Source: Sulfuricaulis sp. (lineage in GTDB: Bacteria > Pseudomonadota > Gammaproteobacteria > Acidiferrobacterales > Sulfurifustaceae). From it: 64,000 nucleotides of DNA. The stretch is from assembly GCF_024653915.1 (NCBI RefSeq), contig NZ_JANLGY010000016.1, forward strand, positions 62,001 through 126,000, in the 5' to 3' direction. The notes beneath the pieces were generated by a model. That model saw nothing but the letters and a program-made list of their open reading frames with translations, had not been told where the DNA came from and did not search any database. The first letter of the stretch is position 1, and every line of letters starts with the position of its first letter. Shown here one piece after another: positions 1 through 64,000 of the stretch. A program made the translations under genes and the position numbers.

Positions 1-125
1 TGTCCTGCGCGCTCCGCCCGCTGCTGGATTTCGTGGGAAGTGCGGGCGTCGGCGACGGCATCGAGCGCAAAGCCCGCGGCAAGAACGGCGGCGCAGAAAA
101 ACCGGCATGAAACCTTGAGCGCCAT
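1..125 (-). CDS. Exported protein, 5' part only (runs off the window)
   Basis: Reading leftward from an ATG at 125, the frame stays open to the window edge, giving about 41 residues. The N-terminus has basic residues, a hydrophobic stretch (FFCAAVLAAGFAL) and an Ala-x-Ala-like site (AVADA), typical of a Sec signal peptide. A strong GGAGG ribosome site lies just upstream, at about 129-133. The mature part begins ARTSHEIQQRAERAG and is too short to classify. The following gene on this strand lies outside the window. Confident as an exported protein start, unknown function. Confidence 0.6.
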   Translation of the reverse strand, partial: MALKVSCRFFCAAVLAAGFALDAVADARTSHEIQQRAERAG

Positions 126-256
126 TCCCTCCTCCGTCAACACCCGTGATACAAACCCGGGTGAATATAATTATGTTTTGTTTAAAACCGGTTACACGGC
201 ATTTTCCGCCGGAAGGGACGCGGCATCAAGTTCGTTCTACATCTGCGCACGTAACA

Positions 257-357
257 CGTAGGGCGGGTTAGGCGTTTTTTGCCGTAACCCGCCGAATGGA
301 TTTTGTTGGGCCGTTCAGCTACATCCGGCGGAATACGCTGCGCTATTCTGCCCTACA
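257..357. repeat. REP/BIME-like palindromic repeat (copy 1)
   Basis: About 100 bp begin with GTAGGGCGGGTTAGGCG and end with GCTATTCTGCCCTAC. The halves are themselves imperfect hairpins (GGCGGGTTA with TAACCCGCC; GGCGGAATA with TATTCTGCC). The reverse complement recurs at 1849-1948. It fills the gap between two minus-strand genes, and nothing else is visible in 126-361. Confidence 0.75.
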
Positions 358-361
358 GTAA

Positions 362-910
362 TTACTTCTTCCGACGCGCCAGGCCCACAAGACCCAGCAG
401 CCCGGATCCAAACAGCCACACCGCCGCCGGTACCGGCACCGGCGTCATCTGGAAGCCGGTCCAGGTACCCGAGACCTGATTACCGCCGTCATCAAAGCCA
501 TCAAACCAGAAATCCAGCGAGTCAAATGTACCGAAGGATCCAAACTCAATGGCGAGATTCAGCCCATCAAAGGTACCGCCGTTCAGCGACAATTCGGGAT
601 ATCCGATCAGGTGATTAACATCGTCGGCCGCCGTAAACGTGTAACTGCCGACAGTCAATGTCATGCTGTTCCCGCTTCCGGAACCAAAACTTACGACACC
701 GGTCCCGCCGCTCAAAATACTGTCATCGAATGTACCGGTCGCGGAGATGGTGCTCCCCATGTTCAGGCCGAAGTCGTTGGGGGTGTCGGCCCAGCCATCC
801 ACGGTGCCCGTCAGCTCATAGTTGACCAGCGCCGCATGCGTTATGGCGGACGACCCAAGAAGGCCTAAAGCCAGCAAAACCGTACAGCCTGATTTTTTGA
901 TGATATTCAT
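362..910 (-). CDS. VPVPA/PEP-CTERM sorted exported protein, 182 aa
   Basis: A secreted protein with a signal peptide (residues 1-26, cut near THA-AL) and a glycine-, aspartate- and serine-rich beta-type mature region. The C-terminal sorting tail is VPVPAAVWLFGSGLLG followed by a basic RRKK end. The tail is the tripartite recognition signal of exosortases: motif, transmembrane helix, positive cluster. The likely processing enzyme is the exosortase at 29727-31310. The ATG at 910 is preceded by GGAGGAG. It follows the cysteine-rich gene at 968-1576 after 57 bp and may be co-transcribed with it. The adhesive or matrix role is inferred; the mature domain is not a family I recognise. Confidence 0.88.
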   Translation of the reverse strand: MNIIKKSGCTVLLALGLLGSSAITHAALVNYELTGTVDGWADTPNDFGLNMGSTISATGTFDDSILSGGTGVVSFGSGSGNSMTLTVGSYTFTAADDVNHLIGYPELSLNGGTFDGLNLAIEFGSFGTFDSLDFWFDGFDDGGNQVSGTWTGFQMTPVPVPAAVWLFGSGLLGLVGLARRKK

Positions 911-967
911 TGTTCAATCTCCTCCAAATTCCGTGCGGATATTTACCCGGTCACATTAGCGCAATGA

Positions 968-1576
968 TTATTTTCCTATTGACGTGCATGCCGCCTTTAC
1001 CTGGTCATAACAACTTTGTGCTTCCACGGCAGTGATTTCAAATCGCCTTGATATCCGCGGTGACACCATCGTATCGGTAAAGCGACAAAGCGGCGGCTGG
1101 CGGCCGGTATCAGCGGTCGCGAACTGCAAGTTGGTGGTATTGCGAATCTGCGCCGTGGTCGTGGTAGAAGCGCACGAAATGGAGTCCGGCGGCACCGCCG
1201 TTGCACGGTTAGTGATCGCGGCCAGTTCCGCGTCGCTCCAGCAGGGGCATGGCACCTTGAAACAGGGCATATCGGGATCGCCCGCCTGCATTTTTTTGCG
1301 GTAGTTGGCAAGAATCTTGTTATTGGGTGTTTCCTTGTCGCCAACGATATCCAGGTCCTGGGCCTCGCAGTAGGCGACACATAGTCCATAAAGGCCCGGC
1401 GTTGCATTGGTCTTCAATCCATCGCACACGCCCTCATTGGCAGGCGTGATTCCATCCGGCGTTTCAGCCAGCACCGGGGCCGCGCCAACAAGTCCGGCGA
1501 CAAGCAACAGACATGCCAGTTTCGAACTGAACGACTTGCCATGAACGTGCACCAAATTAGGGACTGTCATCTTCAT
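968..1576 (-). CDS. Cysteine-rich exported protein, 202 aa, unknown function
   Basis: Residues 1-37 form a long signal peptide (hydrophobic LACLLLVAGLVGAAPVLA, cut before ETPD). The mature part carries ten cysteines, including the spaced motifs LCVAYC and CFKVPCPCW, which suggests a disulfide-stabilised or metal-binding extracellular fold. No CTERM tail is present. The ATG at 1576 has GGAG about eight bases upstream. It sits between two sorted-protein genes on the same strand. I do not recognise the family. A structural partner of the sorted proteins is only a guess from position. Confidence 0.7.
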   Translation of the reverse strand: MKMTVPNLVHVHGKSFSSKLACLLLVAGLVGAAPVLAETPDGITPANEGVCDGLKTNATPGLYGLCVAYCEAQDLDIVGDKETPNNKILANYRKKMQAGDPDMPCFKVPCPCWSDAELAAITNRATAVPPDSISCASTTTTAQIRNTTNLQFATADTGRQPPLCRFTDTMVSPRISRRFEITAVEAQSCYDQVKAACTSIGK

Positions 1577-1848
1577 GTTTCATTTCTCCGCACTGTTTGA
1601 CAATTGTTGATTTTATATTTATTCGCTCCCGTTGTTTCTTCCGGCTCAGTCGCCAAACCCGTCGAACCGGAACAAAAAACGGCAGAGGGTATATTCATAC
1701 CCCCTGTCATTTAAAAGTTTTCCCCAAGTAATTTTAATTAATTTCTCCTCCGAACTCCGAATCCATTTTTGGTTTTACTCCGGATTTTTGTGTTCCATCC
1801 GGGTTCTCCTGCAACTTTCCTCCAAACTCCAAATTCTTTTCAGAGGTC

Positions 1849-1948
1849 ACGTAGGGCGGAATAGCGCAGCGTATTCCGCCGGATGTAGTTGGCCCTATAC
1901 AAACTCCACATCCGGCGGGTTACGGCAAAAAACGCCTAACCCGCCTAC
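1849..1948. repeat. REP/BIME-like palindromic repeat (copy 2, inverted)
   Basis: This is the near-exact reverse complement of 257-357, starting ACGTAGGGCGGAATAGCGCA and ending GCCTAACCCGCC. It occupies most of the gap 1577-1952. The rest of that gap is AT-rich upstream DNA of the cysteine-rich gene, with no recognisable gene. Confidence 0.75.
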
Positions 1949-1952
1949 CTGT

Positions 1953-3131
1953 TTACTTTTTCTTCCTCCGCGCCAAACCCGCCAAGCCCAACAGCCCCGA
2001 GCCAAACAGCCACACCGCCGCCGGCACCGGAACCACCGTGTAATCAGACCAACCCTCGGGGTTGATATAGGTAACTACCCGGCCGGCGTCGGCGCGCAGC
2101 AGAAAGGCAAAGCCGGCAAAGTCATTGGCATGCCAGGTGGCTCCGTCGGTTTCACGAACGTCACCGGCCTGGGTGCCCGGCACATAAGTCTGATCGTCCG
2201 CCACCGTAACGTCTTGCGTTCCAGGATTGAATACCCATGCCCCCAGAGGCACAACCCCCGCCCCCAGGAATGAAACCTTGTTCTGGAAAGCGGAATCGAG
2301 CGAACCGCCCACGCCCGCCACAACCGTGGTGGGATTGGTGTTGTTGCCAACCGCATGCCCTTCGAAGTTCATGTTATAGCCGCTGCCAACATTGGTGACA
2401 TTCACGTAGTAATCGCCATAACTGCGCATGACAAAACCGGGCACGATCTGCGTGGCCGGGGAGCTCGTCTCAGGAGTGCTATCGGTAAAATAGGCGTCAA
2501 AAGCAAAATCGAAGGTCACCTGGCCCGCCATTACCTCCAGCGAGTTCGGGTCGGAGGTCAGGACAGAACCGCACCAACCCTTGGCGTCGGAAATCGCGTA
2601 GGGCTGGAAATTGAGATCGGTATCTACATTCTGCACCGTGATTCCATTGTTGTAGAGAAAATCGTCGTAAAACCCGAAGCTCATATTGGCTTTGGGAACG
2701 TAGTAGTTCCCCGCCGTGTCAATCTGCATGTTGTTGAACGTGCTGGTGGGCGTCGTGTAGGCCATCTTGTAAAAATTGACGTTCCCGTCCATGTTGGCGT
2801 TCGTATAGGTCGTGAACCCGATGTACGGCTTCACGTTTCTGGTCGGGTCGGGCGTGAGCCAGTCCGGCGCAACCGTGGTCACCGTCTGTACCTGGCCGAC
2901 GCTCGATGAATTAAAACCGGACCCCACCTGAAAATCATTGACCCCGACACCCGTCGGGCCGGTATAACCCCAGTCATTGAATGTGATGGTTCCGGTCGCG
3001 CCGGTGGTGGTCGTATCAACGGTATGCAACCAGGTATTTGATCCCGTGTAGCTATAGGTTTCCGCCAGAGCCGTCTGCATGAAACCACTGAGCGCCACCC
3101 CGACCGCCACAACCAGTAATTTTTTATCCAC
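1953..3131 (-). CDS. VPVPA/PEP-CTERM sorted exported protein, 392 aa
   Basis: A signal peptide (residues 1-23, ending TALA) is followed by about 340 residues rich in Thr, Asn, Gly and Tyr. The C-terminal tail is VPVPAAVWLFGSGLLG with RRKKK. The start is GTG at 3131 because GGAGGAG lies 4-5 bases upstream and the encoded signal peptide begins there (MDKKLLVVAVG). The sorting tail is almost identical to those of the proteins at 362-910 and 3443-4297, while the mature regions differ. It is probably a surface or matrix protein processed by the local exosortase; its specific function is unknown. Confidence 0.88.
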   Translation of the reverse strand: MDKKLLVVAVGVALSGFMQTALAETYSYTGSNTWLHTVDTTTTGATGTITFNDWGYTGPTGVGVNDFQVGSGFNSSSVGQVQTVTTVAPDWLTPDPTRNVKPYIGFTTYTNANMDGNVNFYKMAYTTPTSTFNNMQIDTAGNYYVPKANMSFGFYDDFLYNNGITVQNVDTDLNFQPYAISDAKGWCGSVLTSDPNSLEVMAGQVTFDFAFDAYFTDSTPETSSPATQIVPGFVMRSYGDYYVNVTNVGSGYNMNFEGHAVGNNTNPTTVVAGVGGSLDSAFQNKVSFLGAGVVPLGAWVFNPGTQDVTVADDQTYVPGTQAGDVRETDGATWHANDFAGFAFLLRADAGRVVTYINPEGWSDYTVVPVPAAVWLFGSGLLGLAGLARRKKK

Positions 3132-3295
3132 AGGCTCCTCCTTCGCTATTTTAATGATGAACCCCGTTAACGGGCTGCGTGTTTGCCTAAAAGACCTGGC
3201 AAGCTAAAACAATACATAACGATTGCATAAAATCCGGAATACATCTGAATAACGGGCCCAGATGAATTTCGGATTTGTTTCAACGCCCGGTTGAA

Positions 3296-3420
3296 GCAAA
3301 AAACAAAGGGGAATGTTAATTCCCCTTTGGAACATTTTTCTTGTTCTGCTCTGGCTTGAAAACACCATTGTCTGATGATTTATTTGTCGTGGTTCGGCGG
3401 GGCGGCTGGCGCCGCCCCGC
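3296..3420 (-). terminator. Two hairpins downstream of the 3443-4297 gene; second is a rho-independent terminator
   Basis: A perfect 10-bp stem, AAAGGGGAAT/ATTCCCCTTT with loop GTTA, lies at 3305-3328. On the minus strand it is followed by GTTTTTT (3296-3304), as expected for an intrinsic terminator. A second perfect GC stem, GCGGGGCGGC/GCCGCCCCGC, lies at 3397-3420, closer to the gene end, and has no T-tract. Confidence 0.75.
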
Positions 3421-3442
3421 TTCCCCAAACTAAACTAACTGC

Positions 3443-4297
3443 TTAGGCCTTCTTCTTGCGGCGGGCGATGCCCACCAGGCCGAGCAGACCGGAGCCGAAC
3501 AGCCAGACAGCGGCCGGAACCGGAACTGCGGCGGTGTACACGCCTGTTCCCTGCTGATGCCACTGGGCGGTCCAACCCGCGAAGCCGGCACTACCCGGAT
3601 CTTCGGAAACGTCAATCACCTCGTTCGCGAACATCTCGAAGTCGAACGTGGTGATGGTACCCACGGTCACGGCGTTGGTGATGTTGGCGTAGAAGGTGAT
3701 GCCGCCGCTCGCCTGACCCAGCGGGAACCAGGTGCCGGCCCACTGCGCTTCCAGTACCGGAGCGAAGATGAACGAAGTCATGGAACCATTCGTCGGGACG
3801 CCGCCAACATAGGTGGCGTTGCCGTAGGCCGTATCTGCCAGAGATCCGACGACCGGGGCCAGGAAGTTAAAGTCCGACCCGAAGAAAACGGCTGGCTGTT
3901 GCCACGAGTCATTACTATTAGCACCTGGAGCAGCCGAGCCGGCGAAACCGGTGGCGCCAGGGTTGTCCATGGCCAGGTTGTTGTCCAGGGGGAACGTGAG
4001 GGTGTTGGTATTCACACCCGTCATATCTCCACCATCGTTAAAAGTGTAAGACTCGCCACCGACGAGTGTGTCCTTCTGCAACGGGAAACCGCCGCCGAGC
4101 GCAACATTAGTCGTATTACACATGCGGAATTCATTTCCGGCGGTCCAGGCAATAGCGCTGCAGTTGCCAGTCATCGCGGTCGCTGCAGTGCCGTCGACGA
4201 ACGTCAGCGTGAGTGCCGCGTTGGCTGCCGGTACTGCCGCGCCAAAAGCCAGACCCAGCGTTGCCGCCAAGGCTGTTTTTTTCATTGAAATCTTCAT
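3443..4297 (-). CDS. VPVPA/PEP-CTERM sorted exported protein, 284 aa, paralogue of the 14.6-16.1 kb protein
   Basis: A signal peptide (residues 1-27, ending ANA) is followed by a mature domain beginning LTLTFVDGTAATA. The C-terminal tail is VPVPAAVWLFGSGLLG with RRKKKA. About 240 N-terminal residues are closely matched by the protein at 14555-16084, with long stretches identical at the DNA level (about 3560-3770 against 15380-15590). The two differ completely in their C-terminal sorting tails. GGAGGAG precedes the ATG. It is likely matured by the exosortase at 29727-31310. The mature domain is unassigned; a surface protein is inferred. Confidence 0.9.
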   Translation of the reverse strand: MKISMKKTALAATLGLAFGAAVPAANAALTLTFVDGTAATAMTGNCSAIAWTAGNEFRMCNTTNVALGGGFPLQKDTLVGGESYTFNDGGDMTGVNTNTLTFPLDNNLAMDNPGATGFAGSAAPGANSNDSWQQPAVFFGSDFNFLAPVVGSLADTAYGNATYVGGVPTNGSMTSFIFAPVLEAQWAGTWFPLGQASGGITFYANITNAVTVGTITTFDFEMFANEVIDVSEDPGSAGFAGWTAQWHQQGTGVYTAAVPVPAAVWLFGSGLLGLVGIARRKKKA

Positions 4298-4345
4298 CTG
4301 TACTCCTCCAGTTAATTAAAGAGAGACTTCGTTTGAGACCCAGTT

Positions 4346-4361
4346 AGCAACAAATCTGCAA
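4346..4361 (-). promoter_or_regulatory. Possible sigma-54 (-24/-12) promoter
   Basis: On the minus strand this reads TTGCAGATTTGTTGCT. It matches the -12 block TTGCW exactly and three of the conserved -24 bases, but lacks one of the usual two G's. Placement is good, giving a leader of roughly 40 bases before the ATG at 4297. PrsR (20373-21725) is a sigma-54 activator that could act here. Similar sites were not found upstream of the other sorted-protein genes, so this is weak. Confidence 0.3.
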
Positions 4362-4794
4362 CGGCATAAATTGTTACTGTGCTTCCATAAAGCAATCGCT
4401 GTGCCATATAATTTTTCGTATTTATTATCATGATGTTATGCTGTTTTTTTACGATAATTTCTGGAATTTTAAAGATAGAATGTAAAATGTACCGACATTT
4501 ATGTATGCGCCGCAGCACGCTAACTGGCCCTGACTTAAAAACAGAGCCGGCTCCTGCATATATCTATTGATTCATATAGATTTTTTCTCGATTGGATTTA
4601 CTATTCTCCCCGGCATTCAAGATTAAAATTAACGTAACTATCTGATTTATGAAACTTAATAATGTAAATATATTCGACAGAAAGCAGGCAAAGTATGAAT
4701 GACGGCTCATTGAATGATAATCTCATTAAAACAATAAGTTAAGGCGTTAGTCTAACCGTGAGCCGCCTGAAGGCAACGAATTTTTTCTCCTTCC

Positions 4795-4974
4795 CCTTAA
4801 CAGATTGCTGAAAAACGCATCGTCACCCCAGCGGGGACCAGCCCGGCATGGTCTAAGCCGGGACCGGGGGTCCAGGATATTAGAACCAACAAAATCAGTA
4901 ATATGCTGGATTCCGGCTTGCGCTGGAATGACGGATTCGAGGAATTTTTTGTCTTTTTCAGCAACCTGTTAAGG
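4795..4974. mobile_element. MITE-like element with 21-bp terminal inverted repeats
   Basis: Left end CCTTAACAGATTGCTGAAAAA and right end (reverse complement) CCTTAACAGGTTGCTGAAAAA match at 20 of 21 positions. The 180-bp interior contains GTCACCCC...GGGGTCCAG and GCTGGATTCCGGCTT...GGAATGACG palindromes and has no coding capacity. A related copy with decayed ends lies at 59978-60122, and similar ends flank 6598-6744. The layout suggests a non-autonomous element moved by a transposase outside the window. Confidence 0.65.
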
Positions 4975-5328
4975 AAAAAAATCTGATTACGCCGTTATTC
5001 CTGTTAAAAAAGGTCTGATTAATTTGGTTGTCGTCATACCGGCGCAAGCCGGTAGCCAGTTAATATATGCATATGATTTTCCTGTTGCTGCCTGGGGTGC
5101 AACAAAACCCGTTGCACCCGCTCGGCGGCGTCAATGTCCACTGGACATTGACGATAACTCCGCCTCGCCCGGCTCACGGGCCGGCAGCCCATGGCCGGAT
5201 TGACGAATTAATCAGAGATTCCTTCACTGAGTACAGGCCCGCCGGTTGTCCCTCAATCGCCGGCCGAGAATGTGATAAAACAGCGCCCCACCCCATGGCC
5301 TAAAAATCCCGGGCTGTCAGAACTTCGC

Positions 5329-6543
5329 ATGGCCGGAAAACCGAAAAAAATGAAAGTTCAGGCGCTGAAAGAACGCGCTATCCAACATCTGCGCATGAAC
5401 CAATTCGCGCAGGCCCGTGAGTTGTACCAGCAGGCGGCCCGACTGGATCCGCGCGATGCCGCGGTATGGATGCAGCTTGGCGCCGTCACCGGCCAGATGG
5501 GAAACCATGCCGAATCGGAGCAGTACTGCCGCAAGGCCCTGGCTTGCGACCCCCGCAACGCCGGTATCTACCACAATCTGGGGATGTCGCTGGCCCGGCA
5601 GGGCAAATCGCAGGAAGCGGCGGACAGCTATGCCGCGGCCCTGCGGCTCGAACCCGACCGCGTGGCAACAAAATACAGCATGGGCCTCGTGCTCAAGGAT
5701 ACCGGCAAATTCAAGGAAGCCCGGACCCTGCTTGCAGATGTCGTTACAGCCAAACCCGATCATGCCTGGGCCTGGTTCGCGCTTGGCACAATCCATGCCG
5801 AGCTCGGCGACAACAGCGAGGCGCTGAGCAGCCTCGACCGCGCCGCCACCCTGGATCCGTCGCTGCAAACAAGGGTTAACTATTTTAAAAATGCCATCAC
5901 CAACAACCGCGCGGCGGACGAGCTGGCGTTATCGCACGTCAAGGAGCTGTTCGATGCGCATGCGTCGAGCTTCGAGCAACACCTCGTCGAGGGTCTGGGT
6001 TACAGGATTCCCGAGACACTGGACCGGCATATCCGGCAAATCATCGGCGATGCGCCCGCAACGCTGGATATTCTCGATATCGGCTGCGGCACCGGCATCT
6101 GCGGCAGCCTGCTGAAAACGCTGGCGCGCGATCTCACGGGCATGGACATTGCCCCGCGAATGATTGAACAGGCCCGGAACCGTCAGGTCTATGACCATCT
6201 GCTGGTGGGTGACTTCGCTCCCCTGCTCGCGGCCGATACCCGAAGCTACGACATCATCATCGCCGCGGATGTTTTTATTTATGTTGGAGATGTAAAACAC
6301 GTATTCGAGCTGGCGCAACAACGTCTGCGGCCCGCGGGCTTGCTGGCGTTTTCGGTCGAGACCTCCAGCGACAGACCGGTGGTGCTCCGGGCAACCGGGC
6401 GCTACGCCCACTCCACCCGCTATATCGAGGAACTCGCCGCGAGCACAGGCTTCGAGATCCTCGTGGCGGAACCGGCGGTCATACGCACCGAACTGAAAAA
6501 GCCGATCGAAGGCGCGGTATATGTGCTCCGCCGGCTTGAATGA
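5329..6543 (+). CDS. TPR-repeat class I SAM-dependent methyltransferase
   Basis: The N-terminal half (about 170 residues) is a run of tetratricopeptide repeats, e.g. ARELYQQAARLDPRDAAVW. The C-terminal half is a Rossmann methyltransferase with SAM motif I (LDILDIGCGTGICG) and the acidic strand-2 motif LTGMDIAPRMIEQAR. TPR-methyltransferase fusions are usually cytosolic modifiers whose TPRs bind a protein or polymer; the substrate is unknown. I chose ATG 5329. An in-frame GTG at 5272 would add 19 unremarkable residues, and neither start has a good ribosome site. It converges on the TPR-sulfotransferase at 6841-8982, whose TPR region shares the LGAxxGQMG signature. Confidence 0.85.
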   Translation: MAGKPKKMKVQALKERAIQHLRMNQFAQARELYQQAARLDPRDAAVWMQLGAVTGQMGNHAESEQYCRKALACDPRNAGIYHNLGMSLARQGKSQEAADSYAAALRLEPDRVATKYSMGLVLKDTGKFKEARTLLADVVTAKPDHAWAWFALGTIHAELGDNSEALSSLDRAATLDPSLQTRVNYFKNAITNNRAADELALSHVKELFDAHASSFEQHLVEGLGYRIPETLDRHIRQIIGDAPATLDILDIGCGTGICGSLLKTLARDLTGMDIAPRMIEQARNRQVYDHLLVGDFAPLLAADTRSYDIIIAADVFIYVGDVKHVFELAQQRLRPAGLLAFSVETSSDRPVVLRATGRYAHSTRYIEELAASTGFEILVAEPAVIRTELKKPIEGAVYVLRRLE

Positions 6544-6597
6544 TCCGGCTGTACGCTGGCGGCATGTTATTTACCGCGTGGTCGCTCTGCCAAACAT

Positions 6598-6744
6598 TAA
6601 CAGGCTGCTGAAAAACTTCCTCTCCCTGCGGGAGAGGGCCGGGGTGAGGGCGATCTTATTTTGTAAGCGTTTGTTTTTAATATCCCCCTCATCCTGTCCT
6701 TCTCCCGGAGGGAGAAGGGAAAGACTTTTTCAGCAGCCTGTTAA
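6598..6744. mobile_element. MITE-like element with 19-bp perfect terminal inverted repeats
   Basis: Both ends read TTAACAGGCTGCTGAAAAA in opposite orientation. The interior is not the 4795-4974 interior; it consists of CTCTCCCTGCGGGAGAG and CTTCTCCCGGAGGGAGAAG hairpins. It sits between the 3' ends of two convergent genes, where it could also form a transcribed hairpin. A further GC-rich palindrome (CCCTCGCCTCGCGGGAGGGG type) follows at about 6766-6801. Confidence 0.65.
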
Positions 6745-6840
6745 ACCTATCTCAAGATCATCCCCCCTCGCCTCGCGGGAGGGGGTTAGGGGGAGGGGGT
6801 ACGGCAAATGTGGCAATCATTTCCGTAAAGCTCAATAGGG

Positions 6841-8982
6841 TCAGGGCGAGGGGCGCAAGGCCGCATCGTGGTTCGGCTTTTCACTCTCATCTTGTAGCCC
6901 GGTCTTTGCCAAATCCCCCAGCGCCGCCAGCAGCGGCCCCAGATGCCGCTCATAGCGCCGCCAGCGCCCGGCCGAGGTCTTGTACATCGGCCGGCGCACC
7001 TGATCGTAACTGGCGGTGTTGACGGCGCGCCCGGACTCGTAAAAGCGCAGGCAGCGGTCGTCCCAGGGCGGCCCGCAAAATTCCACCAGCTTGCGGCTCC
7101 AGGCTTCCTGATCGTCCACCATTTCCTCATAGCGGATTTCCAGCATCGGAAGCCGGATAGTTTTTTTCCAATGCTGCATCAGACGATGGTATTCGCGGTA
7201 ATACAATCCCAGATGCGTCAGGTCGGCGCTGTACGCATAGCGCGCGCCGAAATCCTGAAAATAGCAGGACAAACAAGTGTCGCAGGGATCGCGCCTGCAA
7301 TGAATAATGCGGGCCTGCGGGAACAGCAGTTCGATCAGTCCGAGCAACAGGAAATTCGACGGCAGCTTGTCGGTGACGCGCGCGGCATCCGCCGACATCG
7401 TCGTCAGCCGGCCGAGGTAACTTTGGGCCAGCTTGTCGAGCGCAGGCTGATTGATCAGTTTCATGCAATGCGGGTGCAGTTCCTTCGTGCCCAGCATACC
7501 GGGCAATTCTCCCGCAAGATCGAACAGGTACATCAGCTCGCCTGCACCATGCACTTGCGGATGACTGGCCAGAATCTGCTCCACCAGCGTGGTTCCGGAA
7601 CGCGGCATGCCGACGATGAATACCGGACGGTCGGAAACGATCGAGGCGCGCGGGGCGCCGGCCATGAATTCGGCGGTATAGGTCGAAATCAGCGCATCAA
7701 CCAGGCGGACTTGACTCGCGGGGTCGTAGGATTGCTTCACGGCCTCGTTCGCCTTCTTGTAATGCTCAAACGCCTCATCATACTTTTTGCCGGTTTCGTA
7801 CAATTTGCCGGCAACGAAATGCATTTGCTGGCGATCCGCCGATGAAATTTGCGTATCCCGCAGCAACTCCTCGATATACTGTATCGCCTCGTCCCGGCGA
7901 TCCACGTGCTTGCTGATATTCCCGAATACAACCGCCGCGGTCGGTTCGCGCACCCGGGCCTCAACCAGCGGGCGCAGCACCTCATGCGCCTTTTCCGGTT
8001 CACCAAGTTTCTCATAAACATTCGCCAGAACACCCAGCAAACGCGGCTCACCGGGATTATCCCGCAGCGAGGATTCGAGGCATTGCCGGGCTTCGTCGAA
8101 TCGGGTTAGCGTGGCAAGTGTATTGCCGAGATGAGCAATTGCCTCAATAAGCCGGGGATTGCGCTTCAGCGCCTGGCGGAAACAATCGAGCGCCTCCTCG
8201 AGGTTGCCCATGTATTGATGCAGGTGCCCGGTTTTGTTCAGAATCTCGGGGTCATCCGGCGATAACCTTTGAGCAAGCTGGTAGGCGGCCAGCGCCTCGC
8301 GATAATTCCCCTGCTCCAGCAGGATGTTGCCCAGCATGGTCCAACCCTGAATCTCCTGTGGCTGAAGCTGCGTGGCGCGTCGCAATGCAATCACGGCCTG
8401 CTCGCCACGGCCAAGCTGCCGATACAGGTTTCCCAGGGTGCGGTGAATTTCAGCATTGCCGGGGTTGAGGCGCGCGGCCTCCTCGAAGCAGGGCAACGCC
8501 TCCTCGAAGCGCTGCAGTTGCAACAGGGCCGCGCCGAGATTGGCATGGGCCTCGAAATAATCGGGCTGCAGCCGGCTTGCCTGGCGGAAATTCTCGGCCG
8601 CTGACGCGAAATCGCTCATCTCACGATAGGCATGGCCCAGATTGAAACAGGCCCGCGCGAAGTCCGGGCGCAATCTCAGCGCCTGCCGGTGACTCTCGAC
8701 CGCCTCGCCAAATTTTCCCTTGGCTTGCATCACCATCCCGAGGTTGTCATGGGCCTCGGCGCTCGGCCGCAGGGAGATGGCCTGGCGCAATGCCTGCTCC
8801 GCTTCATCGAAGAGGCCCATTTGCCCACAGATGGCGCCCAGCATGAACCACGCCTCGGCGTCGGACCGGTCCTTGGTGCAGACCTCGGCATAAAGCGCCC
8901 TCGCCTCGCCGAGCCGGTTACTGCGCGCGAGATCCAGGGCTCTTTTTTTCTTCGACTGCGTCAATACGTTGTGCGCGGGCAT
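6841..8982 (-). CDS. TPR-repeat sulfotransferase, 713 aa
   Basis: Residues 10-410 are roughly ten or eleven tetratricopeptide repeats. Residues 450-700 form a sulfotransferase domain with the PAPS 5'-phosphosulfate loop FIVGMPRSGTTLVEQILASH, followed by the GAGEL segment common in this family. Such proteins transfer sulfate from PAPS to a carbohydrate or protein. In this window PAPS would come from the Sat/CysC at 56778-58517, and the natural acceptor would be the exopolysaccharide or an exported protein. There is no signal peptide, so the protein should be cytosolic. No clear ribosome site precedes the ATG at 8982. Confidence 0.88.
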   Translation of the reverse strand: MPAHNVLTQSKKKRALDLARSNRLGEARALYAEVCTKDRSDAEAWFMLGAICGQMGLFDEAEQALRQAISLRPSAEAHDNLGMVMQAKGKFGEAVESHRQALRLRPDFARACFNLGHAYREMSDFASAAENFRQASRLQPDYFEAHANLGAALLQLQRFEEALPCFEEAARLNPGNAEIHRTLGNLYRQLGRGEQAVIALRRATQLQPQEIQGWTMLGNILLEQGNYREALAAYQLAQRLSPDDPEILNKTGHLHQYMGNLEEALDCFRQALKRNPRLIEAIAHLGNTLATLTRFDEARQCLESSLRDNPGEPRLLGVLANVYEKLGEPEKAHEVLRPLVEARVREPTAAVVFGNISKHVDRRDEAIQYIEELLRDTQISSADRQQMHFVAGKLYETGKKYDEAFEHYKKANEAVKQSYDPASQVRLVDALISTYTAEFMAGAPRASIVSDRPVFIVGMPRSGTTLVEQILASHPQVHGAGELMYLFDLAGELPGMLGTKELHPHCMKLINQPALDKLAQSYLGRLTTMSADAARVTDKLPSNFLLLGLIELLFPQARIIHCRRDPCDTCLSCYFQDFGARYAYSADLTHLGLYYREYHRLMQHWKKTIRLPMLEIRYEEMVDDQEAWSRKLVEFCGPPWDDRCLRFYESGRAVNTASYDQVRRPMYKTSAGRWRRYERHLGPLLAALGDLAKTGLQDESEKPNHDAALRPSP

Positions 8983-9134
8983 GGAAAATCGGGGCAGAAA
9001 GTATTATTCCAGTATCTATATTTTGAGCGCCCTGTCTAACAATGAAAAGCGAGCAAGACACGGGCAGGCCTTTAACTTAGGAGATACTCTACCAGCCGGG
9101 AATATTACTGACCCGGTTTTTTCCGACATTTTTA

Positions 9135-9356
9135 TCAATGGCCAACTTGATAAATAACAGGTCGATAGCGCGGTGGGGGTATTGGTTTGCCGGTCTGTTT
9201 TGCCGTCTCGATCCATGCCGCTTTCGCGCGTTCGACTTCCCGCAAAGCTTCCTCGGGCGTGGCCCCAAAGGCGGAGCAGGCATCGAGGTCTGGAATATCG
9301 GCAATGAAACCGCCGTCTTCTTCGCTGTAAAAAATGTTGATGTGATAGTCCTTCAT
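9135..9356 (-). CDS. hicB: HicB-type antitoxin
   Basis: A 73-residue protein with the HicB partial RNase-H-like fold signature: FYSEEDGGFIADIPDLDACSAFG followed by the ATPEEALREVERA helix. HicB neutralises HicA and usually represses its own operon. It lies five bases downstream of hicA, in the typical hicA-hicB order. It is short and lacks an obvious C-terminal DNA-binding domain, as in many compact HicB proteins. Confidence 0.87.
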   Translation of the reverse strand: MKDYHINIFYSEEDGGFIADIPDLDACSAFGATPEEALREVERAKAAWIETAKQTGKPIPPPRYRPVIYQVGH

Positions 9357-9361
9357 GGCTA

Positions 9362-9610
9362 TTAGTCTAGCCTCAAACTGTAGCGTTCGACCAGTCGCAG
9401 AAATTGTCGTATTTGATACGGCTTTGCTTCTCCTCGAACATCTTGCAAATTGACGATTTCCGGCACTTTGGGATGGATAAACACGTGATGACTGCCGCTA
9501 GTGCGCTGCAGCCGAAAGCCGAAACCCTCCACCAGTTTGACCATGTCGCGAAATGGCACATTCTGTGAGGCGCCCTGTGCCAATCGCTGGAGCAAACGTT
9601 CACGATTCAT
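9362..9610 (-). CDS. hicA: HicA-type mRNA interferase toxin
   Basis: An 82-residue double-stranded RNA-binding-fold protein with the catalytic-histidine motif TSGSHHVFIHP after the GFGFRLQR strand. HicA cleaves mRNA when not bound by HicB. The ATG at 9610 overlaps the stop of a decayed DUF433 gene (ATGA). The toxin frame is intact and includes the active-site His, so the pair is presumably functional. Confidence 0.87.
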   Translation of the reverse strand: MNRERLLQRLAQGASQNVPFRDMVKLVEGFGFRLQRTSGSHHVFIHPKVPEIVNLQDVRGEAKPYQIRQFLRLVERYSLRLD

Positions 9611-9812
9611 TCAGGGGAGGCGCGGCCATGCTCTTCCGTGAGCCAGGCCGCCCATTCAACGGCCCGCTGGATATCCTCGCGGCTGAGGTCGGGATAGCCC
9701 TCCAGAATCTCGTCGAATGCCGCGCCATGGGCAATCTGGTTCACGATAACCGATACAGGGACCCGCATTCCACGAATACAGGCGCGCCCATCATGGTGAT
9801 GCGGTCAAGCAC
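9607..9812 (-). pseudogene. DUF433-family antitoxin remnant (frameshifted, internally shortened)
   Basis: The minus strand encodes a clear DUF433 body: GRACIRGMRVPVSVIVNQI, then DEILEGYPDLSREDIQRAVEWAAWL, ending at TGA 9607-9609. The expected N-terminus (VLDRIT, from GTG 9812) is in another frame and joins directly, so several codons and the frame have been lost. An internal ATG could give a truncated protein of about 54 residues. The usual DUF5615 toxin partner is absent; hicA follows instead, with a 4-base stop/start overlap. Confidence 0.7.
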
Positions 9813-9947
9813 GACGGACTCCGACTATTGACTGGATTAATCCGGAAAAGTATATGTCGTCGTCCGGCGTTTGCCAATCATTCCGTAAAGCTGCATTCAA
9901 GATCATGACCAAAGAAGCTAGCTTGGGGTTTTCGATCCTGTCGTCCT

Positions 9948-12900
9948 TTACGGATTCGCTGTCATGCTGAAGTTCACCGTGATGTTGCTGCCGTTGATGG
10001 TCGGGAAGGCCGAGGCGTTGTTATAGCCGGATTTTATCGCGACGACATAGTAGCAATCATTATTAAGACCGCTGATGGAATAATTGCCGTTCGCATCCGT
10101 GGTGCGGTACTGAGGTGGGCTGGTATTACAGGCATATTCCTTGATGGAAACCCCGGATAAAGGCAAACCGGTGGCCGCGGCGGTGACGCGGCCGGACATG
10201 GTATAGGGGCCGATCGGAAACAAGGTGATATCGAAAAGGAGGTTCGCGCCATTGATCCGAGGGAAAGCGGTATAGGTGTAATAACCTGTTTTAATGATGC
10301 GGAGATAATAATCGGTACCATCCAGTCCGGCAAAAGCATAGCCCCCGTTCTGATTGGTCGTGGCGGTTTTCCATCCAAAGTTAAGCGAGACCGTGGCGCT
10401 CACGCCGAGGCCGGTGACGGGGTTAGTTACCGTGCCGGACAAGGTATAGCCAACGAAGGTCAATGAGAAGTTCCGAGTAACGTTGGCGCCATTAATACTG
10501 ATGGGGGCACCCTGGCTTTGGTACCCGACCCTACTCACTTGGATGTAATAATCGCCGTCCTGCAACCAGGGTACTGTGTAGTAGCCGTTGGAGTCGGTAG
10601 TTACTCCCGGAACAGCGCCGAAATTAATGCTGATGGCCGCTCCTGAAACAGGCTGACCAGTGGATACGCGAGTTACCATTCCGGACAAGGTACGGTAGTT
10701 GATGGTTGGGGGTAGGGTCACTTGTACCGGTGTAGTTTTATCCACGTTGGTACCGTCGCCTAATTGACCAACAGTGTTCCACCCCCACGCCCACAAGGTG
10801 CTGTCCGACTTCAGAGCTTCGGTGTGCGCACCTCCTGCCGCAACCGAAGCCCAAGTATTCTCAAATCCTATCTGAACAGGGGTGGACTTAATTACGGTGG
10901 TGCCGTCACCCAACTGGCCTGCATTGTTATACCCCCATGCCCACAAGGTCCCATCCGACTTCAGGGCTACAGTGAAGTTTGCTCCTGCCGCAACCGAGGC
11001 CCAGGTATTCCCTGTTCCGATCTGGACCGGGGTGTTCTTAACTTCGAAGCTGCCGTTATCTAAGAAAAAAATCCCCCACCCCCATAGAGCCCCGTCCGAC
11101 TTCAGGGCCACGGTGTGGCCGTTTCCCGCTGCAATTGAAACCCATGTGTTCGCTCCTGCTCCGACCTGGACAGGGGCGTTCTTGTCGACATAGGAAGGGT
11201 CGCCCTCGCCTAACGCGCCACCAGCACTATTTCCCCAAGCCCATATCGTCCCGTCCGACTTCAGGGCCACGGTGTAATAATATCCTACCGCAATCGAGAC
11301 CCAGGTATTCCCGGTTCCAATCTGGACAGGGGTGTTCTTATCGGTTTTGGTGCCGTCGCCTAATTGGCCTTCAGCGTTATTCCCCCACGCCCACAAGGTC
11401 CCATCCGACTTCAGGGCCATGGTATGAAGTGTTCCAACCCCAATCGACACCCAAGTATTCCCGGTGCCGATCTGGACAGGGGCGTTCTTATCAACATTTG
11501 TGCCGTCGCCTAATTGACCGTAATTGTTCTGCCCCCACGCCCACAAGGTTCCATCTGACTTCAGGGCGACGTTATGAAAACCCCCTCCCGCGGCGATCGA
11601 GGCCCATGTATTTTCAAATCCTATCCGTACAGGCGCGTACTTTCTGACAGTGGTGCCGTCGCCTAATTGACCGTAATTGTTCTGCCCCCACGCCCACAAG
11701 GTCCCGTCTGATTTCAAGGCTACGGTATGAGCATATCCTGGCTTGATTTGTGAGAGGACCGCTTGTGAAGGAAGTAACGTTGTCGCGTTAGCCGCGTTTG
11801 TATAGAGCGAGGGCGCACCGGCGTTGTACGCTCGCACCCGATAGTAGTAATTCGTGTTCTGCAGTAACTCCATACTCGCGTAGCTCGTCACATTCGCGCC
11901 GACGGCGGCGATCTGTACGTAAGTGCCCCCGGCGCCGGTCTTCCTTTCAATCGCAAACCGGGTCTCGTTGTTGGAATTGTCCACCCAGGAAAGATTGATC
12001 CGAGTCGCGGAAACCGCGGTAGCCGTGAGACCCGAGGGTGCAGTGGGTACAGCAGCAGTGTAGCTTGCCGTTACCGTTGTATTCGCATTCATCGTAATCG
12101 TGCACGTACCCGTTCCGCTGCACCCCGCCCCGGACCATCCGCTAAAGGATGAACCGGGATCCGGCGTGGCCGTCAGGGTTACTACCGTGCCCAGCGCATA
12201 GGACGCCGTGCAGAGAGCACGACAGTTTATTCCAGCGCTGGTCACGGTTCCCGCTCCCGTGCCCGCTTTGTTTACAGTGAGTTGTGTATCGACTCCCGTA
12301 CCGCTGAGCGGCAGGTCTAATACGGGGATCTGAGGATCGCTTGAGGGAATGTTTACGTTTGTACCTAGTAGCCCCAGCGAAGTCGGAGAAAATGATACCT
12401 GTATGGTGCAACTGCCAGACGGCGCGATGACGTGGTTAGAGCAATTGTCGACACTTTTTACAAATGCATAGGAGCCAGCTGAGGTAATCGTGCCTAGGGA
12501 CAGGTTTACCGCCCCTCTATTAGAAACTGAGAAAGTTTGCGAAGCGGAACTCCCCGCAACAACATTGCCAAAATCATATGCATACGGAGAAATTGTTATC
12601 ATCCGTCCTTCCATGGCCGCGCCGATATTCACGCGCGGTTTTGTGATCCCGCTCTTCGGATCGGTGATGGGATCTCCGTCGTTCACCAGACGCCGCGTGA
12701 GTTCCGTCTTGCTGAAAAATAGTCCGGTCGTGGCTTTGGCGTAGCTCTGTAAGACCGCCCCGGCGCCGGCCGCGTAGGGCGAGGCGGCCGAGGTGCCGCC
12801 GAAAGATGGCAGATACGCTTGGTAGAGATACGTGGTGTAGGCACTGTTGCTCGGCGCCAGGATATCCAGGAAGTTGGCGCTGTTGGAATAACAGGTCACC

Positions 12901-13982
12901 TGATCAGGCGCTGTTACCGGATCGGTGCAGACACTCCAGTTGCCGGAACCAATATTCGCATCGTACACGGCGCCCACGGAAAGTGAATTCGATACGCAGG
13001 CCGGCGCGCTGAGGGCGTTCGTGAACCCGTCGTTCCCGGCCGCGGAAAAAAGCGTGATGCCATTGGCGGCGGCGTTGTTGGCCGCGGCCGCCAGCGAGGG
13101 CTTCGAGACATCGCAAGCTGCGGTGTACGAACCACCGCCAAAACTGGTGTTGATAATCAGGATCGGGTTGACGGGGTTGTCGTTCTTATGGGTGACGGCC
13201 CAGTCCCAAGCGGCGGCGATGATCGAATCGCTCGACGAACCTGCGCAGCCGGCAACGATCTTCAGGGCGTAGAGTTTCGCGTTGTAGGCCACGCCGCCGA
13301 TATAGTCACCAAACGTTGCCAGGGCGCCGGCGGCGATCCCGGCGACGGAGGTGCCGTGCCCATGGCAGTCACTCGGATCGGCGTCGTTGTCGCCGAAGTC
13401 ATAACCTCCGATCACCTTGGTGTTGGGGAAGGCAGCGCCGCCGAGCATGGGGTGCGTGTAGTCGATGCCGGTGTCGACGATGGCAATCGATACGCCGGAA
13501 CCGTTGTAGGTCGACCGGGTTCCAGAGCCGTTCATCAGCGGAATACCCTGGGCCAACTGGGCCGTGACGATCTGATCTTCTTCGATGAACTCAACCTCGG
13601 GCATGGCCGCGAGCGCCTCGAGGCCGGCGCGGCTGACTCTGCCGGCAAAGCCGTTGATGTTGTCGAAGACGTGCTTGGAGGTGAAGTGGGCGCGGTTGAG
13701 CTTTCCCAGGACCGCGTTTTGGTTTTGATGAATCTGCGCGTGCAGCGCCTGCATTTCCGCTGGTTTGTCGGCGTTGATCTTGCCGACGTAGTTTTTATGT
13801 CCGCTCAGAAGCACGATGACATCGACCGTCGGCTCGCCGCGGTCCAACCGGTCGAAGAGTGCGGGCTGGAGGATTTTTGCCCGAGCGGCATCGTCCAGGG
13901 GTTGGGCCGTGGTGCTGCTGACCGCGACTAGATTTATGGCCAGTGCGATGACAATGGCAATAATGCGAAGTTTATTTTTCAT
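9948..13982 (-). CDS. Giant secreted subtilase (S8) with RCC1 repeats, 1344 aa
   Basis: Order of domains: signal peptide (1-27); inhibitor-I9-like propeptide (about 40-140); S8 peptidase (about 150-460) with Asp170 (IVDTGID), His209 (HGHGTSVAG), Asn317 (SAAGND) and Ser398 (GGTSAASPYAAG); an ASPM/Hydin-like Ig segment; an InlB-type B repeat (TVTSAG...GWSGAGCSG); a fibronectin III domain; seven RCC1 propeller repeats with core ALKSDGTLWAWG (about 745-1085); and three carboxypeptidase-regulatory-like beta domains to the end. All catalytic residues are present, so it should be an active extracellular protease. There is no CTERM tail. GGAG precedes the ATG. The RCC1 region is a near-identical 150-165-bp tandem repeat in DNA and may vary in copy number. 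Confidence 0.9.
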   Translation of the reverse strand: MKNKLRIIAIVIALAINLVAVSSTTAQPLDDAARAKILQPALFDRLDRGEPTVDVIVLLSGHKNYVGKINADKPAEMQALHAQIHQNQNAVLGKLNRAHFTSKHVFDNINGFAGRVSRAGLEALAAMPEVEFIEEDQIVTAQLAQGIPLMNGSGTRSTYNGSGVSIAIVDTGIDYTHPMLGGAAFPNTKVIGGYDFGDNDADPSDCHGHGTSVAGIAAGALATFGDYIGGVAYNAKLYALKIVAGCAGSSSDSIIAAAWDWAVTHKNDNPVNPILIINTSFGGGSYTAACDVSKPSLAAAANNAAANGITLFSAAGNDGFTNALSAPACVSNSLSVGAVYDANIGSGNWSVCTDPVTAPDQVTCYSNSANFLDILAPSNSAYTTYLYQAYLPSFGGTSAASPYAAGAGAVLQSYAKATTGLFFSKTELTRRLVNDGDPITDPKSGITKPRVNIGAAMEGRMITISPYAYDFGNVVAGSSASQTFSVSNRGAVNLSLGTITSAGSYAFVKSVDNCSNHVIAPSGSCTIQVSFSPTSLGLLGTNVNIPSSDPQIPVLDLPLSGTGVDTQLTVNKAGTGAGTVTSAGINCRALCTASYALGTVVTLTATPDPGSSFSGWSGAGCSGTGTCTITMNANTTVTASYTAAVPTAPSGLTATAVSATRINLSWVDNSNNETRFAIERKTGAGGTYVQIAAVGANVTSYASMELLQNTNYYYRVRAYNAGAPSLYTNAANATTLLPSQAVLSQIKPGYAHTVALKSDGTLWAWGQNNYGQLGDGTTVRKYAPVRIGFENTWASIAAGGGFHNVALKSDGTLWAWGQNNYGQLGDGTNVDKNAPVQIGTGNTWVSIGVGTLHTMALKSDGTLWAWGNNAEGQLGDGTKTDKNTPVQIGTGNTWVSIAVGYYYTVALKSDGTIWAWGNSAGGALGEGDPSYVDKNAPVQVGAGANTWVSIAAGNGHTVALKSDGALWGWGIFFLDNGSFEVKNTPVQIGTGNTWASVAAGANFTVALKSDGTLWAWGYNNAGQLGDGTTVIKSTPVQIGFENTWASVAAGGAHTEALKSDSTLWAWGWNTVGQLGDGTNVDKTTPVQVTLPPTINYRTLSGMVTRVSTGQPVSGAAISINFGAVPGVTTDSNGYYTVPWLQDGDYYIQVSRVGYQSQGAPISINGANVTRNFSLTFVGYTLSGTVTNPVTGLGVSATVSLNFGWKTATTNQNGGYAFAGLDGTDYYLRIIKTGYYTYTAFPRINGANLLFDITLFPIGPYTMSGRVTAAATGLPLSGVSIKEYACNTSPPQYRTTDANGNYSISGLNNDCYYVVAIKSGYNNASAFPTINGSNITVNFSMTANP

Positions 13983-14497
13983 AATAATCTCCTTGATTCC
14001 TCCGGTGCATTCCTCCGCGCTAAGGACAGTTTGATTAATGCGTCATGCCGGCGCGGGGCTTGCCTAGCCCGGTGGCGGGTGATGTCATAGCCTCCTCCTT
14101 TGTCCAGGAGCGATCCCAGCGATTTTTTTATTGGGATGACTCTTGGCCACTTTTTGATTTTTGTGGCGTTAACTTTTCTTGCTTTCTTCTTAACCTCGAT
14201 AGTGAGGATTCATGGTGAGACAAGCGCTGGACAGAATTTCACCGGGAGTGATAATTGTCAAGCGAACGGCGATGCACCGGAACGGTGCAAGGACATAACG
14301 TTGAGTGGCACGTGGAATTATCCGCGATTGCTGTTACTTGAACGCCGAAGCAGTGCGCAGGTTCTGAACTAGTGTATTAGGATTTACTGATGGAGGGTGG
14401 GATAGCGCGGTCAATGTAAAAGTACATTTCGCGACTCGATAGCGGATAAAAGACCGCGCTCATTGCAAACGCGTTCTTCGCCCGGTTAAAAAAGAAA
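13983..14497. other. Intergenic region upstream of the subtilase
   Basis: About 500 bp with no convincing gene. The minus strand has TTGACA at 14256-14261, but the -10 is poor. A palindrome TGCACCGGAACGGTGCA lies at about 14273-14289. A short plus-strand frame at 14100-14372 with a hydrophobic N-terminus has no ribosome site and no recognisable product. Confidence 0.4.
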
Positions 14498-14531
14498 AAC
14501 CCCGTCCTCTTTCTTAAAGAGGGGCGGGGTT
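14488..14531 (-). terminator. Rho-independent terminator after the JDVT-tailed gene
   Basis: A long stem with arms AACCCCGTCCTCTTT and AAAGAGGGGCGGGGTT spans 14498-14531. On the minus strand it is followed by a T-rich run (14488-14497). It sits 24 bases beyond the stop of the minus-strand gene at 14555. Confidence 0.85.
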
Positions 14532-14554
14532 CAGACTATCGAGCAATTACGGTT

Positions 14555-16084
14555 TCAGTGATTGCGACGGCGGCGCCAGGCCAACCAGCCGAAACTGCCG
14601 AGCAACATGGCCAGCAAGGTTGGGTCGAACTTGGCGCGCGGGTTGATGGCGCAGCCGCTGCCGAGCGGGTCGGTTTTAAGCGGGACGAGTGTAGATGTTG
14701 TTAGCGCCACTGTGGTAAACGACCATGTCGCATCCGCTGCCAGTGCATTTATTCCCGACGAATCCAGGGCCGTCGCCGCAGCCACTGTCACCGTGTATTG
14801 CGTATCATTCGTAAGGGGTGATGATGGTGTGAACGTAAAGGTCGTGTTGTCGGTGGTCGCGACAGTACCGCTCACCGAAGAACTGTCCGAGGTCTTCACA
14901 ACCGTGATTGAATTCGCGGCGGTGAGCAACATTGGCTCACTAAACGTAACTGCAATCGTCGTAGATACGGATACACCCGTGGCGCCATCAGAGGGGGATT
15001 GGGTGCTAATTGTTGGTGCTGTATTATCCGCGCCTGCTGCAGTGATAAAAGTCTTGTCCGCGGGCAGTGTTATGTCATTGCCCGCCACATCCTCGGGGCC
15101 GGAGTTGAATGTGACCGTGTAGGTCGTGGAACCCGTGAGAGCACCGGAAGTTATCGGGAAACTGAATATAGTATCGTTGTTGCTCGCTGTCGGTGGTCCA
15201 ACCGTTACTCCTCCTATACTGATAGACCCGAAGACAACTGTGGAGGTATCCATCGGTCTGCTAAAAGCGACTTGATATTTAATGATATTAGTGCCTACAC
15301 CAGTTGCCGCATGGGCTGGGCTGGTATTGGCCACGCTGGGGTTCGCGGGAACCGTATAAACACCGCTACCCTGCATATGCCACTGGGCGGTCCAACCCGC
15401 GAAGCCGGCACTACCCGGATCTTCGGAAACGTCAATCACCTCGTTCGCGAACATCTCGAAGTCGAACGTGGTGGTATTGCCCACGGTCACGGCGTTGGTG
15501 ATGTTGGCGTAGAAGGTGATGCCGCCGCTCGCCTGACCCAGCGGGAACCAGGTGCCAGCCCACTGCGCTTCCAGCACCGGCGCTTTGATGAACGGAACCT
15601 GGGTGCCATTCGTCGGGGTGCCGCCAATATACCTGGCGGTGCTGTAAGCCGTACCTGCCAGAGAACCGGATACCGGGGCCAGGAAGTTAAAGTCCGACCC
15701 GAAGAAGCCGGCTGGCTGTTGCCACGAATCGTTCGTGCCGGCAGTCGGCGCCGCGGAGCCTGGATGGCTTGCGGCTCCGGGGTTGCCCGGGGTGCCGGTG
15801 ACAGCGGTCATCACGTTCGTATCGTCAAAGCTGAAGGTTTCGCCGCCGATGATTGTGTCCTTGTGCAACGGGAAACCACCGCCGAGCGCAATATTAGTCG
15901 TGTTACACATGCGGAATTCGGCTTCGGCAGTCCAGGCAATAGCGCTGCAGTTGCCAGCGATCGCGGTCGCTGCAGTGCCGTTGACGAATGTCAGCGTGAG
16001 CCCCGCATTGGCCACCGGTACCGCTGCGCCAAAAGCCAGACCCAGGCTCGCCGCGAAGACCGTTTTTTTCATGGAAAATTTCAT
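14555..16084 (-). CDS. Exported protein with two Ig-like domains and a JDVT-CTERM-like sorting tail, 509 aa
   Basis: Residues 1-27 are a signal peptide. Residues 28-250 are a close paralogue of the VPVPA-tailed protein at 3443-4297. Then come two SbsA/Big_5 Ig-like domains (SPAHAATGVGTNI..., SPSDGATGVSVST...). The tail has GSGCAINPRAKFDPTL, a hydrophobic helix and RRRRNH. A Cys followed by FDPTL and a helix fits my recollection of the JDVT-CTERM signal, processed by a CPBP-type glutamic protease (MrtJ) rather than an exosortase. A candidate MrtJ is encoded at 18266-18799. GGAGGAG precedes the ATG. It lies 46 bp after the porin gene and is probably co-transcribed with it. Confidence 0.82.
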   Translation of the reverse strand: MKFSMKKTVFAASLGLAFGAAVPVANAGLTLTFVNGTAATAIAGNCSAIAWTAEAEFRMCNTTNIALGGGFPLHKDTIIGGETFSFDDTNVMTAVTGTPGNPGAASHPGSAAPTAGTNDSWQQPAGFFGSDFNFLAPVSGSLAGTAYSTARYIGGTPTNGTQVPFIKAPVLEAQWAGTWFPLGQASGGITFYANITNAVTVGNTTTFDFEMFANEVIDVSEDPGSAGFAGWTAQWHMQGSGVYTVPANPSVANTSPAHAATGVGTNIIKYQVAFSRPMDTSTVVFGSISIGGVTVGPPTASNNDTIFSFPITSGALTGSTTYTVTFNSGPEDVAGNDITLPADKTFITAAGADNTAPTISTQSPSDGATGVSVSTTIAVTFSEPMLLTAANSITVVKTSDSSSVSGTVATTDNTTFTFTPSSPLTNDTQYTVTVAAATALDSSGINALAADATWSFTTVALTTSTLVPLKTDPLGSGCAINPRAKFDPTLLAMLLGSFGWLAWRRRRNH

Positions 16085-16130
16085 TGTATTACTCCTCCAA
16101 AATCATTCGTAAATTCAAAGCATGCCTGAA

Positions 16131-17471
16131 TCAGAAGCGCAGGCCATAGGCAAAGCTGAGCGACGTCGCGGCCATGGCGATACAGGCATTCTCCTGGTCA
16201 TAAGGGTAAGGCGAGAATGCCGTGGGCCCGCAAATGGTGTTCTTGAAGGCATGCATGAAAGTGAACGTGAAGTCACTGTCCTTGTCCATCGCCTTGGTGA
16301 ATCCGGCGGTGACGTGCTTCTCGGTGGTAGCCGGGGCGAGCATGTTGAACAATACCTCATCTCTCTGGATCGGCGTTTTGCCGTAATTCAACCCGCCGCG
16401 GACCGTCAAATCTTTGTTATATTTGTATTCGACGCCAATTTTGTACACGATCTGATTTCTCCAACCGAAACCGAGCCCGAGATCGCCGCCCGTCCCGCAG
16501 AGCTCTCTGTTTCCAGAGACGTTCAGCCCCCCCGTACAACTGGGGAAGAACTTCGCGGAGTCATTCGCCAGAGGACCGGGGTTGCCGATGGAATCCACGT
16601 CATTCCACATGATGCGCTGGATGTCAGCGACGACCTTGGTCTTTGGGGTCATTTGCAAAGACATGCCCACCGCATAGCTCTCCGGGATGTCGAACTCGCC
16701 ATGATTGGCAAAGAGCCCGGTATAACGGTTGAATTTCTGCATCTCGACCCGGGGGGCATATACCAGACCAAGATGGAATTTCTCATTCAAATAGGTACCA
16801 AGCCAACCGAGCCGGTAACCCCAGCCAAAACTCCAGTCGTAACCGTTGTTGGTAAGCTTCGATCTATCAGACGAATAACCGCGCGAGCCAAAATCCTCCA
16901 GGCCGAAGGCCCGGAAGGTCTGCATGGCGATGGAAAGCGACGCGCCAAGACTATTATGCTCGTCGATTCTGTAAGCGATGCTCGGCAACATCTGCATCTG
17001 CATCACGAATACACCGACACGGTCATAAGCATTGCCGCTCTTGTTGAAGAAGTTCTGCGGATAATTGGTTCCCGCCCCGGCGCCGATGACGGCCATGCCC
17101 ATGGCGAAGGGCGTCTCGGGGGAGGAGAGCACGGCACCAAGCGAGGGAATGGGATAGAAATCATCTTTACTGCGAGAATCCGCCGGGAACTCGGAACTCT
17201 CATGGCTGACCCTGCGTGGCGGCCGGAACAGTTCGATTGTCAAATCCATACGCGCCTCCCCCACTGCCGTCATCAGCGCCGGGTTGTAGGCGGCGGCCAT
17301 GCCGTCCACGGGATTCGCCACGCCGGCGCCGCCAAGCGATGTTGCCTTGGCGCCGTAACCGATCATCCACATGCCGTTAGTAGCATGGGCGGGAATAGAT
17401 ACCGTCATTGCCGCCAATACCAGACAGGTTGCCCGCCATACCATTTTTGCGGCTGATGCCGTTTCGTTCAT
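16131..17471 (-). CDS. FadL/OmpP1/TodX-family outer-membrane channel, 446 aa
   Basis: A signal peptide ends at AHA, followed directly by TNGMWMIGYGAKATSLGGAGVA, the hallmark N-terminal hatch of the FadL family. The rest alternates aromatic beta strands and ends in a terminal Phe (AYGLRF), as outer-membrane barrels do. The family imports long-chain fatty acids or other hydrophobic compounds. I start at ATG 17471 because GGAGGAG lies just upstream; a 20-residue upstream extension is basic and unlike a signal peptide. Likely first gene of a two-gene unit with the JDVT-tailed protein. Confidence 0.85.
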   Translation of the reverse strand: MNETASAAKMVWRATCLVLAAMTVSIPAHATNGMWMIGYGAKATSLGGAGVANPVDGMAAAYNPALMTAVGEARMDLTIELFRPPRRVSHESSEFPADSRSKDDFYPIPSLGAVLSSPETPFAMGMAVIGAGAGTNYPQNFFNKSGNAYDRVGVFVMQMQMLPSIAYRIDEHNSLGASLSIAMQTFRAFGLEDFGSRGYSSDRSKLTNNGYDWSFGWGYRLGWLGTYLNEKFHLGLVYAPRVEMQKFNRYTGLFANHGEFDIPESYAVGMSLQMTPKTKVVADIQRIMWNDVDSIGNPGPLANDSAKFFPSCTGGLNVSGNRELCGTGGDLGLGFGWRNQIVYKIGVEYKYNKDLTVRGGLNYGKTPIQRDEVLFNMLAPATTEKHVTAGFTKAMDKDSDFTFTFMHAFKNTICGPTAFSPYPYDQENACIAMAATSLSFAYGLRF

Positions 17472-18265
17472 TATTACTCTCCTCCTGATCCTAGAAAAAT
17501 ACACGCATGTAAATCTGTTCTTGTTTTCCATTATGTAACGCGGCTCTTGCCATGTTCAGAATGGACAATCTCTACAAGTCCTTGTAAAGATTTTTTCGCT
17601 TGATGGGGGAAATTACGTTAGCGGAATAATACCAATGACATCGTCTTATTTTAATGACGATAATATCGTTATCAGTATTAGAAAATTCCCTACGTTCGCA
17701 GATATGGCTTCATGGCCATATCCCTGGTGAAACCCCCTACCCATGCGACTTAAATTCACCTACATGGTGCACTTTGAAATTTATAATTGTCAAGCTGGTT
17801 ATACTGCTTATATATGGTGTTCCCTCCGGGGGATTTTTTTGCCAAGACAACATCAAAAATCTGTAAGCAAACTCTTACACATGCAGCCAGGCGGCTATCC
17901 TGCAATGGTGCCTGATCGTCTTATTCAGCTTTATAATATACATTTCTCCAACGGCCAGCATTTGTGCGCTGCGGCCTGTGCCATGAATCCGGCTCCATTG
18001 TTGGCGGCAGGAATGGCGGTTGACAAACCATGCATTTAGCGAATGACCTCGCGGCCGTGACCGGGACGGGAGAAACCGTCCGCAGGATACGAATCGACCG
18101 TCACGGGGGTTCCTGATAACCTCCAAATCCCGGGTGGACCAACCCTGCACCTCCCCCGCTCACCACCGCCAAACGCAGGGCACGCTGTCACGTTTGCGTT
18201 ATCAACGCTGATCGCCATTGCGGAACGGAAAACCAGCACAGAGTTGATTTGTTGAACAGTTAAAC
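17472..18265. other. Divergent intergenic region with a 14-bp palindrome
   Basis: About 790 bp between the minus-strand porin and the plus-strand protease. A perfect palindrome TACAAGTCCTTGTA lies at 17573-17586, about 100 bp upstream of the porin start, and could be an operator. A CCGTGAC...GTCACGG inverted repeat lies at about 18055-18104. I looked for a c-di-GMP-I (GEMM) riboswitch and saw none. Short frames here lack support. Confidence 0.45.
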
Positions 18266-18799
18266 ATGCGAGTTTTCCCATGGATCTGCGGCGCTGTCCT
18301 CGTGGTTGGCGCCGTTTTTTCGTATCCGGGGCGTGATTACGTCCTGGTCGGCCTGATGTTGTTTCTTCCGTTCTTCGATCGCGGCTGGAAGATTCCGGCC
18401 CTGCCCCGCTCCCGGTCACATCGCCTGATTTGGGCCGGCTTGCTGATTGCCGGCATGGCGCTGCTGCTCTGGCAGCCGTCGAAAATGTCTTTTGCGTTTT
18501 CCGCGCTTTTGACGGCGGCCTTGCCCGAGGAATGGTTTTTTCGCGCCTACTTCATGACGCAAATCGGACAAGGCTGGCATGCAAATCTGGTCGCCTCGGT
18601 CCTGTTTTCACTCCTGCATGGGCTGACCCATAACTGGTATACCGCCCTGCTGGTGCTCGTGCCGTCCCTTTTCTACGGCTGGCTGTACCAGCGCACACGC
18701 GATCTGCCGTTGCTGGTGTTGGCGCATGCCCTGTCCAATCTTGTTTATGTCATGTTCCTGGCCGGTTTCGTGGCGACTTGGGTGCCCGATTTGCGCTAA
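18266..18799 (+). CDS. mrtJ: CPBP-family glutamic intramembrane protease, MrtJ-like (JDVT-CTERM system)
   Basis: A 177-residue polytopic membrane protein with the three CPBP/ABI motifs: PEEWFFRAY (EExxxR), FSLLHGLTH (FxxxH) and HALSN (HxxxN). In the JDVT-CTERM system, as I recall it, a small dedicated CPBP protease processes a single target protein per genome. A protein with a matching tail is encoded 2.2 kb away at 14555-16084. The size, motif set and proximity support the assignment, but a generic CPBP protease is not excluded. No strong ribosome site is seen before the ATG. The export lipoprotein gene starts 48 bp downstream. Confidence 0.75.
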   Translation: MRVFPWICGAVLVVGAVFSYPGRDYVLVGLMLFLPFFDRGWKIPALPRSRSHRLIWAGLLIAGMALLLWQPSKMSFAFSALLTAALPEEWFFRAYFMTQIGQGWHANLVASVLFSLLHGLTHNWYTALLVLVPSLFYGWLYQRTRDLPLLVLAHALSNLVYVMFLAGFVATWVPDLR

Positions 18800-18846
18800 A
18801 ATATACCGGCATTTCAACCCAGATCATGAAGAAAGCGAGCAGATCC

Positions 18847-19545
18847 ATGCAGAGACTCAAAAAACTGTTTCAGTCCATTCTGATAGTGGCGGTCCTGGCT
18901 TCCTGCGGCACTACCCCGCCCGCCGTCGCCGAATCGGATGCGAATGACGCTAAGACATCCGCGCCGGAAGCAGCTACGGCGGACATGAAGGATACGGCCA
19001 CGGTCCCTGTATCCAATACCGGCACGACACCCGTAAACGAGGAAAAAGTCGCTGCTCCCCGTGATGTCTACATCATCCAGCCCGGCGATATTCTTGCCAT
19101 TTCTGTGTGGAAAGAGAAAGATCTGCAGGGCGAGTTTGCAGTCCGCCCCGATGGCGGGATTAATTTCCCTCTCGCGGGCGATATCGTTGTTGCCGGTAAA
19201 ACCATCGAGCAAATACAAGTGGATATTGCCGCCAAGCTGATCAAGTATGTCCCCGATTCGGTTGTCACAGCCAGCGTCAAGCAAAGCCAGGGCAACAAGA
19301 TTTATGTCGTCGGCAAAGTAAACAAGCCGGGCGAATTTGTCTCTAACCGTACCATTGACGTCATGCAGGCGCTCAGCATGGCGGGTGGGCCGAATCCTTA
19401 TGCCTCAGTAAACAAAATAAAGATTATCCGTCGAGTTAACGGCGAGCAGAAAATATTTTATTTCAAATATTCGCGGGTGGAGAAAGGTGAAGACCTGGAA
19501 CAGAACATCATCCTGCAAGGCGGCGATATTGTCGTCGTGCCGTAA
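18847..19545 (+). CDS. Wza-type polysaccharide export lipoprotein, 232 aa
   Basis: An N-terminal lipoprotein signal (MQRLKKLFQSILIVAVLASC) is followed by a low-complexity linker. Then comes a Poly_export domain (YIIQPGDILAISVWKEKDLQGEFAVRPDGGINFPLAGDI) and an SLBB domain (IYVVGKVNKPGEFV...MQALSMAGG). Such proteins form the outer-membrane channel for capsule or EPS. I start at ATG 18847; an in-frame ATG at 18826 adds seven residues and is also possible. No Wzc/Wzb-type partner is in the window, so export also needs genes elsewhere. It is probably transcribed with the upstream protease gene. Confidence 0.85.
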   Translation: MQRLKKLFQSILIVAVLASCGTTPPAVAESDANDAKTSAPEAATADMKDTATVPVSNTGTTPVNEEKVAAPRDVYIIQPGDILAISVWKEKDLQGEFAVRPDGGINFPLAGDIVVAGKTIEQIQVDIAAKLIKYVPDSVVTASVKQSQGNKIYVVGKVNKPGEFVSNRTIDVMQALSMAGGPNPYASVNKIKIIRRVNGEQKIFYFKYSRVEKGEDLEQNIILQGGDIVVVP

Positions 19546-19656
19546 GCCGGGATTAGCAAGACATCACATATAACCGGATGCAGTCCCGCAGGACGGGAAT
19601 CCGGGGAAATATTACCAAACGTCGAATTGCGCCACTACCGCACGGCTAATCCCGGC
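19546..19656. repeat. Inverted repeat GCCGGGATTAGC / GCTAATCCCGGC
   Basis: Two 12-bp perfect arms at 19546-19557 and 19645-19656 enclose about 87 bp containing a further hairpin (TCCCGCAGGACGGGA). The left arm starts directly at the stop codon of the export lipoprotein gene. No T-tract follows, so this is a palindromic repeat rather than a classic terminator. Confidence 0.55.
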
Positions 19657-19764
19657 TACGCGGGCTGATGACCCCTTGACTGTCATTTGACTGCTTGGGC
19701 GGATTTGCATGCAGGCCAGATCGGTATATTCTGTAACTATTGTCTCGCCCTGACAGGATACATG

Positions 19765-19959
19765 CGCATGAACCGCAAGCAACTGATCCAAGAAATCGAA
19801 CAAATGCCCGAACCCCTCCTCGACGAGATCCACGATTTCGTGGGCTTTCTGAAGGCGAAGATCGCGCGCGCGCGGATGGACACCGCGCTCGCGAGCGAGT
19901 CGTCGCTGAAGAAAGACTGGTTGTTGTCTGAGGAAGAGGCGGCATGGCGCGATTTGTAA
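19765..19959 (+). CDS. Small antitoxin (DUF2281-like), partner of a MazF/PemK-type toxin
   Basis: About 64 residues, beginning MRMNRKQLIQEIEQMPEPLL, then DEIHDFVGFLK and an acidic C-terminus. This resembles DUF2281-type antitoxins. AGGA lies just before the ATG; ATG 19771 is an equally good start. The 3' end overlaps the start of a MazF/PemK-like gene by 16 bases, the usual toxin-antitoxin arrangement. The antitoxin frame is intact although the toxin is broken. Confidence 0.65.
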   Translation, partial: RMNRKQLIQEIEQMPEPLLDEIHDFVGFLKAKIARARMDTALASESSLKKDWLLSEEEAAWRDL

Positions 19960-20275
19960 AAGGCGATGTGGTGGTTGTTCCGTTTCCCTTCTCGGACCTC
20001 AGTCAGGCCAAACGCCGCCCGGCGCTCGTCATGGCCAACCTTCGCGGCGTGACCTCATTCTCTGCCAGATCACGAGCCAAGCGGTCAAGGACAGCTATAC
20101 CATGGCGATTGCGGATGCGGATTTCGCCGAAGGCGGGCTGAAACAGCCGAGTCACATTCGACCCAACCGCCTCTTTACCGCCGACTCCCAAATCGTCCTC
20201 TATCGCGTGGGCCGGCTCGCTCCCGCCACCCTGGATCAAGTGGTTGACAGAATCGTTGAGATCCTTCGCGATTAG
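19944..20275 (+). pseudogene. MazF/PemK-family toxin, frameshifted
   Basis: The first frame encodes a typical start, MARFVKGDVVVVPFPFSDL then RRPALVMANLRG. After about 20049 the homology continues in another frame: DLILCQITSQAVKDSYTMAI, then PSHIRPNRLFTADS, then LDQVVDRIVEILRD and TAG at 20273-20275. A one-base deletion (probably GGCGATGAC to GGCGTGAC) explains the break. The uncorrected product ends early and lacks the C-terminal strands, so the toxin is very likely inactive unless this is a sequencing error. Confidence 0.8.
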
Positions 20276-20326
20276 CCGGACGCGAGGGACCCATCCCATT
20301 GGGCTATCTGCTCACCCCCATCCCAA

Positions 20327-20350
20327 CCTTCCCCCGTCAAGCGGGGAAGG
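20327..20350. repeat. Palindrome CCTTCCCC...GGGGAAGG
   Basis: 8-bp perfect arms with an 8-base loop. Related copies lie at about 21745-21766 and 24664-24688. It lies between the broken toxin and the 3' end of prsR and is not followed by a T-tract. Confidence 0.5.
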
Positions 20351-20372
20351 AGATTACGTTCGCCGGGCGTAT

Positions 20373-21725
20373 TTATACCTTAAGATTCAATTTACGGATC
20401 ATGTCGTACATGGTGGGCCGGCTGATGCCGAGCATGTCGGCCGCGGCGCTGACTTTTCCGGCGGAGTGGCTCAAGGCCCGCTGAATCGCCTGGCGTTCTG
20501 CCTGTTCGCGTACATGACGCAGGCTTAAACCCACCTCATCTATTGCCACCTCGTCGAGTTCAAGATCCCCGGCCACTATCTGCTTGCCTTCCGCCATGAT
20601 CACCGCGCGCTTGACGCGATTTTTCAGCTCGCGCACATTCCCTGGCCAGGTATATGACTCCATGGCGGTCAATGCTTCCTTGTTGAAGCCGCGCAGGTTT
20701 CGTCCTTGTTCACGGTTGAACTGCTCAAGAAACATGCGGGCCAACAGCAGAATATCGCCGCCTCTTTCCCGCAATGGTGGAATCTGGATGGCTATCTCGC
20801 TGATGCGATAGTAGAGATCTTCGCGGAAAGTCCCTGAGCTGGTCTTCTCCGGGAGGTTCTGATGGGTAGCGCAGACAACGCGCACATCGACGGGAATCTC
20901 CTCGCGCCCTCCGACCCGCTCCACTACACGTTCCTGCAGGAACCGTAAAAGCTTGGCCTGGAGGGACATGGGCAAATCGCCCACCTCATCCAGAAACAAC
21001 GTTCCGCCACTGGCGTATTCGATCTTGCCGGGGGTTTGCTTGACGGCGCCGGTGAAGGCGCCTTTTTCATATCCGAAGAGCTCGCTCTCCAGCAGGTTCT
21101 CGGGGATCGCCGCGCAGTTGATGGCGATGAAACGGCCGCTGACCCGTGGGCTCAAATCATGCAGGGATCGCGCGCAGAGTTCCTTGCCGGTGCCGCTATC
21201 GCCCAGAAGCAGAATTGAGGCATTCGAGGGGGCGACCTTCTCCACCGTGCGGCATACCTTGACCATTTCCGCGCTGCAGGCCACCACGCCTTCCACGGAA
21301 TGATCGCTTTTCTGCTGCATGAGCGCGCTATTTTCCAGCTCCAGTTCGCGCAGGCGGTAGGCGCGGTTGACAATCATGCCGAGAATCTCCGCGTCAATCG
21401 GCTTGTGATAGAAATCATAGGCACCAGAGCCAACAGCACGCACGGCATTTTCGCGATCGTTTTGTCCGGTGACCACGATCACCTTGGTGTCGGGACGCTG
21501 TGAGACGATTGCCTCCAGGGTCGCGAGACCTTCGCTGATGCCGTCAGCATCGGGTGGCAAACCCAGGTCCAGGGTTACCACCGGCGGCTGGTGCTTTCGT
21601 AGTTGTTCCATGGCAGTGGCGCGGTCGCCGGCGACGATGACCTCATAACGGTCGAAGCACCAGCGCAGCTGGTCCTGCAGGCCGGGGTCATCTTCCACCA
21701 CCAGCAGCTTGTTGTTCATCGGCAT
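20373..21725 (-). CDS. prsR: PEP-CTERM system sigma-54 response regulator PrsR
   Basis: Domains in order: receiver (acidic pocket EDD at 11-13, phospho-acceptor Asp53 in VVTLDLGLPP, Lys108); sigma-54-interacting AAA+ domain with Walker A GDSGTGKE (175-182), GAFTGA (222-227) and Walker B TLFLDE; and a Fis-type helix-turn-helix (AAADMLGISRPTMYDMIRKL). It should activate sigma-54 promoters on phosphorylation by PrsK, whose gene lies 235 bp upstream on the same strand. In exosortase-bearing bacteria this pair is linked to EPS and sorted-protein expression. All activator motifs are intact. The start could be ATG 21725 or 21719. Confidence 0.93.
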   Translation of the reverse strand: MPMNNKLLVVEDDPGLQDQLRWCFDRYEVIVAGDRATAMEQLRKHQPPVVTLDLGLPPDADGISEGLATLEAIVSQRPDTKVIVVTGQNDRENAVRAVGSGAYDFYHKPIDAEILGMIVNRAYRLRELELENSALMQQKSDHSVEGVVACSAEMVKVCRTVEKVAPSNASILLLGDSGTGKELCARSLHDLSPRVSGRFIAINCAAIPENLLESELFGYEKGAFTGAVKQTPGKIEYASGGTLFLDEVGDLPMSLQAKLLRFLQERVVERVGGREEIPVDVRVVCATHQNLPEKTSSGTFREDLYYRISEIAIQIPPLRERGGDILLLARMFLEQFNREQGRNLRGFNKEALTAMESYTWPGNVRELKNRVKRAVIMAEGKQIVAGDLELDEVAIDEVGLSLRHVREQAERQAIQRALSHSAGKVSAAADMLGISRPTMYDMIRKLNLKV

Positions 21726-21960
21726 AATGTCGGCTTATCTGTTCTCCTTCCCCTTTGACGGGGGAAGGTTGGGATGGGGGTGCCGCGCGAGAGTCGGCGC
21801 GAACATACCGTCGCACCCCATTCTCCCCCCTCCCCCTGCCCCCTCCCGCGAGGGGAGGGGGAACTGTTTTCCTCGCCATGTCGACCCACTGGCAGGGATG
21901 TCTTCCTTCTTGCGAGGGGGGGAGGCAGGGAAGGGAAAATGTTAAATATTCTGGTAATAC
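21726..21960. repeat. Palindromic repeat cluster between prsK and prsR
   Basis: It holds a CCTTCCCC/GGGGAAGG-type hairpin (about 21745-21766), a CCCCTCCCGCGAGGGGAGGGG-type palindrome (about 21838-21862) and a copy of the CTTGCGAGGGGGGGAGG motif. No gene is visible. A promoter for prsR could be embedded, but I cannot point to one. Confidence 0.5.
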
Positions 21961-24063
21961 TCAATGCTGGCCCTGCTGATATCGCACCGGTTCAAGGGCG
22001 GGTTGATGCGGTAATTGGATACGGAAAATAGTCCCCTTGCCTGGTTTGCTCTCCACCTCGATATCTCCCCCAAGAGAACGCACAAACTCGCGTGCTTCAT
22101 ACGCGCCAATGCCCATGCCGGAATCTCCCTTGGTCGTCTGGAACGGCCGGAACAGGCGGGCGCGAATGAAAGCCTCGTCCATACCGCAACCGGTATCCTC
22201 CACCTCCACTACCGCATGGCCATTGACCTTTTGCAGCCTGACGGTTACGCGCCCATCGTCTGACGTCGCGTCCTGGGCATTGCGGACCACGTGGCCCATT
22301 ACCGACGCCAGCTGGTCGCGGTCTGCCGTGACCGCCAAGTCACCGATGGCGCACTCCAGAACAGGAGCCGGCTTGCTCGCCCGCGCATCATGCACCACCT
22401 CTTCCAGCAAGTTGGCCAGATTAATCATCCGCTTGGAATCGGCGTGCGCGCCTTCACGCATGCGCGTTAGAAGGCGATTCATTTTCGAAACCGAGTTTTC
22501 CACCGTACTGATCACGTTCTCCACAAAGAGTGGATTATTCCGGTGCCGGCTGGCGTTGGACACCACCAGCGACAACTGGGAAATCAGGTTTTTGAGATCG
22601 TGCACGACATAGGTGGAAAGACGGTTAAATGCCTCAAACTGCCGGGCCTCCGCCAGGGCCTGGGAAGCGGCGTGCTGGACCAGATGGCTGGCCGCCTGGG
22701 TTCCGGTGGTTTTGAGCAGATCGCAGTCCTCCCAATTGAAGTGACGCCGCACAGCGGGAGAGCGCGCCAGCACCACAAAACCATGCAATTTCTCCTGCAA
22801 TATCAGCGGCGCTATCAACCAGGCGTCGGGCAAGGTCCGCAGCCAACTCGGCATCACAAGGTCACCCAAACTTTGATACAGGCCGGGATCGCGTCGGTAT
22901 TCATCCAGATTAATAACCCATTTCTGGATTTCGAGAAACCGGATAAGCGAACTGCCCGCCGGTTCGTTGGCGGAAAGCGGGGGCTCCATGTTCCACTTGG
23001 CGGCGGGCTCGTACTGGCCGTCTTCCCGGCGCATCCACAGTACCCCGCCGGGGCTGTCGATCATCTGGGCTATCGCGCGGATGGCACGCTCCGGTAGCGA
23101 AATGTCCGTTTCATTCGACGACAGGGTGCGGATGAATCTCAGCCATTCCTCGCGGTAATCATACTTGTAATGGAAAAAATGCTTGTTGATGAATACCCTC
23201 AAACGCGCACGCAACGGTCCCGAGAATAGCAGGATCAAAAGCAGCAGGGCGGCACCGAACATGAAGATAGTCTGCGCGACGATGCCCCAGGTACCGCCAT
23301 AGTCGCGGACGTAATAACCACCGACCCCCATGGCAAGCAAGTAAATCCCGCTTCCGAGCAACGCGGAGGTATGAAAAACCATTCTTCGGGAAACCAGAAC
23401 ACCCGGGGACCACTGCGGGTTCCTGGCCAACGCAATGCCAATCACCGGCACTACGGTGGCATTGATGAATCCCCGCGCCTCCCATAGCGCAGGGTCGATG
23501 CGCTGAAACAACAGGGCATCGGAATACAAATAAAAATCGTACACGAACATGCCGCCGATACCGAAACACAGGTATTTGATGGCACGCATCAGATCCGCTG
23601 GCGTATTGCGCAGGATATGTTCCAGCAACACCAAACCTGCTATCGCAAGCGTCAAGTGACCGGCCAGTTGAAAATCAAATCCAGACAGTAAAGACAGACC
23701 GGTAACGTTGAAGTGGAGATGAAGGGCAAACAGCATTGTTACCGCTGTCACCACATAAAGGCCATGACGCGTGAGGGTGAGCCAGGTGGACAACGCGCCC
23801 TTTTCCCCCGTCTTGACATGCAGCATGTGCAACAAAAAAGTCAGCCATGCGAAATCACGCAAAAGTTCGAGGAGTTGGGGAACAATCAGAGAAGTGTCAT
23901 AGGCGGCCTGATAGGCAGCGCTGGCGGCCCACAATGCGCTGGTCGCACAGGCCGCTGCCAGCAGTCGCCTGAATGAACCGTCCGTGCGGCCGATCAGCAA
24001 TACCGCCATGAGCACGAAAAAAATGCCCGCCGCGGATATGTAGCTGATCACGCCGACAATCAT
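21961..24063 (-). CDS. prsK: PEP-CTERM system sensor histidine kinase PrsK
   Basis: A 700-residue membrane kinase. Residues 1-290 contain about eight hydrophobic helices, followed by a GAF-like region (about 310-480). The HisKA-like helix has the phospho-acceptor motif YVVHDLKNLISQL. The ATPase has the N box HVVRNAQDA, G1 DTGCGMD, and G2 GMGIGAYEAREFV. The architecture and length match PrsK. It is expected to phosphorylate PrsR, encoded just downstream. The sensed signal is unknown. Confidence 0.92.
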   Translation of the reverse strand: MIVGVISYISAAGIFFVLMAVLLIGRTDGSFRRLLAAACATSALWAASAAYQAAYDTSLIVPQLLELLRDFAWLTFLLHMLHVKTGEKGALSTWLTLTRHGLYVVTAVTMLFALHLHFNVTGLSLLSGFDFQLAGHLTLAIAGLVLLEHILRNTPADLMRAIKYLCFGIGGMFVYDFYLYSDALLFQRIDPALWEARGFINATVVPVIGIALARNPQWSPGVLVSRRMVFHTSALLGSGIYLLAMGVGGYYVRDYGGTWGIVAQTIFMFGAALLLLILLFSGPLRARLRVFINKHFFHYKYDYREEWLRFIRTLSSNETDISLPERAIRAIAQMIDSPGGVLWMRREDGQYEPAAKWNMEPPLSANEPAGSSLIRFLEIQKWVINLDEYRRDPGLYQSLGDLVMPSWLRTLPDAWLIAPLILQEKLHGFVVLARSPAVRRHFNWEDCDLLKTTGTQAASHLVQHAASQALAEARQFEAFNRLSTYVVHDLKNLISQLSLVVSNASRHRNNPLFVENVISTVENSVSKMNRLLTRMREGAHADSKRMINLANLLEEVVHDARASKPAPVLECAIGDLAVTADRDQLASVMGHVVRNAQDATSDDGRVTVRLQKVNGHAVVEVEDTGCGMDEAFIRARLFRPFQTTKGDSGMGIGAYEAREFVRSLGGDIEVESKPGKGTIFRIQLPHQPALEPVRYQQGQH

Positions 24064-24848
24064 GCCCGATCAGCACCAGCTCATGGATAACAACCGGAAG
24101 AAAATCACAATCACAAATCCATCAATATATGTCTGACGTCTAGGATTACAGTCCTGGTCAAAATTGAAAATTCTGTCGTTCGTCATTTAATAGCTTCAAC
24201 CAGCCTGCACCAATACTGGCTGGCGATCCATGCGGAACAACCCTATGCTTAATTTTCCAGGAGTTGCTGTGCGATAATGCGCTCGTAGGGGGCCTTCCTG
24301 CCATCCTTCCTGCCACTTCACCGGGCCCGAGCCTGCCTGGCAACAACCACTGCTTTTGCTTCTCTAATGTTGAATAATACACCCCAAAACCCAGCCCGAC
24401 AAAGTGTCATTCGGGGAATAATTCCCCATAGGTTTCAGGGCGTTGAAAGCTATCCCCGACAACCGCACTGAGTCGTCGGATGCCAGGAGGGGTCAGTACA
24501 CGTAGGGCGGATTCGTCGCGCCAGCGCCAATCCGCCATCCGGATAAAACATCCGGCGGTTTGCGGCTGCGCCGCGAAACCGCCCTACGGCGGCTGTAGCC
24601 CGGATGAAGCGTAGCGGAATCCGGGGGATTTAATTGCAGATGATTCCTGCCGCCCCCATCCCGCCCTTCCCCCGTCGAGGGGGAAGGAGAAAAACGGTGG
24701 GCATATTATTTCCCCGCATTGCGCTGCGCTTCATGCGGGCTACAAGTTTTCCCGTGCCCCTGTAGCCCGGATGGAGCGTAGCGGAATCCGGGGGAATATT
24801 ACCCCCCTCCCCTCGCGGGAGGGGCAGGGGGAGGGGGATCGCAAGACG
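24064..24848. other. Intergenic region with a cluster of palindromic repeats
   Basis: The first 400 bp upstream of prsK show no gene. From about 24497 to 24845 there are stacked repeats: a GTAGGGCGGATT...AATCCGCC / GCGGTTTGCGGC...CCGCCCTAC BIME-like unit (about 24501-24590), two TGTAGCCCGGATGAAGCG units (about 24595 and 24761), CTTCCCCCGTCGAGGGGGAAGG (about 24666), and a CCCCTCGCGGGAGGGG palindrome close to the prsT stop. Confidence 0.55.
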
Positions 24849-27239
24849 CTACGGAATCTTCTTCAGCGTCTCCCGCGCCTCAACGAGCCCAAGGTATTCG
24901 CCTTTGACATCCACCGCCTTGGCAAGATGAACCTTGGCCTCGGCCAGGTTGCCCTGCTTGTGGTAGGCCATCCCCAGGTGATACCGGAAGATGGGGACAT
25001 TAGGCGCCTGCTTCACGACCTCTTTCAGAATTTCAACCGCCTTGTCGTTCTCGCCGGACTTATAGTGCACCCAACCCAGCGTATCACGGTAGGCCGGCTG
25101 CCGTGACGTCTCAAATTTCTGCGCCATCTCTCGGGCACGCTTCAGGCTGGCGGCATCGCCCTTGTGATCCGTGAGCAATGAGGCCAGATTGTTGCGCGCC
25201 ATGTCCGACTCGGGATCCTTGCTCAACACATGCTCGTACGCGGAAATGGCCTTGTCATAATCCCGGGTTCGCTCGTACATCTCGGCGATATGGAGCAACA
25301 ATTGCGGATCATCCGGAATCGCCTCCAGCCCTTTCTGATAGGTTTCCGCCGCTGCACTGTTATTGCCACGCAACATATGCAGATTCGCCAGATTACGATA
25401 TGGAACATTCCATTTCGGATTATGCTCGATGGCCTTCAGCAGAGATTTCTCTGCTTCATCATATTTTTTCTGAATAAGATAAACTTCGCCCAGTAACTCA
25501 TGCACAAAGGAATGATCCGGTTTCTCCTTGAGAAGGTCATTCAGCCGGCCAATCGCCTTGTCAGGCACGCCTTGCGCCAATCTGGCCTTAACGAGCGCCG
25601 TCAATATCAGATAGGTATCCTGCGTTTTGGTCAGCGCCTGCTCATACTCCTGAACGGCGCTGTCGTATTTTTTCTGAACCAGGTAAAGCTGGCCCAGCTG
25701 ATAGTACCCAAGGGCCTTGTCCGGATGCGCCGTCTTGATCTTTTCCAGCAGCGCCTGTGCCCCCTTAACGTCTTTTTTGGCCAGCAAAAATTCCAGTTTC
25801 GCCTCAAGCGCCTCTATATCAGCAGGCTCAATCTTGAGGGCCTCTTCGATTTTCTTCATGGCCGTATCGGTATCGCCAGACCTGGCATGAAACTTGGCCA
25901 TGGCAAGACGCGCCCGGACATCTGCGGGATTCATTTCAACGGCCTTGGCGATACTTTCCTTGGCGAGGTTGATTTCCTTGTTCATGACATGGGCGTCTGC
26001 CAGCAGTAAATGGGCCTCCACCAAAGCTGGCTGATCGCGCAGCACGGACCGGAAAGCGACGATGGCATTCTGGGCATCCTGTTTCAACAATGCCAGCTTG
26101 CCCTGCATCATGAGGGCATCGCTGTCGCGGGCGTTTTCCTTCAGCACCTCTTCCGTCAGACTCTGCGCCTCGTCCCGCTTGCCTTGGCGTATCTTGATCT
26201 CCGCCAACCGGTTCCTGGCGGTCAAGCCCGCCGGTCTGGTGCCGGCAACATCTATCGCCTCACGATAAACTGCCTCGGCCTTGTCCAGCGAACCGTTCAT
26301 TTCATGGAATTTCGCCAGCCCGAGATAAAGCGGGTAAAGCTTCGGCTTGTCATCAATCGCCGCCCGTAACTCCTTCTCCGCCTGTTCCATCTTGCCCTGT
26401 CTCGCAAGCAGATCGGCAAGCACAAGATAGCGCTGCGGATCGTCGGGATTTTCCTGAATGGCATCACGCAGGACTTTTCCCGCCTTGTCGTTCTGGCCAA
26501 GCTGCGCCAGGAACACTGCCAGCGTCAGGCGGTGTTCCATCACCTCGGGCTCCAGGGAAATAATTTCCTGCAACAATCGCTCGGCCCGCGGCATGTCCTT
26601 CTCCGCCGCCGCCACCTTGGCCAACTGCAGCCGCAGGGAGACATTCTTGGGATTTGCCGCTACAGCATCATTCAGCAATTCAGCCACCTTGGCCGTGTTG
26701 CCCTGTTTGTTGTACAGCCCCATGAGCAGCTCAACGGCCTCGGTCTGCGTGGGATCTTTCTTGATCACCTCGGTGGCCGCGCGGATGGCGCCGTTCTGAT
26801 CGCCCTGCCTGGCCAAAACCGCGGCAGTAAGCGTTTTGGCCATCAAGTTATCCGGCTGCGCCGCCTGAATTTCCGCTATCAACTCCTTGGCCTTGTCTGT
26901 GTTGCCCGCCATCAGATGGAAAAAACTCAGCTTGGCCTTGACCTCCACATGGGCCGGGTCGAGTTCCAGCGTCTTGGAATAGTTACCGAACGCGGCTTGC
27001 CAGTTCTTTTTTTTCTCTTCCACGATACCCATGCGGTAATACCCCTCGGCAAACTTGGGGTCTATCTGCAAGGCGTTCTTGATTTCGATCTTGGCCTTGT
27101 CGTAATTCTTTTCATCGATATAGGCCTTGCCCTTCGCCAGATATTTCGCCTTGCGACTTTCGGCGCCGCCGCAACCGGAAATAATAAGCGCCGCCAGCAG
27201 CAGCGCAATCGTTTTGACGATGAAAGATTTGTGATTCAT
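24849..27239 (-). CDS. prsT: PEP-CTERM system TPR-repeat lipoprotein PrsT
   Basis: The N-terminus is a lipoprotein signal (MNHKSFIVKTIALLLAALIISGC), so I start at ATG 27239, where GGGGT lies six bases upstream; a 14-residue upstream extension would spoil the signal. The remaining 770 residues are a continuous solenoid of more than 15 tetratricopeptide repeats. This is the architecture of PrsT, found with exosortases, PrsK and PrsR. A periplasmic scaffold for EPS assembly or sorting is the usual proposal, but its precise role is not established. Confidence 0.9.
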   Translation of the reverse strand: MNHKSFIVKTIALLLAALIISGCGGAESRKAKYLAKGKAYIDEKNYDKAKIEIKNALQIDPKFAEGYYRMGIVEEKKKNWQAAFGNYSKTLELDPAHVEVKAKLSFFHLMAGNTDKAKELIAEIQAAQPDNLMAKTLTAAVLARQGDQNGAIRAATEVIKKDPTQTEAVELLMGLYNKQGNTAKVAELLNDAVAANPKNVSLRLQLAKVAAAEKDMPRAERLLQEIISLEPEVMEHRLTLAVFLAQLGQNDKAGKVLRDAIQENPDDPQRYLVLADLLARQGKMEQAEKELRAAIDDKPKLYPLYLGLAKFHEMNGSLDKAEAVYREAIDVAGTRPAGLTARNRLAEIKIRQGKRDEAQSLTEEVLKENARDSDALMMQGKLALLKQDAQNAIVAFRSVLRDQPALVEAHLLLADAHVMNKEINLAKESIAKAVEMNPADVRARLAMAKFHARSGDTDTAMKKIEEALKIEPADIEALEAKLEFLLAKKDVKGAQALLEKIKTAHPDKALGYYQLGQLYLVQKKYDSAVQEYEQALTKTQDTYLILTALVKARLAQGVPDKAIGRLNDLLKEKPDHSFVHELLGEVYLIQKKYDEAEKSLLKAIEHNPKWNVPYRNLANLHMLRGNNSAAAETYQKGLEAIPDDPQLLLHIAEMYERTRDYDKAISAYEHVLSKDPESDMARNNLASLLTDHKGDAASLKRAREMAQKFETSRQPAYRDTLGWVHYKSGENDKAVEILKEVVKQAPNVPIFRYHLGMAYHKQGNLAEAKVHLAKAVDVKGEYLGLVEARETLKKIP

Positions 27240-27287
27240 TACATACCCCAAGGTGTTTACGTTTAATTCACGTTCTGTCATTCAGAG

Positions 27288-27369
27288 AAATTGGGGACAG
27301 AGAGGGATTTTCTGGCCCCATGTTCCTATTAAATGTGCATCAAAGAAAATCCCTCTCTGACCCCGATTT
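27288..27369. repeat. Long inverted repeat (26-bp arms) with AGAGAGGGATTTTCT core
   Basis: Arms at 27288-27313 and 27344-27369 match at 24 of 26 positions around a 30-base centre. The GGGGTCAGAGAGGGATTTTC type of sequence occurs as scattered palindromic repeats in many proteobacteria. It lies upstream of prsT and may form a strong hairpin in a transcript. Confidence 0.6.
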
Positions 27370-27394
27370 CTCCAGCATATTACCAAAATACTCG

Positions 27395-27654
27395 CAGGAC
27401 GGATTCGGCGCGTCAGCGCTAATCCGCCTTCCTGCCAAATCCTCCGGCGATTTGCGGCAACTCCTATTACGTAGGGTGGGTTAGCGGTTTTCGCGTAACC
27501 CCAAACATTGCGCAGCAACACAATACCTTATTCAATGAGTGCCTGACGGCACGGCTGGTGGGTTACGGCACAAACGGCGCGCCTAACCCACCCTACTTTG
27601 ATCATGTAGTTCACGTAGGGCGGATTCGGCGCGCAGCGCCAATCCGCCATCCTG
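27395..27654. repeat. BIME-like repeat cluster
   Basis: At least three units: GACGGATTCGGCGCG...AATCCGCC (about 27399-27431), GTAGGGTGGGTTAG...CTAACCCACCCTAC (about 27473-27595), and GTAGGGCGGATTCGGCGCG...AATCCGCCATCC (about 27615-27653). They abut the stop codon of the WecA-like gene. Same family as 257-357 and 24501-24590. Confidence 0.55.
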
Positions 27655-29283
27655 CTACACCAACCCCCTCACCGCGAATATCGTGAGCGTCACCAAGGTC
27701 GCGACAGTCAAGAGATGCACCAGCTTGCGCATGCGCGTGATGATCAGCTCGCAACCGTAAAAAAGGACCATGAGTTTCACGGCCATGGCCCCCAGATCGG
27801 CCTTCTCGGGCAAATTATGCAGCAAAAATCCCGCAAACAGAACCACGAAAATGACCAGGTAATCCATCGGCGTGGTTATGAACTCGCCCTTGCGCCCGTA
27901 GCGGACGGTAATCCCGATCGCCACCGCCAGCAGGACGAAATACACGATCTCGATCGTATTCAGAACCGGTTCCAGGTGAGTGCAATAACGGGTCTGGAGG
28001 TAAACGACAAAGGCCGCTGTCACATAGGTGACAACCTGCAATACGGTGGTGTCCTTGTCGCGCCGCAACGCCAGATACAACAGCAGAATACCCACCAGAA
28101 TGGCCGATACCACGCCGAGGTCACGCGGCACCTGCGTTGCCACGAGCCCGATGAGCACGAAAAATACCGGGATGGCCACGGACACGAAGCGCATCGGCAG
28201 AGTGTTGAACCACTGGTGTTTCTTGATCGAGGCCACAATCTTCCCCAGCCCCGTCCGGCGCTTCAACCGGTGCGCGCGCCACTTGTTCCTTTCCGCGACG
28301 GTAAGAAAAACAAATACCAACACGCAGACACCGAGGTAGAGCGACAGTATCAGTGCGGATGACTCGTACAGCATGAAAATCGCGCTCACGACGAACAACG
28401 TCTGGATCGAATAAATGATCACCACCGATTCGTAGTGATCGAAGCCGAGCGCCAGCAGGCGGTGATGGATATGATTCTTGCTCGCCCGGAACCAGTTCAT
28501 GCCGTGATAGATGCGCTGGGCGAACACCGCCAGGATGTCCACGATCGGCAGTCCCAGCAACAGCGCCGGCAACGCGCGACTGGCGGCGGTGTTGACATGC
28601 TCCATCAGATACACGGCCAGAAACCCCGCCGTGAAACCCAGAAACTGGCTGCCGCCATCGCCCATGAAAACCGTTGCGGGATGGGTGTTGTAACGCAGGA
28701 AACCTACGATCCCGCCAAGCGCCGCCAGCGCGACAATGATCAGGAACGCCGCCTCCCCGTTCGATGCGTAGGCCAGATAAGCCATGGCACTCAGGCTCAG
28801 CAGCGACATCCCGCCCGCCAGTCCATCGAGCCCGTCGGAATGATTAACCGCGTTGATCATCCCCACCATGGCGACGACGGTAAAGATCCTGCCGGCCGAT
28901 CCCGAAAGCTCGGCATCCATGAACGGCAGGCGCGTGACATACAGATCGCCGTAAAACACCACCGCGATCACCGCGGCGAACTGGCCGATGAACTTGACGT
29001 AATGGCCCAGCTCCTGGATGTCATCCCACGCACCGAAGGCGAGCAGCACCAGCGCGCCAAAAAGATAGGCGACAAAAAGATCGTCGAACGGCAGCCACAG
29101 CACCAGCGGCAGCAGCGCCCCCAGCACGATCCCCACCCCGCCGGCGCGCGGGATCGGTTTCACATGCACCTTGCGCGCCTCGGGGCGGTCCACCATCCCG
29201 ATGCGCGGCGCCAACCGCGCCATGAGCGGAATGAGCACCATGCTGACGACCATGGCGGTGATAAAGGTAAGCAGATAAGTCAT
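27655..29283 (-). CDS. WecA/MraY-family polyprenyl-phosphate sugar-1-phosphate transferase, 542 aa
   Basis: A polytopic membrane enzyme with the family motifs PRAGGVGI, GAWDDIQE (DDxxD-like), VNHSDGLDGLAGG, VFMGDGGSQFLG and NHIHHRLL. It transfers a sugar phosphate, commonly N-acetylglucosamine phosphate, from UDP-sugar to undecaprenyl phosphate and so starts lipid-linked repeat-unit synthesis. It is longer than WecA (about 350 residues), with an additional C-terminal membrane region of roughly 190 residues. It is flanked by prsT and the exosortase, so it is the likely initiating transferase of the EPS made here. Confidence 0.88.
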   Translation of the reverse strand: MTYLLTFITAMVVSMVLIPLMARLAPRIGMVDRPEARKVHVKPIPRAGGVGIVLGALLPLVLWLPFDDLFVAYLFGALVLLAFGAWDDIQELGHYVKFIGQFAAVIAVVFYGDLYVTRLPFMDAELSGSAGRIFTVVAMVGMINAVNHSDGLDGLAGGMSLLSLSAMAYLAYASNGEAAFLIIVALAALGGIVGFLRYNTHPATVFMGDGGSQFLGFTAGFLAVYLMEHVNTAASRALPALLLGLPIVDILAVFAQRIYHGMNWFRASKNHIHHRLLALGFDHYESVVIIYSIQTLFVVSAIFMLYESSALILSLYLGVCVLVFVFLTVAERNKWRAHRLKRRTGLGKIVASIKKHQWFNTLPMRFVSVAIPVFFVLIGLVATQVPRDLGVVSAILVGILLLYLALRRDKDTTVLQVVTYVTAAFVVYLQTRYCTHLEPVLNTIEIVYFVLLAVAIGITVRYGRKGEFITTPMDYLVIFVVLFAGFLLHNLPEKADLGAMAVKLMVLFYGCELIITRMRKLVHLLTVATLVTLTIFAVRGLV

Positions 29284-29726
29284 TCGATTATCTTGTTCTC
29301 GGGCATGCCCTTCGAAGTATAGTCACCGGATCTTCCCCGCCCCCCCCCCTTCGCGGGGTAAGGCGGAGCATTGCAAAAGGGCCCTGGGCCTTATGCCCGC
29401 CGAACGGGTGCACGTGATTTTCGTGCACCCGGACGGGAACACCGGGACTTTTCCCCTCCCCTCGCGGGAGGGGGCTAGGGGGAGAGGGTTACCACAATCA
29501 CATGCCCCTCATGTAGCCAGCATGAAGCGCAGCGCAATGCGGGGCAATAATATTTCCCGGATTCCGGCGCTGCGCGCCTTCATCCAGGCTACATTTCAAA
29601 ATCCCCTGCACGTGGTCAGAATCCAGCACCGTAGGGTGCGCCCCGCACACGTACTGACCGCTATCACTATATTGAATTTTCCTTGGCGCTCTTTGTGTCT
29701 TTGTAGTGAAAACGAATATTTGATTC
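29284..29726. other. Intergenic region with palindromic repeats
   Basis: A GC-rich CCCCTTCGCGGGG hairpin lies at about 29345, a TGCACGTGATTTTCGTGCA hairpin at about 29408, and a CCCTCCCCTCGCGGGAGGGG palindrome at about 29454. A TGTAGCC...GGCTACA unit (29512-29593) carries nested GCGCAGCGC motifs. No gene seen. Confidence 0.5.
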
Positions 29727-31310
29727 TTAGTCCGGAATATATTCCTTCAGCCTCCCTACAACCTCCCCGGAAAACTCCGCGAGCTGCTTGTCCGCTGCGA
29801 CCACATCCCCGTCCGGCGGAATTATCGTGGTCAAACGCACCAAGGCGCCGTCGGTGCGGTTGCGCGTCAATGCATCCCAGAATAAATACCACTTCACCAT
29901 GTACTCATTGGTAATCACCCGACCGCGCTGCTGGAACCAGTAATACACCAGCTGCTTATGCTCTCCCTTCTGGATCACGAGCCGGTTAACCCGGAGAGGC
30001 GCATCACCGAATTTAACCCCATCCACTAGATGTGGAGTTAAGGACATAATCCGCCAACCCCCGCCGGGTATACAAGTGCGCGGTGAATGCGCCGACTCGC
30101 CTTTCTGCTGCGAGGCGTAATAGGCTACATAAAAATTAACCAACTGCCGGTCGTTGTTCGCAAAATCCGCGAGAATATAATCGTCAAACTTGAGCGCATC
30201 GATATAAATCTGCTCCATGCGCTCGCTCTTTCCCTGCCATCCCTCCAGTTTCATCGGGAAATGGGAGAAATCCTGCCTTGGCGGCGAGATCTCGACCCGC
30301 TGCGGCATGGCAACCGATGTTATTGCTGCGACGACCATCAGGAGCGCGGCGCCCACATAAGGCTTGGGGATTGGGCGATATTGAGCCTGGGCATCCTTCG
30401 GTGTCGGTGCGGGAAACTCCAGACCGAAAACTTCCTGCAGAGGGCGATGGTCTTTCCCTATCCTGATCAGAACCCACATTTCAACGACAAGCACCGCGGT
30501 GCAGGCCATAAACACCACCCACCCCTCGAAATCGTGGAGGAATCCCTCGGCCATCTTTGGGCCCCAATACTCCACCAAGACACCGATGACGCCGATGCGA
30601 AAACTGTTCATCAGAACAGTGATGGGAATCGTTGACAGAAACAGTACAGCGCGCTTCCAGAACGCCGCCTTGAAGAAATAGGCGGATATGAACCCAAGCG
30701 TCATGAGAGGAAACAAGTAACGCAGCCCGCTGCAGGCCTCGACGACTTGTAATTTATAAATTCCCAGGTCGATAACGTTGCCTTCCAGAAAAACACTGAT
30801 GCCGAATAACCGGATCACCCAGACCCCAATCTCAGATGAGATCAACTGCAACTGCGCGGAGAGTTCGGTCAGGAGGAATGGCGGCAGGGGTATCATGAAC
30901 AACAGAAACAGCAACGGCACCCGAACCAGCCGGAACCCCCGCCAGCCCGTGAAGGCCAGCACAAGGCCGGCGATCACAGTCAGGAAAGAATATTGGATGA
31001 CCAGATAGATGGTGCTCAGATTTCCAATGACAAAAAGTCCGATGCCGAGCAGGGTAATGAACGCCCCGGCCCACGAACCCGAAAAGGGTATTCGTTCGAG
31101 GCTATCTTTCCTCTGCCATATCAGGAAGAGCGTGATAACCGGGATAAGGTAACCGTAGCTGTATTCTTCCTTGGTATTCCACATCCGCACGAGATCCTTC
31201 AGCCCGTCGAAATAGACAAACCCAAGCAGTGCGGCCATGAATATGAACGAGCCCCATATCCATGGGGTTTCTTTCCACACTGTCAGCTTCTCTCCTACAG
31301 TCGAAGTCAT
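29727..31310 (-). CDS. xrtD: Exosortase fused to EpsI domain (XrtD-like, VPLPA-CTERM type), 527 aa
   Basis: Residues 1-295 form the polytopic exosortase, with catalytic Cys193 (VEACSGLRYL), Arg238 (NSFRIG) and the conserved His259 (LHDFEGW). Residues about 310-527 form an EpsI domain with HSPRTCIPGGGW. Exosortases cleave and transfer CTERM-tailed proteins at the inner-membrane outer face. A single-chain exosortase plus EpsI, with VPVPA-type substrates at 362-910, 1953-3131 and 3443-4297, fits the VPLPA-specific XrtD group; the alternative is an XrtA-type fusion. GAGG precedes the ATG. Next on this strand (upstream) is the EPS gene run. Confidence 0.88.
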   Translation of the reverse strand: MTSTVGEKLTVWKETPWIWGSFIFMAALLGFVYFDGLKDLVRMWNTKEEYSYGYLIPVITLFLIWQRKDSLERIPFSGSWAGAFITLLGIGLFVIGNLSTIYLVIQYSFLTVIAGLVLAFTGWRGFRLVRVPLLFLLFMIPLPPFLLTELSAQLQLISSEIGVWVIRLFGISVFLEGNVIDLGIYKLQVVEACSGLRYLFPLMTLGFISAYFFKAAFWKRAVLFLSTIPITVLMNSFRIGVIGVLVEYWGPKMAEGFLHDFEGWVVFMACTAVLVVEMWVLIRIGKDHRPLQEVFGLEFPAPTPKDAQAQYRPIPKPYVGAALLMVVAAITSVAMPQRVEISPPRQDFSHFPMKLEGWQGKSERMEQIYIDALKFDDYILADFANNDRQLVNFYVAYYASQQKGESAHSPRTCIPGGGWRIMSLTPHLVDGVKFGDAPLRVNRLVIQKGEHKQLVYYWFQQRGRVITNEYMVKWYLFWDALTRNRTDGALVRLTTIIPPDGDVVAADKQLAEFSGEVVGRLKEYIPD

Positions 31311-31545
31311 GCAATTAACCTCTGTAACAACCGTTTCACGATCAAACTGTCCATGTTACGAAAACCTGCTGCAAAATCCCTTCCGGGCTCCAATACGCCC
31401 TGGCATATTTCCTGCCCGCCTCGGTTCTTACGTTCCGCCGGGCCGGCAATCAGCATTATCATAATTATATAGATAACTCCGAAATCAAGCCTCATCGGTA
31501 ACGGCTGATTCCGCGGCAGATGCCGACACTTGCAGTTCAGCCATG

Positions 31546-32463
31546 TTACTTCCAGTATGCCTTTTGCATGCTCACGGCGCGCTTGAACGAAAGGGGCAGT
31601 TTCGATTCCAGCAGGCCCAGGCGGAACCCGAGCAGCTTCATGGCCGTCCTTACGATGGAGGACAGATACAGATAAAAACGCCTCGCCCCCAGATAGCGCC
31701 ATTCCGACAGCACGAATCTGAGCCCTTCTCCACTGAGCGTGCCGAAACGGCGCGGCACCCATTGCTCACGGGCATGAAAGGCGCCTATATCGAAATAGCG
31801 CCGGAACTCCTGCAGGAACGTATAGCCGTGCGAGTGTTCCACCACAGCCTCGGCATTATAGTGGACCCTCCACCCCGCCAGGATCATCCGCGCGGCAACG
31901 TACATGTCCTCCGAAACGATCACGTTGTCCGGGAATCCTCCCACCGCCTTGAGTGCCGCCACCCGGTAGGCCGAAAAGGAATTGGAGGTGAAGACCGTCT
32001 TCACTCCCAACGCCGGTATATCGGCTGCCGTCCTCTGCCTCGATTGTTCCGGGTAGTTGAACAACCGGGCATGCGCCTCGATGTGGCCGGCCGACTTGCG
32101 CGGCAACTGCCGCCCATAAGCCATGCCCACGTCGCCCGTATCGAACGATGCGACGATATTCCTGATCGAATCCTTGTGCACCAGTATCGCGTCTTGCGTC
32201 AGGAAAACCGCGATATCGATGTCGCCCAGGAGATCCACCGCCAATTGTCGCGTGCCGCCATGGTTGAAATCCATTCTGGCGATGCGGTGCACCCGATAGC
32301 CTTCCGCCAACGCCAGTTCCGCGGTCCCGTCATCGGAAGCAGAATCAACGATCAGGACCACGTCCGGCATGAAGGTCTGTATCCGCATCCCTTCCACCCA
32401 ACGGTTCCACAACGACGCCGCATTCAAAGTGGGGACGATAATCGCGACACGTTGCCGGTTCAT
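31546..32463 (-). CDS. Glycosyltransferase family 2 (rhamnosyltransferase-like)
   Basis: A GT-A fold: start VAIIVPTLNAASLWN, the DxD-type VLIVDSASDDGT, then FLTQDAI and a C-terminal ED motif (VSEDMYVAARM). Two hydrophobic patches lie near the C-terminus. The VPTLNA/TQDA pattern resembles rhamnosyltransferases, in keeping with the dTDP-rhamnose genes at 58.5-62.1 kb, but the donor is inferred. I start at ATG 32463, with AGAGAAAG upstream, 26 bases after the previous stop; an in-frame TTG at 32487 is less likely. Confidence 0.85.
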   Translation of the reverse strand: MNRQRVAIIVPTLNAASLWNRWVEGMRIQTFMPDVVLIVDSASDDGTAELALAEGYRVHRIARMDFNHGGTRQLAVDLLGDIDIAVFLTQDAILVHKDSIRNIVASFDTGDVGMAYGRQLPRKSAGHIEAHARLFNYPEQSRQRTAADIPALGVKTVFTSNSFSAYRVAALKAVGGFPDNVIVSEDMYVAARMILAGWRVHYNAEAVVEHSHGYTFLQEFRRYFDIGAFHAREQWVPRRFGTLSGEGLRFVLSEWRYLGARRFYLYLSSIVRTAMKLLGFRLGLLESKLPLSFKRAVSMQKAYWK

Positions 32464-32489
32464 TGCTTTCTCTGGATCATCGGACAATA

Positions 32490-32960
32490 TCAGGTATCGT
32501 ATTTCGCAACATACTCGGCCAGCATCGCGGGGATTTTGCTGGGGCTTCTGACCGCCGGGACAAACCCTCTCGCCCGCCGGATTGCCCCCTCCAGTTGCCC
32601 GATGTCGTAGACGCCGATCAGGTAATCCTTCTCTTCCATCGCCCGCACCATTTCATCCTGATAGTCGGGGGACTCGTCCAGGGCGGGATACCGCGGGACC
32701 GCCAGAATCGGCTTGTCGAACGACAGGGCATCACGAATACCGCCATAGCCACCCTGGGTGATAACAATTTCCGCGCCTTCAATCAGTCTCAGCAATTCAT
32801 CCCGCTCCACGAAACGCTCGAAGCGGCAGTGACTCGGCTCATAACGGGTATGTCCAAGCTGAATGAAAACATCCAATCCGTTCTTTCCCGCCAGCGCGTC
32901 CAGGGGGCGAACCAGTCTGTCGAAGGAATCCGGCCCGGTTCCAACCAGCGCCACAATCAT
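32490..32960 (-). CDS. PssE/Alg13-like glycosyltransferase catalytic partner, 156 aa
   Basis: A short GT28 C-terminal-like protein starting MIVALVGTGPDSFDRLVRPLD, with the nucleotide-sugar-binding loop EIVITQGGYGGIRDAL and KPILAVPRY. Alg13/PssE proteins bind the nucleotide sugar and need a membrane Alg14/PssD partner. The partner domain lies in the preceding gene, whose stop overlaps this start (ATGA at 32957-32960). The start at 32960 is chosen on that coupling. Confidence 0.85.
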   Translation of the reverse strand: MIVALVGTGPDSFDRLVRPLDALAGKNGLDVFIQLGHTRYEPSHCRFERFVERDELLRLIEGAEIVITQGGYGGIRDALSFDKPILAVPRYPALDESPDYQDEMVRAMEEKDYLIGVYDIGQLEGAIRRARGFVPAVRSPSKIPAMLAEYVAKYDT

Positions 32961-34093
32961 AGTAGCACCCCCCCGTACTTCGCCCTGGGATACACCTTCA
33001 GCAGGGGCTCCCATTGTACGTAGAACTCATCGGCGAACCGATAGAGGAACTTGCCGGTGCGTGAGGGTGTGGTTACCCGCGCAGCGGTTTCAATGAACAC
33101 CAGCTTGGCGCCGAAAAACTTGGCGATCAGGCAGGTGGGTACCACCATACCGGCACCGGTGCTGATGACCAGCTCGGGCCGGTTCTTCACCACCAGCCAG
33201 AAACTCTGCCACATATTTATAAGATACTTGATGGGATCACCGTGCGGGTTGATCAGATAATCGCGTTTCCAGCCGACACCCTGCAAGGTCTTTTCGGTAT
33301 GCGGCAGCCGCAAAGTCACGATGATCGCCCGCAGGGGAACGCCCTCGATCGCCAGCAGCGCCTCGGCTAGATGGCCGCCGCCGGAGGCGACCACGATGGC
33401 GCGCGGCGGCTTGACATCCTCCACCTCTGGCACATTTCTCGCCAGCATGTCCTTCATGTCGTCGAACGACAAGACCTTGCCGAACTTTTCCGCCATGAGG
33501 CTGCCACGCGAATAAAGCACGAGTGGTGGTTCATCCGATACATTCATTTTGGCGGCCGTCTCCCGCGCCCCCCTGAACATATAGATATCCATGGGAAAAC
33601 CTTTCAGGGTGGCAAGCAGACGTTCAACAAACACCAGATGTGCCGTCCTCAGGGCGTTCCATGCGCCGGGCATGGGGATATAACGTGCATCCAGATCCGA
33701 GGTCGGCCGAAACACACCACGCACGATGCTGCCAAACACCAGCGCACCCGCCAGACAGTCCGGCCGGCCGCGCTCCAACCGCGCCTGCATGTCTTCCACG
33801 TAGGCGAGGAAACGGCCTCGGTCCCGGTAATAACAAACGCTCCGGACGCCAGCATCATGCACCAGCACTGCGAAAGGATGTCCATTGAATATCGCGCTCA
33901 GGGTATGGCCGACCAGAAAGGCGGCAATCCATGCCCACATTCCGCCGCCCAGCAAGCCGAACAGCCAGGCAAGCGGCACAATCAGCAACGCCTCCAGCGC
34001 AAAACGGTGCAGACGCTCCATCCAATTCATGTACAGAACGCCCTGGACCAGCCAGTAGCGCAGCAGCACCGGCAAGGGCGAGCTCAGGATCAT
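32957..34093 (-). CDS. Membrane-anchored nucleotidyltransferase-fold / PssD (Alg14-like) fusion, 378 aa
   Basis: Residues 25-70 are hydrophobic (one or two membrane segments). Residues about 85-195 look like a polymerase-beta-type nucleotidyltransferase, with FGSIVRGVFRPTSDLDARYI (GS then DxD). Residues about 230-378 are an Alg14/PssD domain (AIVVASGGGHLAEALLAIEG, VISTGAGMVVPTCLIAKFFG, FIETAARVTTPSRTGK). PssD normally recruits PssE to the membrane, and pssE follows with a 4-base overlap. The nucleotidyltransferase part is extra to the usual 150-170-residue PssD. The NTase call rests on the motif alone. Confidence 0.8.
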   Translation of the reverse strand: MILSSPLPVLLRYWLVQGVLYMNWMERLHRFALEALLIVPLAWLFGLLGGGMWAWIAAFLVGHTLSAIFNGHPFAVLVHDAGVRSVCYYRDRGRFLAYVEDMQARLERGRPDCLAGALVFGSIVRGVFRPTSDLDARYIPMPGAWNALRTAHLVFVERLLATLKGFPMDIYMFRGARETAAKMNVSDEPPLVLYSRGSLMAEKFGKVLSFDDMKDMLARNVPEVEDVKPPRAIVVASGGGHLAEALLAIEGVPLRAIIVTLRLPHTEKTLQGVGWKRDYLINPHGDPIKYLINMWQSFWLVVKNRPELVISTGAGMVVPTCLIAKFFGAKLVFIETAARVTTPSRTGKFLYRFADEFYVQWEPLLKVYPRAKYGGVLL

Positions 34094-34103
34094 TTCATCA
34101 CCT

Positions 34104-34751
34104 TCAATAACCTCGAGCGGTCAGCCATGCCGAAAAGTTCCGCTTGGTTTCGTTCAGATCGCCATTGTTGTCGAGAATCTTCCAGCCCCCGATGTCCGCG
34201 AGGCGGCGATAAAGCCGCTGGCGCCGGCGCAGTTTGCCGTCGAATTCCAGCTCGGGACGCGAACTCTCGATAAGACCGGCGTCACGTTCGACCAGCACCA
34301 TATCGGTACGTTTCGCCACCTGACCGCAGAACACCCCGGCGAAAAACGACCCGGCCAATGCATCGAGCGCGGTATCGGCGGCGATATCCACCAGCGTATC
34401 CCAGGGACCGCGCTCACAGATGGTCACGGGAGCATGACGGCTGGGGAGGCGTATCTTGAGCAGCGTGGCGATATTCACATCCACGGCCTGCAAGCCGACG
34501 AACAGATAGCGCAGCGGCAGCGGGAGGCGCTCGAACTCGTGAAAACCCATGCGGACGCCGGCATGAACACGATAGACATTGTGCCCACTCAGCCGCGTGG
34601 CGGCCAGGAACGGCAGGGAAACGTAGTTGTTGAACCGCGACCAGATAAATTCCGGCGCATGGCCTCTGGCACGCAGTTCCTGCCGCAGCCAGTCCGTCAA
34701 GGTAGTCTTGCCGCTGCCATCGACACCGGTAACGGCAATAATCCTTGGCAC
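34104..34751 (-). CDS. Thymidylate-kinase-like P-loop kinase in the EPS operon
   Basis: Walker A AVTGVDGSGKTTLTDWLRQ near the N-terminus, a DR-like CERGPWDTLVD segment and a C-terminal helical region give about 215 residues, the size of TMK-like kinases. The housekeeping dTMP kinase is unlikely to sit in an EPS operon, so the substrate may be a sugar, lipid or nucleotide. I start at GTG 34751 because AGG lies nine bases upstream and the previous stop is at 34766; TTG 34769 (overlapping that stop) or ATG 34790 are alternatives. Confidence 0.72.
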   Translation of the reverse strand: MPRIIAVTGVDGSGKTTLTDWLRQELRARGHAPEFIWSRFNNYVSLPFLAATRLSGHNVYRVHAGVRMGFHEFERLPLPLRYLFVGLQAVDVNIATLLKIRLPSRHAPVTICERGPWDTLVDIAADTALDALAGSFFAGVFCGQVAKRTDMVLVERDAGLIESSRPELEFDGKLRRRQRLYRRLADIGGWKILDNNGDLNETKRNFSAWLTARGY

Positions 34752-34765
34752 GGCGGACGACCTGT

Positions 34766-35905
34766 TCAAGCGGACAACACCCGCAGCCATTCGCGTCCGA
34801 CACCGGGCCAGTCCAGCATGCTCTTCCTGGCCTCGATGCAATACGCACGCAACTGCTCGATCCGCGCCGGGTCCATGGCCAGATCGCGCATGGCCGCGGC
34901 AAGGGCGTCCGCGCTCCCGGAACGCACAATAACGCCTGCGTCACCGACAGCATCGGGCAGGCCGTCTATATCGGTGGCAATCACCGGGGTGCCGCAGGCT
35001 ATGCACTCGATAACCGAGACCGGCAGTTCCGACGGCACCAGCACGAACGGCAGCACCGCCACATCGGCCGCGCGCAGTTCCTCCCGATAAGTTTCCCGCT
35101 CCATCCAGCCGCCGATAATCTCGACACGATCACGCATGCCAACCACACGGGCATCGATCCTGCGCCGCAGTTCACCCACTTCATCGGGGGGGCTGCCCCT
35201 TGCCAGGATTCTGAGTTCAATGTCGTGGTCGCCAAGACGGCTGAACGCATCCAGCAGCACATTGAATCCTCGGATCGTCTTGGCCGAGCCGACATACAGA
35301 AAGCGAACGACGGATCTTGTGGGAGTTGTACCGACCTTCGCCGGCGCCCAGAAATCCAGATCCAGCCCGGCATGAAGACTGTGCGCTTTGATCATCGGGC
35401 CTGCTGCGCAAGCCACGCGCGTTGCCGTTCTATGCGATTGCGCAATCACGGCGGAATAGTATTTTCTGAGCGTTCGCGCCCAGAGAAACTTCGGCACCAA
35501 CGCATGCCGCCCATAGGTGACGAAATCCTCGCGGCGCAGATGCGGCAATGCCCTGACCAGTTCGGCGTGCGTATAAAACGGATAGGTGAGGAAGGCGATC
35601 AGTTCGCACCGGACAAACTGATACCAGCTGGAAAACATAAGGTTCAGCGGCGTCGTCAGCACGATGACGCGATCCGGAGCGACTGCATCCAGGACCGCGC
35701 GCACTGCCGCCGCGTTCGAGGGGCGCATGGTCCGCACATAGTGATGCTGCATGCCCGCGAGGGTCGGGCGTTTGTCCACGTCGGTGAGCAGATGCACCTC
35801 CCACCCGGAGGCGATCAGGACCGACGCGACCTGATGCACGGTGAGCCATGGCTGCAAGCGCTCTACCTCTGGACTATATCCATAGACACAGAACATCACT
35901 CTCAT
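34766..35905 (-). CDS. Glycosyltransferase family 4
   Basis: A 379-residue GT-B protein. The C-terminal nucleotide-sugar domain begins FLYVGSAKTIRGFNVLLDAF and contains SELPVSVIECIACGTPVIATDIDGLPDAV, the donor-binding EX7E-like region. The N-terminal domain begins MRVMFCVYGYSPEVERLQPWL. It is cytoplasmic or membrane-peripheral. It lies in the compact minus-strand run with the kinase, PssD-fusion and PssE genes. The sugar is not predictable from sequence. Confidence 0.87.
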   Translation of the reverse strand: MRVMFCVYGYSPEVERLQPWLTVHQVASVLIASGWEVHLLTDVDKRPTLAGMQHHYVRTMRPSNAAAVRAVLDAVAPDRVIVLTTPLNLMFSSWYQFVRCELIAFLTYPFYTHAELVRALPHLRREDFVTYGRHALVPKFLWARTLRKYYSAVIAQSHRTATRVACAAGPMIKAHSLHAGLDLDFWAPAKVGTTPTRSVVRFLYVGSAKTIRGFNVLLDAFSRLGDHDIELRILARGSPPDEVGELRRRIDARVVGMRDRVEIIGGWMERETYREELRAADVAVLPFVLVPSELPVSVIECIACGTPVIATDIDGLPDAVGDAGVIVRSGSADALAAAMRDLAMDPARIEQLRAYCIEARKSMLDWPGVGREWLRVLSA

Positions 35906-35952
35906 CTGTCAATATCCTGCGCCGACCAATAGCCTGTTATTTGACGTAACCG

Positions 35953-37113
35953 TCAACGGCACGGAACCGGCTGCGCCGCGATACGCTCCAGCCATTTGGC
36001 GGTGCGCCCTACCATCCGGCCAACCGTGAATTCCGCGAGGAATCTTTCACGCGCCCCTTGGCCAAGCCGGTTGCGCAACACCGGATCATCGAAGAGCCGT
36101 TCCAGCGCGGCGGCGAGCGCGGCGGCGTCGGCGGGAGGAACGATCAGCGCCTCCTGCTCGTGACGCGCCGATTCGGTATTGCCCCCGACATCGGTGGCAA
36201 TGATCGCCTTTGTTGCACGCATCGCCTCCAGCAGGCTGATCGAATGGGATTCGGCGAGCGATGGGAGCGCGAAGACGTCCATGGCCTCGAGACAGGCGGC
36301 AATATCCGTGCGAAATCCGGTGAAAACCACGCGGTCGGAGAGGCCGAGGGCATTTACCTGCGTACGCAGCGCATCGTCGAGCGATCCCGCCCCGATCAAG
36401 ACAAGTTTGGCTTGCGGATAGTTGCCTGCGACACGGCCGAACGCATCTACCAGGCAGGCAATACCCTTGATGGGATCGAACCGCGAGGCAATACCGACGA
36501 GAACCTCTCCAGAACGGATGCCCCATTCTTCGCGCAGACGTTCACGCGCTAAAAGATTTTGCTCAAGATCGGAAATACCGTTATGGATCACCTCAACACG
36601 CGCCGGATCCGTTCCTTTCTCGATCAGATAGCGTCGAGAGTACTCCGCCACGGCGACGGTCGAGCATGCCCGGCGACGGATGTAATGTTCCGTGAACCGG
36701 TTGTAGATAGCTCCGATCATGCGGTGTGCCGGTGTTGGCGCATGATACAGGCCGTGGTACGAACAGACAGTCCGAAACGGCGTATTTGACAGCGTGGCGG
36801 CGATTCGCGCCATGAAATGACTGTTGAACCCGTGGCTCATGACGATATCCGGCGTCCAGACACGCAATTCCTCGCGCAAGCGGTGAACCCACCCCATGTC
36901 CCAAGGGGTGGCGCGATGAACGACCACCCTGTCTCCAAGCTGACCGAGCAAGGCTTGGTTAACATGGTGCTTGGGGCCCAACACACAGAAGGAGCGTATC
37001 GAAATCGGCGCGCAAGCCGCCACGCCTTCCAGCAGGGTGGCATACTGGGCGACACCACCCACGATAAAGTTCCAGAAGAGACTCAACACACGCGTACGCC
37101 CGTCAGCCTGCAT
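35953..37113 (-). CDS. Glycosyltransferase family 4
   Basis: A GT-B protein with the N-terminal glycine-rich acceptor loop FIVGGVAQYATLLEG, the HGFNSHFMARI segment, and the C-terminal donor site VGIASRFDPIKGIACLVDAF...LAESHSISLLEAMRATKAIIATDVGG (E-x7-E). ATG 37113 is preferred over 37116 because GGAG then sits five bases upstream. It should add one sugar of the EPS repeat unit; the specificity is unknown. Confidence 0.87.
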   Translation of the reverse strand: MQADGRTRVLSLFWNFIVGGVAQYATLLEGVAACAPISIRSFCVLGPKHHVNQALLGQLGDRVVVHRATPWDMGWVHRLREELRVWTPDIVMSHGFNSHFMARIAATLSNTPFRTVCSYHGLYHAPTPAHRMIGAIYNRFTEHYIRRRACSTVAVAEYSRRYLIEKGTDPARVEVIHNGISDLEQNLLARERLREEWGIRSGEVLVGIASRFDPIKGIACLVDAFGRVAGNYPQAKLVLIGAGSLDDALRTQVNALGLSDRVVFTGFRTDIAACLEAMDVFALPSLAESHSISLLEAMRATKAIIATDVGGNTESARHEQEALIVPPADAAALAAALERLFDDPVLRNRLGQGARERFLAEFTVGRMVGRTAKWLERIAAQPVPCR

Positions 37114-37190
37114 CATATCTCCGACCAGAGCGATCCAGACAAGCTCGCGTTATGTTCGACATGCAGCGAAAGTGATGTCGCAAGCATGGA

Positions 37191-37919
37191 CTAGGTCGGG
37201 TTCCACTGGACAACCCCGGTGCCGGACCAGTGCCCGAAGGAGGTAAGATCGAGCTTCGGGAAATCAATGGAGCGCCATATATCCAGCATGTTCCACAGGC
37301 GGATATCGTCAAAAAGCACGAGCGCGTTCGGCTTCAAGCCGATTGTTTTCAGATTCCGGATGAAATCCCTCTCCATTACACCGTCTTTTGCGGCATCGAT
37401 AAAGAAAAGGTCAGCACTTCTGAGCAACGATTGGTATTTTTCAACAACACGCATGTCCGCCAGATCATCGTTGAATTGAACGAATCGGTCGCCAAAATCG
37501 GATTGTCTGAGAGCGGTGGTCGTCACCTTGTCCCAGGAAACCGGGTCGAAGGTCGCGATCATCCCCGTTTCCGGCAGATATTTGGCGAGAGCGAGGGTAC
37601 CGATGCCGCGGAAAGTGCCGATCTCGATGACAACCTTCGGTTTCAGGTATTTCACAAACCCGGCCAGCAACTTGTAATGTTCCCCCGGCCATATCCCGGG
37701 ATAATCAGGCCCGTCTTTTATCCGCTGTGACACTTCGCCCAGATTGGCCGTTCTGGCCGCTTCGGCGGCATGGAGACATGCATCGAGCAGCCATGCCGTG
37801 GGCACCGCGGGCTCATCGTGCATGGAGGCGACCATGGATACTTCCACCTGCTCAGCCTTGACCGGCTTGGGCAGCAGCTGCTTGAGCAACTTGGGTTTCA
37901 GCATGTTCCATCTATTCAT
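37191..37919 (-). CDS. Class I SAM-dependent methyltransferase (O-methyltransferase-like), 242 aa
   Basis: A Rossmann core with motif I VVIEIGTFRGIGTLALAKYL, a strand-2 acid FDPVSWD and the strand-4 motif ADLFFIDAAKDG. The FIDA(A/D) pattern resembles cation-dependent O-methyltransferases and cephalosporin-hydroxylase-like proteins. It probably methylates a sugar in the EPS locus. A 35-bp exact copy of part of this gene (37688-37722, coding IKDGPDYPGIW) recurs at 39043-39077. Confidence 0.8.
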   Translation of the reverse strand: MNRWNMLKPKLLKQLLPKPVKAEQVEVSMVASMHDEPAVPTAWLLDACLHAAEAARTANLGEVSQRIKDGPDYPGIWPGEHYKLLAGFVKYLKPKVVIEIGTFRGIGTLALAKYLPETGMIATFDPVSWDKVTTTALRQSDFGDRFVQFNDDLADMRVVEKYQSLLRSADLFFIDAAKDGVMERDFIRNLKTIGLKPNALVLFDDIRLWNMLDIWRSIDFPKLDLTSFGHWSGTGVVQWNPT

Positions 37920-38021
37920 TCTCTATGCCCCACGCAGGTTGTCGGTCTCATGGTTTTCTTGAGACCATTATTGGCGATAATCAAAGAAATTATATTCTGG
38001 CAGAAATTATTATGCGGAAGA

Positions 38022-38981
38022 TCAATTGTCTGGATCGGCTTGAATGACTTTTTTCTTTCTTAATACAAACATAACCTGATTGCTGAACAGCTCGGCATCA
38101 TCGAAATCCTTCAGCTCTTCCTTTATCTGCGGAGCCAGATATTCATGGCCCAACGTGGGTAATTTAACCCGCTCTTCCAGTATATCGAAGTCCTCCAGGA
38201 ACATTGCCCGATAATCTGAACGTTTCATCTCATTCAAATACGTATCTGCTGCATACCGTTTCTTCCTGAGATGCTCCCATGGCTCGCTTTTTCTCCGGAT
38301 ACCGGGGTTGTGCAAATTCTGCGGATACCATTCCACCAGGTGGCTACCGGTGATCCCGGTAAATACATTCGGGCGTATCAGGCACAAACCCCCCGGCTTT
38401 ACTGCTTTTGCCATCTTTTTGGTCAAAATCTGCAACGACTCAACAGGAATGTGCTCAAATACATCTTCAGAAAGAACCACGTCCAGGGAATTCTCCCCAA
38501 GCGCCACGTCTGCGGTATCTCCAACCAGGAACCTGCTTTCAGCAATCTGAAGACCCCGACCCCGCTTCGATAACTCTGCCGTCAGGCGGCGCCTGTCCGT
38601 TCCATCAAACAAAATATACCTGATGGCCGATTTCACGGCCCGCTCAATGCCATTCCTTCTATATATATTGAAGAACTCCTTGAGACGGAACCGGAGGATG
38701 GGAGAGTCGAGATCGATTCCCGATGCCTCGTAACCCAGGCTTATTAATGCCATTAAACGATAGGGACGGGCCCCGTACCCTATCTCGAATATTTTCGCCG
38801 TTTCCAGCGGCGAACCCGTGTACTTAAGATACAGATGACGGTATTCATCGATGTCTTTGAACAGGCTTTCTGCATACTCAGCGCCCTTAACCCGTCGAAA
38901 TTGCGCACACAGCAGCAGATAGAACTGATAAATCTTGTGCCAGATTGGAAGCCTGGCCGATGAATGAGTCACCTTTTGCAT
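38022..38981 (-). CDS. Class I SAM-dependent methyltransferase, 319 aa
   Basis: Motif I is AKIFEIGYGARPYRLMALISLG, the strand-2 acid is ASGIDLDSP, and motif IV is LDVVLSEDVFEHIPVESLQ with the post-motif PGGLCLIRPN. These mark a Methyltransf_11-type enzyme. The substrate is unknown; sugar methylation in the EPS is likely from position. A 100-bp gap separates it from the methyltransferase at 37191-37919. No clear ribosome site precedes the ATG. Confidence 0.82.
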   Translation of the reverse strand: MQKVTHSSARLPIWHKIYQFYLLLCAQFRRVKGAEYAESLFKDIDEYRHLYLKYTGSPLETAKIFEIGYGARPYRLMALISLGYEASGIDLDSPILRFRLKEFFNIYRRNGIERAVKSAIRYILFDGTDRRRLTAELSKRGRGLQIAESRFLVGDTADVALGENSLDVVLSEDVFEHIPVESLQILTKKMAKAVKPGGLCLIRPNVFTGITGSHLVEWYPQNLHNPGIRRKSEPWEHLRKKRYAADTYLNEMKRSDYRAMFLEDFDILEERVKLPTLGHEYLAPQIKEELKDFDDAELFSNQVMFVLRKKKVIQADPDN

Positions 38982-39004
38982 CGTTAATGGATACCAAATA
39001 ATTT

Positions 39005-39150
39005 TTATTTAGGAGCTGCTACAGGCGGAAGAAACGCCCCCTGCCATATCCCGGGATAATCAGGCCCGTCTTTTATCATAGACACGGGTTCATCGGCAGA
39101 AGCAGCCGGTAGCTGAATATTGATAGACGCTGGTATAAGATTCCTGAACA
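39005..39150 (-). pseudogene. Methyltransferase gene fragment or small orphan frame with a 35-bp duplication
   Basis: The minus strand reads open for about 48 codons to TAA at 39005-39007. It encodes ...PVSMIKDGPDYPGIWQGAFLPPVAAPK with no convincing start or ribosome site. The 35 bp at 39043-39077 are identical to 37688-37722 inside the methyltransferase gene and in the same reading frame. Flanking sequence does not match, so this is probably a recombination scar or gene remnant. The core contains the palindrome TATCCCGGGATA. Confidence 0.45.
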
Positions 39151-39205
39151 CGCAGGCCAAGTAATAGTAACTTGCTGATTATACATATCTTACAGGCCTC
39201 ACTGC

Positions 39206-42200
39206 ATGGCAAATACACCCAAAAGACCATTCTTACTTCTCTCTGCCCTGCTGCTCACGCTGTCGCCGCCCGCCACCCCGCAGGCCACCCAGGAAACATC
39301 AGCGCCTGCACCAACCCAGATTCCGGACCTGACATGGAGTCCGGTCCCGTTTAACTCCAACCTCCAGGAGCCGGTGCGCTACATCGACTATCGCAACGGC
39401 AAGGACTCGAATCCCGGAACACGCAATCAGCCATGGCAACACCATCCCTGGGACGACAATGCCGAGGGCCGCGCCACGGCGACACAGGGAGTAGTCACAT
39501 ACGTTTTCAAACGCGGTGTCGTATATCGTGGACAATTGAAAGCCAGGGAGTCTGGGACAACACAAAGACCTATTCGCCTGACCGTTGACCCAACCTGGGG
39601 AGACGGCGAGGCCATTCTGACCGGGGCCGATGCGCTTCAGGCGCAATGGCGACCCTGTACCGCAAAAGAGGCCACAGCGCTCCCGGCGCCGTCTCGACAA
39701 ACAGCCTTCTGCGCACAGACTCCGGACTCAAAACATCTCTCGCGTTTATGGCTGACCGGCGAGTCGATCACCCCCATCCACCCCGCACGATTTCCCAACT
39801 GGTCACCCGGCGTCTCGACCGATCAGCGAGCCCAATGGCTTGAGATAGACGGAGCCGAGATGGAGATGGAAATCGGCCTTTCCAGCACCGCAGGGATAAA
39901 ACCCGGTGATCCATTGATGCCGCTGCAAGAAAGCCCCGGAGCAGCCACCTTGCTCAAACGAACGGACAATAGATTCCGATGGATTGTGCATCACGTTGCC
40001 AGGAACCAGGCAACCGTGCTGACATCCGATTGGCCAAGTGGTGGTCTAAAAAACGGTACCCAACTGACCAATGGCGCGGTCACAGCTTCCGTTACCCGTA
40101 CTTCGGGAACCCACTCGCTGATACGCCGCCTGTATGACAAAGATATCTTGAGCAAGCAGGATCTGGGTGACCTGACCGGCGCCGTAATCCGTATTGAAGT
40201 GCCGTACACACAGCAAATCGCCACCGGGATAGTGCTCGGCAATAATTCACGCCACGGCTTTCTCCGCGCTGATCTGCGACTCGCGCCGGGGCAGGGCCCG
40301 CGCGAATACGATCGCTATTATCTTGAAGGTCTGCCCCGGTTTCTCGACCAGCCTGGCGAATTCGCCCGCACCCCGGACGCACACGGGAGGGATCTGCTCT
40401 ACCTGCGCCTACCTGGAGATCGCGACCCCAACAGCGTAGCACTGGAGGTACCCGCACGATCTTCAATCATCGAGATAGAACATCAGCGGCACATTGAAAT
40501 TTCCGGGCTGGCTTTCCGATTTACCGCCCTGCCGGTACCAGGCACGGTAGAAGCACGGAATGCCGCACTCTACTCAGCGGCAATCCAGATACGCGGCAAC
40601 GCCGCGCACATCAACATGCATCATTGCCGCTTCGAACACCTTGAAAGTGGGATTGTGGCCTACCCGACCGGGAAGCGTGTCGGCGAGGTTCTCGATCACC
40701 TCATCGTGACAGACAACGAGTTCAGCAACATTGATGGATCGGCAATCATACTCGGCAGCGGCCAGGATCGCGTTGGCTACAGCGGCAAGGGGCGGCTGAT
40801 ACACGCCACCGTGCTGCGAAACCGCGTTCTCTCAACAGGAGAACTTCCGCTGACCCACTGGGGACAAGGGGCCTTAGGCCATGGCATTGACATCACCGGC
40901 GCCGAGGTCACCGAAGTCGCCTACAACCATGTAAAGGATGTCGGCGGCGCGGGTATCAACGTGTACTTGGGCAGCGCCTCCGGCAAAAGTGGAATCCCAC
41001 ATCCCTTCCTGCGCGGCAAGATTCATCATAATAAGGTCAGCAACAGCCTGCTTGGGGTTCAGGACTTTGGCGGTATCGAATCATGGCTGGGCGGACCGAT
41101 GTACATCTACGACAATATCTCGATCAACCCCCTTGGATACGGGCATGGCCTTTACAAGCGCAACGAAAACAGAGGCTCATTCAGGAATGGCAGCTACGGG
41201 GTCGGCATCTATCTTGACGGCCAGTACAAGAGTTACGTTTTTAACAATATTGTCTGGGGCTACAACAACGACGTCCGCTCGGGAAGATACAACGCCGCCG
41301 CCTTCAATGAGGCCACGGGGTTCCTGAACACCGTGTTCAACAACACCTTCATGCGCTTTGGCGTCGGCCTGCACAAGGGGATGGACCAGCACAACCGCAG
41401 CTACTATCTGGGCAACCTGCTGCTGGACATGGGGCACAGCTTCATCCTGCAGGAACCACGCGACAAGTACATCGAATATGAATCCCTCGCCTACGCCAAC
41501 AATATATTCCACGGCAAACCCGAGTCCTTCGGCCAACTCGGCCGCAAGGAGCGCCCATCACATTCCCTAGCCGAATGGCGCGCGTTTCTGGGTAGAAAGA
41601 ACGTTTTGGCATCCGGCACAGGCACAGTCAGCACCTCGCCTGTTATCCGGAATACAGGCGCCCTGGATTTCCGGCTGGCTCGCGACTCCCTGGCCATCGA
41701 CAACGGCGTCAAGGTTTTCGTGCCCTGGGCATTGGCGAGAGTCGTTGGAGAATGGCATTTCTATAGGTCACCGGCACCCGATCGGGTGCGGGACGAAAGC
41801 CTGAACATGAACGCGACCTGGGTCAGGCGTTCCATGTTCCAGGATATTCCAAGACACGACCTGAAATGCCCGCAGACCGGAAAATCCGACTACGTCCGGG
41901 GCGAACTCGAAAACTGGATACCCGGGGCATTAAGCTTCGATGGCCGGACTCAATACTGCAAAATCGACAATGCCCGTCTTATGGCGGGCTTTACCTGGCA
42001 TGACACGGAAACAAAGGAATCGGGCTCATTCAATGGCAGCGACCGGGACACGGTCGATATCGGCACAGAAAGTTTCCTGATCGAAGCGGTACTTGCAACC
42101 GAACCGCGCGCCTCCGCCTTTGGCATCCTCGCCAAACATCTCAACCGGGGCTACAGCCTCGATGTCGATCAGACCGGTACCCTGCTCTTGTCCCTGAACA

Positions 42201-42589
42201 ATGGAACCGCACGCTTCCAGGCCAAGAGCCATGCGCGGATCAATGATGGCAACTGGCATCATATTATTGTGGAAGTGGACCGCCGGCAGCGGAACAGGAT
42301 CACTTTCTATATAGATGGAAAACAGGACGCCACTGTGGAAGCCAGTCCGGCCAAAATCGGTTACAGTCTGTCCAACGATGGCGACTTTCTGGTCGGCAGA
42401 TCCGCTGCGGGATATTTCCGCGGCAGACTCGATTTTCTCCGCCTGTCCAAAGGCACCCTCGCGGATGCCGAAACAACCATTCAGGAACTGTACGCGTGGG
42501 AGTTCAACGGCCCCCACCTGCATGATTTCACGGGCGCCGCACCTGCAGGAACAGCGCGGGATGCTGGCGCGGTCGAATATTCTCAATAG
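39206..42589 (+). CDS. Secreted right-handed beta-helix protein with C-terminal LamG-like domain, 1127 aa
   Basis: A signal-like N-terminus (basic then LLLSALLLTLSPPATP) precedes an opening YIDYRNGKDSNPGTRNQPW, the pectate-lyase-like start motif of surface beta-helix proteins. The central 600 residues have repeated helix turns with N/G-rich loops (e.g. NEFSNIDGSAIILGSGQD, YNHVKDVGGAGINVYLG). Residues about 970-1110 look like a concanavalin/LamG domain (FLIEAVLATEPRASAFGILAKHL, DGNWHHIIVEVDR). Such proteins usually bind, epimerise or cleave polysaccharide. It lies on the strand opposite the surrounding EPS genes. Lyase activity is not demonstrated by visible catalytic residues. Confidence 0.8.
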   Translation: MANTPKRPFLLLSALLLTLSPPATPQATQETSAPAPTQIPDLTWSPVPFNSNLQEPVRYIDYRNGKDSNPGTRNQPWQHHPWDDNAEGRATATQGVVTYVFKRGVVYRGQLKARESGTTQRPIRLTVDPTWGDGEAILTGADALQAQWRPCTAKEATALPAPSRQTAFCAQTPDSKHLSRLWLTGESITPIHPARFPNWSPGVSTDQRAQWLEIDGAEMEMEIGLSSTAGIKPGDPLMPLQESPGAATLLKRTDNRFRWIVHHVARNQATVLTSDWPSGGLKNGTQLTNGAVTASVTRTSGTHSLIRRLYDKDILSKQDLGDLTGAVIRIEVPYTQQIATGIVLGNNSRHGFLRADLRLAPGQGPREYDRYYLEGLPRFLDQPGEFARTPDAHGRDLLYLRLPGDRDPNSVALEVPARSSIIEIEHQRHIEISGLAFRFTALPVPGTVEARNAALYSAAIQIRGNAAHINMHHCRFEHLESGIVAYPTGKRVGEVLDHLIVTDNEFSNIDGSAIILGSGQDRVGYSGKGRLIHATVLRNRVLSTGELPLTHWGQGALGHGIDITGAEVTEVAYNHVKDVGGAGINVYLGSASGKSGIPHPFLRGKIHHNKVSNSLLGVQDFGGIESWLGGPMYIYDNISINPLGYGHGLYKRNENRGSFRNGSYGVGIYLDGQYKSYVFNNIVWGYNNDVRSGRYNAAAFNEATGFLNTVFNNTFMRFGVGLHKGMDQHNRSYYLGNLLLDMGHSFILQEPRDKYIEYESLAYANNIFHGKPESFGQLGRKERPSHSLAEWRAFLGRKNVLASGTGTVSTSPVIRNTGALDFRLARDSLAIDNGVKVFVPWALARVVGEWHFYRSPAPDRVRDESLNMNATWVRRSMFQDIPRHDLKCPQTGKSDYVRGELENWIPGALSFDGRTQYCKIDNARLMAGFTWHDTETKESGSFNGSDRDTVDIGTESFLIEAVLATEPRASAFGILAKHLNRGYSLDVDQTGTLLLSLNNGTARFQAKSHARINDGNWHHIIVEVDRRQRNRITFYIDGKQDATVEASPAKIGYSLSNDGDFLVGRSAAGYFRGRLDFLRLSKGTLADAETTIQELYAWEFNGPHLHDFTGAAPAGTARDAGAVEYSQ

Positions 42590-42709
42590 ACACACCAGCA
42601 AACCAGCTCAGCCTGGCCTACCTGCGCGGACACTTTAAAGATGAACAGCCAGAACACCATCTGTCCTGGAGACCAGGAATCTTCTGGTGCGGGATGCGGC
42701 GATGTTCAA

Positions 42710-43885
42710 TTACGCGGATTCGAGACCGGAGGCAGCAGGGCGCCCAGCCAGAACGTTGCGATACACCTTCGCATAGCGCCTCGCCACGGCACGCCAGTCA
42801 TAATCAACCGACTTCGCTAGCGCAATAGCGCTCAATGTCTCGCGTCTCCCGGCGTCGTTGACCAGTTCGCTCAGGCCCTGTGCCATCTGCTCCGGATTTT
42901 TCGAACGAACGATCACCCCTGCGTTTGTGTCGCGCACTACGTCTTCATTACCCGGCACATCGGTCACCACCAGCGGCAATCCGCACGCCAGCGCTTCTAT
43001 GCTGACCAGGCTGAGACCCTCGATGATCGAGGGCGAGAAGAAAATATCCGCCGAGTGATAACACTCTGTCACTTCCCCGGGCTTGAGCTCCTCGATCAGC
43101 GTAACCCTGTCGTCGAGCGACAGTTGCGATACCAGACCCGCGTGCGCCGATACCTGTTTTCCGACGATGACATAACGCACGTTGTTCACGCTGTGTTTGT
43201 CGCGCAGCGCGGCCATCGCCCTGATGCCGTAGTTGTATCCCTTCTTTACATGGTTCCGCCCGACCGACAAGATCAAGACGGTATCATCACCCAACCCCAA
43301 GCGATCCCGAAGATACCGGCTGCGCCGCTTCCCGTACTCTCCGATATGGATACCGTTCGGGATCCTTACAATCTTCGACGGATCCACGCCATCCAGTTCA
43401 TTCTGTACCGACAAACTGATGGCCGTCACGGCGTCCGCATAGCGCAGATTCCGGCGAATCTTCGCATCCCACCGGCTGTCGAGCCGCAGTCCGTAGCCGA
43501 TTTCCGGTACGCGCTGGATATCCTCGCCATGCGGTGTCATGACCACGGGAATCCCCAGCAGCCGCTTGGCGCGCACCGCTCTGCAGCCGGCATACGACAC
43601 ACCATGACTATGTAGGATATCGAATGGCACATGCCGGTGCCTGCGCCATATCGCCCACAACGACCCGGGGCCGGACAGCCCAAGACTCCTTAACCCACGA
43701 GTGGGAACACCGTACCGGACCAAGTCGTAATCGTGAGCCACACCGATGCCCCGCCATGCGGTGCGCTCCGCGATCACCGTCACATCGTGCCCCTCCTGAA
43801 CCAGCGCATTCGCCAAGTGATGGATCACGAACTCCATCCCCCCGCGTCGCGGGAGAAAGCTGGATCCGAACATGCAGATATTCAT
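42710..43885 (-). CDS. Glycosyltransferase family 4
   Basis: GT-B with the N-terminal loop FLPRRGGMEFVIHHLANALV, the acceptor segment VVMTPHGED, and the C-terminal donor region VLILSVGRNHVKKGYNYGIRAM...IIEGLSLVSIEALACGLPLVVTDVPG (E-x7-E). I start at ATG 43885; a tandem GTG GTG just upstream is the alternative. The last gene of the five-gene minus-strand run 42710-47625 (deacetylase, GT4, two sulfotransferases, GT4). Confidence 0.88.
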   Translation of the reverse strand: MNICMFGSSFLPRRGGMEFVIHHLANALVQEGHDVTVIAERTAWRGIGVAHDYDLVRYGVPTRGLRSLGLSGPGSLWAIWRRHRHVPFDILHSHGVSYAGCRAVRAKRLLGIPVVMTPHGEDIQRVPEIGYGLRLDSRWDAKIRRNLRYADAVTAISLSVQNELDGVDPSKIVRIPNGIHIGEYGKRRSRYLRDRLGLGDDTVLILSVGRNHVKKGYNYGIRAMAALRDKHSVNNVRYVIVGKQVSAHAGLVSQLSLDDRVTLIEELKPGEVTECYHSADIFFSPSIIEGLSLVSIEALACGLPLVVTDVPGNEDVVRDTNAGVIVRSKNPEQMAQGLSELVNDAGRRETLSAIALAKSVDYDWRAVARRYAKVYRNVLAGRPAASGLESA

Positions 43886-43912
43886 TGCCTGCACCACCGC
43901 ATTACATTTCCA

Positions 43913-44644
43913 TCACCCGGCATGCAGAGACTCCAACTGGCGGTAGACTTTCTGCACCTCCGCACCCGAAACGCTACGCAGAAACCTGTAACGTGCCATT
44001 CCGCGTTGGTCGGCGCCGACCCGGTACCTCGATTGCCCGGGATCCCGGACATCGGCAAGTTTCCTCCCGGTGAATTTCTCCAGACGCTGCCATTCTTCAG
44101 CGCCAGAAAGTAAGTCTTCAAACTTCAGGACCAGAACGTTTGGATCCCCGGATGCCGGAACGGATGACAGGATACTCTTGTTGTAATCGCACCAGACCCG
44201 GAACGCCTTCCGGGACCACCATTTGTGATTGACGCGCGCATAGCGCCGCCAAACCTCTACGGGATCACGATAGATCATTATCACCCGATGCGGAGGCAAC
44301 GCCTGTTTCCAGTAACGATACGTCAGGGCGGCCCTCGGGTCCTTGAACCCCCAGTCCCCATAGCGGTTATCCAACTCCGTTGCCATACGCCGCATGCGTT
44401 GCAGCAACGCATCGCCGACCCCATCTTGCGGGAGCGACCGCGACGTCACATCGAGGCTCAAGCACTTGCGGGATAGCTCCAGGATTTCATCGGTGATCTC
44501 CTGCGCCCAACGCGCCTCGTACTTGACCTTCGCGTAATCCGCATCCCGGGGAAATTCCTGCCCCATCACGATGCCCGATTCATGCAGCGCGCGCGCGACG
44601 AGCGTGGTACCTGATTTGTGCATACCCAGCACGACATATATCAC
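43913..44644 (-). CDS. Sulfotransferase-fold protein, 243 aa
   Basis: The N-terminal PAPS-loop equivalent is VIYVVLGMHKSGTTLVARALHESGI, followed by WGFKDPRAAL and the 3'-phosphate-binding-like MIYRDPVEVWRRYA. This is the pattern of carbohydrate sulfotransferases. I start at GTG 44644 because GGAGG lies eight bases upstream, just after the previous gene's stop; an ATG at 44716 would overlap that gene by 68 bases. With its neighbour and the Sat/CysC enzyme it suggests EPS sulfation. Confidence 0.8.
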   Translation of the reverse strand: MIYVVLGMHKSGTTLVARALHESGIVMGQEFPRDADYAKVKYEARWAQEITDEILELSRKCLSLDVTSRSLPQDGVGDALLQRMRRMATELDNRYGDWGFKDPRAALTYRYWKQALPPHRVIMIYRDPVEVWRRYARVNHKWWSRKAFRVWCDYNKSILSSVPASGDPNVLVLKFEDLLSGAEEWQRLEKFTGRKLADVRDPGQSRYRVGADQRGMARYRFLRSVSGAEVQKVYRQLESLHAG

Positions 44645-44648
44645 GGTG

Positions 44649-45605
44649 TCAGCCTCCTGCCACAGCAACGCTTCTCGCCGGCATCGCGCTGTCAACCGAA
44701 TACAGATCGCTGCCAAACCGTGCCATCATATCGGCAACCGCATCGATCGCGTCAGGCCTCAGTTGCGTCCTCCACCGCTCTATATGTTCAGGCGTGAATT
44801 CACGACCACGCATATCCAGCGCGGACTGCTGCGAGGGCGCAGCAAGCAGCTCTGTTGTCGGAATCTTTTCCAACCCCAGGTGACGGGCCACCCTCCACCA
44901 TTCCGTTTCCGGATGCATCAACAGACTTTCGTAAGCCACAACTCCATAATTCTCCCGTGCGGCCCACTCCAGCGGCAATACATTCTCTATGCACCACACA
45001 CAGCTCAACGCCGACGCCGCTGACATCGGCATGGCCAGATCCACACCGAACCTTTCCCCGATCAACTCATAAACAGACTTGTCATCCCTGTAGCGGGCTA
45101 ACGCTTTCTCTGCGCTCCAATCGGCGGGCGATAAATTGAGTCGAGATGCCACCACCGCGCACGGGTGGCGAACCACCAGGATAATCGGAAAACCGTATTG
45201 CCTGGCCAACCAGGGCAGCATCAGGTTTGCGCGGATAAATTTGACGATCAGGCCGGACAGGTCTCTCCGGAATACATACTTTCTCAGAAGCTGCATGGAT
45301 TTCCGTATATGGAGGTAGATGGGAATGGGTCCATGACGCAACGGATTGAAGCGATCGGGCCGAATCCGGTAATTCGCCCAGAGGCTGCGCATGTTTCCTG
45401 AAAACACCCGATCCATGAACGCCCTGAGCTCCGGCTCTTGCGCCTCGGGTCTGATGTACCGATGCGCGAAGCGGCTAGCCGCAGGCACGCCAACAGGATG
45501 CAGCGGCTCGAACACCGTGCGCATCCGGTTCGCCTCGGCCAAGGAATCCAGAACCCATGTCGTGCCACTGCGACCCGATCCGGCAATTATCACCGGCGTC
45601 GTCAT
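44649..45605 (-). CDS. Sulfotransferase, 318 aa
   Basis: Starts MTTPVIIAGSGRSGTTWVLDSLAEANRM, a typical PAPS 5'-phosphosulfate loop, and has the RHPCAVVASRL motif binding the 3'-phosphate of PAPS. The start ATG overlaps the previous stop by four bases (45602-45605). The next sulfotransferase-like gene starts four bases after its stop. Two adjacent but divergent sulfotransferases suggest sulfation at two positions of the polymer; that is inference. Confidence 0.85.
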   Translation of the reverse strand: MTTPVIIAGSGRSGTTWVLDSLAEANRMRTVFEPLHPVGVPAASRFAHRYIRPEAQEPELRAFMDRVFSGNMRSLWANYRIRPDRFNPLRHGPIPIYLHIRKSMQLLRKYVFRRDLSGLIVKFIRANLMLPWLARQYGFPIILVVRHPCAVVASRLNLSPADWSAEKALARYRDDKSVYELIGERFGVDLAMPMSAASALSCVWCIENVLPLEWAARENYGVVAYESLLMHPETEWWRVARHLGLEKIPTTELLAAPSQQSALDMRGREFTPEHIERWRTQLRPDAIDAVADMMARFGSDLYSVDSAMPARSVAVAGG

Positions 45606-46816
45606 GGGCCTTTCACCGCTGCCGCCACAGCGGCAATCCGCTGCTCGATCTCGCCACTGTAGTTCGTTACGCTATAGCCTTGAACCATTTCGCGCGCCCT
45701 CTGACCCATGCTCCGCAGTTGTTCGCGATTCTGGCAGGACCACTTGAGAAGTGACGCCAGTTTCGCCACGTCATTGTAATGGTATACAAAGCCGTTATCG
45801 CCCTGCGTAATCGACCTGGATACGCCGCAATGATCCGATACGACTGCCGGCACACCGCAAGCCATGGATTCCAGGACCGTGCGCGGACCCGCGTCGGAGA
45901 TCGAGGGACTCACGAATACCGACGCCTGCCGGTAATAGGCCACCGGATCGCGCGCTCTGCCCACCCATTCCGAGTTCTTGATTTTGCGTTTCGCCAACAG
46001 ACGTCGCATATCGCGATCCGCCGGCCCAACGATGAGCAGACGCCCTTCGATCTCATCCGCCAGACTTTCCCATGCATCGAGCAGGTACTGAACACCTTTT
46101 ATGACGCTAATCGACGAAACATGCAGCACCGTGAATATAGCGTCCTGCTGGCTGGCACCGGGACTGAATCTGTCTGTATCAATGCCTGGCGGGGCAAATT
46201 CACCTCCCCCAAGAAACTTGCTTTCCGGAACGCCATATTTTACATAGCTGTCGCGCACAAATGCGTTCCAGGCGAAGATCCTGTCGCATCCTTCGAGCGC
46301 CGCTTCAATGTTCCGCACTCTCTGTTCATCCGTGTACCCTGCGGCACCACGTATCCCAAGGCGCTCCCGCTCCGCGCTGACGACTTCAAGATTAAAGCGG
46401 GGATGGAGCACGGAGGTTTCAACCACGACCATCATCCCCAATTCCCTGGCGCGGCGAATCGTCCGGGGATAAAGCGGCTTGGGGCAGTACAAAACATCGC
46501 CGGCCTCTCGGGTGAGCATGCGCGCGAACGCCGCATCCATCCACTGCTCGATTCTTCGCCGCCCCCTGACTGCCGGATAGCGCCTGTGGACGCGGTTAAG
46601 GAGCCCCAATGCACGAGACTTCATCCATGTACGACAGAACGGCACCACCTTGTCCGCAGGCAAATCACAATCATCCGTCACGCTGAAACAGAAGACCTTG
46701 CCCAGCGCATTCCTTTTAAGAAGGCCTTTCGCTACCTCATACCCCTCCTGTCCTGGACCAGTGCCGATATCGGGACCGATCATCGCGTTGATGAGCAGGC
46801 CTACTTTGAGCGGCAT
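45602..46816 (-). CDS. Glycosyltransferase family 4
   Basis: GT-B protein. The N-terminus is MPLKVGLLINAMIGPDIGTGPGQEGYEVAKGLL, and the C-terminal donor site is TVLHVSSISVIKGVQYLLDAWESL...SDAGPRTVLESMACGVPAVVSDHCG, in which Asp replaces the first Glu of the usual EX7E. The start ATG at 46816 shares a base with the previous stop (TAATG); ATG 46822 is an alternative. Probably adds a sugar of the EPS repeat unit. Confidence 0.86.
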   Translation of the reverse strand: MPLKVGLLINAMIGPDIGTGPGQEGYEVAKGLLKRNALGKVFCFSVTDDCDLPADKVVPFCRTWMKSRALGLLNRVHRRYPAVRGRRRIEQWMDAAFARMLTREAGDVLYCPKPLYPRTIRRARELGMMVVVETSVLHPRFNLEVVSAERERLGIRGAAGYTDEQRVRNIEAALEGCDRIFAWNAFVRDSYVKYGVPESKFLGGGEFAPPGIDTDRFSPGASQQDAIFTVLHVSSISVIKGVQYLLDAWESLADEIEGRLLIVGPADRDMRRLLAKRKIKNSEWVGRARDPVAYYRQASVFVSPSISDAGPRTVLESMACGVPAVVSDHCGVSRSITQGDNGFVYHYNDVAKLASLLKWSCQNREQLRSMGQRAREMVQGYSVTNYSGEIEQRIAAVAAAVKGP

Positions 46817-47625
46817 TACCATATCGCGTTGAAACCGACGAACTCGGTACCGGGAAGTGCAGCGGCCCTGTCGACCAGCTCGTGGACAACCCTGCTGACC
46901 TTGAACCCGTCCTCGGTCTGTCTTTCGAACGCATGATAATGGGTGGCCAGCACGAATATGCCACCGGCGTCATGACAGTAGTTCAGTTCCTGACGCAGCT
47001 TTGCAAAGTTCGAGCGCGGCCCAACCGTATGACAGGAGATTTCTTTGTGATCCCCGAGGTCGAGCATGAAGGGGTAATGTCTGCCCCGGATCTTTTGATG
47101 CCACATCACTTGAGGATAAAGGGAAAGTGATTTGAGGGTGACGCGCCGTGCCTTGGGTAACCACAATCGCGGCATGCCGGCCAGATTCATGCCGGCGTCA
47201 ATAATCGCGGTCAACCCATCACGACTGATACCATTATTGGGCGGCACGAAAGTCCGAATGTCGACGCCGAGCAGGTTTTCCAGGTAGGCCTTACCTTCAC
47301 GGGCCTTCTCCGCAAGCCCATCCCCGGCGATGAATTCCGGGAGCCCCTCGCAGCACCAGTGATGGTAACCATGCAGCGTGACGTCAAGCCGCCCGCCCTG
47401 TACGCCCTCACGGACGAACTGAACCATTTCCCTATTCCGCTCCAGAGGCAACACGTCCATACTGCCCTGATAGCGGCTTGGCACATTCCTGTCACGCCCC
47501 GGCACACGAAACGGCGTCATGGACAAACTGACGGGGATATCCGGCCAAATACGCTCGTAGCAGGCTCGTATCTCCTCCGGAGAAGTGAACCCGCAGGCGT
47601 CGTCATCGCGAATCACGAATTTCAT
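46816..47625 (-). CDS. Polysaccharide deacetylase-family protein (DUF2334-like), 269 aa
   Basis: Begins MKFVIRDDDACGFTSPEEI, with the metal-binding aspartates, then TLHGYHHWC (His pair) and FVPPNNGISRDGL, then THYHAFE near the end. This is the NodB/DUF2334 beta-barrel pattern. The family removes acetyl groups from amino sugars. There is no signal peptide, so it probably acts on a lipid-linked or nucleotide-linked precursor in the cytoplasm. First gene of the minus-strand run ending at 42710. Confidence 0.8.
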   Translation of the reverse strand: MKFVIRDDDACGFTSPEEIRACYERIWPDIPVSLSMTPFRVPGRDRNVPSRYQGSMDVLPLERNREMVQFVREGVQGGRLDVTLHGYHHWCCEGLPEFIAGDGLAEKAREGKAYLENLLGVDIRTFVPPNNGISRDGLTAIIDAGMNLAGMPRLWLPKARRVTLKSLSLYPQVMWHQKIRGRHYPFMLDLGDHKEISCHTVGPRSNFAKLRQELNYCHDAGGIFVLATHYHAFERQTEDGFKVSRVVHELVDRAAALPGTEFVGFNAIW

Positions 47626-48192
47626 ACGGCGTTCCGCGGGTCAAATCCAGTACGGCAAAACAAATCCCCTCTCCCTCTGGGAGAGGGGATAAAGATCAGC
47701 GCCTTACTTTCCCCCTCTCCCCAACCCTCTCCCCCGAAAATGGGGGAGAGGGCGTTTTTCAGAAGTTCCCAAAGGTTTGGATGATCCGGGCGCCCCAGCC
47801 ATGCCGTCACGGTAGGACGCCCCATCATCATTCTCATAAATATTGCGAAGTGATGAGGCCAGCAGAATCTGTATCGACCGCGGCGATGCAGACTGATGCC
47901 TGGCGACCGCATACGTGGTGTATACTAGCCCAGGTTTGACGTGTAATCCAAGGGCCTTGGCCATCGGTCCTGCCTCGTCGTTACAGGATATTCAGGCGTA
48001 ATAGCAGGCTCGCGCATGGTGGTGCCGTCATTGTGTTTGCTCCTCTTGCGCTGCGCTGCGTCCCGTCGCAACGTCGCTTGGATGTTCATCTGTCAGCCTG
48101 AAGCAGTTAATAAAATCATCATTGTGACCACGGCATCCTGTCGGACTGCAGGATGACCCCGGTAACGATCTAATCAGTTGCGAGGCCAACCG
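47626..48192. other. Divergent intergenic region with palindromes
   Basis: CCTCTCCCTCTGGGAGAGGGG (about 47667-47687) and CCCTCTCC...GGAGAGGG (about 47711-47752) palindromes sit next to the deacetylase start, followed by CGTTTTTCAGAAG, which resembles the end of the MITE-like elements. GCATCCTGTCGGACTGCAGGATG (about 48133) is a hairpin in the leader of the AsnB-like gene. A minus-strand frame around 47704-47964 has no recognisable product. Confidence 0.45.
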
Positions 48193-50034
48193 ATGCCCGG
48201 AATAGCCGGATGGGCGAGACACGCCAATCACCCTTCACCGCCTATACCGCTGCAGCCGATGCTGAATGCATTGTCCCGCCCCGGGTACAAGGTCGGTCAG
48301 TACGCCGATGAGTCCGGGACGATTGCCCTGGGATGTGCCGACCTCGGCATCGTCGACCGTGGAATCCATCCGTACTCGACTCCCGACCGGTCTGTCACCG
48401 TCTGCCTATACGGAGATATCTACTCACCACGGACCGACCCAGCGACTACCCTAGCCGTGCTTGCGAAAGCCTACCGCGACAAGGGTCCGGCCTTCCTCAA
48501 CGATCTCGTGGGCGAATTCTTTCTGGTTATCCTCGACCACGGGCAACACCGTCTCATCCTGGCCAATGACCGCTACGGTCGGCGTCCCGTCTATTACTCG
48601 ACCCATGACGGTCAACTTGTCTTCTCCTCCGAGATCAAGGCGCTCCTGGCATCGGGCGCCATCCGCCCCGATGTCGATCCAGAAGCCCTTGCCGATGTTC
48701 TGACCTTCGGGCTCATTCCGGGTGAAAGAACGTTGCTGCGCCAGGTTCAAATGCTGCCGCCTGCCGGGTTGCTGGAATTCGACCTCCGTTCCGGGGAGCT
48801 GGCCACTAGCCGTTACTGGGATCTGAGACTCCACCTCCAGCCCTCCGCGGAGTCCGAAGCCGTCCTCCTTGACCGCCTGACCGAAACCTTCAGCACCGCT
48901 GTCGAGCGCAGGCTCTCACCATCCCATGTCAATTGGCTGTCCCTTTCCGCGGGAATGGACTCACGCACCATTGCCTCTGTGATAAACAGCACCCCGAACG
49001 CCACCGTGAAAGCCATCACCCTCGGCTTTAAGGGCGGTTATGAGCGCAAGGTAACATCCGCCGTCGCGGCCACTATTGGTGTCGAGCATTCCTTTCATGC
49101 GTTTGACGAATCGCAGTTCACGCAGTCGGAATCGGAACATATGGATCTGGTTCGAGAGGCTGTCGCCCTCACCGACGGCATGCGCGGCACCGCCTCCAGC
49201 GCGTTGACTGCCTATTCCGCCCGGCAAAACCGCCGCCTCGGTCTGGATGTCATGATCACCGGGCACGGCGGCGAGATCGCCAAGCTTGACGAGGCCTACA
49301 ATTTCGCGATCAACACACCGGATGACCTGCACCGGATCAGAACACAGCCGGTCGATTGGACCTACAACAGGCTATTCCGGCCAAACGCACCGCGTTTCAA
49401 CACGCCGAGCCTCTACAGCGGTGGACTCGCGCAAGTCTTTGCGGATGCGCCCAGACACCACTTACAGACCATCATCGAGCAGGTCGATGCCAACCTGCCC
49501 CCCGAGCAACTCGTATCATTTCTGTTTCTGAATGAGTTGTTCCGCAAGCGGGCGGTGTATGCTCTTGCGGTACAACGTGCACGCGTCGAAATACGCGTTC
49601 CGTTTTATGACGACGACTTCCTGGCGACTGTTGTTACAACACCTTTGAGCCTACGGACCGGCTACAAAATCCACCGGTACATCATCAAGAGATATCGCCC
49701 CGAGTTGCTGGAGATCGTACTCAGTGAAACTCGCATGCGACCCTTCCCAAGCGCTGCGGAACGTCTGTTCCGCGGCCTGCCCTATAAGCTCGCCACACGC
49801 TTGGGGCTGTTCAAACGTGATGTGCCTGAACATTACTTCGCGGCCAATGCGGACACGAACTTCTTCCGCAGCATCCTTCAGGACCCCATGACACTGGATC
49901 GGGGATACTTCAATCCCCGTGGGATCTCCAGCCTGCTCGATGAACACGCGCGCGGGCGGCATTCGCTGAACACGCTGTTGCACTTGCTCACCATTGTCGA
50001 GCTATGGCATCGGGATTTCCTTGATACCCGGTAA
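48193..50034 (+). CDS. Asparagine-synthase-like amidotransferase lacking the N-terminal Cys, 613 aa
   Basis: N-terminal Ntn-type glutaminase-like domain (MPGIAGW...GEFFLVILD, then NDRYGRRPVYYS) and a C-terminal ATP-PPi domain (LSLSAGMDSRTIASVIN). Class II glutaminases need Cys at position 2 (MCGIAG); here it is Pro. The enzyme may use free ammonia or catalyse another adenylation. In EPS loci AsnB-like proteins are thought to amidate sugar acids. I start at ATG 48193, with GAGG upstream; TTG at 48178 is the alternative. It lies on the strand opposite its neighbours. Confidence 0.85.
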   Translation: MPGIAGWARHANHPSPPIPLQPMLNALSRPGYKVGQYADESGTIALGCADLGIVDRGIHPYSTPDRSVTVCLYGDIYSPRTDPATTLAVLAKAYRDKGPAFLNDLVGEFFLVILDHGQHRLILANDRYGRRPVYYSTHDGQLVFSSEIKALLASGAIRPDVDPEALADVLTFGLIPGERTLLRQVQMLPPAGLLEFDLRSGELATSRYWDLRLHLQPSAESEAVLLDRLTETFSTAVERRLSPSHVNWLSLSAGMDSRTIASVINSTPNATVKAITLGFKGGYERKVTSAVAATIGVEHSFHAFDESQFTQSESEHMDLVREAVALTDGMRGTASSALTAYSARQNRRLGLDVMITGHGGEIAKLDEAYNFAINTPDDLHRIRTQPVDWTYNRLFRPNAPRFNTPSLYSGGLAQVFADAPRHHLQTIIEQVDANLPPEQLVSFLFLNELFRKRAVYALAVQRARVEIRVPFYDDDFLATVVTTPLSLRTGYKIHRYIIKRYRPELLEIVLSETRMRPFPSAAERLFRGLPYKLATRLGLFKRDVPEHYFAANADTNFFRSILQDPMTLDRGYFNPRGISSLLDEHARGRHSLNTLLHLLTIVELWHRDFLDTR

Positions 50035-50058
50035 CGGCGAGCGACGCAGTTACGGCAC

Positions 50059-51357
50059 TCACGCCACGCCATCCGCCCCCCCGCCAGGGCGAGGTGTCGT
50101 CCTGTGTTGCGTGCCCAGCAGATGGTAAACCCGAGCGAGCACGGCTAACGCACCCAACACGCTGATGCCCGAATACCACTTCAGCGTCGTCACCACATCG
50201 GCCGCGGTGAGGTAACCTATCCCAAAAATAATCACTCGTCCCAACAACGTTCCGAATTGAATCCGCAGCCACAATCCCTGCCGCCGAATTGTCATTAAAA
50301 CCGGATGCACACCGGTGTTCACCCACGACGCATAATACCAGGGGGCCAGTATCTGAACGAAAACGCCCGCATCGATCCACTTCTCGCCCAGGACAAACGA
50401 CAAGAGTTCGGTCCCGAAGATACCTAGGACTCCAAACGGTACAGCCCCCAGAAGCAGCATCCAGAGTGTCAGTGCCGTCAGCGGCTTGCGTAACTCCCGC
50501 CCCATGTCGCCGCCCACGATTCTTCTGTGGAACACTTCGCGGATCGATATTCCGGCACTGAGCACCGGCATACGAATCAACCGGTCCGCCATTGCAAAGA
50601 GCCCGACAGTGGCCGGAGCAAACATGATGCCCATGGCCAGAAGCGGCACCTTTTCCGCCATGAATGTCACCATCCCGGCGGGCGTGTCGTGCAGTGGGAA
50701 ATCCCGGTACTCGATCGCCAGTGACTTGGCCTCTTGCCAGGACATTCGCAGCCGGAAGAGCTTGGCCACGCTTACATTCTCACGGGCCATCAGCAGCACA
50801 CGTCCCGCATTGCCGATGAATTGCCCCACAAGGAGCCCCCATACAGAGGAACCGCCAAGACCGGTCAGTATCCGGCCGCCACTCATGAGCAGAGCCTCTC
50901 CGACATCCGCGGTCGCGACCGGACGAAACGTCTTATTGCGGGTATGGGCTGTTGTCATAATCTGGCTCAGCGCGAGCAGGAATACCTGCACGGGTAGTAG
51001 CCATATCCAGACGCCTAGAGGCTCCAGAAACCCCGCACTGAAGCCGCCCGGTGCGACAACCGCCACCACTCCGAAAACCAGCACGCAAAAAAACACCAGC
51101 AGCCATGCCGACATGGACAACATCATATTCGCACGCTGATCGTTGCCCATCAGCAGGGAAGCACGGAAATAACGCAGCGGTGCCACAACAGCCAGGCCCT
51201 GCGCCACCGCCATGAAAATGGCAACCACACCGAAGTCGTCGGGATCGAACAACCGGGCGACAATGGGCACCATGCTTATCGACACCACTTGGGCCAGCAC
51301 CTTGCCTGACAAGAGCGTCGCCACATGGTGCACGAACTGCGACTGCAAGATGCGCAT
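50059..51357 (-). CDS. Wzx-type polysaccharide flippase
   Basis: A 12-14-helix membrane protein of the MATE/MVF polysaccharide-transport family, starting MRILQSQFVHHVATLLSGKVLAQVVSI with PIVARLFDPDDFGVVAIFMA, typical of the family N-terminus. It flips the lipid-linked repeat unit across the inner membrane. I start at ATG 51357; ATG 51390 is possible. Its partner polymerase is at 53440-54843. The C-terminal tail (TTPRPGGGADGVA) is soluble. Confidence 0.87.
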   Translation of the reverse strand: MRILQSQFVHHVATLLSGKVLAQVVSISMVPIVARLFDPDDFGVVAIFMAVAQGLAVVAPLRYFRASLLMGNDQRANMMLSMSAWLLVFFCVLVFGVVAVVAPGGFSAGFLEPLGVWIWLLPVQVFLLALSQIMTTAHTRNKTFRPVATADVGEALLMSGGRILTGLGGSSVWGLLVGQFIGNAGRVLLMARENVSVAKLFRLRMSWQEAKSLAIEYRDFPLHDTPAGMVTFMAEKVPLLAMGIMFAPATVGLFAMADRLIRMPVLSAGISIREVFHRRIVGGDMGRELRKPLTALTLWMLLLGAVPFGVLGIFGTELLSFVLGEKWIDAGVFVQILAPWYYASWVNTGVHPVLMTIRRQGLWLRIQFGTLLGRVIIFGIGYLTAADVVTTLKWYSGISVLGALAVLARVYHLLGTQHRTTPRPGGGADGVA

Positions 51358-51492
51358 CAGGTCATGCCCACACTCAGACCCAGACCACACTTCACCTGAG
51401 GAGAATCAGCCCGGCCTTGATTTCGGTTCTGAAAAGATTCACGCACTGCCTGGCATCCCATAGCGCGGAAAAGTCGATGAATTTGACATGAC

Positions 51493-52212
51493 CTATGGAT
51501 TCAGGACGCATAAGACATCTGGGCCGATATCCACAAAACTGTACCCCTTCTCTACAAGCAACGTCTTGCATGCATAACGATCTTCCGCAGACAGCTCGGT
51601 CCACTCGTAGTTGATGATTTCCGGCAACACGCTCAAGGAAAACGCCATCTTGATAATTTCAAAGTCAAAGCCTTCCGTGTCAATCTGCAGGAAATCTATT
51701 TTCCGAATATTGTGCTTGCGCACAAGCGTCTGGAATGTCAGCGCCGGAACCTTGATCTCTTCAATCGCATCATTCAGCCCCATACTCCTGGCTCTGGCGA
51801 ACATATAGCTCTTGTCGAATCTCGCCATCCCATGGAAAAAATTATTCGGCAACGGCGCATCCGGCTTGAAACGGAACAGGCTCACCTCCCCATCCCTGGC
51901 CCCGATGGCACAATTCTCAAAACCAAGTTGCGGCTCATCCGCGTAATTCTTCGTCAACTTGGCGAAGAAGTCCGGCATAGGCTCCACCAGCAAGCCCTTC
52001 ATGTGGAACTGCTTGACCAAAGGGCGAATGGGATCGTTTGCCAACCCATCGTTTGCACCTATCTGTACGAAATAAAAATCAGGGTTGTTTTGCATCCGCT
52101 CAAAAATGATGTACTTGAGTACACTGAATGGATGTTTGGGCTCCTGTTTCTTTATTTTGTGGAAATCGTAGCCGAGCGAGTTAATCAAAGACCTGACGAT
52201 TCTATTAAGCAC
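51493..52212 (-). CDS. FkbM-family methyltransferase, 239 aa
   Basis: Motif I is FVQIGANDGLANDPIRPLV, the strand-2 acid is LLVEPMPDFFAKL, and the later family motif is IDFLQIDTEGFDFEIIKMAF. These define FkbM methyltransferases, common in O-antigen and EPS clusters. GTG start at 52212 with GAGGGG upstream. Probably O-methylates a sugar of the repeat unit. Confidence 0.87.
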   Translation of the reverse strand: MLNRIVRSLINSLGYDFHKIKKQEPKHPFSVLKYIIFERMQNNPDFYFVQIGANDGLANDPIRPLVKQFHMKGLLVEPMPDFFAKLTKNYADEPQLGFENCAIGARDGEVSLFRFKPDAPLPNNFFHGMARFDKSYMFARARSMGLNDAIEEIKVPALTFQTLVRKHNIRKIDFLQIDTEGFDFEIIKMAFSLSVLPEIINYEWTELSAEDRYACKTLLVEKGYSFVDIGPDVLCVLNP

Positions 52213-52271
52213 TTTTCGCGCCCCTCTGGCATATCAAGCAATAAACGACAACAACCCCATATACATTTCGG

Positions 52272-53423
52272 CTAACGCTGCCTGTCCAGCCCTGCCAACA
52301 GGTTGCGGTAGCCATTCACCGCGGATTCCAGCGAATGGTACTCGTACGCATAGCGATGGGAGTTGTCACCCAGCTTGTCACACAGGGCGGCAGCGTCATA
52401 CAACTCACGGATATGGGCCACCATATTTTCGAGGCTCCCGGAAAGCCGGCCGAGATTATGGCGCTCAATCACGCCATCGGGATCCACCAGCAGGCTGACC
52501 ACGGGCGTCCGGTATTGCCAGGATTGCAGGAACGTATTGGGAAACCCTTCGCATTTCGATGTGCTGATGAACAACCGCGCATGCTTGTAATGCCCGGCAA
52601 TCTCGCCAAACGGCACGGCACCCAGGTACTCGAGATTGGGCAGTGTGCTCAATTGATCCCGTATAAATGAGTCATCGTTACGCCGCAAAGTCAGTGTCAT
52701 GATCATGCGGAACTGAACGTCTGGTAGAGCCCGCGCCAACTCCAGCACCAGATGGGGCTGCTTGTCATCACTGCTGTTACCCGCCCACAGGACGTAATTT
52801 TCTTTTCTGATGTCATTATCATCAGGGAGCGTCAACACATTCCGAATGACCACCGCATCCTTCCCGAACATTTTCTGGAAACCCAAGCGCTGGACCTCGG
52901 TCTGCGCGGCAACCGCGCTGACAAACCGCATCCCGACCACGTACAACCACCAACCCTTTGCCCCTTCATTCGATCGGATAATGCTCTCAACGAGGTCAGA
53001 ATCCTTCTGTCCGATAAGAATCAAATGACCCCCATGCACGCGACAAAATAATCCCAGGAGGAACAACAAATGCCGCGGCACCTTGATGAGATGGTAATCC
53101 GCCCTGATCCTGCGGAGAATCCGCCACAATCGCAGCCAATCGGGCAGAACATATTTTTTGCTTCCCCCCATATACCGAAAAGTGGCGCGATGGGCTGTCA
53201 CGCCGCCTACCTCCACCTGCTCGGCCTGGCCACAGTCGGCAACGATGAAGTGTACATCAAGTCCAACGCGCGCCAGCGCAAGGCCAATGGTGCTGAGCTG
53301 AGCTTCCGCACCACCGGCACCACTGCTTGATGCCTTTGCGACTGATGCATTCAACAGGGGATAGGCATCCGGACAGACAATACAGACTCGCTTGCCTGCC
53401 AAGGATGATGGAATCGAAACCAA
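52272..53423 (-). CDS. Glycosyltransferase family 4
   Basis: GT-B protein with an acceptor-domain loop SSGAGGAEAQLSTIGLAL and a donor domain (VLWAGNSSDDKQPHLVLELA, then STSKCEGFPNTFLQSWQYRTPVVSL, E-x7-Q). I start at TTG 53423, since GGAG lies eight bases upstream and just after the polymerase stop (53440). A longer frame from TTG 53489 would overlap the polymerase gene by 50 bases and has no ribosome site. Confidence 0.83.
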   Translation of the reverse strand: MVSIPSSLAGKRVCIVCPDAYPLLNASVAKASSSGAGGAEAQLSTIGLALARVGLDVHFIVADCGQAEQVEVGGVTAHRATFRYMGGSKKYVLPDWLRLWRILRRIRADYHLIKVPRHLLFLLGLFCRVHGGHLILIGQKDSDLVESIIRSNEGAKGWWLYVVGMRFVSAVAAQTEVQRLGFQKMFGKDAVVIRNVLTLPDDNDIRKENYVLWAGNSSDDKQPHLVLELARALPDVQFRMIMTLTLRRNDDSFIRDQLSTLPNLEYLGAVPFGEIAGHYKHARLFISTSKCEGFPNTFLQSWQYRTPVVSLLVDPDGVIERHNLGRLSGSLENMVAHIRELYDAAALCDKLGDNSHRYAYEYHSLESAVNGYRNLLAGLDRQR

Positions 53424-53439
53424 CGGATGTTTCTCCTGA

Positions 53440-54843
53440 TCAACCACCAGACGGTATCCTCTTTTTTTGCAGCACACCCCGGGAGACAATGCTATTTTTA
53501 TGAACAGCCTGCGAACTCACCGGTTCTTTGCGACTCATGGCCAGATGCGAAAACGCCAGGAATGCGCCAACGAGCATGAACAGGTATTGCTGGTAATCAG
53601 TGAGGTTCTCCCTGAACATTTCCATGCGCGCCTCCGAAACGGCGAACAAGACCAGGATTGCCAGACCCAGCCGCGGCATTCCACGCAACAGCGGATCCTC
53701 CGCCCTGTTTGAACGACTTCGCCAATACTGGCGCGCCAATTCCGAGAAAAACCAGATATAGGCCAGCAGCCCCACGAAACCTACCGTATAGATCAGAAAG
53801 AGATAGGCATTATGTGGATAGGGCAATGGCTTGTAACCAGGAACATATCGTGTTTCTTCATTCATCAAACGCATTCTCGGGCCATGTCCGATAACCGGTT
53901 TCTCCACAATCCGATCCCAGAGATCGTACCAACCGACCCGCGTGTCCGGGACATACCCCTTAAACTCCGTGCCCTCAAGGCGCTCGAACAGAACGTTGTA
54001 TTGCGTGTATTGCACTATGACGAAGGCCGAGACCGCGAATACCAGCGACGCGGACACCGCCACGGCCACGAATTTGAGCACGCCAAGTTCCTTCCTGAAC
54101 AGTACCAGGAAAGCCAGCAAACCGACCGCCAGTGACACAACCCCGCCACGGTTACCCGTGGCGATCATGAATCCCAGGTTCCCGGCCAGAAGCCCCCACC
54201 AGAACAGCCGAGATAAGGCAGTCATCTTCCGCATCAACGCATAGGCACAGAGCAGGCTCTGAATGCCCAGATACTCCGCGGTCATGGCTGTCGCGCCGAA
54301 TGGTCCGCTCAGGCGCCCTTCCGCCGCCCGACTGGATTTGAGCGTCAGTTCCTCGATGCCGAACAGTTGCTCCCGGCCGATCCCGACCGTCATCTCCAAG
54401 CCGCAGTAGATCAGCACCAGCACATTCAATACGGCCAATAGGGTCCAGACATCCCGGCAGTCGCCACTGGCCCGGACATAGTTATACACAAGATAAAACA
54501 CTATGAAGTTGGATAAGACGGCCATTATATACAGGCCATGATCCCTGACCGTTCCGGGCAGGATCTGCGAGAACGACATCAGATATGCCAGCAGGATGAA
54601 GGCCACGATGCCCAGCAACGGCAACTGCCTGAATCTGCCCCTGAACAGGAAGGCGGCACCGACCATGTAGGTCAGTACCATGTTGATGGTTCCATAGGCA
54701 CTATTAATCGGCTGGAAAGGGATCAGCAACAGCAGCGCCCACATCACGGCGCGCGCCGGCAGCGCATAGGCCGACGCGAAAACCACGAGGCCGGCGCAGA
54801 GGGCTATGATCAATTGTACGTAGTGGCTTATTTCCCAACCCAT
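53440..54843 (-). CDS. O-antigen ligase/Wzy-type polysaccharide polymerase, 467 aa
   Basis: An approximately 12-helix membrane protein. A large periplasmic loop contains VGWYDLWDRIVEKPVIGHGPRMR and YPHNAYLFLIYTVGF, the conserved GHG and HN(A)YL motifs of the Wzy_C/O-antigen-ligase family. It joins repeat units on the lipid carrier. It heads the minus-strand group with a GT4, FkbM and the flippase. Confidence 0.87.
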   Translation of the reverse strand: MGWEISHYVQLIIALCAGLVVFASAYALPARAVMWALLLLIPFQPINSAYGTINMVLTYMVGAAFLFRGRFRQLPLLGIVAFILLAYLMSFSQILPGTVRDHGLYIMAVLSNFIVFYLVYNYVRASGDCRDVWTLLAVLNVLVLIYCGLEMTVGIGREQLFGIEELTLKSSRAAEGRLSGPFGATAMTAEYLGIQSLLCAYALMRKMTALSRLFWWGLLAGNLGFMIATGNRGGVVSLAVGLLAFLVLFRKELGVLKFVAVAVSASLVFAVSAFVIVQYTQYNVLFERLEGTEFKGYVPDTRVGWYDLWDRIVEKPVIGHGPRMRLMNEETRYVPGYKPLPYPHNAYLFLIYTVGFVGLLAYIWFFSELARQYWRSRSNRAEDPLLRGMPRLGLAILVLFAVSEARMEMFRENLTDYQQYLFMLVGAFLAFSHLAMSRKEPVSSQAVHKNSIVSRGVLQKKRIPSGG

Positions 54844-54860
54844 CTTTCAGTCCGCCAATA

Positions 54861-55188
54861 TCAAGGCGTCACAACCGTCTTGGTAGTGAACCCGGCCAGT
54901 AATTTCTGCAACCCCTGATCGAGCCCCACCCTGGCCGACCAACCCAGCAATTCCTGCGCCCTGTCTACGACGGCGCATAAGTGACCGTCGGGGGCGCTCC
55001 GGCCCGTAATCAGGCGCAAAGGGCATGCCGCAAAGCCGGCACAGCACTCTTAACAGTTCGTTCAGCGTCACGGCACGTCCGGTAGCCACATTGAAAACGC
55101 CCTCTGCCGCTACGCCCAAAGATGTCACCTTGATGTTAGCCACTACCACGTCCAAGATATATAAAAAATTACGGGTTTGCCGCTTCAT
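54861..55188 (-). pseudogene. NAD-dependent sugar epimerase/dehydratase, C-terminal fragment, frameshifted
   Basis: Frame 1 reads RQTRNFLYILDVVVANIKV, then AAEGVFNVATGRAVTLNELLRVL, then FAPDYGPER, the C-terminal third of an extended SDR epimerase. After about 54983 the homology shifts frame (one extra C): APDGHLCAVVDRAQELLGW, then QGLQKLLAGFTTKTVVTP and TGA at 54861. The NAD-binding N-terminal two-thirds is missing; the fragment joins directly to the sat-cysC remnant. Confidence 0.78.
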
Positions 55189-55445
55189 TGCGCGCCCTCG
55201 CTCTCGCCCGATCCGCCATCATCCAGATAGCCTTCGCGCAGCAGGTATAAAAACACTTCCTGGGCCGCCTGCATGGGCGTGAGTTTCGAGGTATCGATGC
55301 GCAGTTCCGGATGTTCGGGAACTTCGTAGGGATCACTGATGCCGGTAAACTCCGGGATGATGCCCTTGCGCGCCTTGGCGTACCAGCCCTTGTGATCGTG
55401 CGCCTCATTCACCAGAAGATTATGGAGAATGCCATGGGAGGTTGT
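55185..55445 (-). pseudogene. Collapsed sat-cysC gene: start of ATP sulfurylase fused to end of APS kinase
   Basis: The frame begins after TAA 55446-55448 and reads [13 protein letters not shown], matching the N-terminus of the intact enzyme (SYGGTLQNLLVDEA). It then continues directly with [18 protein letters not shown], then [19 protein letters not shown], then [17 protein letters not shown], matching its last 65 residues. Roughly 490 codons between are missing, so no catalytic site remains. It is diverged from the intact copy at 56778-58517, so it is an older or separately acquired paralogue. Confidence 0.85.
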
Positions 55446-55459
55446 TTAGATAAGAATCT

Positions 55460-55816
55460 TCACTCGCCGCCGCGCCAATCGAGCAGTGCACGCAGTTTAC
55501 CGAGCGTCTGCAACACGGTGCGATCAGGGGCACGGCCCTTTTTCACCACACGACGCGCACGCCAATCCAGGTTTTTGACTTGATCGGCAAGCACCACGCC
55601 GGCGATGTCTGGGCTGCCCAATACCGGTACTTCGAAAGGATACCCTTTGACCTTGCTCGTGATCGGGCAGCAGACGAACAGCCCCCAAATATCGTTGTAG
55701 GACCGCGGCGAGAGCACCAGCGCCGGACGATGGCCTGCCTGCTCGTGACCCTTGGTCGGGTTGAAATCGATCCACACCACATCCCCACGGTCGGGAACAT
55801 AACGCGGGCGTGACAT
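55460..55816 (-). CDS. mazF: MazF/PemK-family endoribonuclease toxin
   Basis: About 118 residues with the family start YVPDRGDVVWIDFNPTKGHEQAGHRPALVLSP (catalytic Arg in HRPALV), the ITSKVKGYPFEV strand and the C-terminal LADQVKNLDW, then GKLRALL. It cuts mRNA unless bound by MazE. The start ATG at 55816 shares a base with the mazE stop (TGATG), so translation is coupled. The frame is intact. Confidence 0.9.
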   Translation of the reverse strand: MSRPRYVPDRGDVVWIDFNPTKGHEQAGHRPALVLSPRSYNDIWGLFVCCPITSKVKGYPFEVPVLGSPDIAGVVLADQVKNLDWRARRVVKKGRAPDRTVLQTLGKLRALLDWRGGE

Positions 55817-56070
55817 CACCACACCTCATGTCCGACGGGCGGCCCGAAATCAACCTCGGCATGACGCACACGTCGCTTGGCGCCCTTCAAGAGAACATCG
55901 AGATGGTAACGCGGGATCGCGCCACTCTCCTTCGCCGGCACCAGGATGATCTGCCCTTTGCGGACCTCAATAGTCAATGCTGCATTGGGTTTAAGTCCGA
56001 CCTCCTCGACAATGCCGCGGGGGATACGCACGGCCAAGCTGTTACCCCATTTCTGCGCTTTCGTTTTCAT
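55816..56070 (-). CDS. mazE: MazE-type AbrB-fold antitoxin
   Basis: 84 residues beginning MKTKAQKWGNSLAVRIPRGIVEEVGLKPNAALTIEVRKGQI. This is the swapped-hairpin AbrB DNA-binding fold, with an acidic C-terminal tail that binds MazF. GAGGA precedes the ATG. The palindrome TAGTATATACTA upstream is a likely self-regulation site. Confidence 0.9.
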   Translation of the reverse strand: MKTKAQKWGNSLAVRIPRGIVEEVGLKPNAALTIEVRKGQIILVPAKESGAIPRYHLDVLLKGAKRRVRHAEVDFGPPVGHEVW

Positions 56071-56086
56071 CGGAGATCCTCAAGTA

Positions 56087-56117
56087 TCTACATAGTATAT
56101 ACTAGCACTCGGTCATT
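56087..56117 (-). promoter_or_regulatory. mazEF promoter and operator
   Basis: On the minus strand TTTTGA-N17-TATACT forms a plausible sigma-70 promoter. A perfect 12-bp palindrome TAGTATATACTA (56093-56104) covers the -10 box, as expected for MazE/MazEF autorepression. The start codon follows about 22 bases later. Confidence 0.6.
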
Positions 56118-56152
56118 CAAAACATCATCCGACCGACCCGACACCTGCTCGC

Positions 56153-56332
56153 CTACGCGTCCTTCTCGATCCACTCCAAATGGGTGAGCGCGTCCAGATT
56201 GCGCAAGGTGGCGTCATAGTTCAAACCGCGGGATTCAAATCCTGTTTGATCAAACCCTTCGCTATAAGCCAGGGCTTTTTCAACAAAGCCAATCATGTAG
56301 TCCAGATAGAACCGCCACTCACGCTCAGACAC
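56153..56332 (-). pseudogene. HepT (HEPN/DUF86) toxin remnant, C-terminally truncated
   Basis: GTG 56332 starts VSEREWRFYLDYMIGFVEKALAY, then ESRGLNYDATLRNLDALTH, the N-terminal half of HepT-like HEPN proteins. The frame then ends with LEWIEKDA and TAG at 56153. The conserved RNase motif (Rx4-6H) in the second half is absent, so the toxin is dead. It overlaps the end of the nucleotidyltransferase gene. Confidence 0.75.
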
Positions 56333-56615
56333 TCACCGCCTCCCGTTCTATATAAGGTCGCAGCTCCGGCCGCATGGCCTTTTCGGTTACCAGATCAACC
56401 CGGCAGCCCAACGCGTCTTCCAGATGGAATTGCACACCAAAATACCTTTACGATGTCGCCGGTCCATCGAATGACACCACGATATCCACGTCGCTGTCTG
56501 GTCGTGCTTCATCGCGCGCAGTGGATCCGAACAGCGCCAGCCGGACTACGCCATAGCGCCGAGTGAGCTCCGGCTTGGCGCGGGTAAGCACCTGCAATAC
56601 ATTGGCGCGATTCAT
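56325..56615 (-). pseudogene. MntA-type minimal nucleotidyltransferase antitoxin with in-frame stop
   Basis: Begins MNRANVLQVLTRAKPELTRRYG with the active motif LFGSTARDEARPDSDVDIVV. A TAA at 56448-56450 interrupts the frame after FDGPATS. The same frame continues RYFGVQFHLEDALGCRVDLVTEKAMRPELRPYIEREAVSV. The TAA sits where homologues have a lysine (AAA), so one substitution explains it. Paired with the truncated HepT downstream. Confidence 0.8.
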
Positions 56616-56777
56616 GGACTACCTCTATCTCGATTCACGGTTTATCGGTTTGCTGAAAGCGGGAGGTTTCATGGCCAGCTTTACGGAAAAATCCCTGTTT
56701 CCTGGGTAGGTTTGCAGTCCAGGGTTTGCAACACTATGGCCGCTTTGGTCTGGGCTGGGCTGGGCCGCGCTCCAACT

Positions 56778-58517
56778 TCACTGCCGGTAATCACCGTCGG
56801 CATCTATGTATCCTTCCCGCAGCAGATACAGAAATACCTCCTGCGCCGCCTCCATGGGGCTCATGGTGGCGGTATCTATCCGCAGTTCCGGATTTTGCGG
56901 GGTTTCGTAGGGGTCGCTGATACCCGTGAATTCCGGTATCAGCCCCTTGCGCGCCTTGGCGTAGAGCCCCTTGCGGTCGCGCGCTTCGCAGACTTCGAGC
57001 GGGGTGGCGACGTGAATTTCAATAAAGGCGCCATGCTGTTCGATCAGTTCGCGCACCGCGCGGCGGGTGCTGTGGTAGGGCGCGATCGGGGCGCAGATGG
57101 CGATACCGCCGTTCTTGGTGATCTCACTGGCGACAAAGCCGATACGGCGGATGTTGAGGTCGCGATGCTGTTTGGAAAATCCCAACTCGTTCGAAAGGTT
57201 GTGCCGAACGACATCGCCGTCGAGAAGCGTCACCGGCCTGCCCCCTGCTTCGATAAATTTGGCATAGAGAATTTTCGCCAGCGTGGATTTCCCGGAACCC
57301 GAAAGGCCTGTAAAAAACAAGGTGATGCCCTGTCGGCTGCGGGGCGGACAAACCTTGCGAAGTTCCGCCAGGACATCGGGAAAAGAAAACCATGCCGGGA
57401 TTTCCTGGTCATGCGACAGGTGGCTGTACAGTTCCTTCTCCGTGAACAGGACGGCTTTCTTGCCTTCTTTTTCAATTTTCTCGACGGGAAGAAACTGATC
57501 CTCCCCTGGCACGTATTGCATTTCCCTGACGGGGATCATGCGGATGCCCAATTCGCCCTGATGCCGTGCCAGCAATTCCTGCGCGGCATAGCGCGGATAG
57601 AAGCGCTCGCCGCCCGCGCGCACTTCCGGCGGCGCGGCGTGCTCCGGGCCGATGATGATGTGCGAGCAGCCGTAATTCTGACGGACGATGGCGTTGAGGA
57701 TCGCCTCGCGCGGTCCGGCCATGCGCACCGCCATGGGCAGCAGCGAAAGCATGGCCAAGTTGTGGGGATAATAACGCCGGATGGCCTGATAGCAGTGCAC
57801 CCGCGCGTAGTAATGCAGATCGCCGGGTTTGGTCATGCCCACCGCGGGATGCAGCAGGATATTCGCCTGCGCCTCTTTGGCCGCGCGCAATGTGATGTCC
57901 CGATGGAGGCGGTGCATGGGTTTGCTGGTATTGAACGCCACCACACGGCGCCACCCGTGTTTTTCGAACAGGTGGCGCAGCTCCTCGGGGGTGTCGCGCA
58001 ACGTCTCGAAGTCATGGTGCATCGGCAGTTGAATGCCTTCGACATCGCCACCCACATAGTTTTCGTGGGCCTGCTCGAATAAAAAGCGCACGCCGGGATG
58101 GTTCAGGGAATCGGTGCCATAGACAAGCTGCGCCTCGCGCTTTTTGTCTGGCTTCCACTTGTCCGCGACGCGCAGCACCGCGAGCATGAACCCCTCGGAA
58201 TCATTCAGCCCGAGATAGCTACCGGCATCGAGTTTGTCCGCGATGGCGTCGGGAACATCCAGGGTGATCGGCATGGGCCACAATAAACCGCCGGGCAATC
58301 GCATGTTCTCTAAAACGCTTTCATACGTCTCCCGGGCCATGAATCCGCGCAGCGGCGAGAAGGCACCGTTCATGAGCAGTTCCAGGTCACAGAGCTGGCG
58401 CTGCGACAGGGTGATCGCCGGGAACCCTTGCGAGTCTTTCTTGAGCTGTGTGGCACGCGCTTCGTCCACCAGAAGATTCTGCAAAGTGCCGCCATAAGAT
58501 TTTATCAGGTGATCCAT
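56778..58517 (-). CDS. Bifunctional sulfate adenylyltransferase/adenylylsulfate kinase (Sat-CysC), 579 aa
   Basis: Residues 1-385 are an ATP-sulfurylase domain (MNGAFSPLRGFM, HPAVGMTKPGD, AGPREAILNAIVRQNYGC). Residues about 400-579 are APS kinase with P-loop GLSGSGKST (404-412), DGDVVRHNLS and FTGISDPYE. Together they make PAPS for sulfotransferases. The sulfurylase motif usually QTRNP is NTSKP here (196-200), and GRDHAG is GPEHAA, although the HRxH histidines remain. I start at ATG 58517; GTG 58538 would overlap rfbD by eight bases. Downstream of the rhamnose genes and probably in their operon. Confidence 0.88.
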   Translation of the reverse strand: MDHLIKSYGGTLQNLLVDEARATQLKKDSQGFPAITLSQRQLCDLELLMNGAFSPLRGFMARETYESVLENMRLPGGLLWPMPITLDVPDAIADKLDAGSYLGLNDSEGFMLAVLRVADKWKPDKKREAQLVYGTDSLNHPGVRFLFEQAHENYVGGDVEGIQLPMHHDFETLRDTPEELRHLFEKHGWRRVVAFNTSKPMHRLHRDITLRAAKEAQANILLHPAVGMTKPGDLHYYARVHCYQAIRRYYPHNLAMLSLLPMAVRMAGPREAILNAIVRQNYGCSHIIIGPEHAAPPEVRAGGERFYPRYAAQELLARHQGELGIRMIPVREMQYVPGEDQFLPVEKIEKEGKKAVLFTEKELYSHLSHDQEIPAWFSFPDVLAELRKVCPPRSRQGITLFFTGLSGSGKSTLAKILYAKFIEAGGRPVTLLDGDVVRHNLSNELGFSKQHRDLNIRRIGFVASEITKNGGIAICAPIAPYHSTRRAVRELIEQHGAFIEIHVATPLEVCEARDRKGLYAKARKGLIPEFTGISDPYETPQNPELRIDTATMSPMEAAQEVFLYLLREGYIDADGDYRQ

Positions 58518-58530
58518 ATGTATCTTCTTG

Positions 58531-59436
58531 TCAGGCACTTTTTGTCATTTCCTGTAGACACAATGCCAGCGACTTCTCCCATGACGGGATGGCCAAGCCA
58601 AATGTTTGGCCCAGTTTCACATTTGACATCGTTGAGTTCCGAGGACGTACGGCGGGTAATGGATAATCAGTGGCCGGAATCGGGATCAGTCTCGGCATGG
58701 CAAAGGATGCGCCACGGGAAGCCTCTTCAAAGATTTTCCTGGCGAAGCCGTACCACGTAGTCGAACCCTCCGAGACCACATGATACACGCCACTGACATC
58801 TGTAATGGAGGCGGATTGACGGCATAAGGGGGAGAGATGCTGCGCCAGTATTTGTGACGTGGCCTCAGCGAGCATGCGGCCCCAAGTCGGTGCTCCGATC
58901 TGATCATCGACGATTTTTAATTCGCTCCTCTCTCTTGCGAGCTTAAGCATCGTCAAAAGAAAATTCTTCCCACGCGCGGCATAAACCCAGCTTGTCCTTA
59001 ATATAAGGTGCGGCACGCCCACGGCCTGTATGGCCCGCTCACCGGCGAGCTTGGTTCGGCCATAAACATTCAGAGGATTAGGGGTATCTTCTTCGCTGTA
59101 TGGGTCTGTCTTTGTACCGTCAAATACATAATCCGTTGAATAATGCACCATCACGGCATTCAGCCGTTTGGCCTCTTCCGCCATGATGCCCGGCGCCACG
59201 CCATTGACGGCCATGGCCAGATCGGGTTCGGATTCGGCCTTGTCCACGGCGCTATAGGCGGCGGCATTGACAATAAGATCAGGCCCGACTTGCCCGATCA
59301 CCTTTCTGATGGAATCCGGGTCGGCCAGATCCATTTCGTGGTGGCCAACAACAACGACATCGCCCAGCGAGGCGAGCGTGCGTTGCAATTCCCATCCAAC
59401 CTGGCCATTCTTGCCGGTGAGAAGGATTTTTCTCAC
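58531..59436 (-). CDS. rfbD: dTDP-4-dehydrorhamnose reductase
   Basis: 301 residues with the NAD(P)-binding start KILLTGKNGQVGWELQRTL, the catalytic YGRTK motif (NPLNVYGRTKLAGE) and STDYVFDGTKTDPYSEED, diagnostic of RmlD. It performs the last step to dTDP-L-rhamnose. GTG start at 59436 overlaps the rfbC stop by four bases (GTGA). Confidence 0.93.
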   Translation of the reverse strand: MRKILLTGKNGQVGWELQRTLASLGDVVVVGHHEMDLADPDSIRKVIGQVGPDLIVNAAAYSAVDKAESEPDLAMAVNGVAPGIMAEEAKRLNAVMVHYSTDYVFDGTKTDPYSEEDTPNPLNVYGRTKLAGERAIQAVGVPHLILRTSWVYAARGKNFLLTMLKLARERSELKIVDDQIGAPTWGRMLAEATSQILAQHLSPLCRQSASITDVSGVYHVVSEGSTTWYGFARKIFEEASRGASFAMPRLIPIPATDYPLPAVRPRNSTMSNVKLGQTFGLAIPSWEKSLALCLQEMTKSA

Positions 59437-59975
59437 TCAAATATCTCCGCCTCATTGAACGCCATACCGGCCTTGTCCTTGGCGGACAATTGCAGTTCCG
59501 CTCCGGTTGGCCATGCAATCGCCAGATCGCGATCATTCCACACAATGGTGCGCTCGGATTGCGGCGCCCAGTAATCGGTGGTCTTGTACAGAACCTCGGC
59601 AAACTCGGACAATACGAGAAAGCCGTGCGCAAACCCTGGCGGAATCCACGCCATACGCCTGTTCTCCGCCGACAGATTCATACCCACCCATTGGCCGAAG
59701 GTCGGCGAGTTCCGGCGGACATCCACGGCGACGTCGAATATCTCACCTGCGACCGCCCGCACCAGCTTGCCCTGAGGTTGCGTGATTTGATAATGCAGGC
59801 CGCGCAACACGTTCCTCGCCGATCGCGAGTGATTGTCCTGCACGAAATCTCCCGTTATGCCCGCCGCCTGCATGGTTTTTTTATTGTAGCTTTCATAGAA
59901 AAAACCCCGCGCGTCCGAAAAGACCTTCGGCTCCACGATCAGCACGTCAGGGATAGCGGTCTGGATGATGTTCAT
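59433..59975 (-). CDS. rfbC: dTDP-4-dehydrorhamnose 3,5-epimerase
   Basis: 180 residues of the RmlC cupin: EPKVFSDARGFFYESYN, then QDNHSRSARNVLRGLHYQ (catalytic His), then WIPPGFAHGFLVLSEFAEVLYKTTDYW. It is separated from rfbA by a repeat element. The sequence before its ATG (CAGTGCTCTGCTA) has no Shine-Dalgarno, unlike the coupled joins elsewhere in this operon. Confidence 0.93.
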   Translation of the reverse strand: MNIIQTAIPDVLIVEPKVFSDARGFFYESYNKKTMQAAGITGDFVQDNHSRSARNVLRGLHYQITQPQGKLVRAVAGEIFDVAVDVRRNSPTFGQWVGMNLSAENRRMAWIPPGFAHGFLVLSEFAEVLYKTTDYWAPQSERTIVWNDRDLAIAWPTGAELQLSAKDKAGMAFNEAEIFE

Positions 59976-59977
59976 TA

Positions 59978-60122
59978 GCAGAGCACTGAAAAAAGCTTCG
60001 TCACCCCGGCGAAAGCCGGGGTCCAGAATATTAGAACCAATGAAATCAGTAATAAGCTGGATTCCGGCTTCCGCCGGAATGACGGGTTCGAATGTATGAG
60101 TGAGCTATTCATCAACATGTTA
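59978..60122. mobile_element. Degenerate MITE-like repeat inside the rhamnose operon
   Basis: It shares interior sequence with 4795-4974: CGTCACCCC...GGGGTCCAG, then ATATTAGAACCAA, AAATCAGTAATA and GCTGGATTCCGGCTT...GGAATGACGG. The terminal repeats are decayed (TTAGCAGAGCACTGAAAAAA and CTAACATGTTGATGAATAG). Its right end overlaps the rfbA stop codon and its left end abuts the rfbC start. Confidence 0.65.
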
Positions 60123-60995
60123 GAACACCTGCTCTTGCAACACCCCGAGCAGATATCGGCCATAACCGTTCTTGCTCATGCGGCCGGCGAGTTTTTCAAG
60201 CTGCCCGGCCGCGATATAGCCCATGCGATAGGCGATTTCTTCCGGACAGGCGATCTTGAGCCCCTGCCGCTTCTCAATGGTTTCGATGAAGAGCGATGCT
60301 TCCAGGAGAGATTCATGGGTGCCTGTATCGAGCCAGGCTATACCGCGCCCCATCACCATGACATCGAGCTGTCCACGCTCAAGATAGCGTATGTTGACGT
60401 CGGTGATCTCCAGCTCTCCACGGCCCGAAGGTTTAAGAGACCTGGCGATCTGCACGACCTGATTGTCGTAAAAATACAGTCCGGTAACGGCATAACGGGA
60501 TTTGGGCGTTCTGGGCTTTTCTTCTATTGATAATGCCTTTTTTTTGGAGTCAAACTCCACCACGCCATAACGCTCCGGATCCTGAACCGGGTACGCAAAG
60601 ACAGTGGCGCCTGTCTGCTTCTTCGCTGCTTTTTGCAGGTCGGTGGTCAATTCGTGCCCGTAAAAAATATTGTCACCCAGCACTAAAGCGCACGCGTCGT
60701 TACCGATAAATTGCTCGCCAATAATGAACGCCTGCGCGATGCCTTCGGGCTTGGATTGCACCGCGTAGGAAATATTCAATCCCCATTCCGCACCATCCTT
60801 AAGCAATTGCTCAAATCGGGGAATGTCCTGTGGGGTGGAGATAACCAGAAAATCCCTGATTCCCGTCAGCATCAGCGTGGACAGGGGATAATAGATCATG
60901 GGTTTGTCGTAAACCGGCAGCAACTGCTTGGAAACGACCTGCGTTACCGGATGCAGCCGGGTGCCCGACCCTCCTGCCAGAATAATGCCCTTCAT
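60120..60995 (-). CDS. rfbA: Glucose-1-phosphate thymidylyltransferase
   Basis: 291 residues of Rml[44 protein letters not shown], then [13 protein letters not shown] and [14 protein letters not shown]. It makes dTDP-glucose from dTTP and glucose 1-phosphate. The ATG overlaps the rfbB stop by four bases (ATGA). The C-terminus runs to the edge of the repeat element. Confidence 0.95.
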
Positions 60996-62092
60996 GCCGT
61001 CCCCCGGTTAGTGTAATTGGTGTCGAGCCATTTCTGGTATTCACCGCTGGCGATGCTTTTTACCCAATCCATGTTGTCGAGATACCATTGCACGGTTTTT
61101 CGTATTCCGGTTTCGAAGCTTTCCGCCGGTTTCCACCCGAGCTCACGCTCGATCTTGCGTGCATCGATGGCATAGCGCCGGTCATGCCCTGGCCTGTCTT
61201 TTATGAACGTGATGAGCGAGGCGTAATTTTCCGTGGAGGAAAGCGGCCGCAGTTCATCGAGCAGGGCACAAATCGTGCGCACGACATCGATGTTCTTCCG
61301 CTCATTGCCCCCACCGATATTGTAAACCTCTCCCGGACGCCCTTTTGCCAACACAGCGCGCAATGCCTCGCAGTGATCGCCCACGTACAGCCAGTCGCGC
61401 ACATTGAGACCATCCCCGTATACCGGCAGGGGTTTCCGGTTCAGCGCATTCAGGATCACCAGCGGGATCAGCTTCTCCGGAAACTGATAAGGACCATAGT
61501 TGTTCGAGCAGTTGGAGGTCAGCGTGGGGAGTCCATAGGTATGATGAAAAGCGCGGACCAGATGATCCGAGGCGGCCTTGGAAGCAGAATACGGGCTATT
61601 CGGCGCGTAAGGAGTGGATTCCGTAAAGGGAGCATCCTCGGGACCCAGTGAACCGTATACCTCATCAGTGGATATATGCAGAAATCGGAAGGCAGTTTTT
61701 TCATTCCCACCAAGTTTTTCCCAATAGGCCCGGGATTCCTGGAGCAGATGAAAGGAGCCGTTCACATTGGTCTGAATGAAATCCTCCGGCCCGTGGATGG
61801 AACGGTCAACATGGCTTTCCGCCGCGAAATTCACAATGGCGCGCGGTCGATGTTTGTTTAAAATATCCCGCACCAGCGCCAGATCGTTGATATCCCCTTT
61901 CACAAATATATGTCGCGGATCGTTTTTCAGGCCGGCCAAGTTCCCGATATTCCCGGCATAGGTCAGTTTGTCCAGATTGACCACTGGCGAGTCTTCCTGA
62001 CTGATCCAGTTCAAGACGAAATTTGCACCAATGAATCCGGCGCCGCCGGTTACAAGGATCGGCCTCTCGTTCATTTTTCTGTCATGTGCCAT
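60992..62092 (-). CDS. rfbB: dTDP-glucose 4,6-dehydratase
   Basis: 366 residues of RmlB, with [15 protein letters not shown] near the start, [12 protein letters not shown], and the catalytic [22 protein letters not shown]. It makes dTDP-4-keto-6-deoxyglucose, the precursor of dTDP-L-rhamnose. The start is ATG 62092, directly after the stop of the previous gene; ATG 62074 is an alternative. First of the rfbB-A-C-D run. Confidence 0.95.
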
Positions 62093-63190
62093 CTATTGAG
62101 AGTTTGTCATAATAGTTGATGGACGCACAGCGTACGGTGCCGCCAGTGGCTCGCCGATGAATATCCCCTCACCGGGCCAGGCGACACTTTTCCAATATGA
62201 CTCGATAAGCGTCTCGCCGCGCGTGTACCGGTCAATGACGATGCCCGGGTGGGGAAACTTGGCGGGGAAATTACACGGTTCCACCACCGCACCGTAACTG
62301 CCGGTGGCACCAGCCTCCAGCCAGCGCAGGCTGCTCATCTGGTCTCCGCTGCTGGTGAGCTGGCCGCCGGCCGAGGTCAGGTGGTCACCAATCGCTCCAG
62401 GCAGGAAGCGTATTGTGTTAAGCGCGTTCACCTGTTTGGCGCCTGTGAAGTAAAAAAGGACGCGGGATTTCTTTTCAATATAATCCGCTTTGACCATGCG
62501 CAGATCTGCCGGTCCTCCCTTGAGCTGCTGCATAATCTCCGGATAAAAGCCGGCACGGATGTTCCGCGACTTGTCCGACGTGCTGACCAGATACGCCGCC
62601 CCCCGGGGGAACGTCGCATCGGACGCCACACCGCGATCGATCAGCTTTTTGACCTCCTTGAAACTCTTCCCGGCCAGCATCATGGCGGGGCGCAGCCCGT
62701 GGTCATCGTAGGGGCGGCGGCTAGGTGAATTGAAGTAAGGATTCGGTTTCGTCGGGCTGCAGGGCTCCGAACAGAAGGCGGGATCAAAACCAGCGGCAAA
62801 GGCAGTGGTGATGGACATACACCCCGCCCGGTACGGCTTGGTCCATGTCAGAGCATAGGACTGAACCTGCGCGGGTGTCGCCGCATCAATCATGGCCTTG
62901 ATCCTCTGGAACTCCAGTTGCGACATGACAGAAATATCGGGCGTGAACTGCACTCTAATTAAATTTTTGTTTGGGATACGTCTGATTTTCTTATAATACT
63001 CGGCAACACGGATACTCTGCGGATCGGCAGTATTCACTATAATCGCCAGTTCTTGTGCACCTAAAGCGGTTTTCTCGATACCCACCAGGTCGCTATCCTG
63101 CGCCAGCGCACTGTTCAGAAGCCAAGCACTGCCCACAAGTGCTGCAATCATAGGGATACCTGGGGTGACTATTTTGACTCTCGTTGACAT
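62093..63190 (-). CDS. TIGR03790-family exported protein, about 365 aa
   Basis: After a signal-anchor-like start (MSTRVKIVTPGIPMIAALVGSAWLLNSALAQ), the protein has the pattern ELAIIVNTADPQSIRVAEYYKKIRRIPNKNLIRV and a later YLVSTSDKSRNIRAGFY. This matches the TIGR03790 family of unknown function. I start at ATG 63190; ATG 63196 and an upstream frame to 63241 are possible, none with a clear ribosome site. Its stop abuts the rfbB start, so it is likely first in that operon, perhaps acting on surface material. Confidence 0.72.
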   Translation of the reverse strand: MSTRVKIVTPGIPMIAALVGSAWLLNSALAQDSDLVGIEKTALGAQELAIIVNTADPQSIRVAEYYKKIRRIPNKNLIRVQFTPDISVMSQLEFQRIKAMIDAATPAQVQSYALTWTKPYRAGCMSITTAFAAGFDPAFCSEPCSPTKPNPYFNSPSRRPYDDHGLRPAMMLAGKSFKEVKKLIDRGVASDATFPRGAAYLVSTSDKSRNIRAGFYPEIMQQLKGGPADLRMVKADYIEKKSRVLFYFTGAKQVNALNTIRFLPGAIGDHLTSAGGQLTSSGDQMSSLRWLEAGATGSYGAVVEPCNFPAKFPHPGIVIDRYTRGETLIESYWKSVAWPGEGIFIGEPLAAPYAVRPSTIMTNSQ

Positions 63191-63458
63191 CAGCATACTT
63201 ATATTCTGAATCAATAAGTTACAACGTGTTCCAGTGTGCAACCAGAAGATTGGTCTTTATACCTGAAGGATAATTCATCAATCTTGACTATTAACACTCA
63301 CCTGAGCATATTAGCATTTCTCTTTGTTCTGAAACTGGAAAATGAGATAGCCAACAAAGGCTACGTGAGGGGTGACGCACTCGTTCCAGGAGCGGGCGTA
63401 ACCACAATTATTAACCATTCAACGCCGCGCATACTTAAACGTATTGGAGGATTGTAAA

Positions 63459-64000
63459 TGTCGACCACGATGCAAGATGCAAATCTCGAGCAGCTGATCA
63501 GCAAACATCTCGATAAGGTTTTGCCCAAGAAACTGGAAGAAATCGAGTCCAACAGGACGCCGAGCATGGCAATTATCGCCACCAAGGGCACGCTGGACTG
63601 GGCCTATCCTCCGTTTATTCTCGCTTCCACGGGCTCCGCTTTGGGTTGGGACGTATCCATTTTCTTCACTTTCTACGGCCTGCTGCTTCTGAAAAAGGAC
63701 GTAGGAGCGGAAATCAGCCCGCTCGGCAATCCGGCGATGCCGATGAAAATGCCTTTCGGACCGAAGTGGTTTCAGAATTTTGTCTGGCCCATGCCGAACC
63801 TTGTCATGGCAGCCATTCCGGGCTTTGAGAAAGTCGCCACGGTTTTGATGAAGAAAACCTTCAAGAATAAAGGCGTGGCCAGCATCCCCGAGCTGCGTGA
63901 TCTTTGCATCGAAGCCGGCGTCAAGCTGATCGCCTGCCAGATGACGGTGGATGTATTCGGATTCTCCAAGGATGAATTTGTCCCTGAGGTGAAAGATTAC
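63459..64000 (+). CDS. DsrE2-like (DsrE/DsrF/DrsH superfamily) protein, 5' part
   Basis: The ATG at 63459 follows GGAGG by eight bases. About 180 residues are present, starting MSTTMQDANLEQLISKHLDK, with a hydrophobic stretch (DWAYPPFILASTGSALGWDVSIFFTFYGLLLL), then PMKMPFGPKWFQN and GVKLIACQMTVDVFGFSKDE. This matches the DsrE2 membrane-associated sulfur-carrier group, where the Cys in LIACQMTVD is the conserved sulfur-binding residue. DsrE2 often sits with rhodanese and TusA genes in sulfur oxidisers. The gene runs off the window. Confidence 0.85.

Follow-up and report, generated by a model that had tools for sequence, protein, structure and literature searches.

The locus described here joins a protein bearing a JDVT-CTERM sorting tail to a small intramembrane protease of the CPBP family that is not the usual partner of such tails. 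Judged by sequence comparison, the tail is a true JDVT-CTERM, and the protease is not MrtJ; it belongs to an unnamed CPBP branch. We consider it probable that the locus represents a cassette for a surface protein linked to FadL, consisting of an outer-membrane barrel, a secreted protein with a Cys-containing tail and a small CPBP protease, in which one enzyme sorts both the JDVT tail and a second type of tail, here called DWW. The relevant features of the window, the 64,000-nucleotide stretch of Sulfuricaulis sp. DNA that was analysed, are as follows.

3443..4297, minus strand: paralogue with the target's passenger and a VPLPA-CTERM (exosortase-type) tail (TIGR03370, 30.6 bits, cut-off 25.35)
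14555..16084, minus strand (16084 to 14555): target, 509 residues
16131..17531, minus strand: FadL/TodX-family outer-membrane barrel between target and protease (Toluene_X, 83.3 bits)
18266..18799, plus strand: small CPBP intramembrane protease, 177 residues, divergent from FadL (PF02517, 61.9 bits)
18778..19545, plus strand: polysaccharide export protein (EpsE/TIGR03027-like), 3' of the protease (TIGR03027, 130 bits, cut-off 180); its listed TTG start overlaps the protease and the 5' boundary at 18778 is provisional
29727..31310, minus strand: exosortase XrtD, VPLPA-CTERM type (TIGR04152, 608 bits, cut-off 400)

The target protein and its tail

The sequence-only reading of this stretch had located both open reading frames correctly, leaving the minus strand of the target unstated, and had rightly described the target C-terminus as GSGCAINPRAKFDPTL followed by a helix and RRRRNH. 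The protein is built of a signal peptide (assigned by eye), a passenger reaching to about residue 244, a Big_5 Ig-like region (112.6 bits, two matched stretches in the profile search) and the tail (residues 475-507). The proposal that this tail is a JDVT-CTERM was borne out by the NF033191 model, with 39.1 bits (E 5e-10, cut-off 27) and 44.2 bits in the genome search. The Gly-Cys pair, the FDPT-like motif, the helix and the Arg-rich end are all present, and the Cys-to-Asp spacing is 8, the value found in 22 of 34 other JDVT tails in a pattern count (7 have 9; a single count of 6 is an artefact, the spacing being 9 by hand). A search for further bearers showed the target to be the only JDVT-CTERM match in the 2.73-Mb genome, as had been supposed, and none was found in 14 control genomes; with the E-value, this rules out a chance match as the source of the tail. 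In the class sample, one JDVT protein over cut-off was found in 29 of 42 genomes and two to six in the other 13, so that the expectation of one target per genome is correct here and for most genomes and fails as a rule. These class-wide counts are lower bounds, because in many genomes only part of the first-look candidates was scored (for example, 19 of 39 found).

The target matched no type IX cargo model in profile searches, and neither DWW tail model matched any open reading frame of the window at E ≤ 0.01, the target included. It shares with the PEP-CTERM/XrtD (VPLPA-CTERM) system a tripartite tail and the paralogue at 3443-4297, but its tail has a Cys and FDPT and gives no match to PEP-CTERM models at E ≤ 1, in agreement with the earlier statement that it is not of exosortase type. 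The exosortase system reported to stand beside the pair is indeed present, with PrsT, PrsR and PrsK in addition to XrtD. Residues 1-244 of the target are 75% identical to the paralogue (255 columns), and the DNA is 81% identical over 765 columns, the match stopping just before the tail; the two genes lie about 10 kb apart. The same passenger also has a homologue in another genome, G211, where it is the DWW-type target of a FadL cassette (33%, E 8e-22).

A CPBP protease outside the MrtJ clade

The three motifs attributed to the protease, EExxxR, FxxxH and HxxxN, were all recovered as EEWFFR (88-93), FSLLH (114-118) and HALSN (154-158), and their residues are invariant across 15 relatives. The protein matches PF02517 (Rce1-like) well above the cut-off of 22.4 bits, and no other protein of the genome matches this model at E ≤ 0.1; the genome search gave no second CPBP gene as an alternative candidate for MrtJ. 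Its predicted fold appears MmRce1-like, with VIA-align Z scores of 11.9 against 4cad (MmRce1; 166 residues, rmsd 4.1) and 12.8 against 6u0o (SpdC), the next, non-CPBP row being at 4.7; Z values under roughly 13 may be nothing unusual for helical models. A plain Foldseek search with the model found no PDB match at E ≤ 0.001, and a CPBP profile none among PDB sequences at E ≤ 1.

The sequence-only reading took this enzyme to be MrtJ, an assignment that we do not retain. MrtJ (NF033192) is the best single NCBIfam match, at 57.8 bits (59.1 in the genome search), below the cut-off of 75. The score against the myxosortase core model NF040914, 56.1 bits, is also below cut-off (100), a threshold that does not discriminate here because none of 35 genomes searched, MrtJ genomes among them, passed it. 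In a tree of 55 rows, from which L065 and L145 were left out for lack of a motif-bearing open reading frame, the protease falls in a 17-row clade (support 99/95); the MrtJ proteins form a clade of their own (97/94), and long branches separate the two. Its seven close relatives in the order show no JDVT match and lie near DWW-type tails.

An ordinary JDVT-CTERM/MrtJ pair, in which the protease is a diverged MrtJ and a routine further member of its family, nevertheless deserves consideration. The best model match points that way, as does the presence of a JDVT target within 4.3 kb: the two genes lie within 5 kb of each other in 18 of the 40 class genomes that have both, the window included. Yet among the 49 genomes in which JDVT matches occur, 43 have a protease that passes the MrtJ cut-off, which this one fails; it sits in a separate clade, with JDVT in none of the seven close relatives; and its nearest relative, the G011 enzyme, gives a higher score with MrtP (71.8 bits, cut-off 250) than with MrtJ (59.0 bits). 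We regard this explanation as unlikely.

The JDVT/MrtJ system was reportedly described by Haft in the Journal of Bacteriology. The window resembles it in the tail motif, the spacing of 8, the single JDVT protein in the genome and the small CPBP enzyme nearby, and differs in that the protease lies in another clade and scores below cut-off, FadL stands between the genes, and target and protease are divergent. The MrtJ neighbourhood, described in the available part of PMC11980579 as just MrtJ and one JDVT protein, is thus not what is seen here.

The FadL barrel and the DWW tail in related loci

The protease clade occurs in 8 of 57 genomes of the order, including the window genome, and DWW tails at E < 1e-6 occur in the same eight, seven of which had contributed to the tail model. 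The motif, GCSxSxxPVNxxxRADWW, is carried by secreted proteins and contains a Cys separated from the Asp position by 13 residues in all 26 examples, as against 8 in the window target; this uniformity is partly built in, because the set was partly collected by model. Seven distant loci were found by way of the enzyme together with a loose pattern, and in all seven the DWW gene lies immediately upstream of the protease. As an independent test, a model made from six distant tails recovers all seven order tails and four further ones among 3,641 open reading frames, its remaining matches being its own members, L106 (a near-copy) and one more tail gene of L104. In the opposite direction, a model made from order tails recovers the distant tails. 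Scans of 15 DWW proteins gave no score over any NCBIfam sorting-signal cut-off, and the tail is seemingly undescribed.

Each genome searched has one to three DWW-type tails. In five (G136, G260, G177, G211 and G387) they occur with MrtJ-clade proteases, which rules out DWW as the exclusive partner of the present clade, and G249 has one such tail and no myxosortase-type match at E ≤ 1e-8. Conversely, G419 has a relative of the protease and no DWW match among the candidates scored, and G138 has neither DWW nor FadL in 19 kb around its protease, with two sub-cut-off JDVT matches. Among the candidates scored, in a search that left distant MAGs outside, a JDVT tail over cut-off occurs with this clade only in the window.

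The window barrel gene lies 46 bp ahead of the target gene and in the same orientation. Its profile (A6) matches TodX (3brz, E 2e-27), and it groups with other cassette FadLs, scoring 694 bits with an HMM that includes this gene; its predicted structure is poor (mean pLDDT 66.6). The cassette FadL lies next to the DWW gene in 18 of the 21 loci that could be assessed, the exceptions being both of the window genome's own DWW-type loci and a second gene in G011, and it adjoins the JDVT gene in none of 33 control loci with upstream DNA (five of 38, L166, L167, L172, L173 and L200, were excluded because contig ends interrupt them, and G366, a linked JDVT-MrtJ genome, was not covered at length). G136 has both kinds of gene, and of the two tested FadL adjoins only the DWW gene. 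In the window, the JDVT target occupies the slot that the DWW gene has beside FadL in relatives. The features that tell against the cassette are the divergent target and protease with FadL between them, the observation of the JDVT combination over cut-off at this locus only, the DWW tails accompanied by MrtJ-clade enzymes, the 3 of 21 loci without FadL, and G138 and G419.

The genome's two DWW-like tails, both outside the window, have no other CPBP candidate, and the earlier description of the protease as dedicated to the target is doubtful for that reason. They also favour the possibility that the protease serves DWW-like proteins only, the JDVT tail being an unprocessed membrane anchor, as does the inversion of the FadL-target pair relative to the protease, compared with relatives. 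A strong model match with every element kept is, however, not what decay would give, and we find this explanation improbable. A search for inverted repeats gave five pairs (14-19 nt); none flanks the FadL-target block, which excludes them as an explanation of the inversion.

A homologue of the export gene lies downstream of the protease in six of seven order relatives (L082 is the exception). With the window's own export gene, this could place the CPBP protein in an exopolysaccharide/exosortase operon, like some other CPBP proteins, and unrelated to Cys tails; two of the distant loci likewise lie close to a PEP-CTERM system, L103 having PrsT, PrsR, PrsK and VPLPA-CTERM proteins, and L104 one VPLPA-CTERM protein. 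Against this stand the DWW gene directly preceding the protease in every distant locus, the 23.7 bits with TIGR03008, the CAAX-related protein of PEP-CTERM systems (cut-off 81.05), and, among 10 neighbours scanned in five distant loci, the absence of any match over PEP-CTERM cut-off for those of L101, L105 and L107, one in each. Such membership is very hard to credit. Literature searches gave no FadL among the 10 of 39 matches listed for FadL with PEP-CTERM/exosortase, nothing relevant by title for FadL with CPBP, and none for Sulfuricaulis with exosortase. Orthology of the S8 protease beside the target to an S8-like gene in G011 is unsupported (no tblastn match at E ≤ 1e-5), and PADLOC gave no match for a defence role.

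Proposed sorting mechanism and related systems

Based on the above data, we propose that the cassette operates as follows. The signal peptide would direct export of the target, and the tail helix would hold it in the inner membrane, leaving the Gly-Cys pair immediately outside. MYXO-CTERM and MrtX suggest by analogy that the Cys may then be lipidated, and that the CPBP enzyme would cut off the helix and the Arg-rich end. The target would thus reach the surface carrying a lipid on its C-terminal end, and the barrel may be its partner there. The slot beside FadL holds a DWW tail in relatives and a JDVT tail in the window, which suggests that the same enzyme could accept both; and since this protease branch sits by a DWW tail and a barrel in relatives, the locus has the look of a naturally occurring exchange of sorting tails.

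A more far-reaching version, which we hold only tentatively, is that of an unnamed Cys-dependent system in which the DWW tail goes with a CPBP clade of its own and with a dedicated FadL barrel, and in which DWW was exchanged for JDVT in the window. The barrel would then either take up or anchor the protein at the outer membrane in a PorV-like manner, once it is cleaved and lipidated, or be capped by it in a SusC/D-like manner. PorV is a partner of cargo with a C-terminal signal in type IX secretion; the window barrel is likewise FadL-family by sequence, with 32.1 bits against the PorV family (cut-off 90), and differs in that its neighbour matches no type IX cargo model.

The myxosortases MrtX, MrtC and MrtP are also among the closest known systems, sharing the CPBP core and, in MYXO-CTERM, an invariant Cys before a helix and an Arg-rich end. 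In the available part of PMC11980579, cleavage of MYXO-CTERM by MrtX is experimental and needs the MYXO-CTERM Cys residues, and a part in bringing the protein to the surface is ascribed to the type II secretion system. The tail motif differs, however; the enzymes here have about 173-197 residues against 354 positions in the MrtP model, the best model for the enzyme of the nearest relative; and the low number of DWW-type tails per genome contrasts with the dozens of MYXO-CTERM proteins that the same part of PMC11980579 gives for typical myxobacteria.

The locus bears on what CPBP sorting enzymes recognise in tails. One enzyme clade meets two motifs that differ in Cys-to-Asp spacing (8 against 13), and a single passenger occurs with a Cys tail and with an exosortase-type tail within 13 kb; tail specificity is therefore directly testable by swapping. 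FadL, as the neighbour that recurs, is a candidate for a different kind of outer-membrane partner from the type II secretion system implicated for MYXO-CTERM proteins. If the more far-reaching version is true, the window would be a natural experiment in which a tail was exchanged under the same enzyme, with the passenger also carrying an exosortase-type tail in the same locus.

The target, the nearby protease and the exosortase locus

362-910, VPLPA-CTERM protein
1953-3131, VPLPA-CTERM protein
3443-4297, VPLPA-CTERM paralogue of the target, 75% identical over target residues 1-244 (DNA 81%)
16084 to 14555, minus strand, target (509 aa): signal-like N-terminal stretch, passenger, Big_5 Ig-like region (two matched stretches), tail
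16131-17531, minus strand, FadL/TodX-family gene between target and protease
18266-18799, plus strand, CPBP protease (177 aa), Rce1-like, PF02517 61.9 bits

The target ends in GSGCAINPRAKFDPTL-helix-RRRRNH, and its tail matches the NCBIfam JDVT-CTERM model with 39.1 bits against a cut-off of 27, confirming the assignment made in the sequence-only reading. It is the sole JDVT-CTERM match in the window genome, as that reading also expected, and the 14 control genomes contain none. Directly behind it, at 9948-13982, lies a large S8 subtilase with RCC1 repeats and Ig-like and carboxypeptidase-regulatory-like domains, which the sorting-tail models do not match.

The protease is the only PF02517 match (E ≤ 0.1) across the 2.73-Mb, 99.8% complete window genome. 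The sequence-only reading's view of it as the dedicated JDVT-CTERM protease, which would be MrtJ, is not borne out: MrtJ is its best model, yet the score is 57.8 bits against a cut-off of 75, and in a tree of 55 rows (53 different; two dropped beforehand) it falls within a 17-row clade (support 99/95) separate from the one (97/94) that holds 31 MrtJ rows and three proteases of genomes G177, G387 and G211. Long-branch flags concern two rows, one of them (G419) in the clade of the window protease. Judged by its sequence, then, the window protease is not MrtJ. JDVT matches, including some under the JDVT cut-off, were present in 49 genomes. A protease above the MrtJ cut-off accompanies them in 43; in the window genome and in G138 the protease falls under it, and an MrtJ search at E ≤ 1e-8 gave no match in G005, G046, G181 and G390; three of these four are only 71-76% complete. 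G045, from the same order (Acidiferrobacterales), has three JDVT proteins and an MrtJ above cut-off, so more than one JDVT target per genome occurs. In its structure model (pLDDT 91.5, 7 helices), the window protease aligns to MmRce1 (4cad, Z 11.9) and SpdC (6u0o, Z 12.8), the next row being at 4.7, in a range (below about 13) that the tool warns can be ordinary for helical models; a plain Foldseek search returned nothing significant.

Beside the pair lies an exosortase XrtD locus (TIGR04152, 608 bits) with PrsT, PrsR and PrsK, bearing out the proposal of two sorting systems side by side. PrsR and PrsK also adjoin the protease locus in G011 and G016, and two distant loci described below have PrsT, PrsR, PrsK and VPLPA-CTERM proteins (L103) or one VPLPA-CTERM protein (L104) nearby; the side-by-side arrangement is therefore wider than the window. 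Because this PEP-CTERM neighbourhood recurs, an exosortase-linked role of the window-type protease stays a rival to action on the cysteine tails.

A second cysteine tail beside related proteases

Window-type proteases (E < 1e-50) are present in 8 of 57 genomes of the order, with weak matches in three more. A JDVT search of the seven besides the window genome gave no match. Instead, the gene after FadL in all seven encodes a secreted protein with another cysteine tail, e.g. SGGCSISSLPVNPSERADWWLLAGFVAWLGVVRRR, which we call DWW; in six genomes the protease gene comes next, and in G011 other genes intervene. Scanning genome contigs with the protease alignment yielded 12 loci, five in order genomes already seen and seven more distant (39-50% identity, 5 MAGs), and in all seven a DWW gene lies immediately upstream. 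In G419, where the protease is at a contig end, a DWW search found no match.

Tail models were tested on 3,641 ORFs (19 loci and the whole window). One built from six distant tails recovered all seven order tails and four further ones, and besides these it matched only its own members, L106 (a near-copy) and the second tail gene of L104; the reverse model recovered the distant tails. With either model, no ORF of the window scored at E ≤ 0.01. Counted from Cys to the Asp position, which a few DWW-type tails fill with Glu or Ala, the spacing is 13 in 26/26 DWW-type tails versus 8 in the window target; in JDVT tails it is mostly 8 or 9.

Across the order, DWW tails (E < 1e-6) and the protease occupy the same 8/57 genomes, and G007 has a partial DWW match (E 0.008). 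Since the tail model contained tails from seven of the eight, the independent evidence consists of the window genome, the extra matches in G011 and G016, and the lack of DWW tails in the remaining genomes of the order. The window genome has two DWW tails, on a choice-of-anchor U protein (contig C17) and a cyclophilin-type isomerase (contig C1). The C17 tail (L092/L157) is intermediate between the DWW and JDVT types. The C1 protein (L094) and a DWW-like protein of G011 (L096), both with Pfam matches to cyclophilin-type peptidyl-prolyl isomerase, are perhaps surface-displayed isomerases; the DWW-like protein of G016 (L095) is truncated by a contig end.

No NCBIfam family was found at E ≤ 10 for six of the seven order-relative targets, the seventh having two chance-level matches. 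A sorting-signal scan of the six distant targets and the window genome's two DWW-like proteins gave only one match, to JDVT, sub-cut-off at 18.3 bits, in the C17 protein, and a Pfam scan of 10 proteins at E ≤ 0.001 found no sorting signal.

In the class sample (Gammaproteobacteria), at least 10 of 369 genomes have DWW tails (E ≤ 1e-4) and at least five the protease (E ≤ 1e-15), four being common to both; these counts are lower bounds. Five of the other six DWW genomes (G136, G260, G177, G211, G387) have MrtJ-clade proteases; in the sixth, G249, a myxosortase-type search at E ≤ 1e-8 found nothing. The DWW tail is therefore not exclusive to the window protease's clade.

The FadL barrel beside the tail gene

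A FadL HMM was built from nine cassette genes, the window's included. Among 26 DWW-type loci examined, 18 have a same-strand FadL gene directly next to the DWW gene: seven in the order, five distant (L101, L103, L104, L105, L108) and six in other families (G136, G138, G177, G211, G260, G387). Ten of these FadL genes lay outside the training set, and FadL comes first in 17/18 (reversed in G260). Five loci lose the neighbour to a contig end (L106, L107, G249, the third tail gene of G138, the second of G016) and three assessable ones have no adjoining cassette FadL (the window genome's two DWW-like genes and the second gene of G011), so that the proportion becomes 18/21. At distances of 2 and 3 kb, the C17 gene has two FadL-family neighbours, which belong to a different group. 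In G211, the DWW-type target L153 has a cassette-type FadL gene on each side.

None of 33 JDVT control loci had a FadL match; a locus counted if 700 bp or more of DNA preceded the target frame (actually 1.9 kb or more), and five others were cut by contig ends. G136 has both tail kinds, and there FadL stands beside the DWW gene, not beside the JDVT gene tested. Cassette FadLs form one group (100/100) in a tree whose only outsiders are the window genome's two other FadLs; with the HMM, these reach 127-158 bits, and cassette members 200 aa or longer reach 347-737.

A hybrid locus and a proposed route

The window target, 46 bp behind the cassette FadL, occupies the DWW slot but is JDVT-tailed. Relative to the protease, the FadL-target pair is inverted compared with order relatives, which may be an assembly error. 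The passenger match to the 3443-4297 protein stops just short of the latter's tail; one passenger thus occurs in the window with two sorting tails, VPLPA-CTERM and JDVT-CTERM. A further match to the passenger is the target in the G211 FadL cassette (33%, E 8e-22); this target carries a DWW-type tail with Ala in place of the Asp, the weakest tail match of the class sample (tail E 1.5e-6).

Experiments show that MrtX cleaves MYXO-CTERM and that the Cys residues are needed (PMC11980579); every step beyond this we infer. The target would be exported and retained by its tail helix, the tail Cys would be lipidated, and the CPBP enzyme would then cleave the tail. The cleaved protein would be displayed on the surface with the FadL barrel as its partner, the barrel serving as a conduit, as an anchor or as a transporter capped by the target. 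We regard this route, taken as a whole, as moderately probable.
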